From Gemmatimonadaceae bacterium (lineage in GTDB: Bacteria > Gemmatimonadota > Gemmatimonadetes > Gemmatimonadales > Gemmatimonadaceae): a stretch of DNA of 64,000 nucleotides. Positions 1 to 64,000 of this stretch are shown here, in pieces. Position 1 is the first letter of the stretch, and every line of letters begins with the position of its first letter. The notes below the pieces were generated by a model that worked only from the letters and a program-made list of their open reading frames with translations, had not been told where the DNA came from and ran no database searches. The DNA lies in contig JBBJNV010000026.1 in the NCBI GenBank assembly GCA_037721215.1, positions 1 to 64,000 of the forward strand, read 5' to 3'. A program made the position numbers and the translations under genes.

Positions 1-1657
1 CCCGGCGCGCGAGTGCCCGCGCATCGGCGATCTTGTTGATGTCGTCAGTCATAAGCGCGATGTCCGCCGCCTCGATCGCCGCCTGCGTACCGGCTACCCC
101 CATGGCGATTCCCACGTCCGCCGCCGCGAGAGCGGGCGCGTCGTTTATTCCGTCGCCAACCATCGCCACGAGCGCGCCGTTCTTCTGCAGATCGCGAATC
201 ACGCGGACCTTGTCGTCCGGCAGCAGGTCGGCCTCCACGTGATCAATGCCCAGCTCCGAGGCAATACGCGTGGCAGTTGCCGCGTTGTCACCCGAAAGCA
301 TGACTATCCGTTCGATTCCGCTCGCCTTCAGCCGCATCAGCGCGGCTTTCGCATCGGGCCGAATGGGATCCGCCAGATGCAGTACTCCCAGCACCTTGTC
401 ATCCGCCGCAACGATGACAACGCTCAGGGCATCGCCATCACTCAGCGCTGGAGGTACCAACCCGTTGTCAATCATGAACGCAGCGTTTCCGGCGAGAACC
501 CTGCGGCTTCCGATTGTCGCACTCACTCCCCGCCCCGTTACAACGTCGAATTCCGATGGCTCTGGAATATCGACCCCGGCTGCCTCCGCGCGCTCAACGA
601 CGGCTTTCGCAAGCGGATGGCTCGAGCGGCGCTCGGCAGCGGCGGCCAGTGACAGAAGCTCGGCCTCAGTTGTAGCCGCATCGAGCAGCTCAATGCGCGA
701 AACCTCCGGACGGCCAATGGTAAGGGTGCCTGTCTTGTCGAACGCGATGATTCGCACCTTCGCCAACTGCTCCAGATAAACGCCGCCTTTCAGCAGAATG
801 CCAGCCTTCGCGGCCCGCGCGATCGCAGCAATTACCACGAGCGGTGTCGCCAGACCGAGCTCCGCGGGAGACGTAAAAATGAGGAGAGTGATGATCATCC
901 TGAGGTCGTGGGTAACGAACCATACACCGAGCAGAAAAACGAGAACGACAGGGATAAGCCAGGCGGCCACGCGATCGGCCAGACGCTGCACCGGCGCCTG
1001 TGATTCTTCCGCTGTTTCAACGAGCGCCACGATGCGAGCAAACATGGTGTCGCCACCAATCTTTACTGTTTCGATGTCGAGCGCGCCAAGTTCCACCACT
1101 GTTCCGGCGAACACCTGTGACCCGTCATTCTTTTCCTGCGGCACGCTCTCCCCTGTAATCGGGGCCTGGTTTACCGAAGCAGTACCGCCACGAACGACGC
1201 CATCGACTGGAATCTTTTCACCAGCGCGTACGATCACCAAATCGCCCGCCTGTACCTCCGCAACGGGGATAGTGACGTTGCCCGCGTCACGCCGCACGAG
1301 CGCAGTTTGTGGCACGCTGCCGATAAGCGCTTTGATCGATGCGCGCGCACGTTCGGTGTTGAGCTCGGCGATGAACTCCGCGATCAGAATGATGACCATG
1401 AGTACAGCCCCGGCGATGTACTCCCGGCCGAGCATCGCAATCGAGGTCGCGATGGTCACGAACACTTCGGTGCCGATTTTGTGCTCGTTGATCAGATCCT
1501 CGACGCCCTTTTTTGCCAGCGGGTAGAGGCCGAACGCTACCGCTGCAAGAAGGAGCCAAAGCGGCACTCCAGCGAACCTGAACAGCATGATCACGATACC
1601 AACGGCTGCGATGCGGCCGAGCTCGAACCACCGACCCGCTGTCATGAGGGTCATCAT
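1..1657 (-). CDS. P1B-like heavy-metal P-type ATPase, 3' end cut by window
   Basis: About 552 residues are visible in one open frame reading off the left edge. The order is N-terminal membrane helices, an actuator domain with TGES, a metal-site helix, the phosphorylation motif DKTGTLT, an SSHPL motif typical of P1B pumps, MLSGDN and MVGDGINDAP. The C-terminal helices lie outside the window and there is no N-terminal HMA domain. The intramembrane motif normally CPC or SPC reads TSPAELGLATPL, so no cysteine is present there and the metal cannot be inferred from it. The ATG at 1657 overlaps the stop of the upstream RND gene by 4 bp (ATGA), so translation is probably coupled; ATGs at 1654 and 1645 are alternatives. 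The role is probably metal export across the inner membrane beside the tripartite pump. Confidence 0.9.
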   Translation of the reverse strand, partial: MMTLMTAGRWFELGRIAAVGIVIMLFRFAGVPLWLLLAAVAFGLYPLAKKGVEDLINEHKIGTEVFVTIATSIAMLGREYIAGAVLMVIILIAEFIAELNTERARASIKALIGSVPQTALVRRDAGNVTIPVAEVQAGDLVIVRAGEKIPVDGVVRGGTASVNQAPITGESVPQEKNDGSQVFAGTVVELGALDIETVKIGGDTMFARIVALVETAEESQAPVQRLADRVAAWLIPVVLVFLLGVWFVTHDLRMIITLLIFTSPAELGLATPLVVIAAIARAAKAGILLKGGVYLEQLAKVRIIAFDKTGTLTIGRPEVSRIELLDAATTEAELLSLAAAAERRSSHPLAKAVVERAEAAGVDIPEPSEFDVVTGRGVSATIGSRRVLAGNAAFMIDNGLVPPALSDGDALSVVIVAADDKVLGVLHLADPIRPDAKAALMRLKASGIERIVMLSGDNAATATRIASELGIDHVEADLLPDDKVRVIRDLQKNGALVAMVGDGINDAPALAAADVGIAMGVAGTQAAIEAADIALMTDDINKIADARALARR

Positions 1658-4600
1658 GACGACATCTGTGCTGATGGCACGGTTCCCGGCGGGGGCCTGA
1701 TGGCCACTTCCTCACGCACCTCGACAGTTCTGCCACCGAACATCCAGTAAAGCGCCGGCAGAACCAGCATGTTCAACGCCGTTGCGGTAAGAAGGCCACC
1801 GAGAATCACGATTGCCATCGGCGTCTGCAGCTCGTTCCCCGGCTCTCCGCCGCCAAGGGCAAGAGGAATGAGCGCGAGCCCTGCCGTCAGCGCCGTCATG
1901 AGAATCGGCGAGATACGCTCGAGCGAGCCTCGCTCAACGGCTTCGCGAAACGGAAGCCCTTCGCCAAGAAGCTGCCGGTAATGCGACACGAGGAGAATTC
2001 CATTCCTGGTGGCAATGCCGAACAGGGTTACGAACCCCACGAGCGATGCGATGCTGACGACGCGCCCCGTAAGCATGATGGCTATCACCCCGCCAACGAG
2101 GGCAAGGGGCAGATTGGCCATCACCAGGGTTGCTGTTCGCGCCGATCGAAATTCGGCGTACAGTATCAGAAAAATCGCCGCTATCGAAATCAGCGATAAC
2201 GCCGCAAGTGTGCGGGTGGATTCGGCCTGTGCCTCGAACTGCCCACCGTACTCGACGTGGTAGCCCGAAGGCAAGGACACACGTTCATTGATTGCCGCCT
2301 GGATGTCGGCAACCGTGCTGCCAAGGTCGCGGCCGGCGACATTTGCCTGCACAACGATTTTGCGTTGCACGTTTTCGCGCGACACCGTGTTCGGTCCTCT
2401 GTCTGTCACAATCTGCGCAAGCTGCGAAAGGGGAACGCGCTGCCCGGTTGGAGTATCGAACATGACACCGCCGATCGCGTCGGCATTGGACCTCAGCGAT
2501 TCCGGAAAGCGCACCACCAGATCAACACTTCTCCCTTCCTCCAGCACCTGCGAGACTACCTCGCCATTGAAGGCAACGTCGATAGCATCCCCAAGCCCAC
2601 CGACGGTCATTCCGTAACGCGCGAGAGCGCCGCGGTCAGCCTGAATGCGAAGTTGCGGGACATCCATCTGCTGCTCGAGCTGCAGATCGGCGACGCCCGG
2701 CACTGACTGCATTGCGTCCCGTACCTGCGTACCCACCTGCCTCAGCTCATATAGATCGGGGCCGAATACCTTCACTGCGATATTAGCCCGCGTGCCCGAT
2801 AGCATGTGGTCGATCCGATGTCCAATCGGTTGTCCAATGGTGACGTTGGTTCCCGGGATCGCCGCGAATTCGTTTCGAAGCTCCTCGAAAAGCGCTTCCT
2901 TCTCGAAATCCTTCCGGAGCGTCACATCGATTTCCGCGGCGTTTACGCCCTGCGCGTGCTCGTCGAGCTCGGCGCGGCCCTGCCTCCGGTCGGTGTTCTT
3001 CACCGCGGCGTTAGCGAGGAGGATCTGCTCCACCCGCTTGCCAATGCCATTCGACTCTTCGAGTGAAGTGCCCGGAACCGTCACCACGCTCACGGTGAGT
3101 GCGCCTTCGTTGAACTCGGGAAGAAATGCTGATCCGAGTAGCGGAACCATAGCTAGCGCCATTACCAGGGTAGCCGCCGCACCGGCAAGAACGCGTTTGG
3201 GGTGCTCAAGTACTGCGGCGAGAATTCCCGCGTATTGGCGCTTGAGCCACTGCACGAGGCGGCTTTCCTGTTCTGTCTGCACCGCCTTCGCGTTTGGCAA
3301 GAGATAGCTGCAGAGCACCGGCGTCACCGTTACCGCGACGAGCAGCGACGCGAGGATTGAAACGACGTAGGCGAAGCCGAGCGGGCGCAGCAGCCGCCCT
3401 TCCACGCCGCCGAGGAAGAAGAGAGGAAGGAACACGACGATGATGATCAGCGTGGCATTGACGATCGACGAGCGAATCTCGCGCGACGCGTCGTACACGA
3501 CCGCAAGCGATCCGCGCCGTTCTGCCTCTGGCAGATGATGGTTCTCCTTGAGGCGCCGGAAGACGTTCTCCACGTCAATGATCGCGTCGTCCACGAGCGC
3601 GCCAATGGCGATCGCCATTCCGCCAAGCGTCATCGTGTTGATAGTGATGTCGAGAAGCTTCATCGCGAAGATCGCGACTACAAGCGAGAGGGGAATCGCG
3701 ACTATAGAGATCGCCGTTGCCCGCAGATTCCACAGAAACAGAAAGAGGATGATGACAACGAAGATTGCGCCGTCGCGAAGGGCCTTTATCACGTTCGCGA
3801 CAGCGACGGTGATGAAGTCAGCCTGCTGGAAAAGCTCGGCTTCCACTTTCATTCCCCGCGGCAGAGTGCGCTGGATCTCGGCCAGCTCGCTCTCGATGCG
3901 CTTCGTGAGCTCGAGCGTGTTGGCGCCCGGCTGCTTCTGTATCGCGAGCACAATTGCCGGCTTGGCGTTGACTGATCCATCTCCGTACTTCGGAGCCGCT
4001 CCTGTCCGAACGTCAGCCACCTGCGCCAGCGTCACCGGCACACCGCCGCGCATCGCGACCACGGTTGCCGCGATGTCTCCGGCGCCCTCGACGCGGCCAA
4101 TGCCGCGGATCACATACTCCTGTCCCTTGTCCATGTACACGCCGCCCGACGAATTCTCATTCGAGCCTTCTGCGGCGCGCATCACGTCTTCAAGGCTCAC
4201 CCCCGCGGACGCCATGCGAGCGGGATCGGCGATTACCTGATACTGCTTTACTTCGCCGCCAATCGGGATTACCTGTGCGACACCCGGGACTGCCAGAAGC
4301 CGGCGACGAATAGTCCAGTCAGCGACGGTTCTCAGTTCCTGCGACGACTGGGTTCCGGTGAGCCCGATCATCATGATCTCGCCCATCACCGACGACACGG
4401 GAGCGAGAACGGGGGGCGACACACCGGCTGGAAGTGACGCAGCCACGGTCTGAAGCTTCTCGGCTACGACCTGACGGGCTCTGAAGATCTCCATTCCCCA
4501 GTCGAACTCGACCCACACCACGGATATCCCCTGGGCCGTCGATGACCGGACGCGCCTGACCCCGGTAGAACCATTTACCGCCGTCTCGATTGGAAACGAA

Positions 4601-4794
4601 ACCAGCGACTCGACTTCTTCGGGCGCCATTCCGTGAGCTTCCGTTATCACGGTCACTGTAGGCGCGGTGAGATCGGGAAATACATCCACCGGCATGCGGT
4701 AAGCGGTCCATGCGCCTGCCGCGAGCATCAGCGCCGCGGCAGCCAGGACGATCACACGATTGCGGAGCGCCCACGCGATAAGGTTGTTGAGCAT
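1654..4794 (-). CDS. RND efflux pump, CzcA/CusA-related
   Basis: This 1046-residue inner-membrane RND transporter has the full family length. The N-terminus (MLNNLIAWALRNRVIVL) and PVDVFPDLTAP match heavy-metal RND pumps, and residues around GALVDDAIIDVENVFRR form the TM4 signature with the proton-relay acidic residues. Two large periplasmic loops and twelve expected TM helices are present. The TM4 motif DDAIID differs from the CusA form (DAAIVM) of the second pump at 17.4-20.5 kb, so the two probably differ in substrate. The gene starts 9 bp after the adaptor gene and ends overlapping the P-type ATPase start. It is the pump subunit of a tripartite cation exporter; which metal is exported cannot be decided from sequence alone. 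Confidence 0.9.
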   Translation of the reverse strand: MLNNLIAWALRNRVIVLAAAALMLAAGAWTAYRMPVDVFPDLTAPTVTVITEAHGMAPEEVESLVSFPIETAVNGSTGVRRVRSSTAQGISVVWVEFDWGMEIFRARQVVAEKLQTVAASLPAGVSPPVLAPVSSVMGEIMMIGLTGTQSSQELRTVADWTIRRRLLAVPGVAQVIPIGGEVKQYQVIADPARMASAGVSLEDVMRAAEGSNENSSGGVYMDKGQEYVIRGIGRVEGAGDIAATVVAMRGGVPVTLAQVADVRTGAAPKYGDGSVNAKPAIVLAIQKQPGANTLELTKRIESELAEIQRTLPRGMKVEAELFQQADFITVAVANVIKALRDGAIFVVIILFLFLWNLRATAISIVAIPLSLVVAIFAMKLLDITINTMTLGGMAIAIGALVDDAIIDVENVFRRLKENHHLPEAERRGSLAVVYDASREIRSSIVNATLIIIVVFLPLFFLGGVEGRLLRPLGFAYVVSILASLLVAVTVTPVLCSYLLPNAKAVQTEQESRLVQWLKRQYAGILAAVLEHPKRVLAGAAATLVMALAMVPLLGSAFLPEFNEGALTVSVVTVPGTSLEESNGIGKRVEQILLANAAVKNTDRRQGRAELDEHAQGVNAAEIDVTLRKDFEKEALFEELRNEFAAIPGTNVTIGQPIGHRIDHMLSGTRANIAVKVFGPDLYELRQVGTQVRDAMQSVPGVADLQLEQQMDVPQLRIQADRGALARYGMTVGGLGDAIDVAFNGEVVSQVLEEGRSVDLVVRFPESLRSNADAIGGVMFDTPTGQRVPLSQLAQIVTDRGPNTVSRENVQRKIVVQANVAGRDLGSTVADIQAAINERVSLPSGYHVEYGGQFEAQAESTRTLAALSLISIAAIFLILYAEFRSARTATLVMANLPLALVGGVIAIMLTGRVVSIASLVGFVTLFGIATRNGILLVSHYRQLLGEGLPFREAVERGSLERISPILMTALTAGLALIPLALGGGEPGNELQTPMAIVILGGLLTATALNMLVLPALYWMFGGRTVEVREEVAIRPPPGTVPSAQMSS

Positions 4795-4803
4795 CGCGTT
4801 GAC

Positions 4804-6318
4804 TCAGTGCTCGTGTCCGTGCGCCGGCACGGATGTAGAAAGCGATGCCAGTTTCACCTGATATGGCGCGCCAGTGACCACGCGCTCTCCTTCTTTTATA
4901 CCGGATAAAACAAGAACGTTCTCCCCTTCACTGCCTCCCAGCGTCAACTCGCGTTTCTCGAAACTCTCGCCATCGGGCTGCACATAGGCAACCGGGCGCC
5001 CGTTCTCGTCAAGAATCGCGGACTTCGGAACGGTTACTCCAGCCACTGTTTTACCCGTGCCCACCATGACCCGCGCATTGGCGCCCACTCTTATCGACCC
5101 GTCGCCATTCGCGATCTCGTAGATCACCGGCACCGTGCGGGAGAGCGAATCGATCACACTGCCCGTCGAGACCATCCGCTGGGCGCGATAAATCCTGGGG
5201 GAGCCTTCCGGCTGAAACGTCCCGACGGAAGCCTGGCCGACAGAAGGTGCCTGCGCTGCCGGAACGTTCGCTTTGAGCCAGACGAGCGCTGGATCCACAA
5301 CCGTAAAGAGCAGTGCCCCGGCGTCTACCCGGCTTCCCGGTGTAATGCTTCGCGCAGTGATGACTCCGCTGATCGGAGCTCTGATCGCGACCTTGCCAGC
5401 GGTAAGCGCGCCCCCGCCGAGGCCTGCTAGCGACTCGCGTGCAGCCTGAAGGCGGATCTGTGCTTCGCGTACTCTTCGTTCCGGAACCGCTTCGACAGCA
5501 AGCAGACGACGCGATCGATCGTACTCATCCTGCGCTTCCCGCAGTCGCGCTCGTGCCTCTGCATATGATGCGCCCCCTTCGCCAAGCGACGGTGCGAGCA
5601 AGGCTATCGTCTCACCGCGGCGCACCTGCTGCCCGGGAGCCGGAGATCGTGCGACACTGCTCGCGTCGATCAGGCCACCGATGGGGGCGGCAACATCGGC
5701 TACTCTCCCCGCGGCCGGAATGATCTGTCCCGACACTTCGAATGACTCGACCACGTTTCCGCGTTTCGCGAATTCCGTTCTGAAGCCAACGGTTTTCCAT
5801 TGCTGTTCCTTGAGGAACGGTATCCCGCTTTCCTCGCCGGCTTCTTCCTTCGGTGCCTGCTCCGCGCTGGCGTATACCTGCAGGCCCGGCACGGTAATGC
5901 TGTCGCGCGCCTGCGGGCTCTGAACTATCAATGTTAGATCATAGATACCGGCGCGCGTGAATTCGGGTGATGGTCCATAAATTCCTGGCGCCCGTGGCGT
6001 ATCCTGGACAACTACTACCGGCTCTCCGCCCGCGCGCGGCCGGAATCGGAGCGTGATCCTGCCCGACCGAAGCGGCGCGAAATCCGTAATGTCCGTCAGG
6101 TGCACCGCGAACTTGTCGGGCGCGCCGACGATCAGCGCCGGGTGCTCCATGAAGAGCTCGGTCGAGTCAGTCCAGATGGTGATTGCGCCACCGGCGGGCT
6201 CGGGCGCAGTGGCTGGTTCGCCGTCCGATTTGCACGCCGAGAGAATCGCGACAAGGAGACCCAGTGCCAGACGGTGAGTTCCGTTCTTTCTGCTGGGTAA
6301 TAACGATATCGTTTTCAT
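4804..6318 (-). CDS. Efflux RND adaptor (membrane fusion) lipoprotein
   Basis: This is a periplasmic adaptor linking the RND pump to the TolC channel. The start is placed at the ATG at 6318 because it gives a lipoprotein signal (basic N-terminus, hydrophobic stretch, lipobox ILSAC) and overlaps the tolC-like stop by 4 bp (ATGA). A longer open frame to 6444 only adds a non-signal Arg-rich extension. After the lipobox there is an extra domain of about 150 residues (TIWTDSTELFMEHPALIVG onward) resembling CusB/CzcB N-terminal extensions. The usual barrel-sandwich/lipoyl, alpha-hairpin and beta-barrel segments follow. The protein ends in a short His-rich tail (AHGHEH) that may bind metal. Confidence 0.88.
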   Translation of the reverse strand: MKTISLLPSRKNGTHRLALGLLVAILSACKSDGEPATAPEPAGGAITIWTDSTELFMEHPALIVGAPDKFAVHLTDITDFAPLRSGRITLRFRPRAGGEPVVVVQDTPRAPGIYGPSPEFTRAGIYDLTLIVQSPQARDSITVPGLQVYASAEQAPKEEAGEESGIPFLKEQQWKTVGFRTEFAKRGNVVESFEVSGQIIPAAGRVADVAAPIGGLIDASSVARSPAPGQQVRRGETIALLAPSLGEGGASYAEARARLREAQDEYDRSRRLLAVEAVPERRVREAQIRLQAARESLAGLGGGALTAGKVAIRAPISGVITARSITPGSRVDAGALLFTVVDPALVWLKANVPAAQAPSVGQASVGTFQPEGSPRIYRAQRMVSTGSVIDSLSRTVPVIYEIANGDGSIRVGANARVMVGTGKTVAGVTVPKSAILDENGRPVAYVQPDGESFEKRELTLGGSEGENVLVLSGIKEGERVVTGAPYQVKLASLSTSVPAHGHEH

Positions 6319-7622
6319 CTTGCATCCTGGATCAATGTCGTTCCGACGGCTCGCGCGAGCGCCGCGGCGCGTACGAGATATTCGGACTGAAGGTTGGCGA
6401 ATCCTGATTCGACTTCCTGAAATGCTCGCGCTGCGTCGAGCCATTCGAGCAGAGAGATTTCGCCTTCGGCGTATGCGGCCTGCGCCGCGCGAAGTGTTGC
6501 GCTGGCGTCAGCACTGACTTGCGGAGTCAGCCTCTCCAGCTGCTGCTCCGCTGTCCGCAGAGCATCAGCGGTTTCGGCGACTTCACGCTGCACGCGGCGG
6601 TTCGCCGATATGAGCTCGGCGGCCGCGCGACGGGTTTCTGCATCGGCGGCGTCGACCGCTCCGCGCCGCCTGTCCCAGAGCGGCAACGGCAATCGTAATG
6701 CGGCGACAATTCCGCCCTGCGAGGAGGCGTTGCCGACCGATTCGCGTTTGACCCCGGCCGCAAGTACCGGTATCGGGGTTCGTTCACGGCGGGCGATGGT
6801 CGCGTCGGCAGCGACGGCACGCCCCTCTAGGGCCAGAGCGACAATATCGGCGCGGCGGCCGAGTGCAATCGATTCAAGAGAATGGGCCGGCATTGCCGCG
6901 AAAGCGGCCCGGATCGCGGGCAGATTCAATTCGAGCGGGCGCGATCGATCCGTGTCACGCGGCAGCAGCGCCGAGAGCGCGAGTCTGGCGGTGCGGCTCG
7001 CGAGCAGAGACTCCGCGCGAAGTATCGAGTACCGGTTTGCTTCGAGGCGGATTCGGCGGGCGGTGAAGCCGGATACATCGCCTGCGGCGAGCCGCCTGGA
7101 AGCAACCCTCTCCGCCTCTGCGAACGACTCTCCCACCTGCGATGCCAGCACCGCGCGCCGCTCGGCGGCGATTGTGTTTGCGAACGCAACCGTCACCTCA
7201 TACGCCACCTGGTATTCGGCGACTCTGACTCTCGCCTCGGCCGCCTCACGCCGGAGTCGCGCAGCTTCTGATCTTCCGCCGCGCAGTCCGCCGATCTCGA
7301 GGGGCTGTTCGATCTCCAGAATATTCTGCGAGTTCGCGGTTGACCCACTGCCCGTCTGTTCACGGCTGTACGACACGGATGGATTGGCTCGCGCGCCTGC
7401 CTGGCGCTCGCGTCCGCGGGCAGCGGCAGCGGCTTCGCGGGCTGCCACGATATCCGGGCTTGCGCGAACGGCTGTCGCAACTGCTTCAGCGAGAGTGAGA
7501 GGCGGGGTGGCAACCGGGGGCGCGATCTGCGCGTGCGCAAATACCGGAACGCCATGCAGCAGAATTGCCGCCGCGCCGAGGCGAGTGATGGCAACCACAA
7601 ATGCATTGTGGAGCGAGTGCAT
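6315..7622 (-). CDS. TolC-family outer-membrane efflux protein
   Basis: This 435-residue outer-membrane channel is the first gene of a four-gene leftward efflux operon (TolC, adaptor, RND, P-type ATPase). A signal peptide runs to about residue 32. The rest is Ala/Arg/Glu-rich helical sequence with the two-fold internal repeat expected of TolC (LTLAEAVATAVRASPDIVAA begins the first repeat). The length is typical of CusC/CzcC proteins. A 23-bp perfect inverted repeat lies 27-49 nt upstream of the start. Confidence 0.88.
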   Translation of the reverse strand: MHSLHNAFVVAITRLGAAAILLHGVPVFAHAQIAPPVATPPLTLAEAVATAVRASPDIVAAREAAAAARGRERQAGARANPSVSYSREQTGSGSTANSQNILEIEQPLEIGGLRGGRSEAARLRREAAEARVRVAEYQVAYEVTVAFANTIAAERRAVLASQVGESFAEAERVASRRLAAGDVSGFTARRIRLEANRYSILRAESLLASRTARLALSALLPRDTDRSRPLELNLPAIRAAFAAMPAHSLESIALGRRADIVALALEGRAVAADATIARRERTPIPVLAAGVKRESVGNASSQGGIVAALRLPLPLWDRRRGAVDAADAETRRAAAELISANRRVQREVAETADALRTAEQQLERLTPQVSADASATLRAAQAAYAEGEISLLEWLDAARAFQEVESGFANLQSEYLVRAAALARAVGTTLIQDAR

Positions 7623-7648
7623 AGTCGGATTGTTGTTGCCGGACGACG

Positions 7649-7671
7649 CAATTCACCGCGAGAGTGAATTG
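7649..7671. promoter_or_regulatory. Perfect inverted repeat upstream of efflux operon
   Basis: CAATTCAC and GTGAATTG are perfect 8-bp inverted arms separated by 7 nt, 27-49 nt upstream of the TolC-family start at 7622. The size fits a dimeric repressor operator or a 5'-UTR hairpin. It does not match the TTTAT-N5-RTAAA dyads found elsewhere in the metal region. Confidence 0.5.
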
Positions 7672-7817
7672 AGCCGGTCCCGGCTGAGTTTATGTGTTTT
7701 AAGAATATTCGGCTCTGGCATCAGCCCTTTCGGGCGTGTTACAGCGAGCCGATCTACAACGTCCCGGCGAACATCACGCGGCGCCAGTCAACGGGCACGA
7801 GTGGTTCGCGGGCGGCT

Positions 7818-8201
7818 TCAGGCGTCGGGAGGAGGAGAGCGCGGCCTGGAATCGTTGGGGGCAACGCGGCCGGGTGGCGGACGGGCCTGGAGGGAAAAAC
7901 GCGTGGCGGATACCTCAAGAAGCCGCGTCGCCCACTCGACTGTGACCGCGACCGATCGCGCAGCCGGTGGTGTCGTCTGGAGCCGCTGTGCAACCAGCGG
8001 ACTCGCGACCGGATGCGGATGGCCGGCCGGATGCTCCGCTTCCGTTATCTCAGGGATGCCAGACGCGCCATCGTCCTGAAACTGGGAAGCACCGTGAGCG
8101 AGTTCGTGATGCGCATGCCCATGAGCAACCGCGTTCGCCGGTACGAGGAGTATTCCGGCGAGACTGAGTATTGCCGCGACGCGCAGCATGGCTCTGGGCA
8201 T
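7818..8201 (-). CDS. Small secreted His-rich protein
   Basis: This is a 127-residue protein of unknown family. A signal peptide (LRVAAILSLAGILLVPANAVA) is followed at once by a His-rich mature N-terminus, HGHAHHELAHG, and further His residues (AEHPAGHPHP). It lies upstream of the efflux operon on the same strand, so a periplasmic metal-binding or sensing role is likely but not shown. The C-terminal part is Arg/Pro-rich. An internal ATG four codons downstream is an alternative start. The candidate operator at 8364-8378 lies upstream. Confidence 0.65.
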   Translation of the reverse strand: MPRAMLRVAAILSLAGILLVPANAVAHGHAHHELAHGASQFQDDGASGIPEITEAEHPAGHPHPVASPLVAQRLQTTPPAARSVAVTVEWATRLLEVSATRFSLQARPPPGRVAPNDSRPRSPPPDA

Positions 8202-8363
8202 CTGCGCAAACTATGCCCGAGGCCGCAAGGAGGGAATCCCATCGAGCGGTTTCGTGAGTAGCGGTGCCCCGTTTTGCCGCTGAATGCCACCGATCGGGGC
8301 GGGCACCCTTGAAGACCGGCGCTGCCCCCGCCCACTGCCGTCCGAGTTGAACGAGTCAGATCT

Positions 8364-8378
8364 TTTATGCGGCGTAAA
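8364..8378. promoter_or_regulatory. Candidate BlaI-type operator dyad 1
   Basis: TTTAT-gcggc-GTAAA lies in the divergent intergenic space between the His-rich gene (starts 8201, leftward) and the Cys-rich small gene (starts 8448, rightward). With flanking bases it is near-palindromic (TTTTATGCGGCGTAAAA). Similar dyads occur at 14694, 16290, 16369, 16391 and 17367. Confidence 0.5.
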
Positions 8379-8447
8379 ACTTGCCGCTGAAATTGGCAGT
8401 TAACGCGAGCGAACGTCTGCCCGTCTCCAACCAGAGAGGCTACAAGG

Positions 8448-8615
8448 ATGTCACACACTTCGCACCACGAATCCGGTCACGACGGCATGATGCAGGGCAT
8501 GCAGAGTGCATCGACCTCTGCGGCGATTGCCGCGAAAGTTGCGATGAAGGCGTGTGCAGACGTTTGCGACCGGTGTACCGAGTCGTGCGCAAGAATGGCG
8601 AGCGCCGCGGCCTGA
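8448..8615 (+). CDS. Small Cys-rich protein, probable copper binder
   Basis: This is a 55-residue protein starting MSHTSHHESGHDGMMQGMQ and ending MASAAA. The N-terminus is His/Met-rich. The C-terminal half carries four cysteines spaced C-x3-C-x2-C-x3-C (C36, C40, C43, C47), as in one helix of the four-helix Cys-rich copper-binding proteins (DUF326/Csp-like). Purine-rich sequence (AGAGAGG and AAGG) just upstream of the ATG supports translation. It is much shorter than a full four-helix copper-storage protein, so it may oligomerise or be a truncated relative. It precedes the DUF4396 gene in the same direction. Confidence 0.65.
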   Translation: MSHTSHHESGHDGMMQGMQSASTSAAIAAKVAMKACADVCDRCTESCARMASAAA

Positions 8616-8655
8616 CCACGGTGGCGCTGGCGCCGCGTCGCCGTCCGGCCTGCGG

Positions 8656-9660
8656 GTGAACCAGGCAGCGTTGCTCGACCTCGCATTGGTGATCTGGTTC
8701 GCGCTGACTGCGCTGTCAGTGATCTACGTAGCCTGGGACGCCTTCACCACAAACCCCGAGATGAGGGTCATGAAGTGGGGATTTCTGCTCATCACCCTCT
8801 TCACCGGGCCTGTCGGCGCCTGCGTGTACGTCCTGTCGTGCAAACCACCTGTACCCAGGGAACATGCGCAGTTCGTCAATTCGCTCTGGAAGCAGGCGGT
8901 CGGATCTACGGTCCACTGCGTAGCCGGGGATGCGACGGGAATCATCGCGGCGGCAGCCGTCACGATGGCGCTCGGTCTGGTGATGTGGCATGACATCATT
9001 GCCGAGTACGTTTCTGGATTCGCTTTCGGGCTGCTGATTTTTCAGGCGCTGTTCATGAAGCAGATGCTCGGCGGGTCGTACGTCGCTGCAGTAAGGAAAT
9101 CGTTCCTGCCCGAGTGGCTTTCGATGAACGCTGTAATGGCCGGCATGATCCCTGTGATGGTCGTGTTGATGAGTCGCGACATGACCTCGATGCACCCTGC
9201 ATCGCTTCGATTCTGGGGTGTCATGTCGCTCGCTACGATGGTGGGTTTCGCGTGCGCATACCCTGTCAATTACTGGCTCGTCGCGGTCGGCCTGAAACAC
9301 GGCATGGGCACAGTGCTGGCACTTGGCGATGGCGGGCATTCAGTGAGCGCGGAGACTGGCGAGACGCAGCAACAGAGTGCGCTGCCATCCGGGCACGCGA
9401 TGCCGGGGGACAGCGCGATGCAGCCGGGACATGAGATGGCGCACGGCACTCCGGCGCGGACAAATCCCGAATTGCCGGAGACAATCCATCAGTTGCCTGG
9501 AACAATCGCCAGCTCGCGCCCGCAGCGGGTGGCGATGAGCCTGCTTACCCTCCTCGCTCTTGCGGGCGGTCTGCTGATAGCGGCTCTGGGCGGAGATCTC
9601 GCAATGAGGGGTAATGCATCCATGCCGCGTGACGCAGCCGGCATGGAAATGCGAATGTAG
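8656..9660 (+). CDS. DUF4396 multi-pass membrane protein
   Basis: The protein has about six to eight TM helices and the DUF4396 hallmark HCVAGDATGIIAAA. The loop after the main helices is His/Met-rich (GHAMPGDSAMQPGHEMAHG), and the C-terminus after the last helix is Met-rich (MEMRM), suggesting metal contact. The function of the family is not known to me. The GTG at 8656 is chosen because the protein then starts just before the first helix (NQAALLDLALVIWF). An upstream ATG at 8554 in the same frame would overlap the Cys-rich gene by 62 bp. No good ribosome site distinguishes the two. Confidence 0.75.
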   Translation: MNQAALLDLALVIWFALTALSVIYVAWDAFTTNPEMRVMKWGFLLITLFTGPVGACVYVLSCKPPVPREHAQFVNSLWKQAVGSTVHCVAGDATGIIAAAAVTMALGLVMWHDIIAEYVSGFAFGLLIFQALFMKQMLGGSYVAAVRKSFLPEWLSMNAVMAGMIPVMVVLMSRDMTSMHPASLRFWGVMSLATMVGFACAYPVNYWLVAVGLKHGMGTVLALGDGGHSVSAETGETQQQSALPSGHAMPGDSAMQPGHEMAHGTPARTNPELPETIHQLPGTIASSRPQRVAMSLLTLLALAGGLLIAALGGDLAMRGNASMPRDAAGMEMRM

Positions 9661-9675
9661 CCGGGGCCGGTTTTG

Positions 9676-10530
9676 TCAACGCTGACGTGCGCGGAACACA
9701 AGCGACACCCAGTGGGTTTCCCACGCCGCCGGCGCCGATTGAGTGACGTGAATGGCGCGGATATACCAGAGTCCGCCTTTCGCGACCGGGATTCTTATCA
9801 TCCCCTTGGCGTCAGACTTCAAATGCAGGTCAGCCTCCGCCTTCACTGCGGTATCTGCAACTGATTCGGGCGTGGCATGCGCTGATAGAGCAGGCAGCGG
9901 CCGACCCTTGAACATCGCTCGCACAGTCAACGTATCGCCCGCGGAAACGGTTGACGGATCCCGCTGAGGAATGAATTCGATCGTTTGACCGCTGCTCCGC
10001 CTGAAGACGCGCGGACCGCTGCTCCCGATGTCAATCAGCGTCTTGGCATGCTTCACGTCTGTTCGGGTGATGCTGTCAGCGAGAGGCAACTTGCCACCCT
10101 GACGGATCTTGCCGGCGGCATCCGCCGCTCCCTCGAGTTCGAGCCATCGTAGAAATGCCTCGCCGGTCTGACGCGCCGAACGTGGAATGAGCGTCACAGC
10201 GACTATTCGCTGTCCGGGAGCGTCGGGCCTGGTCTTGAGGACGAGAGACGTGCCGCGGTGTGACAGGTCGGTAACTGATGTTTCGCCGTTCGCGCCGATG
10301 ATCACCGCGCGCGCAACGCGCGCTAACGCGATGGGCGCCACGCTTGACGGAAACCGTGAGCTGGTTTGCGCCATTACTTCAACATCGCCACGCTCTGAGA
10401 ACGAGAAGGCGCCTGGTACGAGGAAAAAGTCGTGCGCGGAAAGCCACGATGCGCTTGTGAACACCAATACGGCGGCAACAACGGCAAGCGCGAAATGGCG
10501 TCCACGGTGTCGCGAGCGGTCGATCAGCAA
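9676..10530 (-). CDS. DUF4198 periplasmic protein
   Basis: The mature N-terminus AHDFFLVPG is the signature of DUF4198 proteins, periplasmic beta-rich proteins often found with cobalt/nickel or copper uptake and resistance genes. A TTG start at 10530 is preferred. It is preceded by GGAG at 8 nt spacing and gives a normal signal peptide (RHFALAVVAAVLVFTSASWLSA). The ATG at 10638 would add 36 non-signal residues and overlap the copCD-like gene by 20 bp. It is the last gene of the leftward run barrel, Met/His-rich, copCD. The role is probably handling metal or surface exposure in the periplasm; the biochemical function is unknown. Confidence 0.75.
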   Translation of the reverse strand: MLIDRSRHRGRHFALAVVAAVLVFTSASWLSAHDFFLVPGAFSFSERGDVEVMAQTSSRFPSSVAPIALARVARAVIIGANGETSVTDLSHRGTSLVLKTRPDAPGQRIVAVTLIPRSARQTGEAFLRWLELEGAADAAGKIRQGGKLPLADSITRTDVKHAKTLIDIGSSGPRVFRRSSGQTIEFIPQRDPSTVSAGDTLTVRAMFKGRPLPALSAHATPESVADTAVKAEADLHLKSDAKGMIRIPVAKGGLWYIRAIHVTQSAPAAWETHWVSLVFRARQR

Positions 10531-10618
10531 TTTGGAAACTCCGTTGTGAACATGGGTGGCACGAAGAAGAGCAATACTCCCAGCACCGGCAATTGGGAAG
10601 CGTCGGAATCGGTTCTCG

Positions 10619-12112
10619 TCAAGGCACCGCGAGCGCATCGTTTGTCGTTGACTCGATCACCATTCCCGCTTGGTCCATCGCTGGCGGGGTCGCAACCAGG
10701 ATCGCGGTGATGAGCAGAACAACCGAGGCGACACCAACTTCGAAGGTCGCGGAACGTTTGATTTTCTTCACCCCTTCGAGCTCACCCAGCCGCGGTTTCA
10801 CATACCGGAAATTCCAGGCTCCAATGCCGGCGACGATTGAAAGAATTACAAGCTTTCTGAACAGCATCGTTCCGTAATCGGTCTGCCAGAGCGCCGAAAT
10901 GCTTTCGAGATGCAACCAGGCTGCAAACACGCCCGTGGACGCGGTGAGGCCGGCAAACACCAGGGCTGTCGGGCTGAACGCATTCACAAGTCGAGCAACG
11001 GCTTGCCCCCGGTCATCCTTGTCGAGCGCCATCGCCGCCGGAATTCCCGCCACGAGAAGCACCAACAGGCTGCCGAGCCAGCCCGACGCGCCGATGATGT
11101 GAATGCCGTCGGCCATGATGGCGAGCGGGCGCAGTGCTGGTGCGGCAGCAGCATGTCCCGAGAGGGCGGGCGCGAACGAGCCAAGTACTGCACCAACCGC
11201 CGCAATTATCCATCCTTCAGCCCGCTTTCTCCGCGCCAGGACGAATCCGGTTATCGCAACGACCGTCGCCACAACCTGCAGCAGCCAACCCCAACCCCAG
11301 GTTGTGAGACCGATCATCGACCACATCAGAGCGGGCGCGAAGCCGGTACCCGGGGCATGCATCGCATACGACTGCGCCAGCAGTCTGACTACCGCGACCA
11401 TCGCAAGAAAAAGCGCTGCATATAGACCGACCAGTGCCGCACGCTGACTGGCGGGAAGCAGCATCGGCACATCCGGACCGTGCTTCTTCCTTATCAATCC
11501 GAGAACGAACACGTGGAATGCGACCGCTCCCGTCATGATGAGGATCGCGCCGAACTGGAGCCATCGGATGACAACGTAAAGCGGCGATTCCGCGTTGAAT
11601 CCGCCCGCATCGGGGAATGTCTGAGCGTCGTGATGTACCCGCGCGGTTCCCTCGCCTGGCGCACCGCCGGAGCCGGCAGTGCCAGCCGCAGCCTGCACCG
11701 CTGAATCCCCGCCGCCCGGCGCTGAAGAAACCGTGCCCAAGCCCGACGCTCCAGCCTCGACTGAGAACGCGAAGTTCCCGCGAATCGGATGGCCATCCGC
11801 GCCTGCCATTTGCCACGTTACTGTGTACGGACCGGCCACTAGCGGCCCTTCGATACCGGCTTTCACCGCGCGCTTATCGCTGCCCGCGAACACCAACCCG
11901 GCCAGCGAGACCTTGCCGTCCGGTCCGGCAAGCTCCACTCGGGTGAAAACAAGCTCGACCGGCTCGTTGAAAACGAGAGCAATCTCTTTCGGCACCGCCG
12001 TGAGTTTGGTGTTCTTCGCCGGCGCCGAGCTCTTCAATGCGCCATGTGCATGCGCGGCGGATGGAGCCAGCAACATGCACACGGTAACGATTGCCGCCAG
12101 AACACGACCCAT
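10619..12112 (-). CDS. CopC-CopD fusion copper protein
   Basis: This 497-residue protein has a signal peptide, an N-terminal CopC-like periplasmic copper-binding domain (mature start HAHGALKSSAPA; about residues 21-120), a Gly/Ala/Ser linker, and a CopD-like integral membrane domain with about eight helices to the C-terminus. CopCD/YcnJ-type fusions are associated with copper uptake or tolerance at the inner membrane. The start codon abuts the stop of the Met/His-rich gene with no gap, so the two are co-transcribed and probably coupled. A fragment matching its 3' end recurs at 17191-17236. Confidence 0.9.
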   Translation of the reverse strand: MGRVLAAIVTVCMLLAPSAAHAHGALKSSAPAKNTKLTAVPKEIALVFNEPVELVFTRVELAGPDGKVSLAGLVFAGSDKRAVKAGIEGPLVAGPYTVTWQMAGADGHPIRGNFAFSVEAGASGLGTVSSAPGGGDSAVQAAAGTAGSGGAPGEGTARVHHDAQTFPDAGGFNAESPLYVVIRWLQFGAILIMTGAVAFHVFVLGLIRKKHGPDVPMLLPASQRAALVGLYAALFLAMVAVVRLLAQSYAMHAPGTGFAPALMWSMIGLTTWGWGWLLQVVATVVAITGFVLARRKRAEGWIIAAVGAVLGSFAPALSGHAAAAPALRPLAIMADGIHIIGASGWLGSLLVLLVAGIPAAMALDKDDRGQAVARLVNAFSPTALVFAGLTASTGVFAAWLHLESISALWQTDYGTMLFRKLVILSIVAGIGAWNFRYVKPRLGELEGVKKIKRSATFEVGVASVVLLITAILVATPPAMDQAGMVIESTTNDALAVP

Positions 12113-13702
12113 TTACATCTTCATCTTCGAGTGATCCATTCCCGCCATCGGATCCTTTTTCGGTGCGGGCTTTTTTGCTGCGGTCTTCTTCGCCGCGGGC
12201 TTCGCGACCGGTTTGGCCGCTGGTCTCCCTGCCGCAGCCTTCGCGGTCGCCGGCTTCCTGACGGCCGAAGGTTTCCTCAACGTGCTCGATCGGGACGACG
12301 CCGCAGCCGGCTTCGACTTCCGCATCATCATCTGGTGCTCGGCGGGCATCGCTTTCATCGCGTCATTCATCATGCGACGCATTCCCGGGTCCGCCATCAC
12401 TCGCTTCATGATCACTGGATCGGCCAGCATCTCCATGTGCAGCTTCATCATCGGATCCCCCGACCCGTTTGCAGGCATTGCGGAATGATCCATCCCTGCC
12501 ATGTTCGTTTTTGAATGATCCATACCCGCCATGCCATCAGCTTTTGCCCCTTGAGTTTTTCCGCCAGCGGCGGGCATCGCCATTTTCGAATGGTCCATGC
12601 CGGCCATCTTTCCCCCGGCCGCCATTCCGCCGGTCGCCCCATGGTTCATTCCCGCCATGTGTACCGCACCGCGCGCAACGGTTGGCGTCGGCAGCTCGGC
12701 GAGAAAGTTGACCGCTGCGCCGCCCATGTTGTTCACGCCCATCATGTTCGTCATCTCGAGCCACTCGGCCCTCGTCATGGCAAACGACGTGTTGTCCCTG
12801 TAAAGGGCCGCCGCTTTGAGGATCTCAGTGCGCTTCCGGTTCATCGGCACCTTTGGCGACGCGAGGACGTCTGACACGACGTCGTGCATCGAGTGAAGAT
12901 TGTCGAAAATGATCGACGCTTCCGGATACCGTGCCGCAAACGCGGGGGCAACGGCGGCCGTCATCGGCATGATTCGCGGCATCCCGCTCGGCGGAGATTC
13001 CAGCATCTGGCGGAATCGCGCGACTGCGGCCAACACTCCGGTCTGGCGCTCTGCCTGCGTCTTCCCCGTTACCAGCGGCTCGTACAGGCCCACCTGCAGC
13101 CAGTGATACGCCCATATCAGGCCATTGAACTTCGGGTACTTGTCGCGGAACGCGGTCGAGTAGTACTGCCCTTCCATCAGCTCCATCGTTTTCGGTACCG
13201 AGCTGAACGCGAGCTCTGGACGCTTCTTGTAGTAGCGAATCAGCTCGGCGATCTTCGCGTCTTTCTGCGGAAGCGCCATGCGCTCGTCTGCCCACACATC
13301 GTAGATCTGCCGATGAAGAAGGTGAGCCCAGTCGAACATCATCTTCGCTTCGGGGGCCAGCTTCGCGTAGGCAACCTCAATCGCCGCTTCCTCGAGCGGC
13401 ACATGAGGCGGATTTATAAGCAGCTTGCCAGTGATGAAATCGTATTCCTTGTTCTCCAGCAGCGAGGCTGGCGCGGTCGGCTTTGTGTAAAGCTTCTCGT
13501 AGAGAATCGCATGTCCGTAGTCGAACGCATTGAAAAGCCGGTCAGCTGCGGGGTATCCCTCGCGGAATGCCCAGTTGAATGATCCGGGGAGGTAGAACTG
13601 CTCATAGGTGGTCGACCACTGCGCCGAAGCCGGCGTAGCACCCACTGCCGCAAACGCGGAGGCGGCGGCGACAACGCCAAACCACCGGCGCGTGTTTCCC
13701 AT
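12113..13702 (-). CDS. Secreted Met/His-rich protein with MAGMDHS repeats
   Basis: The protein has about 529 residues, a signal peptide ending TPASA, and a globular region of about 330 residues of no family I recognise (mature start QWSTTYEQFYLPGSF). A Met/His segment follows with several copies of MAGMDHS, a further Met-rich helix, and a Lys/Ala/Pro-rich linker. It ends MAGMDHSKMKM. MDHS-type motifs are the copper-ligand style of CopB/PcoB and CopA, so copper binding is likely. The ATG at 13702 has GGAG 9 nt upstream; in-frame ATGs at 13729 and 13753 are alternatives. It sits between an outer-membrane barrel gene and copCD. Confidence 0.8.
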   Translation of the reverse strand: MGNTRRWFGVVAAASAFAAVGATPASAQWSTTYEQFYLPGSFNWAFREGYPAADRLFNAFDYGHAILYEKLYTKPTAPASLLENKEYDFITGKLLINPPHVPLEEAAIEVAYAKLAPEAKMMFDWAHLLHRQIYDVWADERMALPQKDAKIAELIRYYKKRPELAFSSVPKTMELMEGQYYSTAFRDKYPKFNGLIWAYHWLQVGLYEPLVTGKTQAERQTGVLAAVARFRQMLESPPSGMPRIMPMTAAVAPAFAARYPEASIIFDNLHSMHDVVSDVLASPKVPMNRKRTEILKAAALYRDNTSFAMTRAEWLEMTNMMGVNNMGGAAVNFLAELPTPTVARGAVHMAGMNHGATGGMAAGGKMAGMDHSKMAMPAAGGKTQGAKADGMAGMDHSKTNMAGMDHSAMPANGSGDPMMKLHMEMLADPVIMKRVMADPGMRRMMNDAMKAMPAEHQMMMRKSKPAAASSRSSTLRKPSAVRKPATAKAAAGRPAAKPVAKPAAKKTAAKKPAPKKDPMAGMDHSKMKM

Positions 13703-13775
13703 CTTCGAGTTCTCTTGTTGGTTCTTCATTGTTGTTCTCAGTAAATTTTTCACGATCAGGGCCGGCGGGCGCCTG

Positions 13776-14645
13776 TCAGCGATCCCCGCCAGGAAAAAAC
13801 GAGCGAATCGCGAACGCGTACGCCGTGCCGAAGGTCACGAACCAGCCTTGATCAGGGCCGTTAATTCGGCGGCCGAGGCCGCCATCGATGTTGAATTTCG
13901 GATTGACCTGATACCGGATTCCGGTGCCGATGTTGTAGTCGACATCTTCTGCGTCGGAGATCGGCTGGCGAACGAAGAAATCGGCGGTGACGAGCATCGC
14001 CCGTATCGGAAATGTCTTGTCCACCGCAGCTCCGACCAGCCAGCGGCTGACCTCCACGGCGCCAGCAGCCTCGGCAGTTCCATCAGGAACAGGCGATGTC
14101 AGTATGTCTTCGTCCGAAGATCCGAAAGTGTACTGACCGTTCACATGGAACCGCGCGATACTCAATGTCCTGGTGGCGATGCCCTTGAGCGATGTGTATG
14201 TCCGGTCCGGACCAAGCGGTCCCACCGGCAGCAGAACGTCAGCCCGTAATCCGAGCGCCGGCAGCGTTTGCGTCTCGGCATTGAGATTATGGAATGCCGA
14301 AAGCTCGACTCCCGCGATGCCCGACCTGCTCTGTCCGCCGCCCAGGTCGTTGTACGCCAGCGGAAGCCCGATTTCAATGTGCGTGCGCGGCAGGATTCCA
14401 TATGCGATTTCGGGCTCGACCCCAAAGTTGTATACACCGCCGATACCGCGTTCGAGCCGCAGGGGCGCGAGCTTCAGCTCAAATGCGTAACGCTCCGTAG
14501 CGTACGCGTCCTCAATCTGTACCGGGCGTCCGGCATCGGTGTTGTAATAGTCGGTCTGGGCGCCAAGGAGCGGGGCGCTCAGCAGGATTGCCGCGACAAT
14601 CCCCAGTGAGAGGCGGATGGGTGCCGCGCCGGCGGTTGGAGTCAT
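13776..14645 (-). CDS. Putative outer-membrane beta-barrel protein
   Basis: The protein has about 289 residues with a signal peptide (IRLSLGIVAAILLSAPLLGA). Alternating hydrophobic/polar strands rich in Gly and aromatic residues run to the C-terminus (GWFVTFGTAYAFAIRSFF). This resembles MetA-pathway-type or CopB-like outer-membrane proteins, but I cannot assign a family. The start is set at 14645 because it gives a signal peptide; the frame is open to 14729. It is the first gene of the leftward barrel, Met/His-rich, copCD, DUF4198 run, with a candidate operator about 50 nt upstream at 14694-14708. Confidence 0.75.
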   Translation of the reverse strand: MTPTAGAAPIRLSLGIVAAILLSAPLLGAQTDYYNTDAGRPVQIEDAYATERYAFELKLAPLRLERGIGGVYNFGVEPEIAYGILPRTHIEIGLPLAYNDLGGGQSRSGIAGVELSAFHNLNAETQTLPALGLRADVLLPVGPLGPDRTYTSLKGIATRTLSIARFHVNGQYTFGSSDEDILTSPVPDGTAEAAGAVEVSRWLVGAAVDKTFPIRAMLVTADFFVRQPISDAEDVDYNIGTGIRYQVNPKFNIDGGLGRRINGPDQGWFVTFGTAYAFAIRSFFPGGDR

Positions 14646-14693
14646 GGATATTTCGTAAGAAAGTGTTGAGACCGGCACCAGTGCCGGTCCTGC

Positions 14694-14708
14694 TTTATTG
14701 TGCATAAA
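14694..14708. promoter_or_regulatory. Candidate BlaI-type operator dyad 2
   Basis: TTTAT-tgtgc-ATAAA is a perfect 5-bp inverted repeat with 5-nt spacer, about 50 nt upstream of the outer-membrane barrel gene that leads the copCD run. It has the same geometry as the dyads upstream of the blaI-like gene. Confidence 0.5.
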
Positions 14709-14747
14709 ATGTGTGCACGTAACATACACTGATTGGTGCCGGATGTT

Positions 14748-15773
14748 TCACATCGCGTGGCGGCAGTGATCTGACGGATTCGACAACAAACACCCGCCGC
14801 AAAACAAGTGAGACAGCGGCGAATCTCCGCCATGCTCGCAATGCTCGGCGGACGTCAACGCGAATGGCGATTTACCCGGTCCGCCGGCAACCGCGCCCGA
14901 AAGAAGAACCAGCGCCAGCGCCGTTCCGGCCCACGCTACCGATAGTCGAGTCACATGTGTCGTCACCGCAGCCTCCTCGCCCGCCAGACGGCGGATCCTC
15001 CTATCGAGAAGGTCCGAGTTGCAGAAACCTGTCGTCCCCTTGGCACAGCGGGTTGGCGGCGACTCCGCCAGGCGCAGGATTGCCGATGCAAGGACGAGTG
15101 GACGCCCCGCTGCCGCGCGATCGTCCGCAACTATTTCCGCTTCGTCACCCATGTCCTCCGCAAGGCGACGCAACGCCGGAATCCAGAAGAAGGTGTAGCC
15201 GAGAAACCGGTAAATCGACAGCCTCAAAGGATCGCGCCGTGACACATGCGCCGCCTCGTGCGAGAGCACGCACTCCAACTCACCTGCCGTAAGACGAAGC
15301 GGAAGATCCTCCGCTACGTAAACTCGCGGGCGGACCATTCCAGCGGTAAACGCGGGGTTAGGGAGCCCGTGAACAATCCGAACGAGGCGCGGGTTCAGCC
15401 CCGCGGCGATCGCTGCCCGCCAGACAGGACTGCCCGGGATTGGCATTGCAGAATCCAGCGGCGTCATCGCGGCGCTGAGCCGCGACGACGCGCGCCACCT
15501 GTCCCACGTTGCGTAGGCCGCGCCGGCCCCAAGAGCCAGATGGACCGACCAGTGTACTGGTGCCAGAACATGCCTTAACGCCGTCATGCAAAAGGCGCCG
15601 AGATGCTGCATGCTCGCAAGAATCTCCGTGCTGGCGAGCGGCAGATGATGTCCAAACACCGGCAGGGTGCTCAGCAGGATGAGGGCGGCGATTGCCAGAA
15701 CTGTAGTGCGTCGATGGGACCGCTCCCGCATGGCGAGCCGCGCCGAGCGATAGCCTGCTCCCTCGGGAATCAC
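14748..15773 (-). CDS. M56-family membrane metalloprotease with Cys/His tail
   Basis: This 341-residue BlaR1/MecR1-type antirepressor protease has HEAAH at residues 172-176 (zinc and catalytic Glu) and an acidic third-ligand region EAEIVADD at 211-218. TM helices lie near residues 24-40, 60-90 and 276-296. After the last helix there is no beta-lactam-binding sensor domain. Instead there is a short tail of about 35 residues with four Cys (312, 325, 328, 337) and five His (311, 314, 322, 336, 339). The start overlaps the blaI-like stop by 4 bp (ATGA). In the copper gene setting, the tail may be a periplasmic metal sensor that triggers cleavage of the repressor. Confidence 0.85.
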   Translation of the reverse strand: MIPEGAGYRSARLAMRERSHRRTTVLAIAALILLSTLPVFGHHLPLASTEILASMQHLGAFCMTALRHVLAPVHWSVHLALGAGAAYATWDRWRASSRLSAAMTPLDSAMPIPGSPVWRAAIAAGLNPRLVRIVHGLPNPAFTAGMVRPRVYVAEDLPLRLTAGELECVLSHEAAHVSRRDPLRLSIYRFLGYTFFWIPALRRLAEDMGDEAEIVADDRAAAGRPLVLASAILRLAESPPTRCAKGTTGFCNSDLLDRRIRRLAGEEAAVTTHVTRLSVAWAGTALALVLLSGAVAGGPGKSPFALTSAEHCEHGGDSPLSHLFCGGCLLSNPSDHCRHAM

Positions 15774-16180
15774 AGCTTCCCCTCCGCTTTCAGCCTGCGC
15801 CTGACGAGGCGTCCCAACTCGGCGAGCTGCTCCGGATCCCGCTCGGCCAGCACATCCACCAGCGACGCAGACACAGCCTCGGCGCCAAGCGACAGAATAC
15901 CTTCGACGACTCTCCTGGATGCCATCGCCATGAACTCGTCCTCAGCGAAGCGCGCCGAGTAGTGAAGCAGATCGTCCTGTTTCGCCCGGCTGAGAATTCC
16001 CTTGTTCACCAGTTTGTTCAGTACTGTAATCACCGTCAGCAGCTCGACCTTGTGATGGCGAAACACGCGGGTGTGGACTTCACGGGACGTCGACGGGCAA
16101 TCGAGCTCCCACACCGCGCGCAAGACACGGGCTTCGAGGTCGCCGAGTACCTTGGCGAGGCCTTTTGCCGAAAGTCTCAC
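15770..16180 (-). CDS. BlaI/MecI/CopY-family repressor
   Basis: This winged-helix repressor carries the family core (LGDLEARVLRAVWELDCP, then REVHTR, TVITVLNKLVNKGIL) and a C-terminal dimerisation/cleavage helix region. A GTG start at 16180 is preferred: AGGA lies 4 nt upstream and the product starts just before the helix-turn-helix, as in the family. The frame is open to a TTG at 16264. The 127 bp upstream (16194-16320) hold candidate dyads and are duplicated at 17271-17397. The protein probably represses the copper/efflux genes and its own operon and is inactivated through the M56 protease encoded by the overlapping next gene. Confidence 0.87.
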   Translation of the reverse strand: MRLSAKGLAKVLGDLEARVLRAVWELDCPSTSREVHTRVFRHHKVELLTVITVLNKLVNKGILSRAKQDDLLHYSARFAEDEFMAMASRRVVEGILSLGAEAVSASLVDVLAERDPEQLAELGRLVRRRLKAEGKL

Positions 16181-16193
16181 TGTGTCCTGCAGC

Positions 16194-16320
16194 CCGGGGG
16201 TGTGGCCCGGGGTGGCATCGCGCCTACGAACCGTCAAGCCGGCTCCTGAATTCGGGGTGCACAAATCGCTATCTAAGCGTAGCTCGACTTTTATACACCG
16301 TAAAGCCCGTTAATGGTAAT
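16194..16320. repeat. blaI leader, copy 1 of 127-bp repeat
   Basis: These 127 bp directly upstream of the blaI-like gene match 17271-17397 without gaps at about 116 of 127 positions, in the same orientation. The copy contains the candidate operator at 16290-16304, which overlaps a TATAAA sequence on the minus strand. Confidence 0.9.
16290..16304. promoter_or_regulatory. Candidate BlaI-type operator dyad 3
   Basis: TTTAT-acacc-GTAAA. On the minus strand it reads TTTACGGTGTATAAA. It overlaps a -10-like TATAAA and contains TAC-GG-TGTA, close to the TACAnnTGTA core known for CopY/BlaI operators. It is the dyad nearest the blaI-like gene. Confidence 0.6.
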
Positions 16321-16368
16321 CCCGTTTCTCCTTCCCGACTATTGACGGGTCACCACGCCTGACTGCAT

Positions 16369-16383
16369 TTTATGCTGCGCAAA
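16369..16383. promoter_or_regulatory. Candidate BlaI-type operator dyad 4
   Basis: TTTAT-gctgc-GCAAA, upstream of the blaI-like gene and 7 bp from dyad 5. The right arm has one deviation from the consensus. Confidence 0.45.
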
Positions 16384-16390
16384 AGAGAGC

Positions 16391-16405
16391 TTTATGCTGC
16401 GTAAA
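16391..16405. promoter_or_regulatory. Candidate BlaI-type operator dyad 5
   Basis: TTTAT-gctgc-GTAAA, tandem with dyad 4 at a centre-to-centre distance of 22 bp, or about two helical turns. This spacing would suit cooperative repressor binding. Confidence 0.5.
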
Positions 16406-16522
16406 GGCACACCTCACGTTGCGACGCCCGCCTCCGTATCATTCTCTCGTGATGCGGCTGCGGGCGATGGAGTTCCTGCGATGCGACTTCTCTGCACGCG
16501 TGATAAACGTGCTGGAGCGAAG

Positions 16523-17101
16523 TCACCTCGTGAGAAAATAGAGCAGCGTTCCAGCACCCAGCACAATTGCAACGGGGATCCAGCCGTATCGGCCAAGAAT
16601 CTGTCGCACGGAAGGGCCAAAAAAGCGCGCAAGGAGCGCGATAGGCAGATATTTCAGCGCCCGTCCGACTAGCGAACCCACGATAAATCCAGGAAGCGGA
16701 AGACCGGAGGCCCCGGCCATTGCCGTGTAGAGCATGTAGGGAACCGGGGTGTAACCGGATGTCAGCAGCGCAAGCATGTAGTTCCGGAGATATACGCGCT
16801 GTACGAACTCGATACGCGATAGCAATCCATAGGAGTCAAACATCGGCTCCACGAGCGTCGCGTAGAAAGCCGAGCCGAGCCAGTAGCCGAACAGGCCTCC
16901 GACGACCGATGCGGCCGTGGCTAAGCCCGCCAGCAACCACGCCCGGCGAGGGCTGGCAAGGATCATCGCAATGAGCAGCGCTTCCGTCGGCGCGGGCAAT
17001 ATCGTGGCCTCGAGAAGAGCGAACACCATCAGTATGAGCAGGCCCCAACGGCCCGCGGCGAGGCGGACGAGCCTCGTTTCGGGCTCAGCGCTCGTTGTCA
17101 A
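16523..17101 (-). CDS. YqaA/DedA-type membrane protein
   Basis: This 192-residue inner-membrane protein has about five hydrophobic segments and VTT/SNARE-associated (DedA superfamily) features: EATILPAPTEALLIAM near the N-terminus, GSAFYATLVEPMF, and GLPLPGFIVGSLVGRALKY. YqaA-like members are short DedA relatives of uncertain role; DedA proteins in general act as lipid flippases or affect membrane homeostasis. It is transcribed leftward between the scarred region and the blaI control region. Nothing in the sequence ties it directly to metals. Confidence 0.82.
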   Translation of the reverse strand: MTTSAEPETRLVRLAAGRWGLLILMVFALLEATILPAPTEALLIAMILASPRRAWLLAGLATAASVVGGLFGYWLGSAFYATLVEPMFDSYGLLSRIEFVQRVYLRNYMLALLTSGYTPVPYMLYTAMAGASGLPLPGFIVGSLVGRALKYLPIALLARFFGPSVRQILGRYGWIPVAIVLGAGTLLYFLTR

Positions 17102-17190
17102 TTAAACCAGGATTGGTTGCGGCAACTGTGCCGAACGATTGGTTGATGGAGAGGCTGTCACATCAGCCATTTCCATTGCCGGCGGGGACC

Positions 17191-17271
17191 GCGGTAATCA
17201 GCAGAACAACGCAGCGACACCAACCTCGAAGGTCGCAGATTCGCCGCGGGCTTCGCGACCGGTTTGGCCGC
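17191..17271. repeat. Scar with copCD-like and Met/His-gene-like fragments
   Basis: 17191-17236 matches the 3' part of the CopC-CopD gene (10704-10750) with few mismatches and a 1-bp gap. 17240-17271 is identical over 32 bp to 12189-12220 in the Met/His-rich gene. Both are in the same orientation as the originals and are followed directly by the second blaI-leader copy. They look like remnants of a lost duplicate of the copCD-to-blaI block. The rest of the 17102-17190 stretch shows nothing I recognise. Confidence 0.8.
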
Positions 17272-17397
17272 CGGGGGTGTGGCCCAGAGTGGCGTCGCGC
17301 CTACGAACCGTCAAGCCGGCGCCTGAATTCGGGGTGCACAAATCGCTATCTAACCGTAACTGGCATTTTATACACCGTAAAGCCCGTCAATGGCAAT
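17271..17397. repeat. blaI leader, copy 2 of 127-bp repeat
   Basis: This is the second copy of 16194-16320 at an offset of 1077 bp, about 91% identical. The last ten codons and stop of the CusA-like gene (SIAIDGLYGV) are encoded inside it on the minus strand, so the 3' end of that gene was formed at the junction. No blaI coding sequence follows this copy. Confidence 0.88.
17367..17381. promoter_or_regulatory. Candidate BlaI-type operator dyad 6 (duplicated)
   Basis: TTTAT-acacc-GTAAA, identical to dyad 3, lies in the second leader copy and overlaps the stop codon of the CusA-like gene. It may be a relic, or it may titrate the repressor. Confidence 0.5.
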
Positions 17398-20300
17398 GGA
17401 GTTTTTTGCCGCAAGGCTCCGCTCCTTCCACAACGAGTAAATCGCTGGAATCACCACCAGCGTCAGCACCGTACTCGAGACCATTCCACCTACCATCGGC
17501 GCCGCAATCCGCTTCATCACATCCGCCCCCGTTCCCTGACTCCACAAAATCGGCACCAGCCCCGCCATGATCGCCATCACCGTCATCATCTTGGGGCGCA
17601 CGCGCTCGACCGCACCGTGCTCGACCGCCGCATCGACGTCGGTCCGATTTCGCAGCAGACCGGCCTCGCCCCGCTCCCGGTATGCCTGGTCAAGATAGAT
17701 GAGCATGATCACCCCGGTCTCCGCTGCTACCCCCGCGAGAGCAATGAAGCCGATCGCCACCGCCACACTCATGTTGTAGTCCAGCAGCCACATCAGCCAT
17801 ACGCCGCCCACGAGGGAGAACGGAAGCGAAAGCATCACGATCGCGCTCTCGGTGACACTCCGGAAATTGAAGTAGAGCAGCATGAATATCAGTGCGAGCG
17901 TGATGGGAACGATCACTCTCAGCTTCTTGCCCGCCCGTTCCATGGCCTCGAACTGCCCCGACCATTCGATGCGATATCCCGGCGGCAGCGCCAGTCGTTG
18001 TCCGAGGAGCACTCTGGCTTCCTCGACATAACTGCCCACGTCGCGGTTCTGGACATCGACGTAGACAATATTGTTGAGCAGCGCATCCTCCGATTTGATC
18101 AGTGTCGATCCTCGTTGCACCTCGATCTTCGCGAGCTCGCCGAGTGGTATCTGAGCGCCAGATGGAGCGGCGACGAGAATGCCCGCTATCATCTCCGGGT
18201 TGTCGCGCAGCTCACGCTGATACCGCACCATCACCGAATAGCGCTCGCGGCCTTCAATTACCTGCCCGGCTTCCATCCCCCCAACCGCGGTCGCGAGTGC
18301 CATCTGTACATCTCCGGCCGTCATTCCATACCGGGCGGCGGCTGCACGGTCGATGGTGACATCGAGATACTTGCCACCCACAGCGCGCTCGGAAAAAACG
18401 GTATTGGTCCCCTGCACGGCCGGCAGAATCCCTTCAATCTTTTTCCCGATCGCATCGAGCGTATCGAGGCTGCGACCAAAAATCTTAATACCCACCGGAG
18501 TCTTGATTCCGGTTGCAAGCATGTCGAGCCGGTTCTTGATCGGCATGCTCCACATATTTCCCACACCGGGCGTTCGCACCTTGCTGTTGGCTTCACTGAC
18601 GATTGAATCGTACGTCACTCCCGCTCGCCAGTCTTTTTTGTCCTTCAGTATCGCAATGGTTTCGATCATCGACATCGGCGCCATGTCCGTCGCCGACTCT
18701 GCGCGACCGATCTTTCCCATCACGGTCTGAACTTCGTGAATGCTCGCTAGTTGAGCGTCGCGTTGCTGCAGAATCTTTTTTGCCTCAGCCGTGCCCACGC
18801 CGGGGAACAGTGATGGCATATCCATGATCGATCCCTCGTTCAACGGCGGCATGAACTCGCTGCCAAGTCTCGACCAGGGAATGAATGTCACCACCATCAC
18901 CACCAATGCGGAGATGATCGTTGGCCACCGGTGCCTCAATACGAGTTCTATGACCGGGCGGTACATGCGGATCAGAAGACGATTGACCGGATTTGCTGCC
19001 TCCGGCTTCACGCCTTTCCGGATGAACAATCCCATCATCACTGGTACGAGTGTGATCGAGAGCAGCGCTGCCGATGCCATCGCAAGTGTCTTGGTCCATG
19101 CGAGTGGTTTGAACAATCGGCCCTCCTGCGCTTCGAGAGCGAATACGGGCAGGAACGATATCGTGATGATAAGGAGCGAAACGAACAACGCCGGGCCAAC
19201 CTCCTTCGATGCGTAGGCCACCAGATCCCAATGTTTGCGAGGGCTTTCCTCCGCCTCGTTTCGCTCCATGTGCTTGTGCAGGTTCTCCACCATCACGATA
19301 GCGGCGTCGATCATCGCGCCGATGGCGATTGCAATGCCGCCGAGGCTCATGATGTTGGCGTCCAGTCCGAGCAGCCGCATCGCCAGCAACGCCATCAGAA
19401 TGCCGAGTGGCAGCGTGAGTATCGCGACGAGAGCGCTCGATGCGTGCAGCAGAAATACCACCGTCACGATGGCAACGATGACGGATTCTTCAATGAGCTT
19501 GCTCCTGAGCGTATCGATTGCCTTTTCAATCAGACCCGAGCGGTCGTAGCCCTCGACGAAGACGACTCCACGAGGCAGCGATCGCTCGAGGTCAGCCATC
19601 TTTGCCTTAACCCCTTCGATAACGGCGAGCGGGTTTTCGCCATATCGCATCACCACCCACCCTGTGACGACCTCCCCTTTCCCATTCAGCTCGGCAATGC
19701 CCCGCCGGATCTCCGGCCCGATCTGTACGTTGGCCACATCACCGACGGTAACCGGCACGCCACCCGGCCCAGTTTCCAGAGCAACATTGCGGATATCATC
19801 CAGGCTCTGAAAACGGCCTCGTCCACGTACGACATACTCGGAGCCGCTCATCTCCAGCACCCGACCCCCGACATCCTCGTTTGAGCCCTCAACGGCCGCC
19901 GTTACCTGCGTGAGGGGAATGCCAAAGGCGAGCAGCTTCGCCGGATCCACCTCGATCTGATACTGCTTCTCGAAACCGCCGAACGATGCGATCTCGGCCA
20001 CGCCAGGCACCGAGGTGAGAGCGGGGCGAATCGTGAAGTCCTGCAAACCGCGCAGTTGTGCGAGGTTGAGTCGGCCAGTTGTGTCCGCCACGATGTATTG
20101 CATCACCCAGCCTACGCCCGTGGCGTCGGGCCCCATCATCGTTTCCGCGCCCTGCGGAAGCTTCGCGCGAACACCGTTCAGATATTCCAGAACGCGCGAT
20201 CGTGCCCAGTACAAATCGGTGCCGTCTTCGAACACGATGTAGATCGCCGACAGGCCGAACTGGCTCATGCCCCTCACAAATTTCGTGTTGGGGACCTTGA

Positions 20301-20520
20301 GCATTTCGGTCGAGAGGGGATACGTCACCTGATCTTCGACCGTTTGAGGCGGCTGGCCCGGCCACTCCGTCATCACGATCACCTGTGCGTCGGAAAGATC
20401 GGGAATTGCGTCCACCGGTGTGGTGAACATCGCCCAGATCCCGGCAACCGTTATCGCCGCAGTGCCGAGTAGTACGAGAAGCCTGTGAGAGACTGACCAG
20501 TCGATGATGCGTTTGAGCAT
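17368..20520 (-). CDS. cusA: CusA-type Cu(I)/Ag(I) RND efflux pump
   Basis: This 1050-residue inner-membrane pump has the TM4 motif GAMIDAAIVMVENLHKH typical of CusA. Its porter-loop segments (DMPSLFPGVGTAEAKKIL, DMAPMSMIETIAILK, SMPIKNRLDMLATGIKTP) align with the Met-containing copper path of E. coli CusA. It is the third gene of a CusC-CusB-CusA-like leftward operon, starting 6 bp after the adaptor gene. The C-terminus is unusual: the last ten residues come from the duplicated blaI leader, so the native end was probably replaced. All twelve helices are present and the pump is likely functional. Confidence 0.93.
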   Translation of the reverse strand: MLKRIIDWSVSHRLLVLLGTAAITVAGIWAMFTTPVDAIPDLSDAQVIVMTEWPGQPPQTVEDQVTYPLSTEMLKVPNTKFVRGMSQFGLSAIYIVFEDGTDLYWARSRVLEYLNGVRAKLPQGAETMMGPDATGVGWVMQYIVADTTGRLNLAQLRGLQDFTIRPALTSVPGVAEIASFGGFEKQYQIEVDPAKLLAFGIPLTQVTAAVEGSNEDVGGRVLEMSGSEYVVRGRGRFQSLDDIRNVALETGPGGVPVTVGDVANVQIGPEIRRGIAELNGKGEVVTGWVVMRYGENPLAVIEGVKAKMADLERSLPRGVVFVEGYDRSGLIEKAIDTLRSKLIEESVIVAIVTVVFLLHASSALVAILTLPLGILMALLAMRLLGLDANIMSLGGIAIAIGAMIDAAIVMVENLHKHMERNEAEESPRKHWDLVAYASKEVGPALFVSLLIITISFLPVFALEAQEGRLFKPLAWTKTLAMASAALLSITLVPVMMGLFIRKGVKPEAANPVNRLLIRMYRPVIELVLRHRWPTIISALVVMVVTFIPWSRLGSEFMPPLNEGSIMDMPSLFPGVGTAEAKKILQQRDAQLASIHEVQTVMGKIGRAESATDMAPMSMIETIAILKDKKDWRAGVTYDSIVSEANSKVRTPGVGNMWSMPIKNRLDMLATGIKTPVGIKIFGRSLDTLDAIGKKIEGILPAVQGTNTVFSERAVGGKYLDVTIDRAAAARYGMTAGDVQMALATAVGGMEAGQVIEGRERYSVMVRYQRELRDNPEMIAGILVAAPSGAQIPLGELAKIEVQRGSTLIKSEDALLNNIVYVDVQNRDVGSYVEEARVLLGQRLALPPGYRIEWSGQFEAMERAGKKLRVIVPITLALIFMLLYFNFRSVTESAIVMLSLPFSLVGGVWLMWLLDYNMSVAVAIGFIALAGVAAETGVIMLIYLDQAYRERGEAGLLRNRTDVDAAVEHGAVERVRPKMMTVMAIMAGLVPILWSQGTGADVMKRIAAPMVGGMVSSTVLTLVVIPAIYSLWKERSLAAKNSIAIDGLYGV

Positions 20521-20526
20521 GACTGG

Positions 20527-21879
20527 CTACCTCTGCGTGGGAGCGCTGCCCGGCATTTTCATCCCCGGCATGTCCTTCATTCCACGCACGTCGGCACCCT
20601 TGTCGTTCATGTCGGACATCGGCTCGGTTTGCTTTGACATGCCCGGCATGTTTTCCATTCCCCGCGTGCCACCGCTCGAGCCCATGCCGATCATGGATTT
20701 CATGATCTCGCCAAGGTTCGCCTCGGAATCGAGTAGGAACTGCGCCGACGTTACCACTCTCTGGCCGGCGTCGACACCGCCCAGGATCTCGATGTACTCT
20801 CCGGCAGTTTGCCCCACTCGCACAACGTGTGGCATCAGACGTCCACCACCCATGTCGACGAATACGACGTCGCGTTCGCCGGTGCGGAGCACAGCAGAGC
20901 CCGGAACAGTCAATACCGAACGCGTCGGCGTCGTAATCCGGGCGGTCGCGTACATGCCTGGTTTGATGATGCCGTCGCTGTTGGATACGACAACGCGCGC
21001 TCGTATCGCGCGCGATGCCGAATCGAGTGTCGGGTACACGTAAGCGACGCGTCCCTTGTAACTTCTGCCGGGAATCCCTGACAGCACGATGTCGGCGCCG
21101 GAGCCCGTTCGCACCGTTGCTGCATCGCCGCCACGCAGTTGAAGGTCTACCCACACTTCTGACAGGTCAGCTATGGTATAGAGATCCATCCCGGGCGTTA
21201 TTGCCTGACCCTGCACCACTTTTTTCTCGACCACGATGCCTTTTGCGGGAGAGTAAAGCGTCAGTGTCCGCTGTACTCGTCCGGTGCGCATGACGCGCTG
21301 GATCTGCGCGTCCGAGATATCCCACAATTGGAGCCGTCGCTTCGCGGCAGCCAGCAGATTCATGGAGCTGGCTGGCACGCCCGGCACGACGCTCTGACCA
21401 ATCGTCCGGTCGAGGTTAATGGCGACAAGAAGATCCTGCTGAGCCGAGACGAGCTCCGGCGAATAGATCTCGGCGAGCGGCTGGCCGCGCCCAATGAGCT
21501 GACCCGTGGTCTCGACGTGCAGCCGCTCCACGAAGCCACCGAATTTCGGGGTTACTTTGGCAATTCGAGTTTCGTCGAAGGTCACTACGCCCGTGGTGCG
21601 TATCTCCATCGTCAGTGGCCGCACCTCGGCGGTGCCGAAAGTCACGCCGAACTGGCGGATCTGATCGGCGGTGAGGTGAGCGGACCCATCCGACGACATC
21701 GACATTCCTTCCATGCCGGCCATGCCTTTCATATTCTCACCCGCCGGCGTCGAGTCGGCACCGCTCGGCCGGCTCGCGGTTGACGAGCCCCGTCTCGCGA
21801 GGGCATACGCGGCGCCGATGACGAAAACGGCACCGAGCAGCGCTCCACCCAGCACGAATTTGCGCGATCGGTAGTTCAT
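20527..21879 (-). CDS. cusB: CusB-type adaptor with Met-rich ends
   Basis: This 450-residue periplasmic adaptor is anchored by an N-terminal helix (FVLGGALLGAVFVIGAAYAL). A Met-rich segment near residues 49-61 (MKGMAGMEGMSMS) precedes the CusB core: barrel-sandwich (FGGFVERLHVETTGQLIGRG), long helical hairpin, and beta-barrel and membrane-proximal domains. The C-terminal 60 residues form a second Met-rich tail with GMENMPGM and GMKDMPGMKMPG. In CusB, N-terminal Met residues accept Cu(I) from CusF; no separate cusF is seen, so these tails may do that job. The start overlaps the TolC-family stop by 4 bp. Confidence 0.92.
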   Translation of the reverse strand: MNYRSRKFVLGGALLGAVFVIGAAYALARRGSSTASRPSGADSTPAGENMKGMAGMEGMSMSSDGSAHLTADQIRQFGVTFGTAEVRPLTMEIRTTGVVTFDETRIAKVTPKFGGFVERLHVETTGQLIGRGQPLAEIYSPELVSAQQDLLVAINLDRTIGQSVVPGVPASSMNLLAAAKRRLQLWDISDAQIQRVMRTGRVQRTLTLYSPAKGIVVEKKVVQGQAITPGMDLYTIADLSEVWVDLQLRGGDAATVRTGSGADIVLSGIPGRSYKGRVAYVYPTLDSASRAIRARVVVSNSDGIIKPGMYATARITTPTRSVLTVPGSAVLRTGERDVVFVDMGGGRLMPHVVRVGQTAGEYIEILGGVDAGQRVVTSAQFLLDSEANLGEIMKSMIGMGSSGGTRGMENMPGMSKQTEPMSDMNDKGADVRGMKDMPGMKMPGSAPTQR

Positions 21880-23255
21880 CGGAGCACCTCCGCGCCGACA
21901 ACGCGCTCGAGTTCCGCAAGGCTTACCGCAAAATCCGTCAGATCGCGAAAGTATGCAGTCTCGTACTTGAACACCGATGCCTGCGCGTCCACAACCGATG
22001 CAAAATCGACCTTGCCTGTCTGGTAGCTCGCCAGTGCCGATGCCAGGGTCGCACGTGCCTGTGGCAGAACTGCTTTTAGTGAAAGGGCAAGCTGGGTTCG
22101 CTCGCGGTCAACGTCACTCGCCAGGGTTGCCACGCGCCGCCGAACTGAATCGACCGCCGATAAATGACCGGACTGCGCCGCCTCCAGCTCCGCACGTGTT
22201 CCGAGCACCTCCTGGTTCTGCTTTCGGCCGCGCTGCAGGCGGAGCGGAATCGACACGAAAAGAGACACGTAATCCGGAAACCGCGGGCGATGATCGTACT
22301 CCAGTGCAACGTCGAAATCGGGAAGATGAGCCTTGCGCGCAAGCGCCAGCCGACGCTCCTGAGCAGCAATTTCCGCCTCATGCGACCGAAGCATCGGACT
22401 GTTCCGCTCGGCGAGCGCCACGAGAGAGTCCAGTGGCAGAATCGGGGAATCTGCCGCCGATGAGCCAAGCGCGGGCGAAGTGAATCGAACACGGGATGCA
22501 GATTCGGCGATCGCAAGGCGTGCGATCCGGTTTGGAATCGTGGCAGATGGCACCGGCATGATGCTGGGACGGTTGAGCACTGCGTTCAGCCGGGCAAGTG
22601 CCGCTCGCTCCTCTGCAGCGAGAGAAGCGGCGGCGTCACCCAGGTGGGCAGCGTCTACACGAGCACGGAGCACATCCGCCAGCGAAGCGGTGCCGACTCC
22701 GTACCGCGCCTCAGAGACACTGATGAGTCCGCCAAGCACTTTCTGGTTCTGCTCGACGATCTGGCGAGCGCTCCGCACAAATGCGAGCTCATAGTAAGCG
22801 GTCTTCACGTCCGCGATGGCCTCGAGTCGCGTTTGAGCGAGGCTGGCCGAAGTTGCGGACACTTCATTCCGCACCACCTGTTCAGCGAGCGACAGCTTGC
22901 CGGGCCAGGGGACCGTCTGCGTGAGCCGCAGAATGTTCATCGTGAAGTCGTCGTAATAACCGGGTTGTTTGTAGGGAAGATTGAGTATCCCTGCCATGAG
23001 CATCGGATCGGGGCGTGCGCCCGCGGGGCCGATACGCGCGTGCGCTGCCCTCACCCGGGCTGCGGCTGCATGCACTGCAGGATTTCTCAAGAGTGCCTCG
23101 GAAATCAACGAGTCGAGGCCGGGGCTTTGAGCGGTTGCCGTTACGGGCGCCGTTACCGACATCAGCGCCAGCAACCCAAAGCCCGTCATGCCGCTTCGGC
23201 TACGTGAAATCCGGCCGCCCGCGCGCGCGCCGGCTGCTTCATTAGTGAAAATCAT
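21876..23255 (-). CDS. TolC-family outer-membrane channel (CusC-like)
   Basis: The protein has about 459 residues, a signal peptide ending ATAQ and the usual duplicated helical-barrel pattern (LDSLISEALLRNPAVHAAAARV starts repeat one; ILPLDSLVALAERNSPML starts repeat two). It is the outer-membrane component of the second efflux operon. The start is uncertain: ATG at 23255 gives a reasonable signal peptide, ATG at 23189 gives a shorter one, and ATG at 23330 sits within an 8-bp-stem hairpin with GGAG only one base away. The downstream gene overlaps by ATGA. Confidence 0.85.
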   Translation of the reverse strand: MIFTNEAAGARAGGRISRSRSGMTGFGLLALMSVTAPVTATAQSPGLDSLISEALLRNPAVHAAAARVRAAHARIGPAGARPDPMLMAGILNLPYKQPGYYDDFTMNILRLTQTVPWPGKLSLAEQVVRNEVSATSASLAQTRLEAIADVKTAYYELAFVRSARQIVEQNQKVLGGLISVSEARYGVGTASLADVLRARVDAAHLGDAAASLAAEERAALARLNAVLNRPSIMPVPSATIPNRIARLAIAESASRVRFTSPALGSSAADSPILPLDSLVALAERNSPMLRSHEAEIAAQERRLALARKAHLPDFDVALEYDHRPRFPDYVSLFVSIPLRLQRGRKQNQEVLGTRAELEAAQSGHLSAVDSVRRRVATLASDVDRERTQLALSLKAVLPQARATLASALASYQTGKVDFASVVDAQASVFKYETAYFRDLTDFAVSLAELERVVGAEVLR

Positions 23256-23327
23256 CGAGTTGTTCCAGTCCAGGACCACGCGCCTTGAGGACAACGAATT
23301 GTCCTTAAAAGCGCTCGCCGCGAGAGA

Positions 23328-23348
23328 CATTCTCCGGGGTGGAGAATG
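23328..23348 (-). promoter_or_regulatory. Perfect hairpin in leader of second efflux operon
   Basis: CATTCTCC and GGAGAATG form perfect 8-bp arms around a 5-nt loop. In minus-strand RNA the stem includes GGAG followed by AAUG, so it could hide a ribosome site and start, or it could be a protein operator. It lies between the small secreted gene (ends 23379) and the TolC-family gene. Confidence 0.55.
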
Positions 23349-23378
23349 CCTGCGACTACGATTGAGTTTTGTCCGGAC

Positions 23379-23744
23379 TTACGCTCGAGGAGGGGGCGGC
23401 TCGGGCGGGAATGATCGTGATGTTGGGATCAGCACTACAACCTGCTGCGGTAGCAGGGAGTGAACCGCGGGAGAAACAGCACGCTCGCGCACGCTTTCGA
23501 AAACGCCGGTTACGCAGGGCGCCATCAGGTTGCACGCGGCTGCCGTTACGGGGGATTTGCAGGGCGTCTCTTTTTGCTCCGCATCAACTGGAGCGCCTCC
23601 ACCATCGGGCATCGTCATGCCTGCCATCGCGTCCGCCGAACCCTTCATAATGCCTGCTTCACACGCAAGATCAGCGGCGCCCATTTGTAAATGGAAGCCG
23701 AGAATCGTGGCGACAAGCAGACTGGTCAGGCGCGAGCGGGTCAT
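23379..23744 (-). CDS. Small secreted Cys-containing protein
   Basis: This 121-residue protein of unknown family has a signal peptide (LTSLLVATILGFHLQMGA), then DLACEAG and four further cysteines within about 50 residues, a Met patch (GSADAMAGMTMPDGG) and a Pro-rich C-terminus. It lies 49 bp upstream of the hairpin leader of the CusCBA-like operon on the same strand, probably as its first gene. A periplasmic metal-binding function is a guess from composition and position. Confidence 0.6.
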   Translation of the reverse strand: MTRSRLTSLLVATILGFHLQMGAADLACEAGIMKGSADAMAGMTMPDGGGAPVDAEQKETPCKSPVTAAACNLMAPCVTGVFESVRERAVSPAVHSLLPQQVVVLIPTSRSFPPEPPPPRA

Positions 23745-23798
23745 TCTTATTGCGAACCCTCTGCGATTTGGGGAAACCGGATCGAGCGTCGACTCAAA

Positions 23799-24605
23799 CT
23801 ACTCAACAAGAAGCTCTCGCGGCAGCAAAATGTTCCCGCGCCGTACCAGCGGAGCACCGTTGCGAACCTTGCGCGGCCCAAGTGAACGAACCGAGAACGG
23901 CATCAGATCCGGCGGGGTCCCGCCAGCAGCAGCACCCAGCCGGGCAAGACGAAACACCTTGCTCGGGTAACGCCAGCAGTCGGGCGTGTTGGTGCCCCGA
24001 ACGCAGCCGTTGTATCCCAGCAACGCTTGGGGTAAGGTTTTCGCCTGACGAATATTCTGAGCGAGAATCGCGACGCCGTGGCACATGTTGGACTCGATGT
24101 CGAACAAATCGCTCGATGCACAGCCCCACTGTCCGGCATGGAACGGCATCACCTGCATCAGACCTCGCGCTCCAACAAAGCTCTTCGCGCGTGGGTCGAG
24201 CCAGGGATTCTCGGTGAGCAGAACGCCAACCAGGAGAGTAGACCCGACGTTGCGACGCCTTCCCTCCCGTACGAGAGCGGTTGCGATTCGATCTGCTCGG
24301 CGAGTGTCCTTGGTGTAGCGGCGAAGTACGCTTGCGACACGTTCCTCTTCACTGCCAAGCGGCAATGATGCTCCCTTGCCGGTGGCGAGGTAGCCTGCCG
24401 TCCCGCGGTCGCCGAGAATAATGTCGAGCAGTTCCGACACAGAAGGCGGGGTTGCGCGCACGACGGCAGCGGGCATCCGGATCGGCGCCACAATTCCCTG
24501 GGTCGATGGCGCGCGGCGCGCGTCAAAGCCGGAATGGCCCGCAACGATCGCAACCGCGACAACCGTCAGCGCTCCGTATGCGAGCGCCGCTCTGACTCGT
24601 TTCAT
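23799..24605 (-). CDS. Lytic transglycosylase (SLT domain)
   Basis: This 268-residue periplasmic or membrane-anchored enzyme cleaves the MurNAc-GlcNAc linkage of peptidoglycan. An N-terminal hydrophobic segment (AALAYGALTVVAVAIVAG) acts as signal or anchor. The SLT fold follows with catalytic Glu132 (LLTENPWLDP), GARGLMQVMP, an internal region NMCHGVAILAQNI and ALLGYNGC. The usual E-S pair is E-N here, a tolerated variation. It lies just upstream of the small secreted Cys-containing gene and may be unrelated to metals, or may help assemble the envelope-spanning pump. Confidence 0.85.
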   Translation of the reverse strand: MKRVRAALAYGALTVVAVAIVAGHSGFDARRAPSTQGIVAPIRMPAAVVRATPPSVSELLDIILGDRGTAGYLATGKGASLPLGSEEERVASVLRRYTKDTRRADRIATALVREGRRRNVGSTLLVGVLLTENPWLDPRAKSFVGARGLMQVMPFHAGQWGCASSDLFDIESNMCHGVAILAQNIRQAKTLPQALLGYNGCVRGTNTPDCWRYPSKVFRLARLGAAAGGTPPDLMPFSVRSLGPRKVRNGAPLVRRGNILLPRELLVE

Positions 24606-24710
24606 GACTCTTATACTAACAGATGATGCTATTGTTTCTGCAGCTTGACATTTCGCGAGTTGAAGTTGCCAGTTTCAGTGATGACGCCGCTGAGACCGAC
24701 TTGTCACCGC

Positions 24711-24763
24711 TTAAAATGCAAACCAGTAGGTGGCCTTCACCAGAAAGATGTTATCGGCCAGCA
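24711..24763 (-). pseudogene. Remnant of the 3' end of a DUF5916 gene
   Basis: The minus strand here encodes DNIFLVKATYWFAF and stop, identical to the last 14 residues of the DUF5916 protein ending at 27521, with only a few nucleotide differences over about 45 bp. Upstream of those codons the similarity ends. It sits 54 bp beyond the stop of the TonB-dependent receptor gene and looks like a recombination remnant. The surrounding 24606-24816 gap shows nothing else I recognise. Confidence 0.7.
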
Positions 24764-24816
24764 CTTCTCCGGCTCTGAGAACGGGGATGGCGGCGAGGTT
24801 CGTTCCCACCGACTGA

Positions 24817-26946
24817 TCAGAATCGGTATTCGAGCGAGACGCGAAGCTGTCGCGGTTCGACGGGGTGGAAGTGGACGTCTTCGATTCCGCCGGCCGGCTC
24901 GTTCTGGAGGCGGGACGCATAGAAATATTGAATGTCAGAGTCGCGCGAGTCGAGCACGTTCAGCAGGCTCGCCTGAAGGCGAATCCCTGACCTGAAATTG
25001 TAGCCGGCGTCGGCGTTGACAAGTGTGGTAGCATCGGCACGCACTTCATTGCTTTCGATAAGCGGGTACTCGCCAAAATGACGAAGTCGCAGCGCACCGA
25101 ACGCGCCGAACTCGGGGCTCCAGGCGACGCCGCCCGCAAAGACGTTTTCGAGGGCGCCGGGAATCCGGTCAGCGCCCTCGGCCTCGTCCGCGAAGCGTGC
25201 GCGGGCGAAAGACACATCCGCGTCCAGCGAGAGGGACGGGATTGGGCGGTAGAAATTGGCCCACGTGACCCCGCGTCGCTTGCTGGTACCCGATGCTTCA
25301 GTCGCGCCCGCATCGCCAACGAACAGCAGCTCGCTATCGAGGTCGAGAGCCCAAAGCGTCAACGTCGACCGCAGGCCAGTTACCGGGCTGGCCCGAACGC
25401 CGATCTCACCCCCGCGCGAGCGCACGAGCGGATCGACCCGCTCGGCCGGCTCGGCCGGCTCGTCAGTGGCTGGGTCGATGGTGATCGTAGTGCCGCGCGC
25501 GTCATTACTGTGAAAGCCGAACCCGCCGCTAAGATAGAATTCCGTATCACGCGAAGGGGCGAACACGAGCGACGCCTTCGGGCTCACGATCGCCGCGCGC
25601 TCGTTTCCCGAATTTTCCGGCCGGTCGCTCTCGACGTCGAAAATGTAGCCGTCGCCCCTCACGCCGAGCACGCTCCGGAACCACGGGCTCCATCTGGAGA
25701 CAGCTTCGGCAAAGAGGCCGGTTCCCCATTCCGTCACATCGTCCTCGCGCACCGTCCTCAGCCGTGAGCGCGCTTTGGTACGATAGAGACCGAGACCGTC
25801 GATGAAGTCAGCACGCGTCTGCACACCCAATGTCAGCGCGTGCTCCACGCCAAGGGCTTGCACTGCCTGTACCCGCTTGGCGTTTCCTCCAACGATGACA
25901 CGCTTGTCACGCTGGTTGAACTGATCGCCGTTGACGGGGTCGTCGAGGAAATAAGTGAAGTTCGAATAGAGGTCGAGATCGGAGTAGATCGCGAACAGCT
26001 GCGCGTCCTGAACGGAGTTCCGGCCGGCCCGGTTCCATGATCCCGACAAGCTAAAACGCTGAGAATTTCCGCCATCGGTCGAGTCAATCTGTCCGAGCCG
26101 GTCGATGAGTCCGGATTGTACGGACCGATCCGGGATCTGGTCCGTCGAATTCCACTTGTTGCGGTAAGCCATCGCGAGGAGTGAGAACCGGGAGGCACCA
26201 CGCTCGAACGAATAGCTTGAGATGCCGCTGAGCTTGCGGATTTCCTGGCCCCTTACCCACGGTCCATTGTATGATTTTGCCTCAGCGGCGCCGAGTAGAT
26301 CTCCACCGTTCAGCCGCGTCGAGCCTCCAGCGACGAAGCGCGCCAGCCCGTTCTCGCCGCCGCCGAGGGTGACGAACGGCCGGTTCAACCTGCGCGCCAG
26401 GTGAAACTCAGCGCCCCCAGCGCTGCCGAAGTCGCCGAGCGAGGCGTGATAAACGCCGAGCCGGTAATCGAGATACTCGACGAGTTCCGGAATGAGAAAG
26501 TTGAGATCGGTCCAGCCCTGCCCATGCCCGTGGGTAGGCATGTTAAGCGGCATTCCGTCGATGCGCGTCTGGAAGTCGGTGCCATGATCCAGGTTGAAGC
26601 CGCGGACGAAATACTGATTCGCTTTTCCCTCGCCGGAATGCTGCGTAACAATTACGCCGGGGACGGTTTCGAGCAGCTCTCCCTCGCGCGATATCGGACG
26701 TGACCGCAGATCGGCGGCGCCAACGCGGCCTTCGGAGGCGGTGCCTGCAACCCCGATGAGATCGTCGATGCGCCCGGTAATCTTGACCGTATCGAGCCGG
26801 CTGCCCCGGGTCGTGTCCGATCGCACCGGCTGTGAAGGAACTGTCTGAGCGCACAGAACCGCGGGAAGGCATGTCAGCAGAATTACCGCAAGCGGGGTCG
26901 CGCTAAGTGCGATACGGACGAACGGACACAGCATTGGACGGGGCAT
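24817..26946 (-). CDS. TonB-dependent outer-membrane receptor
   Basis: This 709-residue receptor has a signal peptide to about residue 33 and a TonB-box-like region (LDTVKITGRIDDLIG). The plug domain contains SREGELLETVPGVIVTQHSG and YFVRGFNLDHGTDFQTRIDG, then MPTHGHGQGWTDLNFLIPEL. A 22-strand barrel region ends in the canonical aromatic LEYRF. No carboxypeptidase-regulatory N-domain is present, unlike the SusC protein at 58.3-61.5 kb. The substrate is unknown; the His-rich plug loop is common in receptors near metal genes, but that is weak evidence. No partner transporter gene is adjacent. Confidence 0.88.
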   Translation of the reverse strand: MPRPMLCPFVRIALSATPLAVILLTCLPAVLCAQTVPSQPVRSDTTRGSRLDTVKITGRIDDLIGVAGTASEGRVGAADLRSRPISREGELLETVPGVIVTQHSGEGKANQYFVRGFNLDHGTDFQTRIDGMPLNMPTHGHGQGWTDLNFLIPELVEYLDYRLGVYHASLGDFGSAGGAEFHLARRLNRPFVTLGGGENGLARFVAGGSTRLNGGDLLGAAEAKSYNGPWVRGQEIRKLSGISSYSFERGASRFSLLAMAYRNKWNSTDQIPDRSVQSGLIDRLGQIDSTDGGNSQRFSLSGSWNRAGRNSVQDAQLFAIYSDLDLYSNFTYFLDDPVNGDQFNQRDKRVIVGGNAKRVQAVQALGVEHALTLGVQTRADFIDGLGLYRTKARSRLRTVREDDVTEWGTGLFAEAVSRWSPWFRSVLGVRGDGYIFDVESDRPENSGNERAAIVSPKASLVFAPSRDTEFYLSGGFGFHSNDARGTTITIDPATDEPAEPAERVDPLVRSRGGEIGVRASPVTGLRSTLTLWALDLDSELLFVGDAGATEASGTSKRRGVTWANFYRPIPSLSLDADVSFARARFADEAEGADRIPGALENVFAGGVAWSPEFGAFGALRLRHFGEYPLIESNEVRADATTLVNADAGYNFRSGIRLQASLLNVLDSRDSDIQYFYASRLQNEPAGGIEDVHFHPVEPRQLRVSLEYRF

Positions 26947-27520
26947 TGGACGGGTTCAGTTGGAGGGCGAAAAGGCCGAATCGATATACGACCCGGTTAA
27001 GAGACCGGATCTCCCAGGACCGGACACCGGCGTCGAATCATGTCATATTCCTGAGGGCACGAGCGTGAAGACCGCTATGTCCATCGGTTCAGAGCGATGT
27101 TGCAACAGGCGAGCCAGTGACGCTGGAGCACTGGGCTCAGCCGGCGCCAGTACCGGCATGGCGTGGGCGTCGAGCGGGCTGGCGACATACAGGCCAGCCG
27201 GGAGCGGGGGTTAGGCGCTGTTCCATATGAAGGATTGCAAAGGCTGCCAGCAGAATCAGAAGTCGATGGCACCATGCGACGTGCCGCGCATTAACTATGC
27301 GGCATGTCCGTTTCCATTACACACTTCGCGCTGCTGTTCGGTGAACGCTTCAATCTCGAGGCACGAGCCATCAGCAATCAGATCTCACACACAGAAATCT
27401 GACAGCCTGCAAGCTGAAGGCTGCAGTCGTTGTTCTCCGCATTCAGCGTTCGCAGTATGTCCGCAGTCCGCCCGTTTTTTGTCCTCGGTCCGCACCAGTC
27501 CGCACTCCGCAGTCGACGCG
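26947..27520. other. 574-bp intergenic region, no gene supported
   Basis: No frame here has convincing coding features. It holds a short inverted repeat (TGCCGC at 27282-27287 and GCGGCA at 27299-27304) and a run of degenerate CAGTCCGCA-like direct repeats near 27460-27515. The promoter of the TonB-receptor gene is expected near its right-hand start at 26946. Confidence 0.5.
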
Positions 27521-30247
27521 TCAGAACGCGAACCAGTATGTCGCCTTCACCAGAAAGATGTTATCCGGCCGCGCCGAGAACAGCGCCTCCCTGTCTCTCG
27601 CAAAATTGAAGTTTCCTATTGGGTCGGTGTCAGACCTGTTCTGCTGCCAGACAAAGAAAAGCGTCGAACCCGGGCGATATTCCCAGCGCACCACAGCATT
27701 TCCACGTAGCGCACGAAAGTTGAAGTTCGGATCGAAGAATGAAACGGCCTGCGCCGGCCCTGTACCATCCGCATCGATACGATAGAGCTTTCCTCCGTTC
27801 ACGATGCTCGACGTCACCTGGGTTCCAGGAGTGAATGTCCGGCGCGCCGACTGTCTGGGCGCAATAAACTCATTGAAGCTCGCGTAGTCGCCACTCGCAA
27901 TCAGCGGCTGAGCGAACACCTCCAGCGTGAGACCCGGTGTGAACGTGACGTTTGCACGGGTGTTGAGCGACACCGACCTCTGGTGCAACTCGGCGAATAT
28001 GTACCGGCGGCCGGCGAAATCGGTCGCTGTGGAATCTGTCCCTGACGTGACGAACTGCGCCGGATTAGCGGACTTCGAGAACGACGGCCCGAGAGAAAGC
28101 TGCACGTTGGCAGTCGGCTTATAGGTAATGCCGCCGTTGATATTGTAATTGTCGAGACTCTGATCACGGTTGGTGTAACTCGACTGGAAGCTCGCTGACA
28201 CTGACTTCCGCGCATCACTCGCGACAAAGAACTGGCTGTGCCGGTAGCCAAGGCGGCGCAACGTCGGCCCCCCCCGAGTTAACCGGTCATCGTAAACCTC
28301 CGGCGCGCGGATATGGAACATGTTCAGCTGCCAGAAATTCTTCAGCTGTCCGAAAAGGCCGGACGAGAACTCGCGGTCGGTCAGGTCACCGTCGTAGTTG
28401 AATTCCTGCTGCATGCCTAGCACCGCGAAGTAACTGCGGTAAATCCTGCCCGGTTTCGTGACTGAGCGTGCGATGTTGGAATTGTGGTAGAAATAATCGG
28501 CTTTCGTGATGAACGCGATGTCGTTGACCTCGAAACCGGGGCTTCTGTAATTCACCATGTGCTCCCAGTTCCACAAACCTCCCTCCTTGGCGACTCGTGC
28601 ATATCCCCCATATCCGGCAAGACTCGTCGCCGCGGGGTCGAGCTCGTCGGAGAACAGGCCGTTACCGCCCGCCTCTCGGTCGGGACGCTGGAAGTATCTC
28701 GCGCTCGACCGTTGAAGACGCAGCAATGCAGGCGCTGACCCGCGAACGTCGGACACCGCGTATTGGCCCATGAAGCTGTATGCACGGTTTTTCCAGGAGC
28801 TAAACCAGTCGATGCCCGCGCCGCGCGCGTGGCCCGGAATCCGTGCCTGCGCAAGCGAGTCGTCGGTAAACCTGTCTACCGAGGTAACGATTCCGCCAAA
28901 CGAATGCGCGCCGCCCTTGAACTCCTTGCGCGCTCTCCCAACGAAATAGTTCGTGAACGGCTCGGCCTCGGCCCTGAACTCGTCGCGGGCGCCGGTAACC
29001 CGGTTGACCGCAACGATGCTCGCCCTCTCCTGACGGGTTACCGCGTTGAGGACGCCGACCGTAATGTTGCTCTGCGTTTTGCCGGTAACCTTGCCTGCAG
29101 CCAGAATCGTCGCATTCTCGGGCTGATCGACATATGTCCCGGAGGGTGACAGCTGCGGCGATCGTCCAATCCGCCTGGTGTAGAACAGCGACAGGTTGCT
29201 GACATTGCTACAGAAAAAACAGCTGAAATTGCCGAAGCCGAAGGCATTGCTGTTCTCGATGAAAAACGGCCGCTTCTCCTGAAAGAACGTCTCGAACGCC
29301 GACAGATTCACGACCGCCGGGTCGACCTCTACCTGCCCGAAGTCGGGGTTGAACGTCGCATTCAGCGTCAAATTCGACGTCAACCGGTATTTCAGGTCAC
29401 CGCCAACCCGATAATCCGTTTCACTTGCCTGCGTAAACGGATTCGATGCATCGGTGGGACGGACGTATCGCGCGCGGCCGACAGTATAAGGAAGGAGCTC
29501 CATACCCCGGGGACGCTCAGTGATCTTTATGCCCTCGAGATGCCCATACCGCTGCGGCCCGCCCGGCTCGTTGTTCGGATGCCAGGCAAAATGAGTACGC
29601 TCGTTGAGACGGTGGGTGAAACGAATCACCTGAACTCCCCACGTCTGATCAGTGGCGCGTGAAAAATTGAGCTGATTGTACGGGATGCGCATCTCGGCAG
29701 TCCAGCCAAGTGAGTCAATACGTGTCGCTGTTTCCCAGACCGGATCCCATGAGGGGTCACCAGTTCCGTCGCGCTTCGATCCGGATGGATTCACAGAAAA
29801 ATTGAATCGCGAGCTATGGTCGTGGTAGCTGTCGAACACAATGTTCAGCAGGTCGCTGTCGGTCTCGCTCAGGGCGTCGCGCCGGAGTAGTCGTGTTTTT
29901 ACGCCCCTGGCACCGAGGCTGTCGAACATTCTAGCGGCAACGTAAACGGCCTCGTCATCGTAAGCGAACCGCACCTCGGTGCGCTGTGTGCCGGGCTTAC
30001 CCTCATCCGGCTGTGACTGCCGGAATTCGGTGATCGGCTGCGCAGTACGCCAGACTTCCTCGTCGAGCCTGCCGTCCATCGTGACCGCGGCATTGAGCCG
30101 TGCCGCGTTGGCAACCGGCGCGGGCGTGCTGTGGGCGCCGCCGCTGCGCCCTTGAGCGGCAGCCGTTCCGCCGATGAAACTAGCCAGAACAACCAGCGAC
30201 ACCGCGGTGATCCTGACGGATTGTCTGACGACACAAGGGATTTGCAT
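27521..30247 (-). CDS. DUF5916 protein with CBM9-like N-domain
   Basis: The protein has about 908 residues. A signal peptide (VRITAVSLVVLASFIGGTAAA) precedes a carbohydrate-binding family 9-like beta-sandwich (MDGRLDEEVWRTAQPITEF, FAYDDEAVYVAARMFDS). A long region rich in beta strands follows, ending in aromatic ATYWFAF, as in outer-membrane barrels. DUF5916 proteins are common in Gemmatimonadota and Bacteroidota and are of unknown function. ATG at 30247 is preferred over the upstream start at 30355 because it begins a normal signal peptide. Its last 14 codons are repeated at 24711. Confidence 0.85.
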   Translation of the reverse strand: MQIPCVVRQSVRITAVSLVVLASFIGGTAAAQGRSGGAHSTPAPVANAARLNAAVTMDGRLDEEVWRTAQPITEFRQSQPDEGKPGTQRTEVRFAYDDEAVYVAARMFDSLGARGVKTRLLRRDALSETDSDLLNIVFDSYHDHSSRFNFSVNPSGSKRDGTGDPSWDPVWETATRIDSLGWTAEMRIPYNQLNFSRATDQTWGVQVIRFTHRLNERTHFAWHPNNEPGGPQRYGHLEGIKITERPRGMELLPYTVGRARYVRPTDASNPFTQASETDYRVGGDLKYRLTSNLTLNATFNPDFGQVEVDPAVVNLSAFETFFQEKRPFFIENSNAFGFGNFSCFFCSNVSNLSLFYTRRIGRSPQLSPSGTYVDQPENATILAAGKVTGKTQSNITVGVLNAVTRQERASIVAVNRVTGARDEFRAEAEPFTNYFVGRARKEFKGGAHSFGGIVTSVDRFTDDSLAQARIPGHARGAGIDWFSSWKNRAYSFMGQYAVSDVRGSAPALLRLQRSSARYFQRPDREAGGNGLFSDELDPAATSLAGYGGYARVAKEGGLWNWEHMVNYRSPGFEVNDIAFITKADYFYHNSNIARSVTKPGRIYRSYFAVLGMQQEFNYDGDLTDREFSSGLFGQLKNFWQLNMFHIRAPEVYDDRLTRGGPTLRRLGYRHSQFFVASDARKSVSASFQSSYTNRDQSLDNYNINGGITYKPTANVQLSLGPSFSKSANPAQFVTSGTDSTATDFAGRRYIFAELHQRSVSLNTRANVTFTPGLTLEVFAQPLIASGDYASFNEFIAPRQSARRTFTPGTQVTSSIVNGGKLYRIDADGTGPAQAVSFFDPNFNFRALRGNAVVRWEYRPGSTLFFVWQQNRSDTDPIGNFNFARDREALFSARPDNIFLVKATYWFAF

Positions 30248-30414
30248 GCTGAAGGTGGTGGTGATGGTGGTCTGAATTGCCCGAAGGCCTGGCTTTCCCA
30301 GCGTGCAGATTAGATGCAGGAACCCGCGTAAGGGTTTGCATTGATCGATAACCAATTACGGGGGCAAAACTTGTTCGGTTTCGTAACGGTTATTGTCAGA
30401 ATCGTGTAAGGCGT

Positions 30415-33400
30415 ATGGCCAATCGGCGCGCATGCACGACTGCAACTCTGGCCAACGACGGCGCCGACAGGTATGTTGGCATTCCATTCGCCTGTCGGGA
30501 GAAGGCAGTGTCCAGGACTCCAGCGGGCCTCGCAGGCGTCATTGACGGCCGCTATGCGATCGAGCGTGAAATCGGTCGCGGCGGGATGGCGGCGGTTTAT
30601 CTTGCCCGTGACAACCGGCACGGTGGCCGCGTTGCAATCAAGGTGCTCAGCGCCGATATCTTCAGCGCTGTAAGCGCCGAGCGGTTCACGCGCGAAATCC
30701 GGACGACGGCGAGTCTGCAGCATCCCAATATTCTCCCGGTATTTGACTCGGGGCAAATAAATGGGATCCCATATTATGTAATGCCGTATGTCCAGGGCGA
30801 AACCGTCGGCGAGCGCCTCTTGCGGGAGGGGCCTCTCCCCGTTGGTGACGCTCTCGACATCGCCTGCGAAATCTCCGATGCGCTTTCTTGCGCACACGAC
30901 CAGGGTTTCGTGCACCGGGACATCAAGCCTGGCAACATTCTCCTGGCTCACGGCCACGCGATTCTTGCTGATTTCGGTATCGCTCGCGCGATGGAAGCTG
31001 TGGCCAGCGATAGCGAACTGACCGGTACAGGCATCGCGCTCGGCACCGTAGCCTACATGAGTCCCGAGCAGGCCGCGGCAGGTAAAGTGGACGGACGCAG
31101 CGATATCTACGCGCTCGGCTGTGTGCTGTACGAAATGCTGGCTGGCCATCCGCCGTTCGCTGCGGCCACCCCGCAAGCGCTCATGGCGCGTCATTGGGTC
31201 GACACGCCACCGAGTATCAGGACAATCCGACCATCGGTCAGCGCGACTGTCGAAGCATTGATAATGAAAGCGATGGCCAAGGCACCGGCCGATCGATTCC
31301 GCGACGCACGTGAGTTCCGAAACACAATCAGAGATGTCGACACTGGGGAACGGACGGCTGCAACTCCGCTCGTTGCAGCGTCAGCCTCCGGTGCTCTCGT
31401 ATCCGGTACCGCGATCGGCATCGACCCCAGAACGCCGAGTAGCAGCGACCCTGGATCCACCGCCGTTGGCAGGGCCGCGCGGCTACCGCGATCGCGATTC
31501 CGCATTGCCGGGCTCGCTGCCGCCGCAGTGATCACTGTCGGGGCGCTCGCATGGCAGTTCGGCAGAAACGGCGATGTTGTCCTGGATGACAATCGCGTCA
31601 TGGTCTACCCGCTCGTCGTTGCAACCGATTTCAAGGGTTCAAGAAGCATCGGCGAGGATGTGGCTACGATGATCGGCAGCGCTCTCGACCAAAGTGGACC
31701 ACTCAAGCTCATCGATGCCTGGCCACTCCTGGCCCCGAGCCGGAGACAGGACATCCGGACATTGTCGGTCGACGAAGCGAGAGATCTCGCCCGGTTGAAA
31801 AAGTGTGCATACTACATGAACGGCCGCATCGTGCCGCGTGGCGATTCCGCCGAGGTAATCCTCGAGCTGAATGATGTCGCCGGAGATTCACTGGTCGCAC
31901 GAGGCACAGCTTCGGGCAGGACGGTGGACGCGTGGCGAACGGGACTTCGTGCACTGAATGCGATGCTTCCCTCTGTGATTCCAGGTGGCGCTCCGGGAGC
32001 GATCGCTGAATGGAACGATCGCGATCCGGGCGCAATCGCGAGTTTTCTGCAGGGTGAAGCTGCATTCCGGCGCACTCGCCACAGTGAAGCACTCGAGCAT
32101 TTCCGGAACGCGGTAAACGCCGACTCGACTTTTGCACTCGCCGCGATTCGCGGAGCGCAGGCCGCAGCAGGAAACCATCGCCTGATCGAAGCGCAGTCGC
32201 TTATTGCCACTGCGCTCCGGCAGCGGATGTCGCCGCGCTATGTGCATTTCGCCCGCGCCTATGAATCTTTCCTGCTGGGCAGGGCCGACTCCGCGATAGC
32301 GGACCTCAACCGCGTATTGTCTGCCGACCCGGAAATGTCGGCTGCATGGATGCAGCTTGGAGAAGTGTACATGCACCTGCTCCCATTCGGGGGCAGCCCC
32401 GATCGCCTTGCCAGGTCCGCATTCGACTCGGCGCGCCGGCTCGACCCCGGAGCGCCGAACCTCCTTTACCACTCGATCGAAATTCGGCTGCGCGAGGGCG
32501 ATCTCAGGGAGACGCCCCCGATGATGCGACGCTTTCTCGCGGCGCGGCCTGACTCGCTGTACGCGGAGCAACTGACGTTGATGGAGTCGTGCGTCAGGAA
32601 CGGTCCGGCAAACATGAAGTGGAGCACGTCCGTTCGAAAAAAACCCTTCCCTCTGCTCGCCGCCGCCAACGCGCTTAGAGGCGGCGGAGCGCAACTGCCG
32701 TGTGCAAAGCTCGCGTACGACGCGGTGCTGCGGGGAGCCGAGGGCAATGATGAAGCGATCGAGGCGTTGCGGTGGAATTCGATCATCGGGTTGCAGAGCA
32801 TTCTGCTGGCGGAGGGAAGAACGGACGAAGCCACACGCCGCATCGACGAATGGATTGCCCGCGGACAGGGCGGGACATCGCTCTATCTGCTTGACGCACC
32901 GTATTATCCAGACCTTCAGCAGCGTGCGAGACAGGTAGCGGAGGAGGACGCGATGAAGTTTGGCGCCGCGTACGAGCGTTGCCCGTTCCCGTTGCGATTA
33001 TGGCAGCTCGGAGTCTGGGAAGCGCGATCCGGTCGTGTTTCCGTCGCGGAGGCGATCGCGAGAAATCTCGAAGCGCGCGCGGCGAAGAGCGGCGAGATCC
33101 ACGAACGGCTGCTCGCGAAATCGATGGCGTCTCATGCAGTCCTTGCTCGCGGCGATAGCGCGAACGCACTGCGAATGCTGACTGAGCTCGTCGGCGAGGA
33201 GCTTCCGAGCGCAGATCTGAGCTGGAATGTCGCGACTTCGCGCGGTACGGATCGTATCGCGCTTGCCGAGCTCCTCCTCGCTCGAGGCGACTACAGGAAG
33301 GCGATCGATGTTGCCGATGTGTTCGACTCGGCGTGGCCGCAAATCTACATCCTATATTATCCCGCAAGTCTTTCGGTGAGGGCCGATGCTGCCTCGGCCC

Positions 33401-33480
33401 TCGGAGACAACGAAGCGGCAGCGCGTTACAGAAACCGTCTGGCCACACTTCGCAGTGGTCGGCCGGTTGCGGTTCGGTAG
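30415..33480 (+). CDS. Serine/threonine protein kinase with TPR-like C-terminal region
   Basis: This 1021-residue protein has a cytoplasmic kinase domain at about residues 47-320. It contains the Gly loop GRGGMAAVY (54-62), Lys76, catalytic HRDIKPGN (Asp169), DFG (Asp186), a GT-x-AYMSPEQ activation segment and SDIYALGCVLYEML. A single TM helix lies near 362-384. About 600 residues of Ala-rich helical repeats of TPR type follow, probably periplasmic. This architecture is frequent in Gemmatimonadota and Acidobacteriota. A GTG at 30508 with GGAGAAGG upstream is a credible alternative start. It is transcribed divergently from the DUF5916 gene and followed 24 bp later by a small basic protein gene. 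Confidence 0.92.
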   Translation: MANRRACTTATLANDGADRYVGIPFACREKAVSRTPAGLAGVIDGRYAIEREIGRGGMAAVYLARDNRHGGRVAIKVLSADIFSAVSAERFTREIRTTASLQHPNILPVFDSGQINGIPYYVMPYVQGETVGERLLREGPLPVGDALDIACEISDALSCAHDQGFVHRDIKPGNILLAHGHAILADFGIARAMEAVASDSELTGTGIALGTVAYMSPEQAAAGKVDGRSDIYALGCVLYEMLAGHPPFAAATPQALMARHWVDTPPSIRTIRPSVSATVEALIMKAMAKAPADRFRDAREFRNTIRDVDTGERTAATPLVAASASGALVSGTAIGIDPRTPSSSDPGSTAVGRAARLPRSRFRIAGLAAAAVITVGALAWQFGRNGDVVLDDNRVMVYPLVVATDFKGSRSIGEDVATMIGSALDQSGPLKLIDAWPLLAPSRRQDIRTLSVDEARDLARLKKCAYYMNGRIVPRGDSAEVILELNDVAGDSLVARGTASGRTVDAWRTGLRALNAMLPSVIPGGAPGAIAEWNDRDPGAIASFLQGEAAFRRTRHSEALEHFRNAVNADSTFALAAIRGAQAAAGNHRLIEAQSLIATALRQRMSPRYVHFARAYESFLLGRADSAIADLNRVLSADPEMSAAWMQLGEVYMHLLPFGGSPDRLARSAFDSARRLDPGAPNLLYHSIEIRLREGDLRETPPMMRRFLAARPDSLYAEQLTLMESCVRNGPANMKWSTSVRKKPFPLLAAANALRGGGAQLPCAKLAYDAVLRGAEGNDEAIEALRWNSIIGLQSILLAEGRTDEATRRIDEWIARGQGGTSLYLLDAPYYPDLQQRARQVAEEDAMKFGAAYERCPFPLRLWQLGVWEARSGRVSVAEAIARNLEARAAKSGEIHERLLAKSMASHAVLARGDSANALRMLTELVGEELPSADLSWNVATSRGTDRIALAELLLARGDYRKAIDVADVFDSAWPQIYILYYPASLSVRADAASALGDNEAAARYRNRLATLRSGRPVAVR

Positions 33481-33504
33481 AAACCCTGAACAAGGAGATC
33501 GGCC

Positions 33505-33783
33505 ATGGCTGGACAAGGAGGAAGGAAAGGCGCATCCGGGGGCGGGGCCAGGAAACCCGCGGGTTCGGCACGCAAATCAGGGGGAGCTGTGACTGGCGGA
33601 ACCCGGAAGTCGGGCTCGCGCGCCGCCGCCGATATCGTGACACCGCCGCGCCCGCGACCGCCGGGAACAAAGCCTGCTCCGCCCAAACGTGACAAACGCT
33701 TCGCGGAATCCGAGGGCCCCCCTCCTCTACAGGCCGGGATGGATGCGCCGGCTCCCCCGCCGCCAAAAGGTGGCGGCACCTGA
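33505..33783 (+). CDS. Small disordered basic Pro/Gly-rich protein
   Basis: This 92-residue protein has an excellent ribosome site (AAGGAG, 7 nt before ATG), which is the main reason to accept it. The N-terminal half is Gly/Ala/Lys/Arg-rich with several RK-S/T-G units (ARKSGG, TRKSGS). The C-terminal half is Pro-rich (PPRPRPPGTKPAPP, APPPPKGGG). No fold is recognised. Directly after a Ser/Thr kinase gene, a role as a kinase substrate or nucleic-acid binder is possible but unproven. Confidence 0.6.
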   Translation: MAGQGGRKGASGGGARKPAGSARKSGGAVTGGTRKSGSRAAADIVTPPRPRPPGTKPAPPKRDKRFAESEGPPPLQAGMDAPAPPPPKGGGT

Positions 33784-33907
33784 GAACAGCTGCCTGCCAG
33801 CGGCTGTCGCATCATCGGGGCGGAGAGCGGTCCGCCTCGATCCGCCTGGACGATGCGCCGCACGATCCTCCGACATCAGACAGGCACGACATCCCGGCGG
33901 TGCACCC

Positions 33908-35500
33908 GTGAAGGGTGTCATCGCCCTGATGTTCGCTCCCGTGGTGATCTGCTCGAACGGCTGTACCAGCGAACGATCACAGCGGAATGACGGCACTCTC
34001 GTTGCCGCGATCAGCACCGATCCCGGACATCTGAATACGGCGATCACGACCAACGGCAGCGTGCACAACGCGGCCGGACTTCTGTACAACGGACTCGTTT
34101 CACTCGATGAAAACCTCAAGCCAGTGCCGGAACTGGCCGAGCGCTGGGAGGTGGAGGATGGCGGCGCTCTCTACCGCTTTCATCTGAGAAAGGACGTGCG
34201 ATGGCACGACGGACGTCCGTTTACCGCGGCCGATGTGAAGTTCACCTTCGACGAGCTGCTCGTAAAATTCCATGCGCGGACGCGCGCCTCGGTCGCGCCG
34301 GCGTTACTTCGCATCGATATCCCCGATAACTACACGGTCGAGTTTCGGTTTCGTCGTCCATATGCGCCGTTGTTGCTTCAGCTCGATGTGGAAGAAGCGC
34401 CGATCATGCCGAAGCATGTGTTCGCCGGCACAGACCCGCTTCAGAATCCGGCAAACACGGCGCCCGTCGGCACAGGTCCATTTCGATTTGTGTCCTACCG
34501 ATCGGGCAGTGAAATTCGCTACGCCGCCAACCGGCAATACTTTCGTGGCGCGCCCAAACTAGCGAACGTGGTGATGCGAATCGTGCCGGACGCCGGCACC
34601 CAGATTATCGCATTCGAAGCGGGCGAAGTCGACTGGTTGTTCGGGGTGCCCGGTCCCGAACGGGCGCGCATCCGTCGCGATCCGCGCTTCAAACTGATTC
34701 AGACGTCTGGGGTCTCCGGCGGAAGCAACTGCGTCACGACGCTGGGCTTCAACCTCGACCGTCCGTTATTCGGCGACGTTCGCGTTCGGCGCGCCATCGC
34801 ACATGCGCTCGACCGTCGCCAGTTTCTCGACCGCGTGCTCTTCGGCGAAGGCCGCGTAGCGGAAGCGCCTGTTTCCTCGAGGATCGCGTTTGCGCATGCA
34901 TCGGGACTCAGGATGCCGGCGTTCGACACTGTGCGCGCAGCCCGACTGCTCGATTCGGCCGGCTGGCGGCGCGCCGGCAACGGCGTCCGTGCGGCCGGCG
35001 GGGTGCAAGGGGTGAAAGACGGAACGTCGCTGGTAATTGGCTTCAGTGCGATGCCGAGCCAGGGAACGTACGGCGATCTTCTCCGCGCACAGCTTCGAGC
35101 ACTGGGCATCGATCTTCGGGTCGAGCTTCTCGAACCCGCCGTATTCGGCCAGAAAATCTTTACCGCGCGCGACTTCGATACGGCAATCGTGGCGTACTGC
35201 AATGGAACCGATCCGGAGATCGGCGTGCGACGCCAGTACGTGTCGACGAACATCGCGCCGGTTCCCTTCTCCAATCTGGCTGCCTACCGTAACCCGGTGA
35301 TGGACAGCCTGTTCGATTACGCCGCATCCGCGCTGGACGTTAGCGAGCGCCGGCGCGCATATCGCGAGATTCAGGAAATCGCGGTACGCGATCAGCCATA
35401 TGTGTGGCTCGTCGAGACTCTGTCGAGCTACGCCTACAACGTGCGCTGCACTGGACTCTCTACATCGTCGCATTTCGCCGCGACGGCACGGTGCATGTGA
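33908..35500 (+). CDS. ABC importer substrate-binding lipoprotein (SBP_bac_5)
   Basis: This family 5 (Dpp/Opp/Nik) solute-binding protein has about 530 residues. The GTG start at 33908 gives a short lipoprotein signal ending VICSNGC. Core motifs are LLYNGLVSLDENLKPVPELA, FHLRKDVRWHDGRPFTAADV and GTGPFRFVSYR. The substrate may be peptides, nickel complexes or other small compounds; it cannot be told from sequence. It overlaps the first permease gene by 4 bp (GTGA). The frame is open to 33689, but that extension overlaps the small basic gene. Confidence 0.87.
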   Translation: MKGVIALMFAPVVICSNGCTSERSQRNDGTLVAAISTDPGHLNTAITTNGSVHNAAGLLYNGLVSLDENLKPVPELAERWEVEDGGALYRFHLRKDVRWHDGRPFTAADVKFTFDELLVKFHARTRASVAPALLRIDIPDNYTVEFRFRRPYAPLLLQLDVEEAPIMPKHVFAGTDPLQNPANTAPVGTGPFRFVSYRSGSEIRYAANRQYFRGAPKLANVVMRIVPDAGTQIIAFEAGEVDWLFGVPGPERARIRRDPRFKLIQTSGVSGGSNCVTTLGFNLDRPLFGDVRVRRAIAHALDRRQFLDRVLFGEGRVAEAPVSSRIAFAHASGLRMPAFDTVRAARLLDSAGWRRAGNGVRAAGGVQGVKDGTSLVIGFSAMPSQGTYGDLLRAQLRALGIDLRVELLEPAVFGQKIFTARDFDTAIVAYCNGTDPEIGVRRQYVSTNIAPVPFSNLAAYRNPVMDSLFDYAASALDVSERRRAYREIQEIAVRDQPYVWLVETLSSYAYNVRCTGLSTSSHFAATARCM

Positions 35501-36462
35501 ATCCTGGCTTCGTGCTTCGTCGCCTGCTCCAGGTAATACCGACAGTGGTCGGAATCGTGCTGGCGGGGTTCCTCCTGATCCATCTGGCTCCTGGCGATCC
35601 GGTGCTGGCGCTCGCTGGGGAGAACGGCGACGCCGCGTACTATGCGTTCATGCGGACGCGTTTTGGATTGGATAAGCCGCTGCCCGAGCAACTGATCACG
35701 TACTTCGCCCGCGTTGCGTCAGGTGATCTTGGTGTGTCGTACGTGCATGGCCGCGGCACGCTGGAGCTCATCGCGGAGCGGGTGCCCGCAACTCTGCTTC
35801 TCACCGGGACGGCGTTGCTGCTGGCCATTGTTGTCGCGATACCCCTCGGAGCGATTGGTGCGCAAAGGCCGCATGGCGCCAGAGACGTCGGCATCAACGC
35901 GGTCACGCTGTCGTTGTTTTCTGCGCCGGTATTCTGGCTGGGGCAGCTCGCGATTCTCGGCGTTGCCCTCGGGCTCGGCGTTCTGCCCGTTCAGGGCATG
36001 GCGACTGCGGGGAGCGGAGCAACCGGCTGGCGGTATGGCCTCGACGTCATGCGCCACCTCATCCTTCCGGCGTTCGTCCTGGCGTCGCAGGAGCTCGCGG
36101 TCCTCGTCCGCCTCACGCGAAGCGGTCTGATCGACGAGCTGGCGCGGGACCACATCCGCACTGCACGGTCGAAAGGCATTAAGGAAACAATGGTTGTCGT
36201 GCGCCATGCCATGCCCCGTGCGCTGATGCCGGTCATCACCGTTGTCGGGTCACGAGTTGGGCAGCTGATCGCCGGGGCGGTCGTCACTGAAATCGTTTTC
36301 GGCTGGCCCGGGCTGGGACGGTTGCTCCTCACGTCGTTGCAGACGCGGGACACACCATTGCTGCTTGCGCTGTTCATGGCGATTGCCTTTGCGGTAACGC
36401 TGTCCAATCTCATCACCGATCTGGTCCATTCCGCCGTCGACCCCCGCATCCGTCTCGGCTGA
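35497..36462 (+). CDS. ABC importer permease, DppB/NikB type
   Basis: This 321-residue permease has six TM helices and the EAA loop (ELARDHIRTARSKGIKETMVVVRHAMP) for ATPase contact. GTG at 35497 overlaps the binding-protein stop (GTGA) and starts the protein VNPGFVLRRLLQVIPTVVG, the usual N-terminus of DppB-like proteins; the frame is open further upstream but inside the binding-protein gene. No ATPase gene is found in this locus, so an ATPase encoded elsewhere must be shared. Confidence 0.88.
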   Translation: MNPGFVLRRLLQVIPTVVGIVLAGFLLIHLAPGDPVLALAGENGDAAYYAFMRTRFGLDKPLPEQLITYFARVASGDLGVSYVHGRGTLELIAERVPATLLLTGTALLLAIVVAIPLGAIGAQRPHGARDVGINAVTLSLFSAPVFWLGQLAILGVALGLGVLPVQGMATAGSGATGWRYGLDVMRHLILPAFVLASQELAVLVRLTRSGLIDELARDHIRTARSKGIKETMVVVRHAMPRALMPVITVVGSRVGQLIAGAVVTEIVFGWPGLGRLLLTSLQTRDTPLLLALFMAIAFAVTLSNLITDLVHSAVDPRIRLG

Positions 36463-36466
36463 TCGC

Positions 36467-37318
36467 ATGAGGTCTGAGCGCGGGCGCACGTCGCGCGTTG
36501 GCTGGCGTCCCGCCATGAGCGGCACCGCAGGCAGGCGTGCCGGCGCGTTCGGATTTGCGCTGCTGAGCGTGATGCTCCTCGCTGGACTGCTCGCGCCGGT
36601 GCTTGCGGTTGCTGATCCTTTCGCCCTTACCGGACCGTCACTGTCACCGCCGTCGGTGGATCACCCAATGGGAACCGACGCGCTCGGACGCGACCTGTTC
36701 AGCGGCGTGCTTTATGGGACGAGGACATCGCTGTTAATCGCGGCTGCAGTCGCACTTCTCGCGTCAGCCTGCGGCGTCACTGTCGGCATTGTTGCCGGTT
36801 ACCGAGGGGGCCTGGTTGACGATCTGCTGATGCGCATTACGGAATTGTTTCAGGTGATGCCTCGATTCATCCTCGTCGCCGTGATGATTGCACTGTTTGG
36901 ACCGGGTCTCGACCGTGTCGTTCTGACGCTGGGGCTGACATCATGGCCGACACTGGCGCGCGTCGTCCGGGGTGAGATTCTCGCCACGCGTAACCTCGAG
37001 TTCGTCCTGTCCGCCGAAGCACTGGGAGCGACGCGGACCCGCATTTTCTGGAGGGTACTCCTGCCCCAGGTTTTGCCCAGCGTGCTCGTGCTCGTCGGCC
37101 TGATGCTGGGGCAGGTATTGCTTCTCGAAGCCAGTCTGGGCTTTCTTGGACTTGGTGACCCGAACACGCTGACCTGGGGGTCCCTCGCCGGGCAGGCTCA
37201 GGGATACCTTCGGGTGGCGTGGTGGCTCCCGCTCTTTCCCGGGCTCGCAATTACGCTGACGGTGCTCGGCTTCAATCTTTTCGCGGATGGGTTGGCCGCA
37301 TTGACGCAACGGCGTTGA
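36467..37318 (+). CDS. ABC importer permease, DppC/NikC type
   Basis: The 283-residue partner permease has HPMGTDALGRDLFSGVLYGTRTSL and an EAA loop (FVLSAEALGATRTRIFWRVLLP), both standard for DppC/NikC proteins, with about six TM helices. It starts 4 bp after the first permease gene. An internal ATG 16 codons in is an alternative start. The operon ends here with the binding protein and two permeases only, without DppD/DppF-type ATPases. Confidence 0.88.
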   Translation: MRSERGRTSRVGWRPAMSGTAGRRAGAFGFALLSVMLLAGLLAPVLAVADPFALTGPSLSPPSVDHPMGTDALGRDLFSGVLYGTRTSLLIAAAVALLASACGVTVGIVAGYRGGLVDDLLMRITELFQVMPRFILVAVMIALFGPGLDRVVLTLGLTSWPTLARVVRGEILATRNLEFVLSAEALGATRTRIFWRVLLPQVLPSVLVLVGLMLGQVLLLEASLGFLGLGDPNTLTWGSLAGQAQGYLRVAWWLPLFPGLAITLTVLGFNLFADGLAALTQRR

Positions 37319-37372
37319 GTCACCTTCGGCCCGCGGTTCGACGATATCTATGTGGGGGCAGAATACCGGTTA

Positions 37373-38395
37373 TCAGTGTCGCTCTTTCTTCACGCCTCCA
37401 GAGTTCTCCGCACGATCCGAAACCCCTTCCACCATGGCCTGGTCCGCCTCGGGCCGCGCCTCTCCCCAGATGAGCAGCAGACCCATGATACCATAAATCG
37501 GGAGATGCCCGACGAGCTCTGACCAACCGAGCAAGGGGAGCGTGAGATTGAACGGCAGCCACAGCGCCAGAATAATCAGGCGAACAAAAACGCCGGACAT
37601 GAGCAGCAGCCCAAACGTCAGCTCCACTACCCCCGCAATGAACAGGAACTCCGGATCGCCAATCGCCGACAACCCTAACGCGGGAAAAAAGTTGAACGGG
37701 TGCTCGGCGAGAAACGCGAGCCCCATCGCGGGGTTCCACAGCTTTTCTGTGAATGCGACCACAACGATGCTCAGCCCCGTGAGAACGCGGAGGACCGTGA
37801 CCGCGTGAGGCATGAGTCGCTCCACCGGCTTGTGTAGCCGCTCAAGCGACATGTCGAACGCCAGCGGACCACGGCCCGCGGCGAAAAGGAAAAAAGCTAT
37901 GCCGAGGAACAGCGAGTGCTCGAGCAGGCGCACCGGGCCGAAGAAAATTGCGCCGGCCAGCCAGACTCCGGCGAGCGCAACCGCGCCGAACCGGGTGAGC
38001 GCACCATATATGAAGCTCAGCGCAATGGCAATCTCGGCCAGACCCAGGATGGCACCGAGAAAGTTTGCGGGCAACTCAAGGTTGGGGACGAAAAGCCGCA
38101 GACCGATTCCGCTTACGAGCAGCGTTACGGCGGTATGAACGCCGATCACGAGCGGCATCCATGAAAGCAGGTCCTGATAGTTCTGCCATTTCATGCCGAG
38201 CTCGATAGGCCCTGGGACCAGGGGCCGCCGGCCCCGCGCGCGCCACACTACAACCGCGAGTGCCGTGATGCCAACGGCGACGGCGAGCGGAAGCCACGTC
38301 CTTGGCGTTAACGCAAGGTCGTATTGAACCGGAAACCTGGACTCCTCAGTAAACCAGCGCTCATGCAGGAGCATCAGCGCTACGGGTCCGCTCAC
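37373..38395 (-). CDS. DoxX-type multi-pass membrane protein
   Basis: This 340-residue protein has about eight TM helices. The C-terminal half shows a DoxX-like pattern (LRVLTGLSIVVVAFTEKLWNP, then LFIAGVVELTFGLLLMSGVFVRL). DoxX/DoxD proteins include quinone-reducing thiosulfate oxidoreductase subunits and poorly understood redox membrane proteins. The start overlaps the LVIVD-protein stop by 4 bp, and the coupled run extends back to the hydrogenase genes, so it is the last gene of that operon. A link to the quinone pool for hydrogenase electrons is plausible; no direct evidence is visible. Confidence 0.82.
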   Translation of the reverse strand: MSGPVALMLLHERWFTEESRFPVQYDLALTPRTWLPLAVAVGITALAVVVWRARGRRPLVPGPIELGMKWQNYQDLLSWMPLVIGVHTAVTLLVSGIGLRLFVPNLELPANFLGAILGLAEIAIALSFIYGALTRFGAVALAGVWLAGAIFFGPVRLLEHSLFLGIAFFLFAAGRGPLAFDMSLERLHKPVERLMPHAVTVLRVLTGLSIVVVAFTEKLWNPAMGLAFLAEHPFNFFPALGLSAIGDPEFLFIAGVVELTFGLLLMSGVFVRLIILALWLPFNLTLPLLGWSELVGHLPIYGIMGLLLIWGEARPEADQAMVEGVSDRAENSGGVKKERH

Positions 38396-40437
38396 CTCGT
38401 GTTACGAAGCGCGATGATGTTCTCTCGCCGCGCGGCTGGCCGCGTCACAACCCACGGTGCCTCGAGCACGTACAGGCCGGAGTTTACGTCGCTGAGCACG
38501 ACGTATTCCTGCGCGCCAGCTCTACGGTTCCCGCCTCGCTGAGGCAATATCGCAACGCTGACGACGTACGCCTTGGCCGGCAGTACACCCGTCGGATCGG
38601 CCACATCAGGCGGCACGAACGATCCAACTTCGCGGACGCCCCCCGATGAAAGATCGATCACTCGCGCGCCATCCGAGTTCCACGGCACCACCGCGATGTT
38701 CCCTCTCACTGCAGCGCGCTGCGGTGAGAAAACACTGAGGTCGCTCGGCGGAAAAATGCGCGAGCGCGGGGTTCGGTGCACGCCGACCTCCCGCGGCGAC
38801 GCGGGATCCGTAACGTCGACCACGCGTAACGCGCCCCATTCTCCGGGAGAATCCCGCATCGTCGCTGTCACGCGTGCGCCGGCAACGCAACGTCCTTTCA
38901 CCACCGACGGACAAAGCGCTGAGCGCAGCGCGTCACCGTCTTTCTTGTCGATCATCATCACCGGAATCGCGATCCCGTCGGGATCGCCGTCAGGTGAGAA
39001 TGCCTCGGGTGCCGTTGTGCTCGTCTGAAGCATTACCACGGCGCGTGCGCCCGCCGCCTGAGCAAGGCGCACGCGGTCGGCTACGGAACATCCGGCGGTA
39101 TTTGCCGGGGCTGGCTGGGTGGGTTGGCGGCCGCGGTCAACGACAGCGATCCTGCCCCGCGTGTTCGACAGATACGAACCGGTATCCATGGACATCGATT
39201 TCGTCTTTGCCGCCGATGCCACGCCGTGTTGCATGGCACCCATGTCGGCGTGCATATCCGCAGCGCCAGCGGGACAGCCCATGCCAATGTACGCGAGCTC
39301 GCCGCTCACACCGCCTGGCTGCCGGTAAAGTTGCGCCTTGTTCTGAGGATCATAGAGCGTGAACACCGCCTCGCATCCGAACTTCGATCCCGCAACGGCT
39401 GCCGGTCCTTCTACGACCAGTGTCGTGGTTGGCGCAATGAAATCCGCCTCGGAAATCAGCGCCAGATCACGGCCGTTGACGCGAGCTGCCGCAACGTATG
39501 CCGCGCTCCCTTCGAACTGGCGGTCGGTGGGATACTTGAACTGCCCCAGCTTCGCGGGCTTGCCTGAACGAGGCAAATCGACGACAAAGAGTCCGCCGTC
39601 ATAGAACGCAAGCATGCCCCGCGTTCCGTCATGCGAGAACCCTGCTCCATGGCCGGCGCTGAAGGGACGGCATCCATTGGTGGAAAAAATCGGCATGCCT
39701 GGCGGGGGGAAAGCGCCAACCTGCACCGGCCAGCGGGGATTCGTGACATCAACGACGCGCAGGTCTCCCGACGCAAATTTGCCCGCCGACGCTCCCGGCT
39801 CGAGCGACAATGAGAAGACGCGCCCGTCCGCGCGTTGAACGAGTGAAACGGAATGCTGCGACGATGCGCAACGAGCGGAGCTCTTTGCCGGCGGCAGCCC
39901 ACACGGCGGGATGCTGTCCGCGTGGACGATGTCGGCGTCGGCCTGATAGCGGCCCAGAAAAACGGGTACGGCTGGCGTGGTGACATCGTAATACGCGACG
40001 CCGCGCTCGACTGTGCTGCCACCCGCACCACAGGTCTGCAACGCGACAGCAGCGAGATCTCCAGTGAACGCCGCCGTGCGAACGCGAGCAGCAGCCACAC
40101 CGTGCGCAGCTACACCGGCCGGCACCGGTATGGTCGCAACCACCACCGGTGTTTGCGGCCGCGAAAGATCAACGATCTTGATCGTTACAGCTTTGCACGG
40201 ATAAGGGTTATACAGATGCGCGTGAACTCCGGCGGCGGGCATCAACCCCGCGCCGACGATACCAGTTGTGCCGACTATCGCGATGTCGCCGTTAAGTCCG
40301 CCGCCGCCGAGGTTGCTCTGGCCCACCAGGCGCATTGTCTGAGCGCCGAGCATCATTGGACAGGCCAGCATGATCGAGAAAGCGATGTGCGCGTATTGCC
40401 GCACATGATTCACTCGGCCAGAATGCGATGTTCTCAT
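38392..40437 (-). CDS. Secreted LVIVD-repeat propeller with PA-like domain
   Basis: The protein has 681 residues with a signal peptide (IAFSIMLACPMMLGA). Repeats of the LVIVD type follow (IKIVDLSRPQTPVVVATI, LRVVDVTNPRWPVQVGAF, LRVVDVTDPASPREVGVH), indicating a beta-propeller. A protease-associated-type segment is inserted near residues 420-500 (RGRIAVVDRG, AAGARAVVMLQTS, IPVMMIDKKDGDAL). The loop before it is Met/His-rich (DMHADMGAMQHG). It overlaps the CooC-like gene upstream and the DoxX gene downstream by ATGA, so it belongs to the hydrogenase operon. Its job is unknown; an extracytoplasmic scaffold is possible. Confidence 0.8.
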   Translation of the reverse strand: MRTSHSGRVNHVRQYAHIAFSIMLACPMMLGAQTMRLVGQSNLGGGGLNGDIAIVGTTGIVGAGLMPAAGVHAHLYNPYPCKAVTIKIVDLSRPQTPVVVATIPVPAGVAAHGVAAARVRTAAFTGDLAAVALQTCGAGGSTVERGVAYYDVTTPAVPVFLGRYQADADIVHADSIPPCGLPPAKSSARCASSQHSVSLVQRADGRVFSLSLEPGASAGKFASGDLRVVDVTNPRWPVQVGAFPPPGMPIFSTNGCRPFSAGHGAGFSHDGTRGMLAFYDGGLFVVDLPRSGKPAKLGQFKYPTDRQFEGSAAYVAAARVNGRDLALISEADFIAPTTTLVVEGPAAVAGSKFGCEAVFTLYDPQNKAQLYRQPGGVSGELAYIGMGCPAGAADMHADMGAMQHGVASAAKTKSMSMDTGSYLSNTRGRIAVVDRGRQPTQPAPANTAGCSVADRVRLAQAAGARAVVMLQTSTTAPEAFSPDGDPDGIAIPVMMIDKKDGDALRSALCPSVVKGRCVAGARVTATMRDSPGEWGALRVVDVTDPASPREVGVHRTPRSRIFPPSDLSVFSPQRAAVRGNIAVVPWNSDGARVIDLSSGGVREVGSFVPPDVADPTGVLPAKAYVVSVAILPQRGGNRRAGAQEYVVLSDVNSGLYVLEAPWVVTRPAARRENIIALRNTR

Positions 40438-41219
40438 GGAGGTATCGGTGCGCTAAGCGTCGCGGCAAGCTGCTCGATTGCCTTGACCGCCGGCGCGTCC
40501 GGATTGTAATCGACTGGCGTTTTACCAGCGCGCTCGGCCTCCAGCAGCGATGGATCATACGGGATCTCGCCAGCCAGCTTCAGCGAATGCGCCTTGCAGA
40601 ACTCGGCAATTGCTTTCCGGTCACCATCGTCCCGCACCTTGTTGGCAACCGCAAGCACTTCGCCGATACCGAGTTCCGCCGCGAGTGCCGCAACCCGTTT
40701 CGCGACCTCCATCGATCGGTAATACGGTTCGATCGTGGCGACAAAACGCGACAGGCTCCTTCCGGTTCCCCGGGACAGATGCTCGAGTCCCGCTTCCATG
40801 TCGACGATGATATCCCGATCATCGTCGTCTTTTCTCACCAGCTCACCAATCAAGCCGCGGACCGCGGCGTGGGCGCTGCACAGTCAACCAGCGCCGCCAT
40901 GGTTCACCTTACCCATCACCAGCAGACGGATGCCGTCGGGCCCCGGCGCGGAGTAATTGGAGATGATGTCGTCGGAATTCGCGGTGAAAACCGTTTTTGT
41001 AGTACCGTCCTCCTGCTGCTGACGCTCCATCATGTTGCGCGGGAGGTCCATCATCTCCTGCGCCTTTTCCGGAGGAACACCAAGCGTGACGGCGAGGTTT
41101 GGCGTAGTATCGGCATCAATTGCCAGCACCTGCCTCCCCTGCCGCGCGAGAACCCGGGCAAGAGTGCCCGAGATTGTCGTCTTTCCAGTCCCGCCTTTTC
41201 CCGCAATCGCTACTCGCAT
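40434..41219 (-). CDS. CooC-like nickel-insertion ATPase with in-frame TGA (candidate Sec)
   Basis: Read through one TGA at 40886-40884, the frame encodes 261 residues. The P-loop is GKGGTGKTT at residues 7-15, followed by LAIDADTTPNLAVTLG, RLLVMGKVNHGGAG, then [TGA]-L-C, then SAHAAVRGLI, DIIVDMEAGLEHLSRGT and VANKVRDD. CooC family members, as I recall them, read GG-[SA]-G-C-x-C at this point, with both Cys binding Ni or Zn at the dimer interface; residue 112 is TGA and Cys114 is kept. No other stop or frameshift occurs on either side. ATG at 41219 overlaps the upstream stop (TGATG), and the end overlaps the LVIVD gene (ATGA). A SECIS-like hairpin follows the TGA. A TGC-to-TGA nonsense mutation or sequencing error is the alternative. 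Confidence 0.75.
40854..40886 (-). promoter_or_regulatory. SECIS-like hairpin after in-frame TGA
   Basis: In minus-strand RNA, 15 nt after the UGA, GCCGC and GCGGC pair around the loop GGUCC; an alternative fold is a 6-bp stem with loop GUC. The loop begins 20 nt after the UGA. The E. coli fdhF SECIS, as I recall it, has loop GGUCU about 18 nt after its UGA, and SelB recognises G and U there. CAGC (before) and GCUG (after) could extend the stem. Confidence 0.55.
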
Positions 41220-41602
41220 CAGTGTTTGTGCCCTCCGGCAGCGCGGACCGCGTGACATTCGGCCGCGCCCGCTGGGTTGTCGTGACAGTCGCAGCCGGGA
41301 TCGCTGCATTCGCCGTGCCCCTGAGACAGCAGCTCGGAAAACTCATCCTTGAACCGGCGCGATGCTTCGCGGCGTCCGACTTCGGTCAACCTGTACTCGG
41401 CGATGCTTCCGCCAAGCTCGACCACGTAATTGCGTTCCATCAGATCGGTCAGCGTCGCGCGCACAAGTGCCTCTGGATGCGCAAGAAACCGCGTCATGCC
41501 AACCAGGTTTGCGCTCGCCTGCAAGCCTTCGCCTTCGAACCAGAACAGCAGCTCGAGCATTTCATCGCGCCGCGCGATCTCCAGCCCCGCGTCATCACTC
41601 AT
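41219..41602 (-). CDS. Small winged-helix-like protein with Cys/His tail
   Basis: The protein has about 127 residues. The N-terminal 90 residues (RRDEMLELLFWFEGEG, ALVRATLTDLMERNYVVEL, YRLTEVGRREASRRFK) look like a winged-helix DNA-binding domain. The C-terminal tail is Cys/His-rich (HGECSDPGCDCHDNP, ECHAV, GGHKH), a likely metal site. ATG at 41602 overlaps the maturation-protease stop by 8 bp, and its own stop overlaps the CooC-like start (TGATG). It may be a regulator or a nickel carrier of the hydrogenase system. The family name is unknown to me. Confidence 0.75.
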   Translation of the reverse strand: MSDDAGLEIARRDEMLELLFWFEGEGLQASANLVGMTRFLAHPEALVRATLTDLMERNYVVELGGSIAEYRLTEVGRREASRRFKDEFSELLSQGHGECSDPGCDCHDNPAGAAECHAVRAAGGHKH

Positions 41603-42110
41603 GAACTCCAATCTCCTCTTCCGCGGTCGCCGAAAAAACTTTCTCACTCGCCAACAGATGATGGATGCGGCGCACGGCAACGTCAACCGCGGCCCGCACC
41701 GGAGGCGTGAGCTCGCCGGTAAGGTCGCAGGTCATCTCATCGACTTGCATCGGTTCACACCCCACGAGAATCACCCTCGGCGGCAGTACGTTGAGCGCCT
41801 GCGCCACCGAGAGAGCGTGGGACGGAATCGCGACATGCATATCCACCCGCTGGACCTGCTCCACACCGTCGACTTCAAGCACATACACCGTGCCAGGCTC
41901 GCCGCCGCGCGTCATCGCGTCCGCAATAATCAGCAGGTCGCACGGCGTGAGCAGGTCCTGCGCTAGACGTATCCCGGCAGTGCCGACCTCCATCAGGTCA
42001 ACACCCGGCCCGGCAACTCCTTCGTCCCCGAGCCGGCGCACTACTTCGACACCAAAGCCATCGTCACCGCGGAGAGTGTTGCCGAAACCAGCTATCAAAG
42101 TCCGCGGCAT
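41595..42110 (-). CDS. Hydrogenase maturation endopeptidase (peptidase A31)
   Basis: This 171-residue enzyme removes the C-terminal tail of the large subunit after nickel insertion. GFGNTLRGDDGFGVEV near the N-terminus is the HyaD/HybD/HoxW signature, with an acidic metal ligand. LLIIADAMTRGGEPGTVYVLE and a conserved His (PSHALSVAQAL) supply the other ligands. ATG at 42110 overlaps the Rieske-fusion stop (TGATG); upstream residues of the open frame are not family-like. Its presumed substrate is the 21-residue tail of the large subunit at 43572-45470. Confidence 0.9.
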   Translation of the reverse strand: MPRTLIAGFGNTLRGDDGFGVEVVRRLGDEGVAGPGVDLMEVGTAGIRLAQDLLTPCDLLIIADAMTRGGEPGTVYVLEVDGVEQVQRVDMHVAIPSHALSVAQALNVLPPRVILVGCEPMQVDEMTCDLTGELTPPVRAAVDVAVRRIHHLLASEKVFSATAEEEIGVHE

Positions 42111-43006
42111 CAGGAGGTCCCGGTTCGCGGTACTGGCTCGACACCCACGGCGACCTCGACATTCCCCGCTTCGACTCTCACCGGATAAACGCGGATTCTG
42201 TCCCCGCCAGATGAATCTGCCCGCGCCCCGGAGCGCACATCGTACCGGCAACCATGCCAGCTGCAGACGAGAACCGCATCGTCGAGCGAACTGTATGCCA
42301 GCGGCAGCGGACTGTCTCCGCAGTTGGCCGCAAGTGCATAGTATTCGCCGCCAACGTTGGCGATCAGAATTGATTCAGCACCGGCTTCGATTGCCCGCGT
42401 TTCGCCGGGCTCGAGATCCGTGGCGGGGAACGCGGAGTGGTAAACCGGCCGGTTGGCTCGGCGCAGCCCGCCCAGTTTCACAAGCTCCGCGGCTTTCGGC
42501 GCACGCTGCCGCTCGCCAATGACGAGAATCTGAAAACCGATCAGCCCCTCTCTGAGAGCCGACTCGATATCGCGTCGAACCGCGTCGACGGAAAGCCCGC
42601 TCTTCTCTACTCCGTGCAGCTTCACGAAGACTTCGCTGCCCCCCACATCCAGCAGCTCGACGTCGACTCCGTGAGAATGCAGGTGGCCGCGCACGGCATC
42701 GAGCGCTTCCTCGGTGTTGATTCGCCGATCCACCGCCAGCAGATCGTACGACATGAAGAGCAGCCGTATCGCCGGGTCCGCGGTCAGGCGGTCCATGAAC
42801 TGCTCCCCCCCCATTCCCACGATCGCGCTGAAAAGGTGCGTGAGCGCTGTTCTGTGCACAGCGTCGATGCCTTCCAGCAGCGCCGTCACCTGCGCCCGCA
42901 CGTCAGGGTCAGCGTGACCCTCGAGCGCCGCGATAATATCCGCGATATAATCGAGAAGATCGTCGTGCGGCTGGACGACGTCGGGCTCGCTGCCTGTCCC
43001 CGTCAT
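42110..43006 (-). CDS. NifU-like/Rieske fusion protein with altered cluster motifs
   Basis: The protein has 298 residues. Residues 1-100 are helical. About 100-170 resemble the NifU C-terminal domain (DVELLDVGGSEVFVKLHG), but its CxxC is replaced by VEKSG. About 203-290 form a Rieske-type domain with the second motif C248-S-W-H251-G-C253 intact, while the first C-x-H reads C229-G-D. The canonical 2Cys-2His ligand set is therefore incomplete and the cluster type is uncertain. Similar NifU/Rieske genes occur with high-affinity hydrogenases of group 1h, as I recall. It overlaps both neighbours, and a role in cluster assembly or electron transfer for the hydrogenase is likely. Confidence 0.83.
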   Translation of the reverse strand: MTGTGSEPDVVQPHDDLLDYIADIIAALEGHADPDVRAQVTALLEGIDAVHRTALTHLFSAIVGMGGEQFMDRLTADPAIRLLFMSYDLLAVDRRINTEEALDAVRGHLHSHGVDVELLDVGGSEVFVKLHGVEKSGLSVDAVRRDIESALREGLIGFQILVIGERQRAPKAAELVKLGGLRRANRPVYHSAFPATDLEPGETRAIEAGAESILIANVGGEYYALAANCGDSPLPLAYSSLDDAVLVCSWHGCRYDVRSGARADSSGGDRIRVYPVRVEAGNVEVAVGVEPVPRTGTS

Positions 43007-43560
43007 CCGAATCTGAATGCCGGCACGGCTGTCAATACAAGGGATCCCATAGGTAATTGGGCGGAGGCCCCGTCGTCAGTAGCGAGGGACCATACGAGAT
43101 CGCAGATATCGTCGAACGCCGCTGCCACTTCACCGCTCAGGGCCGCGCCGAACTCGTGAGTCTCCGGCTCCACCTCCACCACGACGACATCGTCCGGCAA
43201 CGCCTTGAAGTAGCGCGCGATCACTAGCGTATTCTCGAGCGCGATTATTCCGGTCACGGCATCGGTGACCATGCGCTGAATCTCTTCGTCAGCGGGCAGT
43301 CTGCCGTCCCATCGATAAGCGCGGACAGTGCCGGCCGGCCGATCTCCCCGTTTGACTGCAGAGACGACTACGATCCGGTCGAAGCGGGTTTCAGGTTGCT
43401 CGTCCTGCAGCCGCTGAATAATCGCGATCGGGTTGTAGCTCAGATCCTCGACTACGACATTCGCCGGAGCGTCACGCCCGGACAGCCGCTCCTGAACCTC
43501 GATCCCGATCGAGTAATCACACAGATCGGGATAGGCGACACCCCCCACCAGAACCCGCAC
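43003..43560 (-). CDS. A31 protease-like hydrogenase accessory protein
   Basis: This 185-residue protein has the overall pattern of hydrogenase maturation endopeptidases: RVLVGGVAYPDLCDYSIG near the N-terminus, VVVEDLSYNPIAIIQRL and IVVVSAVKRGDRPAGTVRAY. The glycine motif GxGNxLxxDDG is replaced by GGVAYPDLCDYSIG, so it may be a non-catalytic paralogue or have another cleavage role. A regular A31 protease lies two genes downstream. It begins 11 bp after the large-subunit gene and overlaps the NifU/Rieske gene by ATGA. Confidence 0.75.
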   Translation of the reverse strand: MRVLVGGVAYPDLCDYSIGIEVQERLSGRDAPANVVVEDLSYNPIAIIQRLQDEQPETRFDRIVVVSAVKRGDRPAGTVRAYRWDGRLPADEEIQRMVTDAVTGIIALENTLVIARYFKALPDDVVVVEVEPETHEFGAALSGEVAAAFDDICDLVWSLATDDGASAQLPMGSLVLTAVPAFRFG

Positions 43561-43571
43561 CGCCTACGAGC

Positions 43572-45470
43572 TCAGTCGTCGAGGCCGCAGGCGCAGGTGT
43601 TCACTTCACGCGTAATGAGGCCGCCCTCCGACTGAATGTGGGTCGTGCACGGCATGCACGGATCGAAGCTGCGAATTGCACGGAGCACGTCCAGCCCGCG
43701 GAACTTCGCCGGATCATTGGACTCCTCCAGCAACGGCGTGTTCAGCACCGCTTCTTCGTACGGACCCGGCTGTCCCCAGCGGTCAGTTGGCGATGCATTC
43801 CAGGTCGACGGCGTGACGATCTGGTAGTTGGACACTGCGCCGCGATCAAGCGTCAGATGGTGGGTCAGATAACCCCGGCCCGCTCCCCAGAATCCAACCC
43901 CCTGCTGAGTTCCGCGCTTGGGGATCTCGAACTTCGTGCTCGTCTTCGTGTCACCATCCTTGAGCCTTTCCATGGCACCCCGCCATTGCTCGAACGCAAT
44001 GAGCGTCGTGAACGCCATGCAGTAGGCGCGCGCACGATTCCGCTCAAACGCGTTCCACACCTCGGGCACGTGCCACTCGAGCTCGGTCTCTGGCAGTGCT
44101 CCCGCCGGCATCCGCATCTTCAGCGAGTGCCCGGTGGATTCCATGAAGGGACTGTCGGGCATCTTCTGGGCGACGGCGGAATTCCAGAGCCGTGCGTACG
44201 CGCCACCTTCCATTGCCTGCCGATCCCACCGTGGCGTTGTATCCCAGGTGTACTTCTCCTTCCAGTTTTGTCCCTGCGGACGCGGACGCGTGACCTTGTT
44301 CCACGGATGGTATGGCGACAGGGGGTTGCCGCTGGGATCAGTCGGGAAATGCTGCTGCTGTCCCTCGCCGGTCCAGTCCTCGTAATAGGAATGCTCGACG
44401 AATTCCTCGAGGCCGATGTTGATCGTCTTCAGATCGGTGGTGACGAGCTTGCCATCGACGATCGCACCCGGAGTCGCCCACCGGCGGTTCCCCCACTCAT
44501 TGCAGTTTTCGTACGTGGCGTCATACGCATCAGGATGATCGAAGATACCAGTGTCGATCATGTTCGCCCGGCGCGCGCCAACTTTCTTGTACTCTGGATT
44601 GGCCTCATAAAAAAAGGTCGTGATGTCATCCCAGATGAGCGCGAGCTTCTTGGAGTAATCGAAGAACTGCGACAGGCGGACGAACATCTCGTTCATCACC
44701 GTCAGGTTGATCGTCGAGCTCATGCCTCCCGGCACGATGGTCTGAGGATGCGGATACTTGCCGCAGATCAGCACATATGCCTCGCGCGCGACGCGCGTCA
44801 TGTGGAGCGCCTCGAGGTAGAGTTTACCCGTGAGCGGATTCAGATCAGTCATCAGATCGGCAATCGTCCTGTAGCCATGGATCGCCGTGTGATGAGCCTC
44901 GGTCGTGGTGGCGCGGGCGTAGAGTGACGGGTTGGTGGGCTCGACGATCACCTGCGAATAATCCGGGCCCGCCAGAAGATGCAGGTGAAGCGGATGGTCG
45001 TACAGAAACTCGAGCGCCAGCGCGAGGTTGCGGATGAGAACGCCAAGCGGGGGCGGGCAGCATCCGATCGCCATCTCGATGGCAAGCGCGGAACACGTTG
45101 AGTGGACGCCGCCGCAAACGCCGCAGGCCCGGCTCGTTATGTAGATGGCGTCGCGCGGATCCCGGCCAATCATGATGACTTCATAGCCGCGAAAAAGCGT
45201 TGCGACAGAACGCGCCTCGATGATCTTCCGGTTCTCGAAATCGGCGACGGTATGGAACGCAAGCGCACCGGCAACGCGCGTGACTGGGTCAAAATCCACA
45301 TTCTTTATGTGGCCGTTCCGCTTGAGCAGGTCCTCGATCTTGTCCGAGGTCAGCTGTCTCGGTCCCTCTGGCGGCGTCGCGGTCGCCGTAGCATATGGAT
45401 CGCCCACCCCATTCCGCAGGAACGGCTTGCCGCTGGCGTCGAACTCTACCGGTAGATTTTTAAAGCACAT
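43572..45470 (-). CDS. [NiFe]-hydrogenase large subunit (group 1h/1l-like)
   Basis: This 632-residue catalytic subunit oxidises H2 at the NiFe(CN)2CO site. The L1 motif RACGVCGGVH has C116, C119 and H123; the L2 motif DPCMPCTTH has C605, C608 and H611. A C-terminal tail of 21 residues after His611 (ending NTCACGLDD) is the expected A31 cleavage product. FLYDHPLHLHLLAGPDYS and the accessory set recall group 1h (or the recently proposed 1l) enzymes that oxidise atmospheric H2, but the subgroup needs a tree. All four nickel ligands are Cys, so it is not a NiFeSe enzyme. It lies 46 bp after the fifth small membrane gene. Confidence 0.95.
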   Translation of the reverse strand: MCFKNLPVEFDASGKPFLRNGVGDPYATATATPPEGPRQLTSDKIEDLLKRNGHIKNVDFDPVTRVAGALAFHTVADFENRKIIEARSVATLFRGYEVIMIGRDPRDAIYITSRACGVCGGVHSTCSALAIEMAIGCCPPPLGVLIRNLALALEFLYDHPLHLHLLAGPDYSQVIVEPTNPSLYARATTTEAHHTAIHGYRTIADLMTDLNPLTGKLYLEALHMTRVAREAYVLICGKYPHPQTIVPGGMSSTINLTVMNEMFVRLSQFFDYSKKLALIWDDITTFFYEANPEYKKVGARRANMIDTGIFDHPDAYDATYENCNEWGNRRWATPGAIVDGKLVTTDLKTINIGLEEFVEHSYYEDWTGEGQQQHFPTDPSGNPLSPYHPWNKVTRPRPQGQNWKEKYTWDTTPRWDRQAMEGGAYARLWNSAVAQKMPDSPFMESTGHSLKMRMPAGALPETELEWHVPEVWNAFERNRARAYCMAFTTLIAFEQWRGAMERLKDGDTKTSTKFEIPKRGTQQGVGFWGAGRGYLTHHLTLDRGAVSNYQIVTPSTWNASPTDRWGQPGPYEEAVLNTPLLEESNDPAKFRGLDVLRAIRSFDPCMPCTTHIQSEGGLITREVNTCACGLDD

Positions 45471-45516
45471 GTCGGTTCGGATTGGTTAGGTGAGCCTGAC
45501 CACAGTTGGCGCGTGA

Positions 45517-45780
45517 CTAAGTAAGCCTGAAAACGGTTGCCGCGCGGCCGAGATGCCCGTCGGCGACGCGCAACCCGCCAAGCAGCGCAACGAGGGCTCC
45601 GTTGATCGTCGTCAGCTTCTCGGGCAGAGGCGCCGTGTGACCGGCCACGGCTTCGAGGCCGTCGGCAATCGCGGCGACGCTCTTTTTCGCGGAGAGCAGA
45701 GCCCACGCAATCGCAATGAGAAAACCCGCGAGCGCGATAACGACGAGCGCTACAGTAATCAGGGTAAGTGTCAGCAGCAT
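45517..45780 (-). CDS. Small single-TM protein E of hydrogenase operon
   Basis: This 87-residue protein has an N-terminal TM helix (about residues 3-30, LTLITVALVVIALAGFLIAI) and an amphipathic helical tail with TAPLPEKLTTINGALVALL. The tail resembles that of protein C (46096-46416; TGGLAPEVIKLNGGLTAV), so the two form one paralogous pair. It is the last of five consecutive small membrane genes between the two hydrogenase subunit genes and lies 10 bp after gene D. Membrane anchoring or oligomerisation of the hydrogenase is suggested. Confidence 0.8.
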   Translation of the reverse strand: MLLTLTLITVALVVIALAGFLIAIAWALLSAKKSVAAIADGLEAVAGHTAPLPEKLTTINGALVALLGGLRVADGHLGRAATVFRLT

Positions 45781-45790
45781 TATTGTATCC

Positions 45791-46099
45791 TCACCCGGCT
45801 CTCTGCTCGAGAACGTTGGCGACGGTGTCGAGTTTTCCCGCTACGTTCCCGGCGGTTCCGAGAATCTGTGTGGCTACTTCAATTGTTGCATCCAGGGCGA
45901 CGATATTTGCCGTATTTCCGGCGATACCACCCGCCGCCGTCAACGCTTCTGCCGCGAAGTGCTGGATAGACCTCGCCGCACGCCATGTGCGATGCAGATA
46001 ATAAACGGCCAGCGGAACGAACAGACCGAGTGTAAGAATGAGTCCCGTCCACCAGATGGCGAACACGGCGTCAGGAAACATCTCCGCGGATGTCGTCAT
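45791..46099 (-). CDS. Small single-TM protein D of hydrogenase operon
   Basis: This 102-residue protein has one TM helix at about residues 12-34 (FAIWWTGLILTLGLFVPLAV), then a helical tail NTANIVALDATIEVATQIL that matches the pattern in proteins A and B (I..NT..I.AL..T..VA..IL). ATG at 46099 overlaps the stop of gene C by 4 bp; the open frame runs further upstream only as antisense-like Arg-rich sequence. It is probably cytosol-facing and in contact with the hydrogenase. Confidence 0.8.
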   Translation of the reverse strand: MTTSAEMFPDAVFAIWWTGLILTLGLFVPLAVYYLHRTWRAARSIQHFAAEALTAAGGIAGNTANIVALDATIEVATQILGTAGNVAGKLDTVANVLEQRAG

Positions 46100-46416
46100 T
46101 TCGCCCCCTGCGCCGACACCGCTGTGATCACTCCACCCAGATTCCTGTCGATCGCGCCCATGCCGTCGCGGACCGCCGTGAGCCCCCCGTTCAGCTTGAT
46201 CACTTCCGGAGCGAGACCGCCCGTCTGGACCTCGATCGCTCGCACACCGAGCCGAATCTTCGATAGAAAGCTGGCAGGATTTCCGTAACCGGCCTTCTTG
46301 CTGCCGCCAATCTTTTCGAGCTCGGTTGTAATAGAGCTGAGAAACAAAACAAGCGCGATGAAAAGCGCGGCAGCCGCAACAAGCGAGATCAGGGCAAGCA
46401 GCGTCATCGTATTCAT
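46096..46416 (-). CDS. Small single-TM protein C of hydrogenase operon
   Basis: This 106-residue protein has a TM helix at about 4-28 (TLLALISLVAAAALFIALVL), then a helical tail with TGGLAPEVIKLNGGLTAV and IDRNLGGVI. The tail is related to protein E but not to A, B and D. ATG at 46416 overlaps the stop of gene B by ATGA, and its own stop overlaps gene D. Confidence 0.8.
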   Translation of the reverse strand: MNTMTLLALISLVAAAALFIALVLFLSSITTELEKIGGSKKAGYGNPASFLSKIRLGVRAIEVQTGGLAPEVIKLNGGLTAVRDGMGAIDRNLGGVITAVSAQGAK

Positions 46417-46745
46417 CGGAGCCACTCCGGTCCAATCACACACGTGGGACACATCGAGCATTCCTCGGCATGCGAGTGCACGCCCGCCGTGGCATTCACC
46501 ACCCCGACCGCCGACCCGAGAATCTTCCCCGCGACGAGATTGGTTCGCTTGAGCAGCGCGATGTGGATGGTGTTGTTGGCGATGCGCTGCCCCACGTTCC
46601 AGATCGCGGACACTCCGCCGGTGATGTCGCGGGCGGTGCGCAGTATCAGCGTGAGCAGGATCGCTACGACAACGAGAACCGCGACGAAAACGCCAAGCGT
46701 TATCATCCAGATCGTCTGAACTGTTTCCGGGGTTATCTCAGACAC
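46413..46745 (-). CDS. Small single-TM protein B of hydrogenase operon
   Basis: This 110-residue protein has a TM helix at about 9-35 (IWMITLGVFVAVLVVVAILL) and a tail NNTIHIALLKRTNLVAGKIL of the A/B/D type. Unlike the other four, the C-terminus carries His and Cys residues (HSHAEECSMCPTC), a possible metal site. GTG at 46745 is preferred because it overlaps the stop of gene A by 8 bp and gives a short N-terminus; the frame is open to 46799. Confidence 0.78.
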   Translation of the reverse strand: MSEITPETVQTIWMITLGVFVAVLVVVAILLTLILRTARDITGGVSAIWNVGQRIANNTIHIALLKRTNLVAGKILGSAVGVVNATAGVHSHAEECSMCPTCVIGPEWLR

Positions 46746-47049
46746 GGGAAGGCCCTCCACTCGCTCCCGCATGACTCTCCAGGGCCGCCACCAGCGCACC
46801 GCCCTTTGCCTCTATGCTTTGTACTGTTTCGAGAAGCTGACCCGCCACCTCGTTAGTCGTCTCGAGTGCCCAGATCGGCATCGTGCTCTCGCGAATTTTC
46901 TCCGCCGCCGCCAGCGCCCGCCGCGCGTGAGCAAGAATGCTGCGCGCGGTGAGCCAGATTGTTATCAGCAACACTGCGGCAATCAGAATCACCACCACCG
47001 CCAGCGCCATCCAGAGTCCCCACGATCTCCACAGCTCAGTGTCTGTCAC
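46738..47049 (-). CDS. Small single-TM protein A of hydrogenase operon
   Basis: This 103-residue protein has a TM helix at about 11-34 (LWMALAVVVILIAAVLLITI), then a helical, partly coiled-coil tail (RRALAAAEKIRESTMPIWAL, TTNEVAGQLLETVQSI) of the A/B/D type. Its ATG lies 14 bp inside the small-subunit gene, so translation is probably coupled. It is the first of the five-gene array. Confidence 0.8.
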   Translation of the reverse strand: MTDTELWRSWGLWMALAVVVILIAAVLLITIWLTARSILAHARRALAAAEKIRESTMPIWALETTNEVAGQLLETVQSIEAKGGALVAALESHAGASGGPSRV

Positions 47050-48340
47050 GGGTGTCCTCTATCGTGGAGTTGTCATCCAGATAATCGCTCTTCGAACCCG
47101 GTCGGTCACCGCCCCAGAATCTATCTTCGGTACCCCTGGGACGGCCCGGCGCCTTCGCCCCCCAGAACTGCCATTTCTTGTAGAAGAACTCCATAAGCTT
47201 GAGTGACGGAGTGGCGGTATTCACGTTTGCCCACCCGCTCGGCACTGCATTGAGCTTGTCCCAGCGCACTTCTGAGTTCGCGTGCCGGTTGCTCAGCCGC
47301 CGCGCGCGCCGGATCACCGCCCCCACCCCACGCGACATCGTCGTCGAGATAAGTCCGCCCGGGGGCTCCTTATAGAATGGCGAAAACTTGTCGGGGAACC
47401 CCGGCATCGTGCAGGCAATGCAGACCCCGCCGGCCTCCATGCACCCTCCCATGTGGTTCAACGCGCCGCGCTTCACGATGTTGCAGTTGACCACCGGCCC
47501 CCAGCATCCGAGCTCGATAAGGCACTCGGGGTCGCCATAGTTCTTGGCGAACACTCCTTCCTCATAGTACCCGGCGCGCGTGCAGCCGCGGTGAACACTC
47601 TCGGTGAACAGCCACGATGGACGGCCAAGCTCGTCAAAGGAAGGAAGCGGTCCGAGGCCCTGCAGAAAAAGCAGTACGGCAAAAACCGTCTCGGTGAAGT
47701 TGTCGCCCTGTGGCGCGCAACCCGGGATGTTGATCACCGGGAGGCCGAAAGCGCTTCTGTAGTCCTTACCGAGAAAGTCCATCAGGCTCATCGAGCCGGT
47801 GGGATTCCCGACCGCGGAGGGGATACCTCCCCACGTGGCGCATGTGCCGATCGCTATGGTGGCAGCCGCGCCGGGAGCGAGACGGGAGATCCACGTTGCC
47901 GTGGGAACCGGTCCATGGCCATCGGTTCCTTCAATTGCCTGGCTACCCATCGCCGAGAAATAACCCCCGGTGCGCGCAGCGATGCGCTCGTCCGCGATCG
48001 AGCCTTCAGCTACGATGACATACGGATCCTCGAGCTTCCCTTCCCACGCATCCAGCATCGGCTGGATGAACGCCTCGCCGTGCTCGACCGAAAGCACCGT
48101 GTGGTGAAGCAGGACCTGAGGCATCGTGGGCACCGTGCCGAGCAGCAGCCCCTCGATGCCCGGGTTCGTGGCTCCGGCGACGGCCACGGTGCATCCGTCG
48201 CAGCTCATTCCGGCTATCCAGAAAACGTGCACAGTCTTGATTGGGCCGAGCGGCAACCGTTCGGGCCGGGGATGAGGGAGCGTCGCCGGAATAGGTGGCT
48301 GCGTGGTCTTGATTGTATCCTGTTCAACCGCTGTCGCCAT
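47036..48340 (-). CDS. [NiFe]-hydrogenase small subunit
   Basis: This 434-residue Fe-S electron-transfer subunit starts at the ATG at 48340, which has AAGGAG 7 nt upstream. Proximal-cluster region: WIAGMSCDGCTVAVAGATNP (C47 and C50 in this numbering), IGTCATWGG and IPGCAPQGDN. Medial/distal region: HRGCTRAGYYEEG, CLIELGCWGP, GGCMEAGGVCIACTMPGFPD. No Tat (RRxFxK) signal and no C-terminal TM helix are present, so the enzyme faces the cytoplasm and needs another membrane anchor, probably the five small TM proteins encoded next. It is the first gene of the long leftward hydrogenase operon. Confidence 0.94.
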   Translation of the reverse strand: MATAVEQDTIKTTQPPIPATLPHPRPERLPLGPIKTVHVFWIAGMSCDGCTVAVAGATNPGIEGLLLGTVPTMPQVLLHHTVLSVEHGEAFIQPMLDAWEGKLEDPYVIVAEGSIADERIAARTGGYFSAMGSQAIEGTDGHGPVPTATWISRLAPGAAATIAIGTCATWGGIPSAVGNPTGSMSLMDFLGKDYRSAFGLPVINIPGCAPQGDNFTETVFAVLLFLQGLGPLPSFDELGRPSWLFTESVHRGCTRAGYYEEGVFAKNYGDPECLIELGCWGPVVNCNIVKRGALNHMGGCMEAGGVCIACTMPGFPDKFSPFYKEPPGGLISTTMSRGVGAVIRRARRLSNRHANSEVRWDKLNAVPSGWANVNTATPSLKLMEFFYKKWQFWGAKAPGRPRGTEDRFWGGDRPGSKSDYLDDNSTIEDTRDRH

Positions 48341-48652
48341 GACGTGCTCCTTTCGCAATCCGGGAAGTATACGCCGCCGCCTGCCGCCCGGATCTCGGTT
48401 GGGCAGCCGACGCGGACGCCGTTTAGCTGTTTACAAGGGTTACAAAACAAATACCTTCAATTCACATGCCGTTGACGGCCGCACACACGTCCCGCACACA
48501 ATGCAGGTTGCGCGTTCCGATACAGCGTATATATCACTTAGTCGACAACGGTGAAAGGACGAACTGGCCTGAACCGGTGAAACGACCAGTCGCTCGAACC
48601 CGCAGCGGCTTGTTCGGCTGCGGCCGTTTTCCACTCCAGAAGGGAGGCAAAA
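48341..48652. promoter_or_regulatory. Divergent control region, hydrogenase operon / hypC
   Basis: This 312-bp gap lies between the leftward hydrogenase operon and rightward hypC. On the plus strand, TTGCGC and TATATA near 48510-48535 could form a weak promoter. CGCAGC (48601-48606) and GCTGCG (48617-48622) form a 6-bp stem followed shortly by TTTT, a possible leader hairpin before hypC. I see no clear FNR, NikR or sigma-54 site. Confidence 0.45.
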
Positions 48653-48922
48653 GTGTGTCTAGCGATTCCTGGACAGATCGTCGACTTCGTCGACGGCCAT
48701 CCGCATCTGGCGGTCATCGAAGTGTCGGGCGTTCGTCGCAAGGTGAACATCGACCTGTTGCGCGAGGATGGTCTCACGCTGTCGGACTGGGTTCTGATTC
48801 ACGTCGGGTTCGCCATGAGCAAGATCAGCCCCGAGCATGCGCAGGAGCAGATCAGCCTGCTGACCATGCTCGGTGAAGAGGGTGAAGCGGTCCGCGAGCT
48901 CGAAGGCTATCAATTTGGCTAG
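48653..48922 (+). CDS. hypC: Hydrogenase assembly chaperone HypC/HybG
   Basis: This 89-residue protein begins MCLAIPGQI, the HypC signature with Cys2 that binds the Fe(CN)2CO precursor together with HypD and passes it to the large subunit. VIEVSGVRRKVNIDLL and DWVLIHVGFAMSKIS are family-typical. It starts with GTG at 48653 after a strong AGGGAGG ribosome site. It is transcribed away from the hydrogenase operon and leads into the ABC importer genes. The other maturation genes (hypA, B, D, E, F) are not in the window. Confidence 0.95.
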   Translation: MCLAIPGQIVDFVDGHPHLAVIEVSGVRRKVNIDLLREDGLTLSDWVLIHVGFAMSKISPEHAQEQISLLTMLGEEGEAVRELEGYQFG

Positions 48923-49053
48923 CGGCTGTAAATGAGCAGTTTGGAGGACATTCGCCACAGGAGATAGCGCGTGCATTCCATCGGGGCCTCGCTCGCGGAA
49001 TCGCCAGTGGGATTGAATGGCTGGCCGATAAGTATGGCGCGGCAACGGCCGGT

Positions 49054-50592
49054 TTGCTGCTCGCACTCGCCATGCTGTCCGCGTGCGGGCCCGCCGAGCA
49101 ATCGACCGGGAAATCGAGCGACGCCGCCGCGGATTTGCAGGAGTTGAAGGTCGGCGCCCTTGAAGATGAATTCGGTCTTCAGCTCAACAGGCCCCGGCTT
49201 GGTATGTATCCTCTCAATACCGGCATCTGTGAGCCGCTGTTCAGGCTCACTAACGACCTGCAGGCCAAGCCATGGCTCGCGACGAAGGTCGAGTACCGCG
49301 GCGATAATACCTTCCGTTTTACCCTGCGCCAGGGAGTGGTTTTCCACGACGGCAGCCCACTCGATGCAAATGATGTGAAGTTCACGCTCGACCACGCTGT
49401 GCGTGTAAAGACGCAATACAGCTTTCTGTCCGACCAATCCGTTCGCGTCATCGATGACTCGACGGTGGATGTGCGGCCATCCGTTCCGAATCTGCGTCTG
49501 GCAGACCAGATCGTGCATTCTCTCTGGAGCGTAATCGCGACGGGCAACGATCCGACCACTCGACCAAACTGCACCGGTCCCTTCCGATTTCTGGAGTACT
49601 CGCCACAGAGCCACTTCACGGTCGTTCGCAATGATTCCTACTGGGGCGAGAAAGCGAAACTGCAGCGGATCACGTTCCGCTTCTTCCAGGACGACAACAC
49701 CCGGGCGCTGGCGCTCCGAGCCGGCGAAGTTGATGCAATCTTTGACGTCAACCGGGGGACAATCGCCAGCCTTCGCGAAACGCCTGGACTGAAGATTCTT
49801 GCGGCACCGCCGGGTTCGACGATTCTGATGTACATCTCGACGCGTGGTGCACCACCGTACACGATCATGGCTGATCAGCGAGTCCGTCGCGCAGTGGCCA
49901 TGGCCATCGACAGGAAAGTTCTGGTCGATCGGGTGCTCGGCGGATACGCCGCCCTCGTCAACTCGGTCAACCCGCCAGCCGCACTTGGCAGGCACGCGGC
50001 GGCAATCAATGGGGTCCCATACGATCCGGCAGGAGCCCGACGACTGCTCGACGCAGCCGGATGGAAATTATCGGGAGATCGCGTGCGGATGAATGGCAGC
50101 CGGCGGCTCGCACTGGTCATGATCATGCAGCCCGGCAACGTCGATCGAGTGGTTGGAGAGTTCATTCAGGCGCAGCTTGCTGCTGTAGGCGCCGAAGTGC
50201 GAATCGAGCATCTGGATCCGGGCGCGTTCTCGGCGCGGATCAATTCAGGCACGTTCGATCTGGATATTGAAGTCCCCAGCCAGAATGACGCGAACCCCGC
50301 GTTTCTTCTGTCACTTCGCTGGTACTCCCGATCGCCCATCGCCAGTGCCCGTTTCATGCCGGTCGGCCCGCGCTTCGATTCACTGGTTACTGCCGCGCTC
50401 ACGAGCGAATCCCGCGACGACACGCAGCGACGCGCGTCCGAGGCAATGCAGGTGCTGGTGAGCGATGAAGTGGCGGCGATTCCCCTGGCGGGGATATATC
50501 GCATCTACGCGATGACGGACAAGGTGAGAGGGTTTGACCCTCACCCATCGCGCAACAATCAGTGGTGGAACACAGTCTGGCTAGCGAGGTGA
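49054..50592 (+). CDS. Substrate-binding lipoprotein, possible nickel importer (SBP_bac_5)
   Basis: This family 5 binding protein of about 512 residues has lipobox MLSAC followed by a Ser/Gly-rich linker. Core segments are RLGMYPLNTGICEPLFRL, FTLRQGVVFHDGSPLDANDV and CTGPFRFLEYSPQSHF. The start is unsettled: TTG at 49054 gives a very short signal, and the frame is open upstream without ATG or GTG, with CTG at 49021 as a possible earlier start. Placement after hypC suggests Ni or Ni-chelate uptake for the hydrogenase. It is paralogous to the binding protein at 52382-53950 (shared RVIDDSTVD and ARLLDAAGW-type segments). Confidence 0.85.
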   Translation: MLLALAMLSACGPAEQSTGKSSDAAADLQELKVGALEDEFGLQLNRPRLGMYPLNTGICEPLFRLTNDLQAKPWLATKVEYRGDNTFRFTLRQGVVFHDGSPLDANDVKFTLDHAVRVKTQYSFLSDQSVRVIDDSTVDVRPSVPNLRLADQIVHSLWSVIATGNDPTTRPNCTGPFRFLEYSPQSHFTVVRNDSYWGEKAKLQRITFRFFQDDNTRALALRAGEVDAIFDVNRGTIASLRETPGLKILAAPPGSTILMYISTRGAPPYTIMADQRVRRAVAMAIDRKVLVDRVLGGYAALVNSVNPPAALGRHAAAINGVPYDPAGARRLLDAAGWKLSGDRVRMNGSRRLALVMIMQPGNVDRVVGEFIQAQLAAVGAEVRIEHLDPGAFSARINSGTFDLDIEVPSQNDANPAFLLSLRWYSRSPIASARFMPVGPRFDSLVTAALTSESRDDTQRRASEAMQVLVSDEVAAIPLAGIYRIYAMTDKVRGFDPHPSRNNQWWNTVWLAR

Positions 50593-50596
50593 GCGT

Positions 50597-51571
50597 GTGT
50601 CGCTGCACCTAGCCCGCTTCATTTCCCGCCGCCTCCTTTATCTCGTTCCCGTGTGGCTCGGCGTTTCCCTTCTTGCCTTCAGTCTCGCGAACCTCGCTCC
50701 CGGTGATCCAGCCGAGCTGATGCTCGTCCGGCAGACGGGACAGTCGCCCAGCGCGGAGGCAGTCGCTCAGCTTCGTGAAGAACTCGGGTTGAACGGTCCA
50801 GCGCCGGTGCGCTACGTTCGGTGGCTCGCGAAGGTCGCAGCCGGTGATCTTGGCGAATCCTATCGCACGGGCGCGCCAGTGCTGGAACTGCTCGTCGCCC
50901 GGTTTCCTTCCACGCTTGAGCTGGCGCTGTCGGCAATGTTGCTGGCCATCCTTATTGCCCTTCCTCTGGGCGCTGTCGCCGCCATCAGACAGGATTCGAT
51001 TACCGATCACTTTGCGCGACTCGTCGCGCTGATCGGGGCCTCGGTTCCAGGGTTCGTGGTAGGTTATCTGCTGATTCTTCTTTTTGCTGTGACACTCAGG
51101 TTGCTTCCCGTGGCTGGATCAGACGGCTGGCGGTACCTCGTCCTGCCGGTTCTTACACTCGGTATCGGGGAGGCAGCAGCATTGGTTCGTCTGACACGGG
51201 CCAACATGCTCGAAGTTCTGACTGAAGATTATGTGCGCACTGCCAGGGGAAAAGGCGCACCCAGTCACACGGTGTTCGTACGACACGCACTGCGCAACGC
51301 GCTCAACCCGGTCATCACACTCTCGGCTGTTCGATTTGGACGCCTGCTTGGCGGGGCGGCAATCGTCGAGACCATCTTCGCGCGGCCCGGGGTCGGGAAA
51401 ACCGTCGTCGATGCAATCCACGACCGCGACTATCCCGTCATCCAGGGGTTCATTCTCTTTGCCGGAACGGTATTTCTGCTTGCCAATCTGCTGGTTGACG
51501 TCATGTACCCGTTACTCGATCCGCGCGTAAGGCTGAGCGGTGCAGAGAGAAGATATCGTGCATCGCTCTGA
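50597..51571 (+). CDS. ABC importer permease, NikB/DppB type
   Basis: This 324-residue permease has about six TM helices (RRLLYLVPVWLGVSLLAFSL first) and the EAA loop VLTEDYVRTARGKGAPSHTV. It starts 4 bp after the binding-protein gene and overlaps the second permease gene by about 30 bp. Together with its partners it would form a nickel- or peptide-type importer; the ATPase is not encoded nearby. Confidence 0.88.
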   Translation: MSLHLARFISRRLLYLVPVWLGVSLLAFSLANLAPGDPAELMLVRQTGQSPSAEAVAQLREELGLNGPAPVRYVRWLAKVAAGDLGESYRTGAPVLELLVARFPSTLELALSAMLLAILIALPLGAVAAIRQDSITDHFARLVALIGASVPGFVVGYLLILLFAVTLRLLPVAGSDGWRYLVLPVLTLGIGEAAALVRLTRANMLEVLTEDYVRTARGKGAPSHTVFVRHALRNALNPVITLSAVRFGRLLGGAAIVETIFARPGVGKTVVDAIHDRDYPVIQGFILFAGTVFLLANLLVDVMYPLLDPRVRLSGAERRYRASL

Positions 51572-52385
51572 CCGCCTTGCCACGATTGGCCTTGCACTTG
51601 TGGCTGTCTTCGCATTGGGCGCAGTGGCCGCACCGATTATCGCTACTCACGACCCGACTGCGATCGACGCGGCGCGCCAGCTGGAAGAACCGGGCTGGGC
51701 GCACCTGCTGGGAACGGACAACCTCGGCCGTGATATCTACAGCCGACTTGTTTACGGGTCTCGCTGGTCGCTTGGCACCGTAGCCATTTCCACCGCCCTG
51801 ATAATGTCGATTGGAGTGGCCGTCGGAACAGCGGCAGGTTATTTCGGCGGTTTGATCGACGAAATTCTCATGCGGGTCGTAGACGTTCTGCTCGCGTTCC
51901 CAAGCCTGCTGCTCGCCCTCGCCATCGCGGGCATGATCGGGCCGGGAATCACCAGCGTGATAGCTGCGCTCGTGAGTGTCTGGTGGGCGAGCTATGCCAG
52001 GATTGTTCGTGGACTGGTACTGGCTTTGCGCGAGCGGGAGTTCATTACCGCGGCGCGCGGCCTCGGCGCCCGTGATTCGCACATCGTCGTGCGCCATGTG
52101 CTTCCGAACATCCTCGCGCCCGTCGCGGTACTTGCGACAGTCGAAATGGGCGAGCTGATACTGGCGGTAGCCGCACTCGGTTTCCTTGGGCTGGGCGCGC
52201 AGCCGCCTGTTCCCGAGTGGGGGACGATGGTGAATGATGCGCGACCGTTTCTTCTGTCTACGCCCCGGTTGATGATCTACCCCGGACTGGCGATTGCTCT
52301 TGCAGTGATTGGCTTCAACCTCCTTGGTGATGGCCTCAGGGACCGGCTTGATCCGCGAACGCGGCGGGGGTTTCCAGTGCAATGA
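51540..52385 (+). CDS. ABC importer permease, NikC/DppC type
   Basis: The 281-residue partner permease has the EAA loop FITAARGLGARDSHIVVRHV and the GTDNLGRDIYSRLVYGSRWS segment typical of NikC/DppC. ATG at 51540 is used; GTG at 51558 would shorten the overlap with the first permease gene. Its stop overlaps the start of the second binding protein (ATGA). The N-terminus after residue 6 is the usual single helix before the permease domain. Confidence 0.87.
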   Translation: MQREDIVHRSDRLATIGLALVAVFALGAVAAPIIATHDPTAIDAARQLEEPGWAHLLGTDNLGRDIYSRLVYGSRWSLGTVAISTALIMSIGVAVGTAAGYFGGLIDEILMRVVDVLLAFPSLLLALAIAGMIGPGITSVIAALVSVWWASYARIVRGLVLALREREFITAARGLGARDSHIVVRHVLPNILAPVAVLATVEMGELILAVAALGFLGLGAQPPVPEWGTMVNDARPFLLSTPRLMIYPGLAIALAVIGFNLLGDGLRDRLDPRTRRGFPVQ

Positions 52386-53950
52386 AGAGGCAAATTTGCG
52401 GACTGGCGAAGCCGGCATTGCTGGCGCTCTTGGCCGTCCAATCCGGTTGCAGCGCGAACGACCTGCCCCCCGGGCAAACCGATGGACTTTCTGCCATAAC
52501 CATCGGAGCGGGCGCGGACAACGGGCCGTCCGGTGCCTTCCAGGCGCGCCTTGGTGTCTATCCGCTCAACGCGAACGTTGCTGAGCCGCTCACGCATGTG
52601 GGATCCGACTTTCAACTGGAGCCGCTGCTGGCGAAACGCTGGGAGTATCGCGGCCGGAATACTTGGCGATTCCACCTGCAGCAGAACGTGACTTTCCACG
52701 ACGGTCAGCACCTCTCTGGACGCGCTGTGGCAGAATCAATGACTCACGTGGCGCGCGAGAGAATGGGGAACAGCGGGCTGGGTGAGCATTCCGTCCGCGT
52801 CATCGATGATTCGACGGTGGACATCACGCCGACAATGACCAACCTGAATCTTCCGTTCAAGCTTGCCCATCCGAATTATTCCATCTTCGCCCCCGGTACC
52901 AATCCGGCAATCCGTCCGGTTGGGACAGGACCTTTTCGGTGGGTAGAGTACCGCCCTCACGATCGGATCGTCGTCGAGCGCGATGAGCGTTACCGGGGTA
53001 CGCCGCCGCGGCTGTCGCGGATCACGTTCCGATTCATGCCGGACGCGAACACCCGGACCCTGGCATTGCTTGCGGGGGAAGTAGATCTGATCATGGACCT
53101 GCCCCGTGAGCAGATCACCGAGGTAAATCGTCGCGGCGGCTTTCGTATCGAGCGCGCTGCCCCGGGACAGGTTCTGGCTCTGCAGGTCAATGCTCACGGC
53201 AAGCCCCCGCACGATCTTCTGCGCGATCGAGCGCTGCGCCGCGCGATCGCGCACGCAATCGACCAGCGCCAACTCGTTCGCGAAATGTGGCGAGGCGAGG
53301 CAAAGCTAAGCCGCACCATGACAGTCCCGGCAATACTCGGAATGTATGCTGATTCGGTTCGAGGACTGGCGTTCGACATGGCGGCCTCACAACGACTGCT
53401 TGACGGCGCAGGGTGGCGACGGGGACGGGACGGTTTACGGCGCAGTCCCGGCGGGCGAGCGTTGCAGATAGAACTCGTTGCTGGAGTTGAAGTGGAAACA
53501 GCAGCGATCGAATTGATACAGGCACAGCTCCGGCGGGTGGGAATAGATGCGCGCATCACGCGACTCGCCGATGCAGGCGCCCATAGCACACGGCTTGCAG
53601 CAGGATTGTTCGACCTCAATCTGTCTACTTCCAATCAGAACGATGCCAATCCGCTGTTTCTGCCAGCGCTCGTGTTCTACTCAAAATCCGAGCGTCCGTT
53701 TGCGCGGTGGTATGCAGCCGGCCCTCGATTCGATTCAATCGTGGAGCAAGGTCTGGCCACGGCGGATCCCGAGGAGACGCGGCGGCTTGCGGCAGCGGCA
53801 ATGCGGGTAGCGGTCGAAGAGGAGGCGGTTTGTATTCCGGTAGCGGCTCTTTTCCGGATCTACGCACTTCGGGAGAATCTGGTGGGCTTCGAACCTCACC
53901 CTTCGCAGACGAACCAGTCCTGGGGCGCGCTTTACCGCAAATCAAAATAG
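52382..53950 (+). CDS. Second substrate-binding lipoprotein (SBP_bac_5)
   Basis: This 522-residue family 5 binding protein has a lipoprotein signal (PALLALLAVQSGC). It aligns with the first binding protein of the cluster through RLGVYPLNANVAEPLTHV, LQQNVTFHDGQHL, SVRVIDDSTVD and GTGPFRWVEYRP, so the two are tandem paralogues flanking the permease pair. Two binding proteins per transporter would allow two ligands, for example different metallophores, but nothing in the sequence identifies them. It overlaps the permease gene by 4 bp. Confidence 0.87.
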   Translation: MKRQICGLAKPALLALLAVQSGCSANDLPPGQTDGLSAITIGAGADNGPSGAFQARLGVYPLNANVAEPLTHVGSDFQLEPLLAKRWEYRGRNTWRFHLQQNVTFHDGQHLSGRAVAESMTHVARERMGNSGLGEHSVRVIDDSTVDITPTMTNLNLPFKLAHPNYSIFAPGTNPAIRPVGTGPFRWVEYRPHDRIVVERDERYRGTPPRLSRITFRFMPDANTRTLALLAGEVDLIMDLPREQITEVNRRGGFRIERAAPGQVLALQVNAHGKPPHDLLRDRALRRAIAHAIDQRQLVREMWRGEAKLSRTMTVPAILGMYADSVRGLAFDMAASQRLLDGAGWRRGRDGLRRSPGGRALQIELVAGVEVETAAIELIQAQLRRVGIDARITRLADAGAHSTRLAAGLFDLNLSTSNQNDANPLFLPALVFYSKSERPFARWYAAGPRFDSIVEQGLATADPEETRRLAAAAMRVAVEEEAVCIPVAALFRIYALRENLVGFEPHPSQTNQSWGALYRKSK

Positions 53951-53962
53951 CCAGTCACATCG

Positions 53963-54661
53963 GTGGACGAGGCGAAGATGAATCAGCCAGACGAATCAGA
54001 TCCGCCCGGCTTTATTCCGCTCCCGTTCGAGCGCGTCGGCTTATCCGAGTCGCTGGCGCGCGCACGTGAATTCTACCGGAGGATGAAAGACCGCCGTACA
54101 ACGCGGCATTTTTCAACCGACCCTGTCCCGCGAGAGCTGATCGAACACGCCATCCGCACCGCTGGCACTGCGCCAAGCGGCGCGCATCAGCAACCGTGGA
54201 CTTTCGTTGCCGTATCGGACGCGGAGCTGAAGCGGCAGATGCGTGATGCAGCCGAGATCGAAGAACGGGCGAACTACAACGGCCGTATGCCGCCCGACTG
54301 GCTGGCGGCGCTCGCCCCGCTCGGTACCGACGAGCACAAGCCGCATCTCACCGATGCTCCGTGGGTTGTTGTCCTGTTTCGTCAATCCTACGGGATCAGG
54401 GCAGACGGAAGCAGACAGACGTATTACTACACCCAGGAATCCTGCGGAATCGCTGCCGGATTTTTTATCGCCGCCGTACATCAGATGGGACTTGTCACTC
54501 TCACCCACACCCCGAGTCCCATGGCATTCCTGAGCGAGCTGTTGAAGCGACCGCCGAACGAGAAAGCAATGCTTGTAATGCCTGTCGGTTACCCAGCTAT
54601 TGGGGCGCGCGTGCCTGATCTGAACAGAAAACTGCTTGAGGATGTCGCGGTGTGGGCGTAA
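53963..54661 (+). CDS. Nitroreductase-family flavoprotein (IYD-like)
   Basis: This 232-residue FMN enzyme has RRTTRHFSTDPVPRELIEHA, APSGAHQQPWTFVAVS (FMN phosphate and ring contacts) and a C-terminal QESCGIAAGFFIAAVHQMGL with PVGYPA. The arrangement is closest to iodotyrosine deiodinase-like bacterial nitroreductases, which reduce halogenated or nitro aromatics; the actual substrate is unknown. It starts GTG at 53963 or ATG at 53978, 12-27 bp after the binding-protein gene, so it may be co-transcribed with the importer. Confidence 0.85.
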   Translation: MDEAKMNQPDESDPPGFIPLPFERVGLSESLARAREFYRRMKDRRTTRHFSTDPVPRELIEHAIRTAGTAPSGAHQQPWTFVAVSDAELKRQMRDAAEIEERANYNGRMPPDWLAALAPLGTDEHKPHLTDAPWVVVLFRQSYGIRADGSRQTYYYTQESCGIAAGFFIAAVHQMGLVTLTHTPSPMAFLSELLKRPPNEKAMLVMPVGYPAIGARVPDLNRKLLEDVAVWA

Positions 54662-54707
54662 GACAGTCGTGCCGGCGTATCAGCCCGGATTTCAGCCGCC
54701 GGAGTTC

Positions 54708-56804
54708 TCACGGCTGCCGCTCCGCTCTGCGATCGACACCGAGCAATTGCAGCGCTGCTTCGACCGCTTCGTTCGGCCCGGCGAGTGCGACCACATCCCC
54801 CGCTCGCAGAACAGTTTTGCCAGATGGCACGAACACCTCGCTCCCTTCAGACGCATTCCGTGTGACCGCCAAAACGGTTGCGCCCGTCATCCCCCTGAGG
54901 TTCATCTGCGCGAGCGAGCGGTCCGCCCCGGGGCTGCCCGGCGCGATGCGAACCGGAACGGGCTCCCCCAGTCCCGGCAACATGATCGCAACGTGCTCCA
55001 TCGTGCGATTGAGATCTTCTGAATCATCCACCATGCCGATCTTTGGCGTCAGCGCGGCGACAATCACCTGGGCCCCCGCCTGTGCATGACCCTGTAGGTT
55101 CAGCGCGCTCCGCCAGAACGCGAAACTGAGGACAATTGTCAGCAGAATCAGTACGATGAACCCCGGAAATCGCGGTAGAAACGGCTGAGTTATAGCGATG
55201 AGCGGCGCGCCCACCATGAACAGCGTTCCGAGCTGCAGCATCGTTACCAGCGCCCGCCGGGGCGCGGCAGCGAAATCGACGGCCCGTCTCCCCGCGCCGG
55301 GGAGGGCGCGCATGGCGAGAATGAAACCGAGCATGCGCGCGCTTCTTACGATGCCGATCACCATCGGAACCGCCAGCGCAACAGCGACGAGTAGCACGGC
55401 GAAGGCCGCTACGCCCTCGGTGATACCGGTCCATCCGCTCAGGAGAGTCGTGAATCGGCCCCGCTCCGCCGCCGCCCCGATTATGATAGCGGCCAGGACG
55501 AACGCGTCCACGAGTATCACGCGAACGAACTTTCGGGTACGCGACGCGCCGCCCACGCGCGGCGAGTTGCGCATTCTTTCGATCCACGATCCGTACAACG
55601 CCACAGAAGTCTGCACGGGATGCGGAAGCTTCCTGTCCACCCATAGCGCCGCGGGGCCGGCAGCGCGAATGAGCCACGGAGTCGCGAGCGTTGTAATGGC
55701 CGATACCGCCACCGCCACGGGATACAGAAACCCGCGGGTCGCGCCGGTGGCGAGGCCAACGGCGGCAATGATGAATGAGAACTCGCCTATCTGTGCGAGA
55801 CTCATTCCGGTCTGCATGGATGCTCGCAGTCCATTGCCGGTTATGAAAGAGCCCATGCTCACCGCAAGGAATTTCCCGGTGATGACGATCACCGAAAGCG
55901 CGATGACGGCACCAACATGGTCCGCGATGACACGAGGGTCGATCAGCATTCCGACCGATACAAAGAAGATCGCCACGAACATATCCCTGACCGGGTGCAC
56001 CAGTTTCTCGATGCGGAGTGATTGACCCGATTCAGCGACAAGAGACCCCGCAATGAAGGCCCCGAGAGCGACGGAATACCCGAACACCTGCGCCAGGAAT
56101 GCCGCGGCAAAGCAGATGGCGATGCTCGCTACCAGTGTAGTCTCGGCGCGGTCGAGCTGAATGACGCGGCGAACGAAACGCGGTACGATCAGAAGGCCGA
56201 AACCGATCAACGCCATGAGGAAGGTGACAAGCCGTATCACCGTGATCGCAAGGCTGCCCGCCGACAGTCCCGCGCCCTGTGCAGTCGCAGTCAGAAGTGC
56301 GATCAGAATGATCGCAATGAGATCTTCAACGATGAGAATTCCGAACACAATCTCGCGAAGGCGGCCTTGAATACCCTGCTCGTCAAACGCCCGCGCGATG
56401 ATGGTGGTGCTCGATATCGCGACGATCGCACCCGTAAAAATGCTTTCGAGCGACGTCCACCCGAACAGCTGGCCGGCGAGGTAGCCCAGGCCCACCATGA
56501 TGCTCGTTTCGAGCAATGCCGCGAGCCCGGACGTGGCGGCGATCTGGCCCACACGTTTGAGACGGAACTCGAGGCCAAGCGAGAACATAAGAAGAATCAC
56601 GCCCAGCTCGGAAAGCGTCCGCACCATCTCCTCGTCGGCGGATAGCGGGATCGGAGTGTACGGACCCACTATCATGCCTGCGATCAGATAACCGAATATC
56701 ACGGGCAGCTTCAGTCGCTGGAACACGACAGTCGTTATCGCAGCCGTGCAGAGCACGAGCGCAAGATTCTGGAGAAATGCGTGGCTGTCCTGCATTGCAG
56801 GCAT
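54708..56804 (-). CDS. KefB-type CPA2 cation/proton antiporter with TrkA_C domain
   Basis: This 698-residue protein has a CPA2 membrane domain of about 12-13 helices (LKLPVIFGYLIAGMIVGPYT, ILLMFSLGLEFRLKRVG, AIVAISSTTIIARAFDEQG, VFGILIVEDLIAIILIAL). A second hydrophobic region lies near residues 420-580. A C-terminal TrkA_C/RCK_C domain follows (GKTVLRAGDVVALAGPNEAV). It probably exchanges K+ or Na+ for H+. A full Rossmann TrkA_N domain is not evident, so nucleotide gating differs from E. coli KefB/C. It is convergent with the nitroreductase gene. Confidence 0.88.
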   Translation of the reverse strand: MPAMQDSHAFLQNLALVLCTAAITTVVFQRLKLPVIFGYLIAGMIVGPYTPIPLSADEEMVRTLSELGVILLMFSLGLEFRLKRVGQIAATSGLAALLETSIMVGLGYLAGQLFGWTSLESIFTGAIVAISSTTIIARAFDEQGIQGRLREIVFGILIVEDLIAIILIALLTATAQGAGLSAGSLAITVIRLVTFLMALIGFGLLIVPRFVRRVIQLDRAETTLVASIAICFAAAFLAQVFGYSVALGAFIAGSLVAESGQSLRIEKLVHPVRDMFVAIFFVSVGMLIDPRVIADHVGAVIALSVIVITGKFLAVSMGSFITGNGLRASMQTGMSLAQIGEFSFIIAAVGLATGATRGFLYPVAVAVSAITTLATPWLIRAAGPAALWVDRKLPHPVQTSVALYGSWIERMRNSPRVGGASRTRKFVRVILVDAFVLAAIIIGAAAERGRFTTLLSGWTGITEGVAAFAVLLVAVALAVPMVIGIVRSARMLGFILAMRALPGAGRRAVDFAAAPRRALVTMLQLGTLFMVGAPLIAITQPFLPRFPGFIVLILLTIVLSFAFWRSALNLQGHAQAGAQVIVAALTPKIGMVDDSEDLNRTMEHVAIMLPGLGEPVPVRIAPGSPGADRSLAQMNLRGMTGATVLAVTRNASEGSEVFVPSGKTVLRAGDVVALAGPNEAVEAALQLLGVDRRAERQP

Positions 56805-56912
56805 GATACGATACGCGAAGCATGCCCACTAGGCGGAAAGTGCGCGTCATGTTACCCGTTACCCGTTACCCGTCGGTGCTCGCCCTGCGATGCAGACTAT
56901 TGCCAGAGATTA

Positions 56913-56939
56913 CAAAAAACCCTGCCAGAGGCAGGGTTT
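56913..56939 (-). terminator. Intrinsic terminator of SusCD operon
   Basis: AAACCCTGCC and GGCAGGGTTT form a perfect 10-bp stem with an AGA loop. On the minus strand it is followed by a run of six T. It lies about 25 bp downstream of the SusD stop codon at 56965. Confidence 0.85.
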
Positions 56940-56964
56940 CGTGTTCAGCAAGCTGAATCGACCC

Positions 56965-58320
56965 TCAGCTTCCGATCATCGGGTTATTCAGTCGTTCGGC
57001 GAGCGGCAGCGGCAGGCAGATCTGCGTGCCGTAGGTACCGCCGAAGTGATACGCTGCTCCGACAGCCGGCTGCAACGCAATGTTGAACCGCAGAATATCC
57101 CCGAGGTGATGGCTCTCGGCAAATAACTCGCGCCGCCGTTGATCGATCAGCTCCGCGAGATACTGCGCCTGCGTCGAGCCACTGAAGACGCTCTGGCCAC
57201 CCCTTGCCCGCGACGCATTGAGAATTGGAAGCGCTGTCGCAAGACTGCCGGCGCGAATATCCGCCTCAGCAATGATGAGCTGCGCTTCCTCGAACGTCGC
57301 AAGCGGGAACGGAGTGCCGGTCGTCGGATATTTCAACTGATAAAAATGCGGCACCCCCGTCGCGCTCGTGCGGGATCTTGCCATCACCGGAACCCTCAAG
57401 TCTCCCATACTGCGGTAAGGCTCGCCAACTGAAAACTCGGTGTTGGTAAAGGTATTCAACCCGGCGATCAGGTTCTGACGCCGGCCGCTCGCGTCGGAGG
57501 CGGTCACTGTGCGAAGAAATCCTGCAGGCACCTGACCCGCATCTGCCTTGGCCCCCGCGTAGTTCGCCAGGTTCAGCCTCGCCCTTGCGCGGCCAAGAAA
57601 CGCCATCGTCCGAATACTGGTGTTGGTGGTGCTGGCAGGAGCAGAGGCAGTCGCAGCAATCGCTTCGTCGAATCTCGCCACGGCCAGCTTGAACACACTG
57701 TCGCGCTGAATTTCGCCGCCGTAGTTGATGCTGCGATCGGGATTGATGGTGGATATGGCGCTGGTGCAGAAGCCTTCGCCGAGCAGGATATACGAGTACC
57801 CCGCGTACGCTGCCGCAATGGCAATCAGCGCCGTGCGGTTGGGGGCGCCCGCGCCCGCCGCGACTTCCGCGTCAGTCCATCCCTTGAGCCGGGTCAGAAC
57901 GTTTTCCGCGGAACCGCGAGCGGTCTGAAGCGGCGTATACACGCCGAGCGCACCACAACTGCTGACTGAGTAGATCGCATCGCTTGGCGTCGTGGTGCGC
58001 CGATCGTAAGGCGCACGGGCCGCGGTCTGCTCGGCGTACACGAACTCTTCGCCGATCAGTCCGCCAATCGCCGTATACGAATTGAATGCGCACTCGAAAT
58101 CAGCCACCGCCCCGTCTACAAGAATCTGCGCATTGCCGCTCGTTTCAATCTCACCGGCCGGAATCCGGCTCGCCGGTTCGACATCCAGCGGATTGCGCAG
58201 AGTGTCGCACGCACCGAGTGCAATTATCGTCACTACAGCAGCCGTCCATCTGACTGCACGCGCGTCGCTGAAGCCTGCACGCATGTTGATCAGCTCACGA
58301 GTCGAAGGTTGAGTAGGCAT
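56965..58320 (-). CDS. SusD/RagB-family outer-membrane lipoprotein
   Basis: This 451-residue surface lipoprotein is the partner lid for the SusC porin. The lipobox IIALGAC is at about residue 38. Helical TPR-like segments follow (RTALIAIAAAYAGYSYILLG, AFLGRARARLNLANYAGAKA) with the C-terminal SusD signature LIDQRRRELFAESHHLGDIL. It begins 3 bp after the SusC gene. The transported substrate is unknown; no glycoside hydrolase or sensor gene lies nearby, and many Gemmatimonadota SusCD pairs lack such partners. The N-terminus may start at the second Met (residue 13). Confidence 0.9.
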   Translation of the reverse strand: MPTQPSTRELINMRAGFSDARAVRWTAAVVTIIALGACDTLRNPLDVEPASRIPAGEIETSGNAQILVDGAVADFECAFNSYTAIGGLIGEEFVYAEQTAARAPYDRRTTTPSDAIYSVSSCGALGVYTPLQTARGSAENVLTRLKGWTDAEVAAGAGAPNRTALIAIAAAYAGYSYILLGEGFCTSAISTINPDRSINYGGEIQRDSVFKLAVARFDEAIAATASAPASTTNTSIRTMAFLGRARARLNLANYAGAKADAGQVPAGFLRTVTASDASGRRQNLIAGLNTFTNTEFSVGEPYRSMGDLRVPVMARSRTSATGVPHFYQLKYPTTGTPFPLATFEEAQLIIAEADIRAGSLATALPILNASRARGGQSVFSGSTQAQYLAELIDQRRRELFAESHHLGDILRFNIALQPAVGAAYHFGGTYGTQICLPLPLAERLNNPMIGS

Positions 58321-58323
58321 GTA

Positions 58324-61300
58324 TCACCAGTCCAGGTTGACGCCCAGCACCCATTGCGCGAGCTGGGGATTGGTGGTTTGCTCGAGCTGCCCGAAGTTGC
58401 CGCCGCGAGCGCCGCTCAGAAAGAAGGCCTCCGGATCGAGTCCCGGATAATCCGACCAGGTGAAGAGATTGCGGCCGGCGAGTGAGATGACCGCACGGTT
58501 GAAATTGACCCACCGGGTCTTCACCACCGGCAGCGTGTAGGAGACACTCACCTCGCGCAGCTTGGTATAGTCCGACTTGTTCACGTAGTAATCCACCAGC
58601 TGTCCGTTCGACTGTATCGCGGCTATCCGCGTAGCTTCGAATTCAAGCGGATAAAAATTCTCCCGGCACCTGATGAATATCTGACAGCGCACGCGGGTGT
58701 TGCCATCGACTTTGTAGAACCCTCGCTTGAAATCAACCAGTCCGTACAGGCGCAGATTCTTGAACAGCGTAACAGTGCTTGTGAACGCGCCTTCCGCACT
58801 CGGCAAAGACCGGCCGATATACACTTCGGGCGCATCGTCGGGAGTGTTGTAGCGCAGGTCGGGTCCGGCACAAATCATCGAACCGCCTTTCGAATCGTCA
58901 CAGAGGGTCTTGCTGATATCTGCCCGGCCGGTTGGCAACAGCTCCGAGCTGATGACTCTTTGCTCGAAGTAAGAGCCGATTGGGCGTCCGACTTGATGTC
59001 GAATATTGAAGCCTCCCACGACAAAGTCCGGGGTGCCGCTTGCCTTTCGAAGGTCAAGAATCGATTGCGGCGTTCCCAGGCTTTCGACTTCGCTTCCATT
59101 TGTCGCCCAACTAAACGATGCATCCCATTTGAACGCATCCCTCATTACCGGCGTAGTCCGAAGCAGTACTTCCGTTCCCCAGTTACGTATCGATCCCGCG
59201 TTGAACGGCTGCGTGTTCGGCAGGCCGAGTGATGGGGGAATCTGCCGGTCGAGAATGGCGTCCGTCGTTTTCTTGAGGTAGTAGGTGAACTCAAGTCCGA
59301 GCCGATCGCTCAGCGCACCGAGGTCGAACCCGAACTCCAGCTCTTTGCTGCGCTCCGGACCAAGGTCCGCGTTACCAAGAAATTGCGGGGTGACCGTGGC
59401 AACGTCGTTCGCTCCGGTCGCCGACGCGTACGTCTGCAGCGCCGAGTATGTAGCGGGCTGTTTGCCCGATTCTCCGTAGGCCGCACGAAGCTTAAGGGCA
59501 CCGATTGCCGGCACCGGCCAGAACGGTTCTTCGCTCACCACCCAGCTGAGGCTGTACTTGGGATAGTAGACGCGGTCGAAATTCTGGCCGAAGGCGCTGT
59601 TATCGTCAGCGCGTATGGCGGCAGTCAGATACAGTCTGTCACGCCATCCCAACTGCTCCTGAATGAAGAAGCCGAGCGTCGCGTCTTCTTCCAGATCACC
59701 GAAGGTTACCCGGTCGGGGGTGGTTGCGGACAGCGCGGTCAGTCCGACGGTGGGAAAGATGGAACCGGACGACAGCAGAAACGCAGTCGAGTTACGGTAG
59801 TACTGAGCGCCAACCGATGTCGTCGATTTGAGTTCCGCCGTGGGATTCACAACGCCGGAAGCGGAATAATCGAGCGTGTAGTAGTTGATCTGCCGGCGAT
59901 TGATCGACCGGCCGCCGTTGCCGCCGAAGATCACCCTCGACAGCGAATCCTGGGTGCGCGGGAATAGCTGATTATCGACCTCGTTCGCCTGGTCCGTCCC
60001 CGCGTTAAGGCGATGACTCAGCCACGTCGCAGGACGATGGTTGATCTGAAAGCTGCCGGTGAAGCGGGTCAGGTCCTGTCCCAGAATATTCAATGCGTCG
60101 TACTGCTCTGGAAGACCACTGTGAAATCCGCGGCGCGGGTTGCCGGGCTGGCCGTTGGCGAACACCAGATTGTTGGGATTCGCGGAAATGGTGCTCCACG
60201 TTCTGCCACCAAATCCGGCTTCAGCCGGAAGCTGTGTGCGGCCGTTGATGTACCCCATGTTGAGTCCGGCGTCGAGCCGCGAATTGGGGCTGATCGTGAG
60301 ATTCATGCGGCCGGTGTAGCGCTGGACGTTGCTGGTGGGCTCGATGCCATCGCTGTCTTCGAGTCCGCCGGACGCGTAATACCGGAACAGGTTCGATCCG
60401 CCGCTCGCGCTCAGATCATACTCCTGCAGGCGTCCGCTCTTGAAGACGGGCGTGCCACGCGCGTTCTCGAGCTCGATGATGTCGATCGACGTCGTGTCTC
60501 TCACCCCCGTCGCCGCACCCGCCCGCTGCACCGTCTGGTAATTAACGGGCCAGCGGCCTTCGGGATCCTGCAAATAATTCGAACCCTGTCTCGTCGAGAA
60601 AGTCCAGCGCGGTGTTCCAGCGATCCCTTTCTTCGTGATAATCTGGATGACACCGTTGGATGCCTCGGTTCCATACAGCGTCGCCGCTGCCGGTCCTCTG
60701 ATGATCTCCACCGATTGGATTTCGTCGGGATTGATGTCATTGATGCGAGAGATCGACGACGAACCGAATGCCTGATTCGCAGGTCCGCTGGCGAACGCGT
60801 TGTTCACTCGGACACCGTCGACGTAGATCAACGGTTCGTTGAGCAATGAGATGCTCGATGCGCCGCGGATGCGGATTCGTGCTCCCGCTCCCACGTTCCC
60901 GGTGGCACTGTTAACGACAACGCCCGGCGCCCGGCCGTTCAGCAGGTTCTGAACGCTGCTGATCGGAGCAATTTCCTTGGCTGCCGCGGCATTGATCGTC
61001 GTGACAGCGTTGCCCAGCTCGCGCACTGACTGCCGGCCGGCAGTACCTGTCACCACCACTTCGTCGAGAGCTACTGACTGCTCTCCCAGGGTAAGGTTCA
61101 GGTTGGTGTCGCCAACGCGGACCGTGCGTCGCAGCATTCGGTAACCAATCCGGCGGACTTCAATGGTGACTTCGCTACCGGTAAGACCGCTGATGCGAAA
61201 GCGGCCGCCCGCATCGGTGATACCGCCGGTCGTGGTTCCGTCGATGCGAACCTGCGCTGACGGGAGCGGCTGGCCGCCGGAGCCGAGCAGCACGCCGGCG

Positions 61301-61458
61301 ATTACTCCGGATTGCTGAGCTTCGAGTTCGGGAGCGGCAGCCGAGTGAGCGGCGAGCATGAAAATCGCCGCGAGCGCGACGCATTTCGCGCAACGCAGAC
61401 CCTGACGCGTGGTTCGAGCGATGGTCTGCAAGTTCTGTAGAATCTGCTTCATGTACAC
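58324..61458 (-). CDS. SusC/RagA-family TonB-dependent transporter
   Basis: This 1044-residue outer-membrane transporter has a signal peptide, a carboxypeptidase-regulatory-like N-domain (IAGVLLGSGGQPLPSAQVRI, FRISGLTGSEVTIEVRRIGY), a TonB box/plug (LDEVVVTGTAGRQSVRELGN; NLLNGRAPGVVVNSATGNVG) and a long barrel. It forms a pedal-bin complex with the SusD lipoprotein encoded 3 bp downstream, and the pair ends at the terminator near 56.9 kb. A 245-bp palindrome lies upstream of the start. Confidence 0.92.
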   Translation of the reverse strand: MYMKQILQNLQTIARTTRQGLRCAKCVALAAIFMLAAHSAAAPELEAQQSGVIAGVLLGSGGQPLPSAQVRIDGTTTGGITDAGGRFRISGLTGSEVTIEVRRIGYRMLRRTVRVGDTNLNLTLGEQSVALDEVVVTGTAGRQSVRELGNAVTTINAAAAKEIAPISSVQNLLNGRAPGVVVNSATGNVGAGARIRIRGASSISLLNEPLIYVDGVRVNNAFASGPANQAFGSSSISRINDINPDEIQSVEIIRGPAAATLYGTEASNGVIQIITKKGIAGTPRWTFSTRQGSNYLQDPEGRWPVNYQTVQRAGAATGVRDTTSIDIIELENARGTPVFKSGRLQEYDLSASGGSNLFRYYASGGLEDSDGIEPTSNVQRYTGRMNLTISPNSRLDAGLNMGYINGRTQLPAEAGFGGRTWSTISANPNNLVFANGQPGNPRRGFHSGLPEQYDALNILGQDLTRFTGSFQINHRPATWLSHRLNAGTDQANEVDNQLFPRTQDSLSRVIFGGNGGRSINRRQINYYTLDYSASGVVNPTAELKSTTSVGAQYYRNSTAFLLSSGSIFPTVGLTALSATTPDRVTFGDLEEDATLGFFIQEQLGWRDRLYLTAAIRADDNSAFGQNFDRVYYPKYSLSWVVSEEPFWPVPAIGALKLRAAYGESGKQPATYSALQTYASATGANDVATVTPQFLGNADLGPERSKELEFGFDLGALSDRLGLEFTYYLKKTTDAILDRQIPPSLGLPNTQPFNAGSIRNWGTEVLLRTTPVMRDAFKWDASFSWATNGSEVESLGTPQSILDLRKASGTPDFVVGGFNIRHQVGRPIGSYFEQRVISSELLPTGRADISKTLCDDSKGGSMICAGPDLRYNTPDDAPEVYIGRSLPSAEGAFTSTVTLFKNLRLYGLVDFKRGFYKVDGNTRVRCQIFIRCRENFYPLEFEATRIAAIQSNGQLVDYYVNKSDYTKLREVSVSYTLPVVKTRWVNFNRAVISLAGRNLFTWSDYPGLDPEAFFLSGARGGNFGQLEQTTNPQLAQWVLGVNLDW

Positions 61459-61580
61459 CCCTGCGGTATGGGAGAAATCCGCGTGCGCTGGACGGGACCT
61501 ATAGTACGGTCAGACCCAGAAGGGGGCAATACGAATGAGAAACATACGGACAGGAAAGGTCTGATCGAATGTCAGTTCCG

Positions 61581-61825
61581 TTTTCAGGTTGTGCAGGAGA
61601 GCCTGGCATCAGCTACCTGTAACGGCCAACTGAGAAAAGCCGACCCGTCAGGTGTCAGCGAGGCAGAGTCCAGCGCGCGAGTATAAGTCACCAGGTCGAG
61701 GTAATGGTCACCTGTTCCCTAACCTCGCGTGCTGGCATCTTGGGGTACTGACGACTAACGGGTCAGCTTTTCTCAGTTCGAGGTTACTGGGAGCTGATAC
61801 CCGGCTTCTGCGCAACCTGAAAACT
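61581..61825. repeat. 245-bp imperfect palindrome
   Basis: The outer arms start GTTTTCAGGTTG and end CAACCTGAAAAC. Inner matches include AACTGAGAAAAGC-GACCCGT against ACGGGTC-GCTTTTCTCAGTT with one mismatch, and CCAGC-CGCGAG in both arms. Pairing continues, with mismatches, almost to the centre near 61703. It fills most of the 424-bp gap between susC and the ornithine aminotransferase gene; no ORF is supported there. It may be a MITE-like element or a structured RNA. Confidence 0.8.
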
Positions 61826-61882
61826 TGTTGGTAACCTTGCCGATCCCGCGTGCTAGTGACCCGCCGATCCCGCCCCCCCCGT

Positions 61883-63097
61883 CTATTCCATCTCCTCGAA
61901 GGTGTCTCTGATCTGGGTTACAGCCCACTCCAGATCCTCCCGGCTCACGACAAGCGGCGGCGCGATCCGTACCACGAAGTCATGCGTTTCCTTGCACAGC
62001 AGCCCGCGCTCCATGAGCGCTTCGCAGAACTTGCGCGCCGGCTCGGTTAGCTCCACACCCACGAGCATTCCGCGTCCGCGAATCTCCTTGATCTTCGGAT
62101 GCTCGATGCTGCGCAGCTCGTTCGCGAACCATTCGCCCAGCTCGGCCGAACGTTCGGCAAGCCCTTCGTCCCGGATGACGGCAAGTGCAGTACGCGCAAC
62201 CGCGCAGCCGAGCGGGTTGCCACCATAGGTGCTACCGTGGCTGCCGGCATCGACGACATCTATTAATTCCCGCCGTGCAACGAACGCTGACACCGGATAA
62301 AACCCGCCGGAGAGCGCCTTGCCGAGTATGTAGGCGTCCGGTTTTACCGACTCATGATCGCAGGCGAACGGCTTGCCTGTGCGTCCGAGCCCCGTCTGAA
62401 TTTCGTCGGCGAGAAACAAAACTTTGTTGCTCTTGCAGAGATCGGACACCGCGCGCAGGTAGCCGTCGGGTGGAATAAGAATGCCGGCTTCACACTGAAT
62501 CGGCTCAAGCAGAATTGCACACGTGTTGGGTGTGATTGCCGCTTCGATTGCGGCTGCATCGCCGTACGGAACCGAGACAAACCCGGGCGTAAATGGCCCG
62601 AAGCCATCCTTGTAACTCTTCTCCGAAGAGAATCCGACAATGGTTGTCGTGCGACCATGAAAATTGTTGTCGCAGACTATGATCTCGGCCTTGTCAGCCG
62701 CGATTCCCTTGATTCGATACCCCCAGCGGCGCGCGGCCTTGATCGCTGTTTCGACGGCCTCGGCACCGGTGTTCATCGGCAGTACCGCATCCATTCCGCA
62801 GAACCGCGCCAGTTCTTCACAGAACAGCGGGAGTTGATCGTTGCGGAAGGCGCGTGACGTCAGAGTGACGCGTGCTGCCTGTCCGCGCATGGTTTCGAGA
62901 ATTCGCGGGTGGCAGTGACCCTGGTTGACTGCGGAGTACGCGCTCAGGCAATCGAGATAACGCTTGCCATCGACGTCGTAGAGCCACGGGCCTTCGCCTC
63001 GCTCGACGACGATATCGAGGGGATGATAGTTATGCGCTCCCCACTGGTCTTCGAGTGCGACAAGAGCGTCGGCGTCGGCGGTGATCTGTGCGGTCAT
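61883..63097 (-). CDS. rocD: Ornithine aminotransferase
   Basis: This 404-residue PLP enzyme transfers the delta-amino group of ornithine to 2-oxoglutarate, giving glutamate semialdehyde (arginine/proline metabolism). Features include YLDCLSAYSAVNQGHCHPRI near the N-terminus, MNTGAEAVETAIKAARRWGY (cofactor phosphate), NNFHGRTTTIVGFS, FLADEIQTGLGRTG (Asp contact to the pyridine N) and ILGKALSGGFYPVSAF with the PLP Lys. ATG at 63097 is chosen: GGAAG lies upstream and the family N-terminus starts here. The open frame to 63358 overlaps hldD. It follows hldD by 16 bp. Confidence 0.93.
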   Translation of the reverse strand: MTAQITADADALVALEDQWGAHNYHPLDIVVERGEGPWLYDVDGKRYLDCLSAYSAVNQGHCHPRILETMRGQAARVTLTSRAFRNDQLPLFCEELARFCGMDAVLPMNTGAEAVETAIKAARRWGYRIKGIAADKAEIIVCDNNFHGRTTTIVGFSSEKSYKDGFGPFTPGFVSVPYGDAAAIEAAITPNTCAILLEPIQCEAGILIPPDGYLRAVSDLCKSNKVLFLADEIQTGLGRTGKPFACDHESVKPDAYILGKALSGGFYPVSAFVARRELIDVVDAGSHGSTYGGNPLGCAVARTALAVIRDEGLAERSAELGEWFANELRSIEHPKIKEIRGRGMLVGVELTEPARKFCEALMERGLLCKETHDFVVRIAPPLVVSREDLEWAVTQIRDTFEEME

Positions 63098-63113
63098 GAG
63101 GGTTGCTTCCTGT

Positions 63114-64000
63114 TCATGTGGAGGGAGTCGGAGATGCCTCGCCCTTGGCAAGGTACTCCTGGATGTAGTCCCGTACAGCTTCGGATAGCGGCATTGCCGG
63201 CTTGTCGTATCCTGATGCTTGAAGTTTCGAGATATCGGCGAGCGTCGTGTACTGATAGTTCGATCGCATCTCAACCGGCATGTCGATGAATTCGATGTGC
63301 GGCTCGCGTCCCATCGCCGCAAAGACCGCGTGGGCGATATCGAGCCAGGTATCCGCACGGCCCGCGCCGATATTGAACAACCCCGACGCGTTTACATCCC
63401 CGGCGATATGGAGCGTCATCGCGGCGGCGTCTTTCACATAGAGGAAGTCACGCCGCTGCTCACCGTCACGGTACTCGTCTCGGTAGCTGCGAAAAAGCCT
63501 AATGACACCGGTGTCACGCACCTGCGAGAACGCCTTGTTGACGATGCTCCGCATTTCTCTCTTGTGCTGCTCGCCAGGGCCGAAGATGTTGAAATACTTG
63601 AGGCCCGCGCAGCGCTCGAGAAGTCCCGTGCGCGCAGCGTATACGTCGAAAAGATGTTTGGAGTAGCCGTACATGTTGAGTGGTCTGAGTGCGCCAAGAT
63701 TTTCCATCTCGGCACTGTCGCTCATTCCGGCGGAACCGTCACCGTAGGTCGCGGCTGACGACGCATACACGAACCGTCCGCCCCCCTCTACCGTCCACTC
63801 GGCGAGCTGGCGGGTGTAGTCGTAGTTGTTTTGCGCGAGATACCGGGCGTCCTTCTCGGTTGTGGACGAACACGCGCCCATGTGGAGCACGACATCGAAA
63901 TTCGCCAGCCGTCCCGATTGCACCCGTGCGATAAGGTCGTCTGCCTCCAGATAGTCCACGAATTTCAGTGGAACCAGATTTCTCCACTTTTCGTCGCTGC
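63114..64000 (-). CDS. hldD: ADP-glyceromanno-heptose 6-epimerase, 5' end beyond window
   Basis: About 295 C-terminal residues are visible; the Rossmann glycine motif lies beyond the right edge. Seen are HMGACSSTTEKDARYLAQNN (active-site Ser/Thr region), YGYSKHLFD (catalytic Tyr-x3-Lys), FNIFGPGEQHKREMRS and QRRDFLYVKDAA, all characteristic of HldD/RfaD. It epimerises ADP-D,D-heptose to ADP-L,D-heptose for the LPS inner core, supporting a Gram-negative envelope. The frame continues upstream of the GTG at 63959 as KWRNLVPLKF, so that GTG is not the start. Confidence 0.93.
   Translation of the reverse strand, partial: SDEKWRNLVPLKFVDYLEADDLIARVQSGRLANFDVVLHMGACSSTTEKDARYLAQNNYDYTRQLAEWTVEGGGRFVYASSAATYGDGSAGMSDSAEMENLGALRPLNMYGYSKHLFDVYAARTGLLERCAGLKYFNIFGPGEQHKREMRSIVNKAFSQVRDTGVIRLFRSYRDEYRDGEQRRDFLYVKDAAAMTLHIAGDVNASGLFNIGAGRADTWLDIAHAVFAAMGREPHIEFIDMPVEMRSNYQYTTLADISKLQASGYDKPAMPLSEAVRDYIQEYLAKGEASPTPST

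Follow-up and report, generated by a model that had tools for sequence, protein, structure and literature searches.

A CooC-like ATPase gene with a predicted selenocysteine codon in a [NiFe]-hydrogenase operon of Gemmatimonadota

A gene for a CooC-like P-loop ATPase, located in a [NiFe]-hydrogenase operon of Gemmatimonadota, carries an in-frame TGA at the position of the first cysteine of its CxC metal motif and is otherwise intact. We interpret the TGA as a selenocysteine (Sec) codon and the predicted product as a nickel-delivery factor for the hydrogenase, and we give this combined reading a probability of roughly 0.72, with metal binding and function being inferred. Taken by itself, the claim that UGA codon 112 is translated as Sec is one that we hold with high confidence, on genomic grounds and without protein-level evidence. 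We think it only somewhat better than an even bet that the Sec-containing protein (Sec-CooC) and its upstream neighbor stand in for HypA and HypB, an inference drawn from the presence and absence of genes.

The gene and its protein family

The window, by which we mean the whole stretch of 64,000 nucleotides that was analyzed, is part of a 3.5 Mb draft genome (G000), whose closest named relatives are Gemmatimonadaceae MAGs. On its reverse strand, positions 41219 to 40434 form an open reading frame of 262 codons. Its translation gives a predicted Sec-containing CooC-like P-loop ATPase of 261 residues, in which the only internal stop is the TGA of codon 112 (40886–40884), within the sequence ...NHGGAG-[TGA]-LCSAHAAVRGLIGE.... 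A sequence-only reading of this DNA had proposed that an in-frame TGA replaces the first Cys of the CxC motif and that both flanking halves are intact and in the same frame; it had the position right, and the TGA is the sole interruption. It had also proposed stop/start coupling to both neighbors, which we find as a TGATG overlap between the start of the gene and the stop of the upstream gene, and an ATGA overlap (40437–40434) between its stop and the start of the downstream gene.

Pfam searches match the protein to CbiA/ParA-type families, and it has no match to the HypB family TIGR00073. Its best solved relative is CooC-1 of Carboxydothermus hydrogenoformans (3kje; E 5.4e-42), the CxC of which aligns residue for residue with U112-x-C114, so that, as judged from this alignment, codon 112 is the position of the Cys112 ligand of CooC-1. 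An AlphaFold model has a mean pLDDT of 76, with residues 106–113 falling under 50, and a search with the predicted fold matched MinD-type ATPases and CooC1, with CooC ranking second. The hallmarks of a CooC-type protein (a MinD-like fold, a deviant Walker A motif, and CxC) are therefore all met, with U in place of the first C. In CooC-1, Cys112 and Cys114 coordinate Zn at the contact of two monomers, a site for which Ni competes and which ATP is believed to open more widely so that nickel is set free (PMC6006190), in agreement with the earlier suggestion that CxC is a Ni/Zn ligand at the CooC dimer interface. For the protein described here, Ni/Zn binding at a dimer interface is inferred from the 3kje alignment and from that review, and there are no binding data. 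Since the CooC of Rhodospirillum does not bind nickel tightly (PMC6006190), nickel as the metal is not certain.

Orthologues were found in a small minority of the genomes scanned (395 from the whole phylum and 288 from the order). Eight species-level Gemmatimonadota genomes (G000, G012, G266, G228, G272, G453, G410, and G352), spanning three families and with identities to the window protein down to about 51%, have TGA at the identical codon, whereas three have Cys (TGC in G187 and G122, TGT in G141). The G352 gene is split over two contig ends, the overlapping parts of which are identical. A genome-contig scan returned two near relatives, both of which matched genomes found otherwise, and a tblastn search of plasmids gave only one distant CooC homologue.

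The hydrogenase operon and its maturation genes

The genes around the CooC-like gene are those of a hydrogenase operon, and all coordinates that follow are on the reverse strand unless stated otherwise. Downstream, with its start overlapping the CooC-like stop, lies a gene for an LVIVD-repeat/PA-domain protein (38392–40437; Pfam), which only the nearest relatives share (G266, G012, and G141, the last in part). In most loci, the gene directly upstream encodes a small protein (41219–41602) that we infer to be winged-helix-like and that ends in a Cys/His tail, GHGxCxDPxCDCH, invariant in the alignment of its orthologues. It belongs to no Pfam family, nor is it HypA by family search. We view it as a candidate metal-binding partner of the CooC-like ATPase, possibly in HypA's place, with its function being inferred. 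As an observation in its own right, this protein is a candidate for a new metallochaperone or a metal-sensing regulator of the operon.

Further upstream are genes for a HyaD/HycI-type hydrogenase maturation protease (41595–42110; PF01750, 1.4e-18; TIGR00072, 5.3e-34), a NifU-like/Rieske [2Fe-2S] protein (42110–43006; PF00355, PF01106), and a second, diverged maturation-protease-like protein (43003–43560; TIGR00072, 2.9e-13). They are followed by the [NiFe]-hydrogenase large subunit (HhyL-like, 43572–45470; PF00374, 2.4e-79), four small membrane-type proteins that are mutually similar by cross-matching of their ORFs (45517–47049), and the small subunit (HhyS-like, 47036–48358; PF14720, PF01058; NF045520, 1.1e-52). 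The four membrane-type genes thus stand between the two subunit genes, an order that is kept in relatives. HypC is encoded on the forward strand (48650–48877; E 4.1e-7 to E. coli HypC within a concatenated query). The closest solved relative of the large subunit is HofG of R. eutropha (5aa5; E 8.5e-161, with the next best at 9e-56), an actinobacterial-type hydrogenase that we take to belong to group 1h. By this similarity, and without a subgroup phylogeny, the hydrogenase of the operon is predicted to be of group 1h type (Hhy/AH). Gene order is largely conserved in relatives as far as the contigs reach, differing in G352 and G122, and in every locus the CooC-like gene is linked to hydrogenase or hydrogenase maturation genes.

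We searched the eleven genomes for the known nickel-handling systems. No CooS-type Ni-CODH was found in any of the 11; on this ground we reject a role in CODH maturation, and the protein is accordingly a CooC homologue, but not a CODH-maturation CooC. HypB occurs in only two genomes (G122 and G453) and is absent from the other nine, including G000. HypA was likewise found in G122 and G453 only, by single-sequence comparison across the 11 genomes, so that a strongly diverged HypA could have been missed. The genomes are drafts (74–97% complete), and it is unlikely that nine joint absences of HypA and HypB arose by chance. HypF is present in all 11, fragmentary in places, and most also have HypD and HypE; G272 has only a piece of HypF, whilst G000 has HypC in the window and, on a different contig, a group of HypD, HypE, and HypF. 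The lack of HypA and HypB in a genome that has HypCDEF suggests replacement rather than an additional factor. The replacement is not strict, since G453 has Sec-CooC and also carries HypA and HypB, adjacent to each other on another contig, which is short and showed no second hydrogenase. G122, which is a Cys-CooC genome that retains the Sec machinery, has a second [NiFe]-hydrogenase cluster (L103, C341) beside its HypA and HypB.

The presence of HypCDEF with HypB missing and HypA undetected, the lack of a Ni-CODH as an alternative client, and the constant linkage to hydrogenase or maturation genes also bear on the best of the rival explanations, which accepts Sec as real but holds that the protein is a redox ATPase, or an ATPase for another metal (Zn, Cu, or Fe), that merely sits in the operon. 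All three speak against it, as does the fact that the nearest solved relative, CooC, is a nickel protein. Nevertheless, many selenoproteins are redox enzymes (PMC13188914), UxC could serve as a redox motif, and metal specificity cannot be read from a sequence, the more so as the CooC site binds Zn too (PMC6006190). We consider this explanation unlikely, though serious enough to be kept in mind, and we continue to prefer nickel delivery to the hydrogenase.

Decoding of the in-frame TGA

A bacterial selenoprotein gene is expected to have UGA where homologues have Cys and a SECIS hairpin directly after it. The first expectation is met by the eight TGA and three TGC/TGT orthologues. The alignment that had been suggested as a check of the sequence-only reading shows TGA or Cys at this codon in all orthologues, and a disruption elsewhere in none of them. 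A tree of the CooC-like genes requires three changes between Sec and Cys. Both halves of the gene are under purifying selection: dN is 0.03–0.45 before the TGA and 0.11–0.50 after it, with dS ranging from about 0.8 to saturation (for G000 and G228, dN 0.31 vs. dS 2.95 downstream of the TGA).

TGA is a normal stop in G000; it terminates the CooC-like gene itself and 10 of the 11 cluster genes checked. The genetic code has therefore not simply been reassigned, and we reject reassignment of TGA as an explanation. The same fact leaves room for the possibility that the TGA of codon 112 is a true stop, which would split the gene, or truncate it in a regulated manner, into two separate polypeptides, and a TTG start does lie downstream, at 40853. 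Such a stop would, however, have to coincide in eight species with the very codon of a metal-ligand Cys, always as TGA and with Cys elsewhere. It would also sever the conserved metal loop at codon 112, and it would leave unaccounted for the covarying hairpin and the Sec machinery that accompany the TGA (see below). We regard a true stop as very improbable. The genomes are draft assemblies, but a sequencing error or a recent pseudogene can be rejected with near certainty, given that eight species-level genomes from three families share the codon and that purifying selection is strong on both sides of it. Translation of the codon as Sec is thus the reading that we retain.

The second expectation is met by pairing and covariation. 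A SECIS-like hairpin, GCCGC-GGUCC-GCGGC, is located at 40868–40854 on the reverse strand. Its stem begins 15 nt after the UGA and its loop, GGUCC, at 20 nt, the distance that the sequence-only reading had given for the hairpin. All five pairs form in each of the eight TGA genes (100% paired); pair 22–30 is A-U or G-C, pair 21–31 is C-G or U-A, and the GU in the loop is invariant among the TGA genes. By comparison, the three Cys orthologues keep 2–4 of the five pairs (53% of cells paired), and the hairpin is broken in each. When synonymous codons were redrawn, all five pairs arose by chance with a probability of 0.003–0.14 per TGA gene, values that are not independent between related genes. Folding energy alone is not significant for the hairpin in the window (z = -0.22), and an Rfam scan of the window gave no matches. 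Support for the hairpin therefore comes from the comparison between species (pairing, compensatory changes, and breakage in Cys genes), and not from folding energy.

The machinery for Sec insertion is present in the source genome, where a search for selA, selB, selC, and selD, proposed earlier as a check, found all four: a tRNA-Sec with anticodon TCA (70.5 bits), SelB (341 bits against a cut-off of 242), SelA (527 bits), and a SelD gene that adjoins the tRNA-Sec. SelD (L049; ORF ending 11531, C32) is itself a predicted selenoprotein, with a TGA of its own at the catalytic position (RCAG-U-ASK); five other genomes also have this TGA, and G036 and G019 have Cys instead. All eight TGA genomes have a tRNA-Sec, and all six of those searched for selA and selB have both (G453 and G410 were left out of that search). 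G410 has two equal-scoring tRNA-Sec matches (C24:20672-20765 and C311:3068-3161), perhaps an assembly duplicate. Among the Cys genomes, selA, selB, and selC were all not found in G141 and G187, and all three are present in G122. An assembly gap as the reason for the lack of Sec machinery in G141 and G187 was considered and rejected, as their genus-mates G070, G041, and G057 have no tRNA-Sec either (3/3). With 11 genomes, the association between the state of the codon and the Sec machinery has a Fisher p of 0.055; it supports the Sec reading without deciding the matter alone.

Related genes occur in the same clusters. A tandem CooC paralogue in G228 (L061/L084, C325:16610-17332) carries a TGA in place of the second motif Cys (SGCG-TGA-CG, that is, CxU), followed by a hairpin of its own, CCUGAGC-AGUU-GCUCGGG, the folding energy of which is uninformative by itself (z -0.12). 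The second motif Cys therefore seems to be Sec in this paralogue, which was found in a single genome. A third CooC-like paralogue, in G228 (L062) and G410 (L095:16-522), keeps the P-loop and has no CxC.

Proposed role and relation to known systems

We propose that UGA codon 112 would be decoded as Sec by SelB and tRNA-Sec, aided by the downstream hairpin, giving a full-length CooC-type (MinD/SIMIBI) ATPase. By homology to CooC, the protein may dimerize and form one metal site at the interface from two U112/C114 pairs, and nickel binding in Se/S form at these residues is likewise an inference. Binding and hydrolysis of ATP would then open the Se2S2 site, so that Ni(II) passes to the large subunit of the neighboring hydrogenase, into which HypCDEF would have inserted Fe(CN)2CO beforehand; the protease encoded in the operon would complete maturation last. 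The Cys/His-tailed neighbor is envisaged as the metal-handling partner, such that the pair replaces HypA and HypB. That an aerobic [NiFe]-hydrogenase, probably of high affinity, thereby receives its nickel independently of HypA and HypB, through a CooC-type ATPase with an encoded Se/S nickel site and a new Cys/His-tailed partner, is in our estimation slightly favored over its not being so.

If true, selenium would be placed where a nickel ATPase transfers its metal and not in a catalytic center, which raises the question of what Sec gives a metallochaperone, for example tighter binding of soft metals or resistance to oxidation in air. It would also mean that an unrelated module has taken over nickel insertion in [NiFe]-hydrogenase maturation while HypCDEF was kept, in hosts that are soil Gemmatimonadota thought to oxidize atmospheric hydrogen. 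Sec at a metal site is already known. We did not find Sec in CooC described, nor a hydrogenase operon that seems to manage without HypA and HypB. The sequence-only reading knew of no Sec-containing CooC, and there is indeed none among the 119 prokaryotic selenoprotein families in Table 1 of a 2026 review, where a CobW-related protein comes closest (PMC13188914). The other selenoprotein papers that we examined do not mention CooC; preprints and most subscription papers were outside the search, and novelty is therefore provisional.

Of the known systems, CooC-1 (PDB 3kje-3kji), the maturation ATPase of Ni-CODH, is the closest. Homology extends over nearly the full length, and the two proteins share the deviant Walker A motif GKGGxGKTT and a CxC metal motif at residue numbers 112 and 114. 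They differ in that the first ligand is here encoded by TGA (predicted Sec), and in that the gene lies in a [NiFe]-hydrogenase operon, in genomes without a CooS-type CODH. The CobW-related family comprises metal-handling P-loop NTPases. It too contains a predicted selenoprotein (NF041053; PMC13188914), but it is another NTPase family, with UxxC and not UxC, and its entry in that review has no link to hydrogenase. With the HypB/HypA pair, the proposed role is shared, namely delivery of nickel to the large subunit, driven by NTP and assisted by a small metal-binding partner, whereas the proteins themselves are not recognizable as HypB or HypA. Lastly, [NiFeSe]-hydrogenases also have Sec in a hydrogenase system, where it is a nickel ligand in the enzyme itself; in the operon described here, it is a maturation factor that carries the predicted Sec, and the C-terminal metal motif of the large subunit ORF contains an ordinary Cys.
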